From positions 1 to 16,385 of the forward strand of contig JADNRV010000712.1 in NCBI GenBank assembly GCA_015499995.1: a stretch of 16,385 nt of DNA, given 5' to 3'. Of the stretch, positions 1 to 16,385 are shown one piece after another. How positions within the stretch are numbered: position 1 is the stretch's first letter; every line of letters begins with the position of its first letter. The stretch comes from Flammula alnicola (taxonomy: Eukaryota > Basidiomycota > Agaricomycetes > Agaricales > Strophariaceae). Under the pieces are notes generated by a model that did not search any database, was not told the DNA's origin, and saw only the letters and a list, made by a program, of their open reading frames with translations. Both the position numbers and the translations under genes were made by a program.

Positions 1-1107
1 TCTTTTTTCAGTTTTGATGGGAATTGGGATCTTTCCAGATTGTCGTGCCTTCATTCTATTTCTTATGCTCCATCTGGTAGCATAATTTTTGGCAACTTCG
101 TACCATTTTTCGAGGGTGTCAGGGAGGGTTTCGACTTTGTCATAGATGTCTCCTCGGAGTCCCGGGTTGATCGACCTTGCAAAGAGGTCTGTTAAGGCGA
201 ATTGTTCTTTCATTCCTGTCTTGATTACGAGTAATTTGAATGCAGAGATGTGTTCATCGATTGATTTGTTTCCTTGTCTGATCGAGTGGAGTTGTTCAAA
301 GGCATCTCCTTTTTCGTCTGAGATTTCGAAATCTTTGACGAGTTTCTTTAGAAAATCTTCCCAGGTTCCAAGGTCCATTTTGAACGTGGTGTGGTTAATG
401 TGGGAGTCTAGAAATTCTTCTCTCCATGTATTTGCTGCTTTTTCCGACATAAAGGATAGGGTAAATCCTATTCGTTTTTCGTCGGTGTCGAAGACTTTTC
501 TGTTTATATTTAGATAGAGATAGACGGATCTCATCCATGATTGGAACTTGGCGTTTTCTCCATCAAAGGTTTTGGGTCGGTTCAGGTTCAACTCTTTTTG
601 GGAGTTATTCGAGATGGGTCCTGTGGATGTTCCTTCGTCCATGTTTTCTAAGGTAGTATTGATTTCACTGGTAAGGGTTTCGGTTGTTGCGGATGGCATT
701 TCAGTTGATGGGATCTCGGAATCAAATGTGTCAGGTCGAGTTTCTTCAGTTGATCCGGGTGTTGGATCTAGTGGCGGTGCTCCAAGGGGTAGGAAAGTTA
801 CAGTTTTTCCTGATCGTGTTTCTTCAGAGAAGACACTGGCGGATAGTAGTTCTTCTGGATCGGGGCCTTCACTGGCTTCGTGGAATTCTTCGTTCGATGA
901 TGAAGATACAGAAGTTCTTCTTTCTGTTCTTCCTACTCTGGTGTATTGCCTAGTAGTAGTTTCTGGGCGCTGGGTGGTAGTATCCTCAACGAGTCTTTTA
1001 GGTTCTGGGCTAGGGGTTGCACTGGGTGCTCGGATGGTTCTTCGGGATGTCGTGGTGACAAGGTGGGGTGGTCGCTGTGCTAGATAGCAAGCGAGGTATA
1101 GAGGGAG
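1..1107 (-). CDS. Ty3/gypsy retrotransposon Gag, N-terminal part, cut by window edge
   Basis: The minus strand is open without a stop from 1107 (just after a TAG at 1110-1108) to the left edge, 369 codons. The first ~165 codons are rich in S, T, E and P. From about 588 downward comes a capsid-like fold: a short LNRPKTFDGE entry, an SWMRSVYLYLN helix, a W at 426-424, then WEDFLKKLVKDFE, a Q-G-x-S-I-x-E stretch and LEKWYEVAKNYATRW. This order is the usual Retrotrans_gag pattern of fungal gypsy elements. Gag packages the element RNA into cytoplasmic particles. The nucleocapsid knuckle and Pol would lie left of the window. The first in-frame ATG is at 699, inside the low-complexity leader, so the true start is unclear: it may be 699, a lost upstream ATG, or a spliced or non-AUG start. 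No frameshift is visible in the capsid part. Confidence 0.8.
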
Positions 1108-1117
1108 CTAGATCTTT

Positions 1118-1439
1118 TGTTATGACTTGACAAGCAATAAGGTATCCAACAGGATAAATAATGCCTAAGTCGTACTTCAAGACTGAGATCGAGGTTCGAA
1201 GTCACTTAAGCGTTCGCAAACGTCTTAGAGTGTTCAAGAGGGTTCAAGGTGTACTAGGTACTCGAGATATGATTCTCAAGATCTAGCTAAAGAATACATC
1301 GTATGCTACTCTAGTATTTATACTAAGTAGCGAGTCCGGAGTAATAGATAGAACACGTCTCAGACGTGTTATGATACTTGTAAGATATCCATCGCGAAGC
1401 CGATGGATGTAAAACAGATAAAAAGTGAAACATATAACA
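1118..1439 (-). repeat. probable 5' LTR of the gypsy element
   Basis: This interval lies directly upstream of gag on the minus strand. It is bounded by TGTTAT at 1118 and ATAACA at 1439, a 6-bp inverted terminus of the TG..CA type expected of LTRs. It holds a TATA-like box in the correct orientation and two short inverted repeats farther upstream. No second LTR is in the window, so the borders are unproven. No TGG-type primer binding site follows the inner end. Another border, ACA at 1416, is possible. Confidence 0.4.
1315..1322 (-). promoter_or_regulatory. TATA-like box of the gypsy LTR
   Basis: The minus strand reads TATAAATA here, about 205 bp upstream of the open gag frame and inside the probable LTR. 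A 9-bp inverted repeat (AACACGTCT/AGACGTGTT, 1352-1370) and an 8-bp one (ATCCATCG/CGATGGAT, 1387-1408) lie just upstream, where U3 activator sites would be. The role is inferred from position only. Confidence 0.35.
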
Positions 1440-1652
1440 GAAACAGGATATGGGGGAGAGCTATGCGGCAAATGATGGGATCGGAAGTGGATAGAAGGTG
1501 CATAGCTAGCGTAAGTAAAGAGAAAAAGTATGTGCGTACGAGCGTGCGTGCGCGAACCAGGTGCGATTGTAACAGCAGCCTTGTCAAGCAACGACCAACG
1601 GTAGCTGGATGCACCGAGTTTATACGAAGACTTGTCGGTTACGAGGACGTAC

Positions 1653-1657
1653 CCATA
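1653..1657. repeat. target-site duplication, left copy
   Basis: The 5 bp CCATA lie directly before the TG of the left 227-bp LTR. The same CCATA follows the CA of the right LTR at 3199-3203. A 5-bp duplication is typical of LTR-element integrase. Confidence 0.9.
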
Positions 1658-1884
1658 TGTTGGAATATTGGGAGGCTGTGCGAGCGTGCGCGATGCACCA
1701 GTCAACGTGCGTCGGGATTCAAGCCCGTGATTTTCATTCCTAGACTACATAAGCCATTGTTGTGTATTTTAGTCCCTATCCGTTTGCCTCCTACGCTCAC
1801 AGAGGCCAACCGGAATTCAATCTTTCTCTGCTTTCCTCAGTCCGATCTTGAGATGATCGCGTGCTTGCGGATTTGATTTCAACA
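1658..1884 (+). repeat. left LTR of TRIM-like element
   Basis: This 227-bp repeat starts TGTTGGAA and ends TTTCAACA. It matches 2972-3198 at 226 of 227 positions; the one difference is C at 1798. Confidence 0.92.
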
Positions 1885-2055
1885 CAAACGGATGCCTGTC
1901 CTCTCGGGTGGGTCAGTCTCACATACACCCCGTTGCGACACTCTCTGGTTCGTTCCTTCGCCGCCGCCGTAACTCATTCACTCGACCTCTCAGATCTCAC
2001 TTGAGTTGAAGACTCGCGATTTGACATCTCCCTGCCGGGCCGTTTTTGCTTCCTG

Positions 2056-2220
2056 ATGCCCGAAGACAAGTCGCTTGCTCGAAGCGCACCCGTTGAGCCC
2101 TCGCGTGTCAACGCTGAGGCAGAAGAAGGCTGCAGAGCCTCTAAACCTGCAGAAGACAGTTCCGGACTGAAATTCCGTGAAGAAGAAAAGCCGCCATCGA
2201 AGATCGGCGCACGTTTATGA
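2056..2220 (+). CDS. small ORF inside the TRIM-like element, 54 aa, unknown
   Basis: An ATG at 2056 opens a 54-codon frame ending in TGA at 2218-2220. The peptide starts MPEDKSLARS and is rich in E, K, S and A, with no signal peptide, membrane segment or recognised domain. It is the first ATG frame of useful length after the left LTR, where a gag remnant would sit. I do not recognise it. It may be chance; its last third runs into the local tandem repeat. Confidence 0.2.
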   Translation: MPEDKSLARSAPVEPSRVNAEAEEGCRASKPAEDSSGLKFREEEKPPSKIGARL

Positions 2221-2288
2221 AGAAAAGTCGCTGTCGACGATCAGCGCATGTTGAAGAAGAAAAGTCGCCGTTGAAGATCGGCGCATGC
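2178..2288. repeat. tandem repeat inside TRIM-like element, three units
   Basis: Three imperfect units of 34-40 bp begin at 2178, 2218 and 2252. Each starts TGAAGAA and contains AAAAG(T/C)CGC and a GATC(G/A)GCGCA core. No function is apparent. Confidence 0.75.
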
Positions 2289-2971
2289 TAAGTCCTCAGG
2301 CTTGGAGGCATGATTTTTGAAGATGCCATATTTGAAGATTTTGATTGATTTTGTTGGACGAGACGAGTTTTGAAGGTTTTGAAGGATTTTTTTGTTGGAT
2401 GGACCCCCACATTTCGAGATGCCGAAGAATGCTGCCCTGAGGCTGCATGCGAGTGCGCGCCTATTCATCTCGCCGACGCCTACCTGCCGCTTTGCTAGAT
2501 GGTCAAGATTTTTTTATTTGCAGATTGATTCGCTGTATGCTGCCCTGCTGCCCTCGATGGATTGGATTTTTACCCTCCCTGGATTTTATTTTGCCGACTT
2601 GCTTTGGATTTCCGTTTCCACACCGAGTGCCGACTCATTTTCATTCTCATTTGGACACCACCGCAGAGTTTTACCCGCCGAATTCACCTGCCTCTCGATT
2701 CTCGGCTCGATTTATTCCATTTCCGATTCTCACCTTGCTTGACGCCGATCGCCTTCCCTATCACCTAAAACTTGCTTGTCGCAGCTCTCAGAGGCATGGA
2801 CCATGGTTTGCAAGTTGGAGAGTAAGAGATTCTTGGTTTTGAGGGAGTGCTCTCTTATATTTCTTTCATTCGAAGTTGATGGGGGATTTTTATTGATCTT
2901 TTATTTCGCTTTTTTGGGGATTTTTGGTTTCAGGGAGTGTTCTTGGGTGCACCGCTTCGCTCGAGGGAGTG

Positions 2972-3198
2972 TGTTGGAATATTGGGAGGCTGTGCGAGCG
3001 TGCGCGATGCACCAGTCAACGTGCGTCGGGATTCAAGCCCGTGATTTTCATTCCTAGACTACATAAGCCATTGTTGTGTATTTTAGTCCCTATCCGTTTG
3101 CCTCCTACGCTTACAGAGGCCAACCGGAATTCAATCTTTCTCTGCTTTCCTCAGTCCGATCTTGAGATGATCGCGTGCTTGCGGATTTGATTTCAACA
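2972..3198 (+). repeat. right LTR of TRIM-like element
   Basis: This 227-bp copy has the same length as the left LTR and one base difference (T at 3112). CCATA follows immediately. Confidence 0.92.
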
Positions 3199-3203
3199 CC
3201 ATA
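3199..3203. repeat. target-site duplication, right copy
   Basis: CCATA follows the right LTR and equals the 5 bp before the left LTR. Confidence 0.9.
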
Positions 3204-4579
3204 ACCATGGATCCGGAGACATTTCGAGTTCCTGTAACGCTTTCTGGCCGCCGTCCGCATTCTCCTTCGCAAGTTCCTTCTTTGCCGTAACACATTTTCA
3301 TCGCCATCCGAGTACTATTCCCCGCTGCATAGCACCGACGTCCACGTCATGCTCATCAACCCACTGCGACTGCATTCATTCCCGCCATCCCATCCTCGGT
3401 ACCTGTACTTTGACCTTCAGCAAGCCCATGTGTCGCCTCCTACCATGTCTTGTTGATCTATTGTTACCGACCTTCTTGGACATCGATTTTACTTTTCACC
3501 TGAGCATTCCACCGTCATTCCCCTGGACACTGCACTCCTAAATTGTTTCACCAAACCGACGCATCACGACACCCCCTCCTTTGACTCTGCTATACTATCA
3601 GCGTCGTATCTCGAAACGCGAATTCCAAACATCAAATCTGCCCCGTTATGCCCCTCAACTTGCGCTGATCAGGACTACTATTGGACGACTCACCAAGTCT
3701 TCCAACATTCCATCCTTGACACTGATCGTCCTTCACCTCGCATCTGCGAAGCACGAGATGTACGCCTTGCCAACCTCTGCTAGCATCACATCGATATTCC
3801 GTCCACTTCCAACGTGTACGTCTCCTTGTCGCATGACCTGGGCGTGCCTCCGAGTGAGTCATCCGTCTCTAGGCTCAACTAGCATCCCTATCCGGGATCC
3901 GCGGAATCCTCTTGCTCGAACATCGAGCCTGTGGTTCATCTCGTTCAGCTCAACGAGTCAAAGCTTGTCAATCTTCGCTCAACGTCCGACCCTCGAAAAC
4001 GCTGCGCTCGATCCAAGATGATAGAACTCATCTCTTTATCAATTGGGTTGTACAATGCCAGGGAAAGGTATTTGAGCCTCAAGTTTTTTCCAGTGCTCGA
4101 AGACATAAGGAAGAATCTATGTGGTCGACAACTTGGGAGCACCGACTCAAGGTATCAGTCTCAGAGATGGCACTAGACGTGCTGTTTGAGGCATGTGTTC
4201 CGAAAAGGATTTTCACAGAGGGTCGACTTACCATTCTGCGACAGGTTTTTTCCCTCTTCGACGTTCAACCCCCCATGATCTCATCTACTCTGCCCGAAAT
4301 TCGTGAACTTCGAAAATTATACGAAATATCCCAAAGTACAAAAATTATGTCTTTCCGGTGCGTATTCTCGATCTCGCTTCAGTTTGAGGACTAATAGACT
4401 AAGAATGAAGGAACATTTACCCCGAATCGCTCAGTTTATGGGGGTTGGTACACGAGAATATTGTGGTATCTTTGATTCGTATTCTTCTCTCTCTTCCCTT
4501 ATCATGTTTATATTGCAGGGATAGTCAAAGTATACCCACTTCGCGAATTCAACTCCTTCATTTTCTTCAAATTACTATA
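3204..4579. other. 1.4 kb without a recognisable gene
   Basis: The plus strand is C- and T-rich up to about 4000 and then closer to average. Open frames occur, the longest ATG-started ones at 3581-4021 and 3912-4394, but their peptides are S/T/P/L-rich or featureless and show no domain I know. A frame from about 3599 to 4176 is broken by two TAG codons. This could be the decayed rest of an older element or a lineage-specific gene. I see no tRNA, rRNA or repeat here. Confidence 0.5.
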
Positions 4580-4910
4580 TCTTTTATAATAAAAGAGCTC
4601 AGACTCTTTCCCACGAGACAAAAAACCGTTGTGATTGGCTATTTCTTTCCGGGGACAAAGACAAAGATGTGTTTTGATTGGCTGCGGCACATTCATACTC
4701 CGATTCAACAAGCACGGGACATGGGGGACCAGTTACATAAGACAAAACTTATGTCATATGCAAACGAGTGGCGGTGCACTTACGCGTCAAGCCGATCTAG
4801 CAGCACTAGCTGACACGCGCCGGCTCGATCTCGCACGCGCAGGTCTCGCGGTCACGGTCTCGTGTTCTCATGTCCGAGTGCATCCACTACTGCACACCTC
4901 TGGGTCACAG

Positions 4911-5031
4911 GTAAGGGGTGCTAAACATGGGTAGGGTACTATGCATGTAGGAGTTCTATGCACGGGTAGGTGTACTATGCATAGCCCCACGGGTAGGGGT
5001 ACTATGCACAGGTCGGAATACTATGCATGGG
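4911..5031. repeat. 18-bp minisatellite inside Helitron 1
   Basis: About six imperfect copies of a unit close to GGGTAGGGGTACTATGCAC run in tandem. Such arrays are often seen inside non-autonomous Helitrons. The units are too irregular, and the position too internal, for telomeric DNA. Confidence 0.75.
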
Positions 5032-5231
5032 GTACAGCTACAGGTATTACTATTACTTCTATTGGTTATTTCTTGCAAGTCTTTCTGCTTTAATTTAGTT
5101 GGAAATCAAACCAGGCATTTATTTTATTCAGTGTTGCAATCTGAAATATAAATCTTGATTAGTTTAATAACACACATTTTAAACTCATTTCAAGGATCAA
5201 GCTCATACACTCCAACATTGAAACATTGAAA

Positions 5232-5258
5232 CCGTGCGAAGCACGGGTCAACTGCTAG
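5232..5258 (+). other. Helitron 1 3' terminal hairpin and CTAG end
   Basis: A 6-bp stem with a GAA loop (5232-5246) is followed at 8 nt by the terminal CTAG (5255-5258). Hairpin plus CTRR is the established Helitron 3' signature. Confidence 0.75.
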
Positions 5259-5392
5259 TCTATTATAACAATTAAAAGTGGTGTCTTGGCATTTCCCACG
5301 GGGGATATGTGGGCGTTCTCATTGGCTGCAGCTGGCGTCGGGCAAACGAAGCGTCCAGGCGCGGGCGCGGCGAAGCCGGGCCAAGCGGCTAG
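5259..5392 (+). mobile_element. miniature Helitron 2 abutting Helitron 1
   Basis: Directly after the CTAG of Helitron 1 comes TCTATTATAACAATTAAAAG, a Helitron-like 5' end, with an ATTGGCTG motif near 5321 as in Helitron 1. The 134-bp segment ends in an imperfect GC-rich hairpin with a GAA loop (5364-5382; 4-bp inner stem, one mismatch, 3-bp outer stem), then AAGCGG and CTAG (5389-5392) before T. It carries no coding capacity. It lies 53 bp from the stop codon of the minus-strand GTPase gene, so it is probably in or beside that gene's 3' UTR. The alternative is one composite Helitron of 813 bp with an internal terminus. Confidence 0.65.
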
Positions 5393-5445
5393 TACTACTA
5401 CAAATGATGCAAGTGAAGCTGAAGCTTCACGGTCAACCGCATACT

Positions 5446-6468
5446 TCATGAAGTATCACTGTTACGACGTGCTACACCTGGGATCATCTTCCGGACAGCC
5501 CATTTCCCTAGAGACTCAATGAAGAACGCAAATGCGTCGCAGACCTGTATGGAAAATTCTCCCTCTTGGTTACGGGCTTCTCCTCGTTGTTTTGGAACTT
5601 GGAAAGAAGGCTGGCCTCGAGTGAGAGATAGAGGATCTGCCGTCAAGACATCCCTTTCCGTGCCCGTGCGACGCTCGTACCTCTTGTTGTATTCGTCCAT
5701 ACGGATAGTGATGCCCCTCAACCATTCGTTACTGTCAACCATCCACGGAGAGCGGGCGTAGTTCTGACTGATAACATCGCGCACTCTCGTCGTCGATTCC
5801 TCGTATTCCTCTTCAAACATGAAGCCCCCGGACATGTTTTTCTTCCCCTTGGTTGTTGTTACGCATGCGTGGCCGGCGAACTTCATCCCCCTTCTTGTAA
5901 ACTGTTCTTTGTTCCTCTCCCACCACACGTCCATGTTAGGATCCTCATGTTCCAATCCGGTTATGACAATGACGATGGGAACCTTGCCTTCACATATGAT
6001 CCGGGAGAACAGGTCATGGTTGACGACCCAAATATCTCTGAATCGCGTCTCGCGGATGCAATATACAAGGAGATTGATGCCGCCTTGCAGATTCTGAACG
6101 AGGTAACGGAGATTTTTCATAGCTGTATCTGCTGGAACGGTACCCTCCTCGCCTTGGTTGAGTCCGCATGTATCCCAGAGACAATGTGGTTTGTTGTCGA
6201 TGGAGACTTCGTAGGGGCAGCTCTTGAAGGTGTATCCTCGCGTTTGGCTAGATACTCCGGCGACGTCTTCACCAGCAATCATGTTTATTAGAGAGCTTTT
6301 ACCCGTCCCAGTTTCTCCAAAAATGATGACATTGGGTGTGTGGGTGAGCTCGTGTTCGGAGGTGTCAGAATCGAAAGGCTGGGTAGGATGATTCAGGGTG
6401 GGATGCACCTCCGACGAAATGTTCGTCGGAGTGGTTTCCCGACTCGATGTATGTCGATCAACGGGCAT
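5446..6468 (-). CDS. AIG1/GIMAP-like P-loop GTPase, intact, 340 aa
   Basis: A single uninterrupted frame encodes a fungal P-loop GTPase of the kind usually annotated as G-domain or AIG1-like protein. Visible motifs are Walker A GETGTGKS (residues 51-58), a switch-I threonine near 80, DTCG (99-102) and TGLE (170-173) in the place of the NKxD base-specificity motif. A disordered S/T/H-rich leader of about 45 residues precedes the domain. The C-terminus has a hydrophobic patch (DAFAFFIES) that could touch a membrane or partner. GTP binding is expected; the biological role is unknown. The ATG at 6468 is chosen because the G domain begins about 45 residues later and a good 3' splice site lies one base before it. 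The diverged paralogue at 11991-12785 points the other way, with a foldback element between them. Confidence 0.85.
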   Translation of the reverse strand: MPVDRHTSSRETTPTNISSEVHPTLNHPTQPFDSDTSEHELTHTPNVIIFGETGTGKSSLINMIAGEDVAGVSSQTRGYTFKSCPYEVSIDNKPHCLWDTCGLNQGEEGTVPADTAMKNLRYLVQNLQGGINLLVYCIRETRFRDIWVVNHDLFSRIICEGKVPIVIVITGLEHEDPNMDVWWERNKEQFTRRGMKFAGHACVTTTKGKKNMSGGFMFEEEYEESTTRVRDVISQNYARSPWMVDSNEWLRGITIRMDEYNKRYERRTGTERDVLTADPLSLTRGQPSFQVPKQRGEARNQEGEFSIQVCDAFAFFIESLGKWAVRKMIPGVARRNSDTS

Positions 6469-6469
6469 T

Positions 6470-6523
6470 CTGCTCGTAAAATTGTCAAATTCCAGAGCCT
6501 CAACTGTAAGAAAGAGTACTCAC
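6470..6523 (-). other. candidate 5'-UTR intron of the GTPase gene
   Basis: On the minus strand, GTGAGT at 6523-6518 and GAGCAG ending at 6470 delimit 54 bp with a branch-like TTGACA near the 3' end. The ATG follows one base after the AG. Splicing to an upstream ATG would hit an in-frame stop, so if real it sits in the 5' UTR. Confidence 0.4.
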
Positions 6524-6731
6524 ATGTATCTGTACAAGTATCATGCAATCGACTACGAGGGGGGAAAACTTTGGAATGGAAAGTTGGAAGTGTGTTCGTG
6601 CTAGCTATAAAGATCAAAAACTGACCGGTGACCTGCCATTGATAATGTTCCTGTGCTCACGCGCCACAGCCTCGTTCCCTTGATGCTTCTTGGATGAGCC
6701 TCTGTGAAATGTAAAGTGTTGCACATACCTT

Positions 6732-6812
6732 TGTTACAGTGTACCGTATAATATGGTACAGCGAACGTGTACACTGTGCCGTGTGATATGGGTTCAGCGA
6801 ATTCGCTGAACC
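6732..6812 (+). repeat. left terminal inverted repeat of foldback element
   Basis: The 81 bp match 11421-11501 in reverse complement with five mismatches and no gap. They contain two diverged subrepeats of about 37-40 bp (CAGTGTACCG..GGTACAGCGAA, then CACTGTGCCG..GGTTCAGCGAA). They end in a perfect 22-bp palindrome centred on GAATTC (6791-6812). Confidence 0.9.
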
Positions 6813-7054
6813 AGTGAATAATGTATTGTATATAATAGATAGTATACTATGTATATATAATATGATCTAGCAATACCTAATACATTAGTTACACATGGCC
6901 GATGGGCCCAATAAAAGTAAATCGGCAATGCCATTAGGTTTGAAATTAGATTGGCAGTGCCGATGCCTGCTAAAATGGGTTGGCATTTCATTAAATATGG
7001 CCGATTGGCATTGTCTAAAAGGTTGCGAGAGCCTCTCTGCATCCCGATAAAAAA

Positions 7055-9041
7055 TTCCAGGTTTTATTGGTGGTCAATTCAATTATGTTGGGTTCATTTT
7101 GGTTGCTAATATTAATTTTATCAGACATGGTCCATTGCCAAATGTCTGGGACTGATGCCGATGCCGATGCCGACTCACCAGGTCTCGGCACCCTGAGAAA
7201 TTTAATATAGATCATATTTAGATTAATTTAATCAGACACAGTGCATTCCCAAACATCACTGACTGCTAGTGCCAGTGCCGACTCATGGGACATCCCCCAG
7301 CAGCTGATTCATTTTTTTCCAGGTTGTATTGATGTTTAATTGAATGACATTCTGGTCATTTGATTGCAAATGCGTCTAATATGAATTTAATCAGATGTGG
7401 TCCAATCCCCCGTGTCTCTAACTGGTGCCGATGCCGATGCCGACTCACAGAGAACCTCTCGGCACCCTGATATATTGTTCTCCAGCCTTTATTGTTATTC
7501 AATTGACTCACGTTCTGGCCATTTTAGTCGTAAATGCGTCTAATATTAATTTAATCAGACATGGTCCATTCACGAGCATCTTTAACTGTTGCCGATGCCG
7601 ATTCCGATCCACAGAGAACCTCTCGGCACCCTGATATATTTTTTCCAGCCTTTATTGTTGTTCAATTGATTCATGTTCTAGTCATTTTGGTCACAAATGC
7701 ATCTAATACTAATTTAATCGGACGTGAGCCATTCCCGAGCATCTCTAACTGGTGCCGATGCCGATGCCGACTCACAGAGAACCTCTCGGCGCCCTGATAT
7801 ATTTTTGCCAGCCTTTATTGTTGTTCAATTGATTCACATTTTGGTCATTTTGGTCGTAAAGGCATCTAATCTGAAGTTAATCAGACATGGTCCATTCACG
7901 AGCATCTTTAACTGGTGCCGATTCCAATGCCGACCCACCAGACACTTCTCGGCACTCCAATATATTTTTTCCAGCCTTTAATTGCTGTTCAATTGAATGT
8001 TATTCTGGTCATTTTAGTCACAAATGTATCTAATACTAATTTAATCGGACGTGAGCCATTCCCGAGCATCTCTAACTGGTGCTGATGCTGATGCCGACTC
8101 ACAGAGAACCTCTCGGCACCCTGATATATTGTTTTCCAGTTTTTATTGTTATTCAATTGACTCACGTTCTGGCCATTTTAGTCGTAAATGCATCTAATAT
8201 TAATTTAATCAGATATGGTCCATTCACGAGCATCTTTAACTGTTGCCGATGCCGATTCCGACCCACAGAGAACTTCTCAGCACCCTGATATATTTTTTCC
8301 AGCCTTTATTGTTGTTCAATTGATTCATGTTCTGGTCATTTTGGTCGCAAATGCATCTAATACTAATTTAATCGGATGTGAGCCATTCCCGAGCATCTCT
8401 AACTGGTGCCGATGCCGATGCCGACTCACAGAGAACCTCTCGGCACTCTGACATATTTTTTCCAGCCTTTAATTGCTGTTCAATTGACTTACATTCTGGC
8501 CATGTTAGTCGCAAATGCATCTAATATTAATTTAATCAGACGTGAGCCATTCCCGAGCATTTCTAACTGGTGCCAATGCCGATTCCGACTCACAGAGAAC
8601 CTCTCGGCACTCCCATATTTTTTTCCGGGACTTTATTGCTGTTCAATGGACTTACGTTCCAGCCATGTTAGTCGCAAATGCATCTAATATTAATTTAATC
8701 AGACGTGAGCCATTCCCGAGCATCTCTGACTAGTGTTAGTGCCGATGCCGACTCACCAGACACCTCTCACCATCCCAATACATATTTTTGCAGGTGGTAT
8801 CTATGTTCAATTGACTCATGTTCTGGACATTTTAGTCGCAAATGAATCTAATATTAATTTAATCAGACGTGAGCCATTCCCGAGCATCTCTGACTGGTGC
8901 CAGTGCCAATGCCGACTCACAGGACACCTCTCGGCACCCTGATTTTTTTTTCTGGCCTTTATGGATATTCAATTGAATCATGTTCTGGTCATTTTGGTGA
9001 TAAATACATCTAATCTTAATGTAATCACCAGATGTGATCCA
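7055..9041 (+). repeat. left-arm array, about 12 units of ~163 bp
   Basis: Units are marked by GCCGACTC-like cores near 7169, 7276, 7441, 7605, 7768, 7930, 8095, 8260, 8423, 8587, 8748 and 8911. Spacing is 161-165 bp except the shortened second unit (107 bp). Each unit has one to three GCCGAT hexamers, an inverted pair GGTGCCGA/TCGGCACC, an AT-rich stretch with TTTATTG.TGTTCAATTGA and an AATTTAATCAGAC block. A 654-bp higher-order copy relates 7425-7634 to 8079-8288. The frames crossing the units share one repeated peptide and are artefacts of the repeat. Confidence 0.92.
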
Positions 9042-9656
9042 TTTCTATGTCTTTCTGACATACCTATACTGATTTTGACTTATACAGTACCACTCTCTCA
9101 TCCTCAGCATGAGATGGAGGTCATCAGTTCATAGTCTCAACTGAGATTCAGGCTTCCCATATAATAATTATGGATAATCATACCCTTTTCATTTGCAAAT
9201 CTTGTATACCTGCCAATGAACTTCAAGACATGATCAGCTAAACGACACCCTTCTTGATAGATAGGACTTGCAATAGCAAGCCTTGAATTCATCTTGGAAC
9301 TTTTGCTCCCCACTAAGCTTTATGGCTTTTTTCAGAGATATAATATCAGATATAAACATTGGAAAGTGTGCCGTAGTTAACTTATTAGTTGCAGATAGCC
9401 AACAGACATGTCAAAGTAAGTCAATTTCGCATTTTTGGGACTCCTCCACTTTTTTTCTCTGTATCATTTCTACTACTCATATTAAGGCAATCTGTGATTA
9501 TTTGCCAATTGGCCATATTTAATAAAATGCTGTCCGACTGAATGCCAGTCAGGCTATTATACAAAATACTGATTGGCCTTTAATTATCTCCAATTCAGTC
9601 ATATACAGCCAATAACGAGTACCGGCACCAGCCAGACAAGTGCAGGAGGAGACTGT
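9042..9656. other. unique centre of the foldback element
   Basis: This is the only stretch of the element not repeated in the other arm. It has one small open frame (9283-9522, 79 codons from ATG, cysteine-rich, no recognised domain, no DDE/D signature) that I do not call a gene. From about 9502 to 9620 it becomes similar to the GCCGAT-rich segment near the right end. Confidence 0.6.
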
Positions 9657-11060
9657 GTCCAATTAAATTAATATTAGATGCATTTTCGACCAAAATGACC
9701 ATAATGTGATTCAATTAAACATAAATATAACCTGGACAAAATTTAATGGGGTGCTGAAAGGTTCTCTATGAGTCGGCATTGGCATTGGCACCAGTCAGAG
9801 ATACTCGGAAATGGATCACATCTGATTAAATTTATATTAGATGGATTCACAACCAAATTGGCCAGAACGTGAGTCAATTGAACGTAGATACCACCTGCAA
9901 AAATATGTATTGGGATGGCGAGGTGTTTGGTGAGTCGGCATCGGCACTGGCACCAGTCAGAGATGTTCTGGAATGGCTCACGTCTGATTAAATTAATATT
10001 AGATGCATTTGCGACTAACATGGCTGGAACGTAAGTCCATTGAACAGCAATAAAGTCCCGGAAAAAAATATGGGAGTGCCGAGAGGTTCTCTGTGAGTCG
10101 GAATCGGCATTGGCACCAGTTAGAGATGCTCGGGAATGGCTCACGTCTGATTAAATTAATATTAGATGCATTTGCGACTAACATGGCCAGAATGTAAGTC
10201 AATTGAACAGCAATTAAAGGCTGGAAAAAATATGTCAGAGTGCCGAGAGGTTCTCTGTGAGTCGGCATCGGCATCGGCACCAGTTAGAGATGCTCGGGAA
10301 TGGCTCACGTCCGATTAAATTAATATTAGATACATTTGTGACTAAAATGACCAGAATAACATTCAATTGAACAGCAATTAAAGGCTGGAAAAAATATATT
10401 GGAGTGCCGAGAGGTGTCTGGTGGGTCGGCATTGGATTCGGCACCAGTTAAAGATGCTCGTGAATGGACCATGTCTGATTAAATTCAGATTAGATGCATT
10501 TACGACCAAAATGACCAAAATGTGAATCAATTGAACAGCAATAAAGTCCCCAAAAAATATATCAGAGTGCTGAGAGGTTCTCTGTGAGTCGGCATCGGCA
10601 TCGGCACCAGTTAAAGATACTCGTGAATGGACCATGTCTGATTAAATTAATATTAGATGCATTTGCGACCAAAATGACTAGAACATGAATCAATTGAACA
10701 ACAATAAAGGCTGGAAAAAATATATCAGGGTGCCGAGAGGTTCTCTGTGGATCGGAATCGGCATCGGCAACAGTTAAAGATGCTCGTGAATGGACCATGT
10801 CTGATTAAATTAATATTAGACGCATTTACGACTAAAATGGCCAGAACGTGAGTCAATTGAATAACAATAAAGGCTGGAAAACAATATATCAGGGTGCCGA
10901 GAGGTTCTCTGTGAGTCGGCATCGGCATCGGCACCAGTTAGAGACACGGGGGATTGGACCACATCTGATTAAATTCATATTAGATGCATTTGCAATTAAT
11001 ATTAGATACATTTTTGACTACAATGACCAGAATGTGATGACTGAATATAAATATAACTTG
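9657..11060 (-). repeat. right-arm array, 8 units of ~163 bp, inverted
   Basis: The same unit family runs on the minus strand, with cores near 9772, 9932, 10096, 10259, 10423, 10586, 10749 and 10913. Units correspond in mirrored order to the left-arm units near 7441, 7605, 7768 and 7930 and then 8423, 8587, 8748 and 8911. Left units near 8095 and 8260 have no partner. The stretch 9999-10280 matches 8406-8687 at 281 of 282 bases by my reading. Confidence 0.92.
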
Positions 11061-11064
11061 CATA

Positions 11065-11275
11065 AATGCTGATCGGCCTATGCTGACAGCCGATCGGCCA
11101 TATGCCGGTCAGCCTATTCTACAAAATGCCGATCAGACACATGCCAATCAGTCTAATGCTGAATCCCGATTGGACAAATGCTGATTGGCCTATTTTAATA
11201 AAATGCTGGTCGGCCTATTTATTTATTGCCAATCACCCATATAATACATAGTACATGATTATAGTATTCACTGCC
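11065..11275. repeat. GCCGAT/ATCGGC-rich spacer of the right arm
   Basis: Irregularly spaced copies of GCCGATCGGC and variants (GCCGGTCAGC, GCTGATTGGC, GCCAATCAG) alternate with AT-rich words such as TATT.TACAAAATG. The left arm has only a reduced counterpart (6900-7020), so the element is asymmetric here. The centre holds a direct relative: 9544-9573 and 11104-11133 agree at 25 of 30 bases. Confidence 0.7.
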
Positions 11276-11420
11276 GATGTAATTTAGTGTCCACCGGCAC
11301 TGCCGATTTAATTTTATCGGGCCCATTGCGCATTTACAAATATGTATTAGGTTGCTAGATCATATTATACAGTATAATGTATACTACCTATTAATAATTG
11401 TATACACTACATTATTCACC

Positions 11421-11501
11421 GGTTCAGCGAATTCGCTGAATCCACATCACACGGCACACTGTATACGTTCGCTGTACCATATCATACGGTACACTGTAAC
11501 A
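11421..11501 (-). repeat. right terminal inverted repeat of foldback element
   Basis: Partner of 6732-6812, 94% identical. Its copy of the 22-bp palindrome (11421-11442) has one mismatch. Confidence 0.9.
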
Positions 11502-11990
11502 TGCCTACCTGAGTGTTGCGCCTCTTGACTTGGACTACTTCTCACCGCAGCAGTGTAATTCGATGGCGAATGCGATTGGCTCCTGAAGCCGATGTTAGAG
11601 ATAGAACCCATCTTTGACAGAGAAGTCGAGAGAATTCCGCATCACTAATAGAGTCACGCGGTTCTGGTGGGCGCCTATGTGGCCTCGTGGCTAACTTTGT
11701 ATAGATTGTGCAGCAGTTTGTGGGTCAGGCGTGTGAGAGTTTAGAGATTAGAGTTACGCAAACCACGACCGCGTTTGTTCATAAAGCCGACGGGGTTGTT
11801 TCCTCCCCACTCAAACACCTTATTCTCGCGAAACAGCCTGCGGGTCACCCCTACCGTCTACTTACTGTATATTTCTTATGCAATTGCAGGGCGGGAGTCG
11901 CGACGACGGTCAGGCAAGTGTACCTGCTTGCGCCATTTTTTGGGGCCTAGTAGTCAAAGCCTTATACCTCATGTTCAATTTTAGAGAAAT
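11502..11990. other. upstream region of the second GTPase
   Basis: No gene is recognised. Two intron 3'-end-like sites occur: a pyrimidine-rich run with CTTAC ending in TTGCAG at about 11889, and TTCAATTTTAG shortly before the ATG at 11991. Spliced 5'-UTR sequence is therefore likely, but I cannot fix the donors. Open frames here (for example 11708-11950) show no known domain. Confidence 0.4.
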
Positions 11991-12785
11991 ATGGCCTCTC
12001 CGCACAACATTATCGTGTTCGGCGAATCAGGAGCTGGGAAAAGCTCCATCGTCAACATGCTGGTTGGGTCAGACGTAGCGAAGATCTCCAGCCTGGCCAC
12101 AGGATGTACTTTCGAGAGCAACCCCTACGATTTCAACATTGAAGATGTTTTGTTCAAGATACACGATACCGCCGGTCTAGATGAAGGTGAAGCAGGCAGA
12201 GTTCCGAAGATTGAAGCAATCGTGCAGCTATGGAAGCTCCTCAGAGATCTCAAGGACGGTGTCAGCCTTCTGATATTCTGCATGAGGGCCCCAAGAATGA
12301 AAGATTCCCCCAAGAACAACTGGAGTCTCTTCCACGATATCTTGTGCCAAAAGAAAGTACCCATCGTGATCGCTATCACCGGGCTCGAAGGGGAAGAGGT
12401 GATGGACGACTGGTGGGGGCGACGCGAGAACAAGGAAGCCTTTTAGAATTATGAGATGAAACCCTCCGGCTTCGCGTGCATCACGGCATTCAAGGGGAAG
12501 CTTAAGAATGGGACGTATATGCTGCAGGACGAGTACGACGAATCCAAGGGCAAGATGGAGAAATTGATCGTCAACCACCATTTAGAAAACCCATGGCGCG
12601 TCAATAAACTGGAGTGGTTCGAGGATATTTACGAGACCACATACAAGTCTAGGTGGTGCAAGACTATAGAGCATAAAACGAAGGTTGGAGAGGGGCGCAA
12701 GGCAGCACAGCGATTGGTTGATGAGTGCGGGATGTCTTCGGAGGAGGCAGATAGGCTGGGGAAGATGTTCGAAGAAGTGGGTTAG
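11991..12785 (+). pseudogene. AIG1/GIMAP-like P-loop GTPase interrupted by an in-frame TAG
   Basis: The frame from ATG 11991 encodes a GTPase related to the one at 5446-6468. Motifs are Walker A GESGAGKS (residues 11-18), DTAG (59-62) and TGLE (130-133). Codon 152 is TAG (12444-12446). The frame then continues unbroken for 112 more codons to TAG at 12783-12785, still aligning with the paralogue: ITAFKGK here matches VTTTKGK there, and the EEY/DEY segment is also shared. The residue lost is the one after E-x-F in both proteins. The full product would be 264 residues, lacking the long N-terminal leader and C-terminal tail of its relative. Most likely this is a recent nonsense allele. Alternatives are stop readthrough, a sequencing error, or removal of 12399-12446 as a 48-nt intron. 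Confidence 0.75.
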
Positions 12786-13943
12786 CGAGAGGGGGATTCG
12801 AGGAGTTAGTCATGAAGATGGTATGCATGTAACTTACCTACTACCTAGTAGTAGTAGTACATACTCGCTGAGCAACGGGAGCGCATGAGCATCTGAACCG
12901 TTTTCTTATAAACCGGGCCGGACAATAAGCGAAAGGCAGGCCGGATTATCGGCCGAGCCTGGACCGAAGGTTCTGGCCAAATACTTACTGAATATGAATC
13001 AGACTTGCTTTGTGGCAGTCACCTCCGCCTGTTCTTCACACGATTCCTTCTGCACAACGGGGTTTAACGTTTATGGCTGGATCGAAGCTCCTTCCCAAAT
13101 ACTGATTCTCGTCCGAGTGGCCGCGGTCGCTCCTGCATCCCTCAAGTATGTAACTCGTCAGTGGCGCACAAGTGGTGCAGATCGCCACAAATAGGTACGT
13201 ATCCTACTCTCCGGTCTGGAATTACTGTAGGCTGATGTACATACCCAAAACGTTATTTTCAGGATAAGCATCAGGATCTCACATGGGGTACATATTTAGA
13301 TGCATGATAGAAGCCTGCCTTACTCACACTCCGACTGCGTGGTCTTTGGCCAAAGGACCGCCTATATTCTCCCTCCCGTAAGCTTCTTTATGGTCATGGT
13401 ACTCTAAGCCGTATTTTGACTGATCATCAGTCTCATGTCTGGATCTGTCTATGTATGATGTCATTTCCGACGCGTAATCGACAAAAAAACTATCACAACT
13501 GTCATTGAGATATATCGACTAATCGACTGACCCTCTTTCCAGGCTGCTCTACCAGCTTCTAGTATAATCCAGTTTCGGCATGGAGTCGAAGTGCTGATCC
13601 GGAGGCCGCTCAAACATTGCGTGGAAGTTGGAACGGACATTGGATATATGGGTAGACAAAGCACCACACGCTACGTGCTCAATTGAAATTTCTGGTCATC
13701 CATTGCATCATAGCGCTGGAGAATGAAGCCGAAGAATACAATGTGCGATGCTGTCTATATGAAGCTTACTTCCAACAGAGCCAACGACGATACTCCCGAC
13801 CAGGTCCATCCACTTTAACTCACTAGCCACCAGCCAGGTTCTAGCCCCTCAGTGACTGACAAATTTTCGCAGGCTACTCTTCGGGAATGATAACTGGACT
13901 TTTCCAAGTGGGTTGACTTGATAACGAACTTCCTCATTGGCGC
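12786..13943. other. intergenic stretch with splice-like signals, no recognised gene
   Basis: A TAG/TAC microsatellite lies near 12838-12862. Farther on are several good fungal splice sites: GTACGT at 13195 with CAG ending at 13262 (68 bp), a branch-like CTAAT/CTGAC run with TTTCCAG ending at 13542, and TTTTCGCAG ending at 13872. They may belong to 5'-UTR exons of the zinc-finger gene downstream or to a separate short or non-coding transcript. Frames between them are brief (12994-13194 is the longest on this strand) and show no domain. Confidence 0.35.
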
Positions 13944-15074
13944 ATGCATTTCTCGTCAATCCGAGGCGATGAAACCTTCTCGGAGGGCAGAGTGGGTGAG
14001 ACGCGAGCATTCGGTGGAGACAACAATGGGGGTGCTGATATTTCATATCTGATTAGGGCCTTTTTCTGAGGTGGATGCACCTACCTTGGGCTTCCCAGAG
14101 TCGTTTCAGAGAACTGCGCCTCTGGACGACCCAGAGACCATGTCGGATGGTACCTCGAGCTTAACACATCCTTCGCATGTGAATTCCCTAGTGTTTCCTC
14201 AGGAAGAGCCATACGAAGTAGAACGAAATACCTCTATGCCTCGGCGCGTCTCGCGTAGCAGCGTCATGCGTCTCGAGAACATCCTGAATGACGTTTCAAT
14301 TAGCCATCAGCTCCAGCCTCGCTCAAGAAGCCTGGGTCGGTCACCTCTCCAGATGCCCTTGGACGTAGGGCATATAATTTTTTATCTTCAATATTCTTCT
14401 GATATGTGTACTTCTCCAGGTGCTTGAGTCGTCATCTCTCCCCGCCAGTGTCATTGGAAGAAGCCAATCTCCCGATGAAAGCACATTGAGAAAGAAAAAG
14501 GTCAAGATGCACAAGTGTCCAGAATGTCAGAAATATTTTCCTCGGTAAGACCCATGCAATTAAACTCGCTCGTACGAATACCAGTTGATCAAACTTCGAA
14601 TTTGTAGCCCTAGTGGTCTGCGAACGCATATGAACATGCACACCAAAGAGAAGCGTGAGAAACCTGAGCTCTTCCGCCTGTTGAGAGATATTTCTGACAT
14701 CCCTGATCTCTGTAGCATTTAGTTGCAGTTACCCAGGCTGCACACGGGCCTTCTCAGTCGTCTCCAATGCCAAGCGGCATATGCGCACCCATGGGGTGGG
14801 GGTTACTTCCGATGATGGCGAGAATGCCTCAGCTCTATATGTTGTGGGATTCGAAGTGCCAGTCGTGGTTTCACCACCAGACGCGGCAGACGCAACGAAT
14901 CGAAGGGAACCTGTCCGGTTAAGGTGGATACCTTCGGTGGCAGAAGGGAGGCGAGCTAGCACTGCAACATGCTCTCATACAGAGAGTGGTTTAGATCTTT
15001 CCAAGATAAGAGTGCTGGGTAGGTTTTCGCTCGACTCAGACACCGGAAAAGGAAAGATCGTCGGCGAGGGTTGA
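13944..15074 (+). CDS. two-finger C2H2 zinc-finger protein, five exons, 296 aa
   Basis: Exons are 13944-13995, 14057-14364, 14420-14544, 14608-14654 and 14716-15074. The four introns (61, 55, 63 and 61 bp) all run GT..AG and keep phase. Joined, the 891 nt give 296 residues and a TGA. Finger 1 is residues 153-173 (C-x2-C-x12-H-x3-H), finger 2 is 181-203 (C-x4-C-x12-H-x3-H), with a TGEKP-like linker TKEKPF that is created exactly by splicing intron 4. A basic RKKK run precedes the fingers. The N-terminal 150 residues are S/P-rich, and the tail has a VVGFEVP..RLRWIP segment that I recall from this agaricomycete family. A nuclear DNA-binding regulator is inferred; its targets are unknown. ATG 13944 is the first in-frame one after an upstream TGA. 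Exon 1 is the least certain exon. Confidence 0.82.
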
Positions 15075-16241
15075 GAAATGTGCGTAGCTGTATCCTCCGA
15101 CGCCTTGAAGGCTGGCTGGTGTCTTCTAGTGCGCTCCTCGTTTCTTTCCTCTGAAGTGAGCGCTAATCGCTCGGAAATTTTCAGGGCCTAGAAAAATGTT
15201 GAAGCTCGTACATTGCTTCATATCTCACGTATATCTATGCCATCCATGGACACAGGCAATTCGCTTGTTGTCCTATTCATTGGCTATATTTCTGAATTCT
15301 GGTGCTTCATTCTATTTTTTCATTTCCTGTAACAATAGCACTAAAGGGTTGTACAGAGTTAGAGAAGGAGACACGCTGCGGACACAATATATTATATATA
15401 CACGCATACGGACCAATATATACACGCATACGGATCGTATACCAATACATCGCATTATAATCCTATTAACTTCTATCACTCTTTAGTTCGGCATAGATGA
15501 CGGTGGGCGCCCCATTCAAAGACGTCATAAATTGGTTAAAGTTTCGTCACTTGAAGCAGGAAAGTCGCGGAGGTGCAGTTAGTTGTTTCTTTTCACCTAA
15601 GCGCTATTAAACCACACTGCTCTGGAATTAATAGGCACGGGGCTCAGGAGTCACTAAATTATACATAAGTCATTGGTTCCGCTTCGCAGAGAAAATTTGA
15701 CCTCGAAGTCATGGTTCTGCCAGATGAATCAGAGTGGTGAATGTTTTTTCCATGCTGTAATTTTGGTGATGTCATCGCCTCCAGGCCCGCCGTCGGAGAC
15801 ATACGAGTCCTCTTCATACGACTCCAGCTCAGCATTATTTTAGGTTATGTATAGGCTCGCGACAGTCTGCTCACAGAGATAGAAAAACTTCAAAACGGAA
15901 AAGCGAGCTTGTGGCCGAAAGCGGACTGGTCACGAGCCTCGGTTATGTAACGGCCAACGGAACCGCAAGTCTCCGCAAGTTTCCGTTTGGCGAGGAAACA
16001 GTGACAACACGACGGCCAGATTTTCATTTCTTCTTGATCCAACTTGAATGTTTGAACGGGTACTAGTACTGCCATGCATGGCCAACGGTCGTTCCGCATA
16101 TTACGGCGGTCACCGATGCCGTCGTTCCTTCATCGGCGCACCTCGGGCCTAGCTACCGGCGTCTTCAACTGGGCTTACTTTCGACCTCGAGCTGTTGCGT
16201 GGTTTACGCACTAACTGTGAAATCGCTACGCAAGGAACACC
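15075..16241. other. 1.2 kb without a recognisable gene
   Basis: No convincing frame, RNA gene or mobile-element end is seen. The first part is the likely 3' UTR of the zinc-finger gene. A short AT-rich tandem repeat occurs near 15395. The 15890-16099 minus-strand frame and the 15196-15486 plus-strand frame have no known domain. Confidence 0.5.
15395..15434. repeat. two-copy short tandem repeat
   Basis: The unit TATATACACGCATACGGA occurs twice with about 22-bp spacing, in an AT-rich context. Confidence 0.7.
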
Positions 16242-16385
16242 ATGGGCTCAAAAATCTCATTGCCTGTGGTAATTGAGGCTATTGAGCACACTTTCAGAAG
16301 TAGATGCTGTGGACCACTTGTTCATGATCGTATTCACCATCGAACAGCGACAATATTGGCCTTTTGCAACTCATTTTCGCTTGCC
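16242..16385 (+). CDS. open frame at right edge, possibly the N-terminus of an F-box-like protein
   Basis: ATG 16242 opens a frame that stays open for 48 codons to the window end. The peptide has an LPVVIEAIEHTF segment followed by a TATILAFCNSFSLA segment. This loosely resembles the start of agaricomycete F-box-like proteins (LP-x-E-x-I-E-x-I-I-D-H, then a leucine/cysteine helix). No catalytic motif is visible and an intron may lie just ahead. The resemblance is weak and chance is possible. Confidence 0.25.
   Translation, partial: MGSKISLPVVIEAIEHTFRSRCCGPLVHDRIHHRTATILAFCNSFSLA

What the first reader, a model, noticed from the sequence alone, without database searches (positions are those of the whole stretch)
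6732..11501. A 4.77-kb foldback transposon-like element in a basidiomycete
The sequence shows 81-bp outer inverted repeats at 94% identity, two long inverted arms of ~163-bp tandem units (about 12 left, 8 right) and a 615-bp unique centre with no transposase. This architecture is that of foldback elements known from Drosophila FB/Galileo and plant FARE. I do not recall a described basidiomycete family with this unit. Transcription across it would give a very long hairpin RNA, and the DNA could extrude a cruciform; both are inference.
Basis: partly seen in the sequence, partly recalled or inferred. Interest (0 to 1): 0.88.

Follow-up and report, generated by a model that had tools for sequence, protein, structure and literature searches.

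The report
Foldback jumping element in a mushroom
The window holds one of at least ten near-identical copies of a mobile hairpin-shaped DNA element in the mushroom Flammula alnicola; its two ends match those of 12-13 kb transposons that carry a KDZ-type transposase, which likely moves it, and its long mirrored arms are packed with a short DNA word that also fills those transposons and is predicted to be their recognition tag.

Summary
Confirmed and extended. The feature is a 4,790-bp element (6722-11511, 10 bp longer at each end than reported) with a perfect 7-bp target duplication. Ten copies share its centre; 8 of 8 distinct sites read have perfect 7-bp duplications; 3 of 3 sites tested have an empty counterpart. 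It is a recently mobile foldback transposon. The partner exists: 12.4-13.4 kb elements with the same two unlike ends and a KDZ transposase domain. Arms recombine: the centre is inverted in 3 of 9 copies. Part of the centre is a captured host condensin-subunit-3 gene fragment. The surprise: the long elements, exons included, and the arms are saturated with a CGGCA-core word (7-16/kb; flanks 1.4-1.5/kb), beyond synonymous codon shuffling in the main exons tested. A second lineage (a 14.4-kb KDZ element and three foldbacks) shifts the word's spelling in partner and foldbacks alike. All 7 long copies examined also encode a Zn2Cys6-like cluster; that protein class binds CGG. Likely, not shown: the arms are arrays of the family's recognition motif. 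My paper searches listed no other KDZ-linked foldback.

The parts
6722..11511 (.). whole foldback element, 4,790 bp, 5'-CACATACC...CCTACCTG-3'
   Evidence: shared ends and 7-bp duplications at 8 of 8 distinct foldback sites read; termini pattern
6715..6721 (.). left target-site duplication AGTGTTG
   Evidence: identical to 11512-11518
11512..11518 (.). right target-site duplication AGTGTTG
6722..6812 (+). left terminus (type CACATACCTTTGTTACA) with terminal inverted repeat; 6722-6866 is 88-90% identical to the left end of the KDZ elements
11421..11511 (-). right terminus (type CAGGTAGGCATGTTACA) with terminal inverted repeat; 11269-11511 is 75-78% identical to the right end of the KDZ elements
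6791..6812 (.). perfect 22-bp palindrome at the inner edge of the left inverted repeat (20 bp at 11421-11440); a shorter version is kept at the C612 ends of the second lineage
   Evidence: self-match
6813..7048 (+). left subterminal region
   Evidence: 97-99% identical in sister foldback copies, 91% in the C2 variant
7049..9027 (+). left arm: 12 tandem ~163-bp units, CGGCA 16.2/kb
9028..9661 (+). centre, 10 copies genome-wide, inverted relative to the ends in 3 of 9 copies read
9096..9329 (-). captured fragment of a host condensin complex subunit 3 gene (81% identical to a place on C301)
9662..11038 (-). right arm: 8 units, mirror order of the left arm, CGGCA 16.0/kb
11039..11420 (-). right subterminal region; with the right inverted repeat CGGCA 12.7/kb
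   Evidence: 98-99% identical in sister foldback copies, 88% in the C2 variant

Best explanation
This is a mobile, non-autonomous foldback transposon of Flammula alnicola that shares both of its unlike ends with 12-13 kb elements carrying a KDZ transposase domain, is likely moved by that transposase, and has arms built of a repeated unit rich in the CGGCA-core word that saturates those elements and is predicted to be their recognition motif. Shown: the ends, the 7-bp target duplications, the empty sites, the transposase domain in the larger elements, the arm structure, inverted centres and changing unit numbers, the word density and its lineage-specific spelling shared by foldback and partner. 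Inferred: that the inverted centres arose by recombination between the arms; that the KDZ transposase moves the foldback in trans; that a protein of the element, most likely its private Zn2Cys6-like zinc-cluster protein, binds the word; and that the arms give a transposase-less element many binding sites, through better synapsis of the ends or protection from silencing.
For: Ends: 48 exact termini, 22 left-type and 26 right-type; 17 of 17 same-contig pairs of exact ends are one left plus one right type, facing. 7-bp duplications at 8 of 8 distinct foldback sites and in 3 of 5 long lineage-1 elements. KDZ 2e-37 and CxC2 5.6e-17 in the C268 element; KDZ hits inside all five long elements, that of C457 with stops. 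Foldback and long elements are alike only at the ends, apart from one 61-bp match at 75% (E 0.001) in 2 of 5. Empty sites 3 of 3 tested, of 8 sites. Centre inverted in 3 of 9 copies with the innermost units exchanged. Word density 7.2-15.9 CGGCA/kb in all 19 elements counted against 1.4-1.5 in flanks and 1.4 in a 7-kb region of an unrelated KDZ of the same genome. GCCGAT in C268 transposase exons: 13 against 2.5 expected by synonymous shuffling, 0 of 2000; zinc-cluster frame 13 against 2.8, 0 of 2000. CCGGCA share: lineage 1 0.02-0.13, lineage 2 0.42-0.73, in partner and foldbacks alike. Zinc cluster C-X2-C-X6-C-X9-C-X2-C-X6-C in 7 of 7 long copies examined; its reading frame rings on 14 contigs, all 14 with a lineage-1 terminus (against 36).
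Against: No binding or transposition was measured. The zinc cluster scores 19.6 bits in Pfam, below the cut-off of 21, and a structure prediction was too poor to use (pLDDT 47.7). The zinc frame finds no relative at E <= 0.001 in the large database, and several of its copies have stops. In the lineage-2 element C854 the KDZ exon shows only weak word excess (9 against 5.55, 72 of 2000). The spelling split is one of proportion: C854 still holds TCGGCA 88 times, and five (GCCGAT)2GCCGA places lie on contigs with lineage-2 ends and KDZ hits. The word was chosen after looking at C268. Two of five long lineage-1 copies and the C2 variant have no duplication. Trans-mobilisation rests on shared ends and duplication length only.
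Confidence: 0.74

Rival explanations
1. The arms are neutral satellite-like expansions. The element is moved by KDZ through its ends alone, and the word spread by slippage and gene conversion without being read by anything.
For: Unit numbers vary between copies and arms appear to recombine; part of the word is in short tandem runs such as (GCCGAT)3. Tandem arrays can expand neutrally (general knowledge).
Against: 75 of 113 GCCGAT in C268 are isolated, not in runs. They sit in exons beyond what synonymous shuffling gives. Word positions are more conserved between C268 and C129 (93.1%) than other positions (88.8%) or permuted hexamers (89.1%). The spelling shifts together in partner and foldbacks.
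Confidence: 0.18
2. The foldback acts mainly as a hairpin-RNA source that feeds small-RNA silencing of the KDZ family, in the manner of a Mu-killer locus (recalled).
For: A transcript would fold strongly: MFE -3023 kcal/mol, 1,289 of 1,979 left-arm bases paired with the right arm.
Against: The arms do not occur in the five KDZ elements compared; only about 145 bp and 243 bp at the ends are shared, so most small RNAs would not match them. The family amplified recently (10 near-identical copies). No transcription data.
Confidence: 0.06
3. Assembly artefact or a single inverted duplication of a satellite.
For: Inverted repeats can be mis-assembled in general; no reads were available here, and the inverted centres in particular could be assembly flips.
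Against: Ten copies, 8 of 8 distinct sites with perfect 7-bp duplications, and a second, diverged family of the same build.
Confidence: 0.01

Closest known systems
Galileo (P superfamily), Drosophila foldback-like element
   Same: Long internally repetitive inverted repeats; tandem units with extra transposase binding sites (PMC3688188, abstract and discussion read); non-autonomous copies and expansion, contraction and recombination of the inverted repeats (PMC3573991, passages).
   Different: The partner's transposase is KDZ here, not P. The first 10 bp of the two ends differ. The word fills the whole coding partner, not only the arms.
Tm1 / FARE, foldback elements of the Mutator superfamily
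   Same: Composite inverted repeats with a transposase-bearing relative (Tm1: PMC3169594, abstract only; FARE recalled).
   Different: Tm1 makes 9-bp duplications and has a Mutator (Phantom) type transposase; here 7 bp and KDZ.
Kyakuja (KDZ superfamily), Laccaria and other Agaricomycetes
   Same: 7-bp target duplications and 5'-CA..TG-3' termini (PMC12730594, section 3.2.1 read); KDZ transposase.
   Different: Described for Kyakuja-1/2_LB as having no terminal inverted repeats and carrying TET/JBP; here there are 81-bp inverted repeats starting at base 11, and no Tet_JBP match inside the lineage-1 long elements. No foldback derivatives in the parts of that paper I read (abstract, sections 3.1.1 and 3.2, legends, passages).
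VANDAL/VANC anti-silencing system of Arabidopsis
   Same: Short family-specific motif at high density, amplified by tandem repeats, different spelling in sister families, read by a protein of the element (PMC5735166, passages).
   Different: There the motif lies mainly in non-coding DNA; here it is also in exons. The reader protein is not proven here, and the build is a foldback.

Membership tests
Foldback transposon (structural class) | Long inverted repeats made of tandem subrepeats around a central loop | tested here: met
Foldback transposon (structural class) | Dispersed copies with target-site duplications and empty sites | tested here: met
   8 of 8 distinct sites read with 7-bp duplications; empty sites 3 of 3 tested
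KDZ superfamily (as non-autonomous member) | Same ends and duplication length as an element with a KDZ transposase domain | tested here: met
   duplication seen in 3 of 5 long elements
KDZ superfamily | The element itself encodes the transposase | tested here: not met
   no frame above 135 aa inside the element; it is non-autonomous
Kyakuja | 7-bp duplication and CA..TG termini | tested here: met
   against PMC12730594 section 3.2.1
Kyakuja | No terminal inverted repeats | tested here: not met
   81-bp inverted repeats from base 11 of each end
Kyakuja | TET/JBP dioxygenase in the element (TET+ families) | tested here: not met
   32 Tet_JBP matches listed genome-wide; the only one on a contig with a lineage-1 terminus (C268:24478-24891) lies 25 kb outside the element
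Kyakuja | Transposase falls in the Kyakuja clade | not tested
   no reference Kyakuja set at hand; no tree built
Galileo / P superfamily | P-type THAP transposase in the partner element | tested here: not met
   the C268 partner has KDZ and CxC2; no THAP or P match among the C268 frames scanned
Mutator foldback (Tm1, FARE) | 9-bp duplication (stated for Tm1) and Mutator-type transposase | tested here: not met
   7-bp duplications; KDZ in the partner
VANC-like motif-reading system | A protein of the element binds the motif | not testable with these tools
   needs EMSA or ChIP; only a Zn2Cys6-like candidate was found

The most novel reading that the evidence does not exclude
A KDZ transposon family tags its own DNA from end to end, exons included, with a lineage-specific CGG word read by its own private zinc-cluster protein, and foldback elements are parasites of that tagging system: arrays of the tag between borrowed ends, with word spelling and reader co-evolving separately in two lineages of one mushroom.
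Probability: 0.47. Interest if true: 0.87.

Novelty: new variant of a known kind. Interest (0 to 1): 0.74.

Why it matters
Foldback elements have been tied to P and Mutator transposases; this ties the architecture to another superfamily, KDZ, in a fungus, with partner and derivative side by side and insertions polymorphic in one genome. It makes an old question testable: what the tandem units in foldback arms are for. Here the sequence suggests an answer: they carry the same short word that appears to be kept even in the partner's coding exons, spelled differently in two lineages. If a protein of the element reads it, that would be a fungal counterpart of plant VANC-type recognition and would explain how a transposase-less element competes.

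Tried and rejected
Assembly artefact: rejected by ten copies with separate duplications. Hairpin-silencing role: not favoured, because the arms are absent from the five KDZ elements compared. TET/JBP as part of this family: PF20515 rang nowhere, controls included, so that answer says nothing; PF12851 is listed 32 times, none inside a lineage-1 long element, eight or more of them 3.3-3.5 kb from other KDZ hits (against 26). Idea that word clusters are confined to introns: one 61-nt intron does hold GCCGATGCCGAT, but clusters lie in exons too, and the intron scan placed only 1 of 14-19 clusters per strand in candidate introns. A 157-172 bp period of the word: marginal in C268 (14.1 against 12.9) and C854 (17.0 against 13.1), absent in C129 (8.3 against 11.7), and the control scan was coarser than the observed one. 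Zinc-cluster structure prediction: too poor to use. Relatives of the zinc-cluster frame: none at E <= 0.001. Pfam on the host condensin-like gene: nothing for two of three pieces and only sub-threshold HEAT and Cnd1 for the third; the identification rests. Papers: judged by titles and abstract starts, searches (30 of 68 listed; 20 of 684; 16 of 16; 12 of 15; 12 of 183) listed no KDZ-linked or fungal foldback element; one search listed 8 of 31,544, none naming Flammula alnicola. The library is open-licence PMC only. The word was picked post hoc from C268 and then counted in the other elements.
Full report
1. The observation. The outer repeats, arms and centre are as described. The element is 10 bp longer on each side: 6722-11511, 4,790 bp, starting CACATACC and ending CCTACCTG, inside a perfect 7-bp duplication AGTGTTG. 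The two ends are unlike in their first 10 bp (CACATACCTT... and, read inwards, CAGGTAGGCA...) and alike from base 11 on. There is no transposase frame inside.

2. It is a family. The centre has 10 copies listed at 99% or more in the same genome (one of them partial, C153), plus five diverged partial matches; re-alignment of nine of the ten gives 98.6-100%. The window and contig C851 share one insertion site and duplication; their flanking alignments are 97.7% and 98.3% identical, so they are probably alleles. Of the ten, I read nine completely, at 8 distinct sites; 8 of 8 have a perfect 7-bp duplication. The tenth, C445, spans 12 kb between its ends and was read only in part. A related copy on C2 has arms but not this centre, and no duplication. 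A terminus pattern finds 48 exact matches in 74.4 Mb, 22 left-type and 26 right-type; the further 21 matches with one mismatch are about as many as the reversed-pattern control gives (26). In 17 of 17 contigs with two exact ends these are one left and one right type, facing.

3. It has moved recently. I joined the flanks of three of the eight sites, dropping one duplication. In all three a full-length counterpart of the same length without the element exists in the same assembly: 99% (C778; also 95% on C687 and C223), 100% (C834), 99% (C11; also 94% on C13). So these insertions are present in one haplotype or duplicate and absent in another. The window's own insertion is present on both contigs seen.

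4. The partner. The same two ends bound elements of 12.4-13.4 kb. Five were read: C129, C268, C272, C457, C679; three of five have a perfect 7-bp duplication. C268 carries KDZ (PF18758, 2e-37) and CxC2 (5.6e-17), and all five have KDZ hits, that of C457 with four stops. The closest protein relatives with an organism name are from Phlegmacium glaucopus, 65% identical, and confirm one 61-nt intron. Foldback and partner are alike only in the terminal 145 bp (88-90%) and 243 bp (75-78%), apart from one 61-bp match at 75%, E 0.001, in two of the five. Duplication length and CA..TG ends are those given for Kyakuja (PMC12730594 section 3.2.1), but Kyakuja-1/2_LB are said to lack inverted repeats, and no Tet_JBP match falls in a lineage-1 long element, so I file it as KDZ with Kyakuja-like ends, not as Kyakuja.

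5. The arms. Units of the two arms are mirror partners in order: L3/R1 99%, L4/R2 93%, L5/R3 94%, L6/R4 97%, L9/R5 99%, L10/R6 93%; other cross-arm comparisons are mostly 55-91%. The left arm has an extra pair, L7/L8, nearest to L3/L4 (95-96%). In 3 of 9 copies (C33, C339, C287) the centre and its innermost units are inverted relative to the ends, the product expected from recombination between arms. The few informative sites place unflipped C412 with flipped C33 and C287, so at least two flips are likely, though copies may also convert one another, and reads were not available to exclude assembly flips.

6. The centre. Window 9096-9329 is 81% identical to a place on C301 whose predicted protein matches condensin complex subunit 3 (PDB 5oqn, 2.7e-6; query joined from two stretches). 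Pfam found nothing for the first two pieces and only sub-threshold HEAT and Cnd1 matches for a third. So the centre contains an old captured host-gene fragment. Its CGGCA density is low, 3.2/kb, against 16/kb in the arms.

7. The word. Hexamer GCCGAT occurs 8.1-8.6/kb in the five long elements, 7.3-7.6/kb in the seven foldbacks and 8.4/kb in C2, against 0.7/kb in the window flanks and 0.1/kb in 18.8 kb of other flanks. GCCGATGCCGATGCCGA occurs 128 times in the genome, its reversed control 0; of the 100 places listed, 94 are on contigs with a lineage-1 terminus, and 5 of the other 6 on contigs with lineage-2 termini and KDZ hits. GCCGAT lies on both strands along the whole length. In the C268 transposase exons it occurs 13 times against 2.5 (sd 1.4) after synonymous codon shuffling, 0 of 2000 reaching it; in the zinc-cluster frame 13 against 2.8, 0 of 2000; exon A alone is weaker, 4 against 1.2, 39 of 2000. 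Between C268 and C129 word positions are 93.1% identical, other positions 88.8%, permuted hexamers 89.1%. A 7-kb region around an unrelated KDZ of the same genome (C645) has CGGCA at 1.4/kb.

8. A second lineage. The diverged centre hits led to C612: a 3,457-bp foldback with 165-bp units, arms 92.8% alike, ends 74% identical to ours over 87 bp and the same captured centre at 78-79% over 264 aligned positions. Its end sequence finds further pairs: foldbacks C54 (3,075 bp) and C203 (4,046 bp) and a 14,379-bp element C854 with a KDZ hit. C54, C203 and C854 have perfect 7-bp duplications and C612 has 6 of 7. Here the word shifts: CCGGCA makes up 0.42 of (TCGGCA+CCGGCA) in C854 and 0.54, 0.55, 0.73 in the foldbacks, against 0.12-0.13 in the five lineage-1 long elements and 0.02-0.06 in the ten lineage-1 foldback-type elements, C2 included. 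CpG is low in C612 arms (0.52 observed/expected) and the C468 region (0.47) against 0.82 for the window arms, but CpG decay would not turn TCGGCA into CCGGCA. In the six longest C854 frames, CGGCA exceeds shuffling with 0 of 2000 in four, 10 of 2000 in one, and is weak in the KDZ exon (72 of 2000). The split is one of proportion, not absolute: C854 holds TCGGCA 88 and CCGGCA 64 times.

9. A candidate reader. All long copies examined, 7 of 7 (six lineage-1 with C296, and C854), encode C-X2-C-X6-C-X9-C-X2-C-X6-C, the spacing of fungal Zn2Cys6 clusters (spacing rule recalled). Pfam Zn_clus gives 0.001, 19.6 bits, under its cut-off of 21. That Zn2Cys6 proteins read CGG triplets is established knowledge, recalled. 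The C268 frame rings on 14 contigs, all with a lineage-1 terminus, several copies with stops, and does not ring on C854, whose version is 35% identical in the cluster. It has no relative at E <= 0.001 in the database. Binding is untested.

10. How it likely works. KDZ transposase would bind the paired unlike ends and move the foldback in trans, leaving 7-bp duplications. The arms would load a word-reading protein of the family, helping the ends to meet as proposed for Galileo, whose arm repeats bind its transposase's THAP domain (PMC3688188, abstract and discussion), or keeping the copy from being silenced, as VANC motifs do in Arabidopsis (PMC5735166, passages). The data do not choose between the two.

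11. Organism. A protein named from Flammula alnicola matches C851 over 343 of 343 residues at 100%, and its longest contig, 571,617 bases, equals C851's length; the species is in Strophariaceae, Agaricales.

Noticed in passing
window 5446-6519 (-) and 11985-12446 (+): The element sits between two related MMR_HSR1/AIG1-like GTPase genes; the left one is only 83% identical in protein to its C851 counterpart although the DNA alignment of 5393-11770 to C851 is 97.7%.
   Followed up: partly
L015/L016 (C272) and L017/L018 (C129): These two long elements share the same right flank but have different left flanks, and C272 has no duplication; ectopic recombination or a chimeric contig.
   Followed up: no
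G000 C296, C312, C445, C357: Facing ends lie 31, 17.6, 12 and 50 kb apart, which suggests nested insertions.
   Followed up: no
L009 around 8705-8765: A 61-nt transposase intron contains GCCGATGCCGAT between its 5' site and branch point; a homologous protein fits the splice.
   Followed up: yes
G000 C49, C77, C59, C447, C548, C415, C119, C264: Tet_JBP matches lie 3.3-3.5 kb from KDZ hits, so TET-carrying KDZ elements seem to coexist in this genome with this TET-less family.
   Followed up: partly
G000 C66:73603-80457, C861:33318-40114, C183:16044-18558, C153:24623-29283: Further facing end pairs of the second lineage, 2.5-6.9 kb, not read; possibly more foldback families.
   Followed up: no
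G000 C250, C357, C630: Contigs with lineage-2 ends and KDZ hits that nevertheless hold lineage-1 type GCCGAT runs; perhaps a third or mixed lineage.
   Followed up: no
L022 (C2): A 3.6-kb foldback variant with nearly uniform arm units, almost no centre and no duplication; perhaps an older or rearranged subfamily.
   Followed up: partly
KDZ elements C268, C854: A marginal 157-172 bp period in the positions of the word, close to the 163-165 bp arm unit; not seen above control in C129.
   Followed up: partly
window 2178-2287: A 37-bp tandem repeat, three copies.
   Followed up: no
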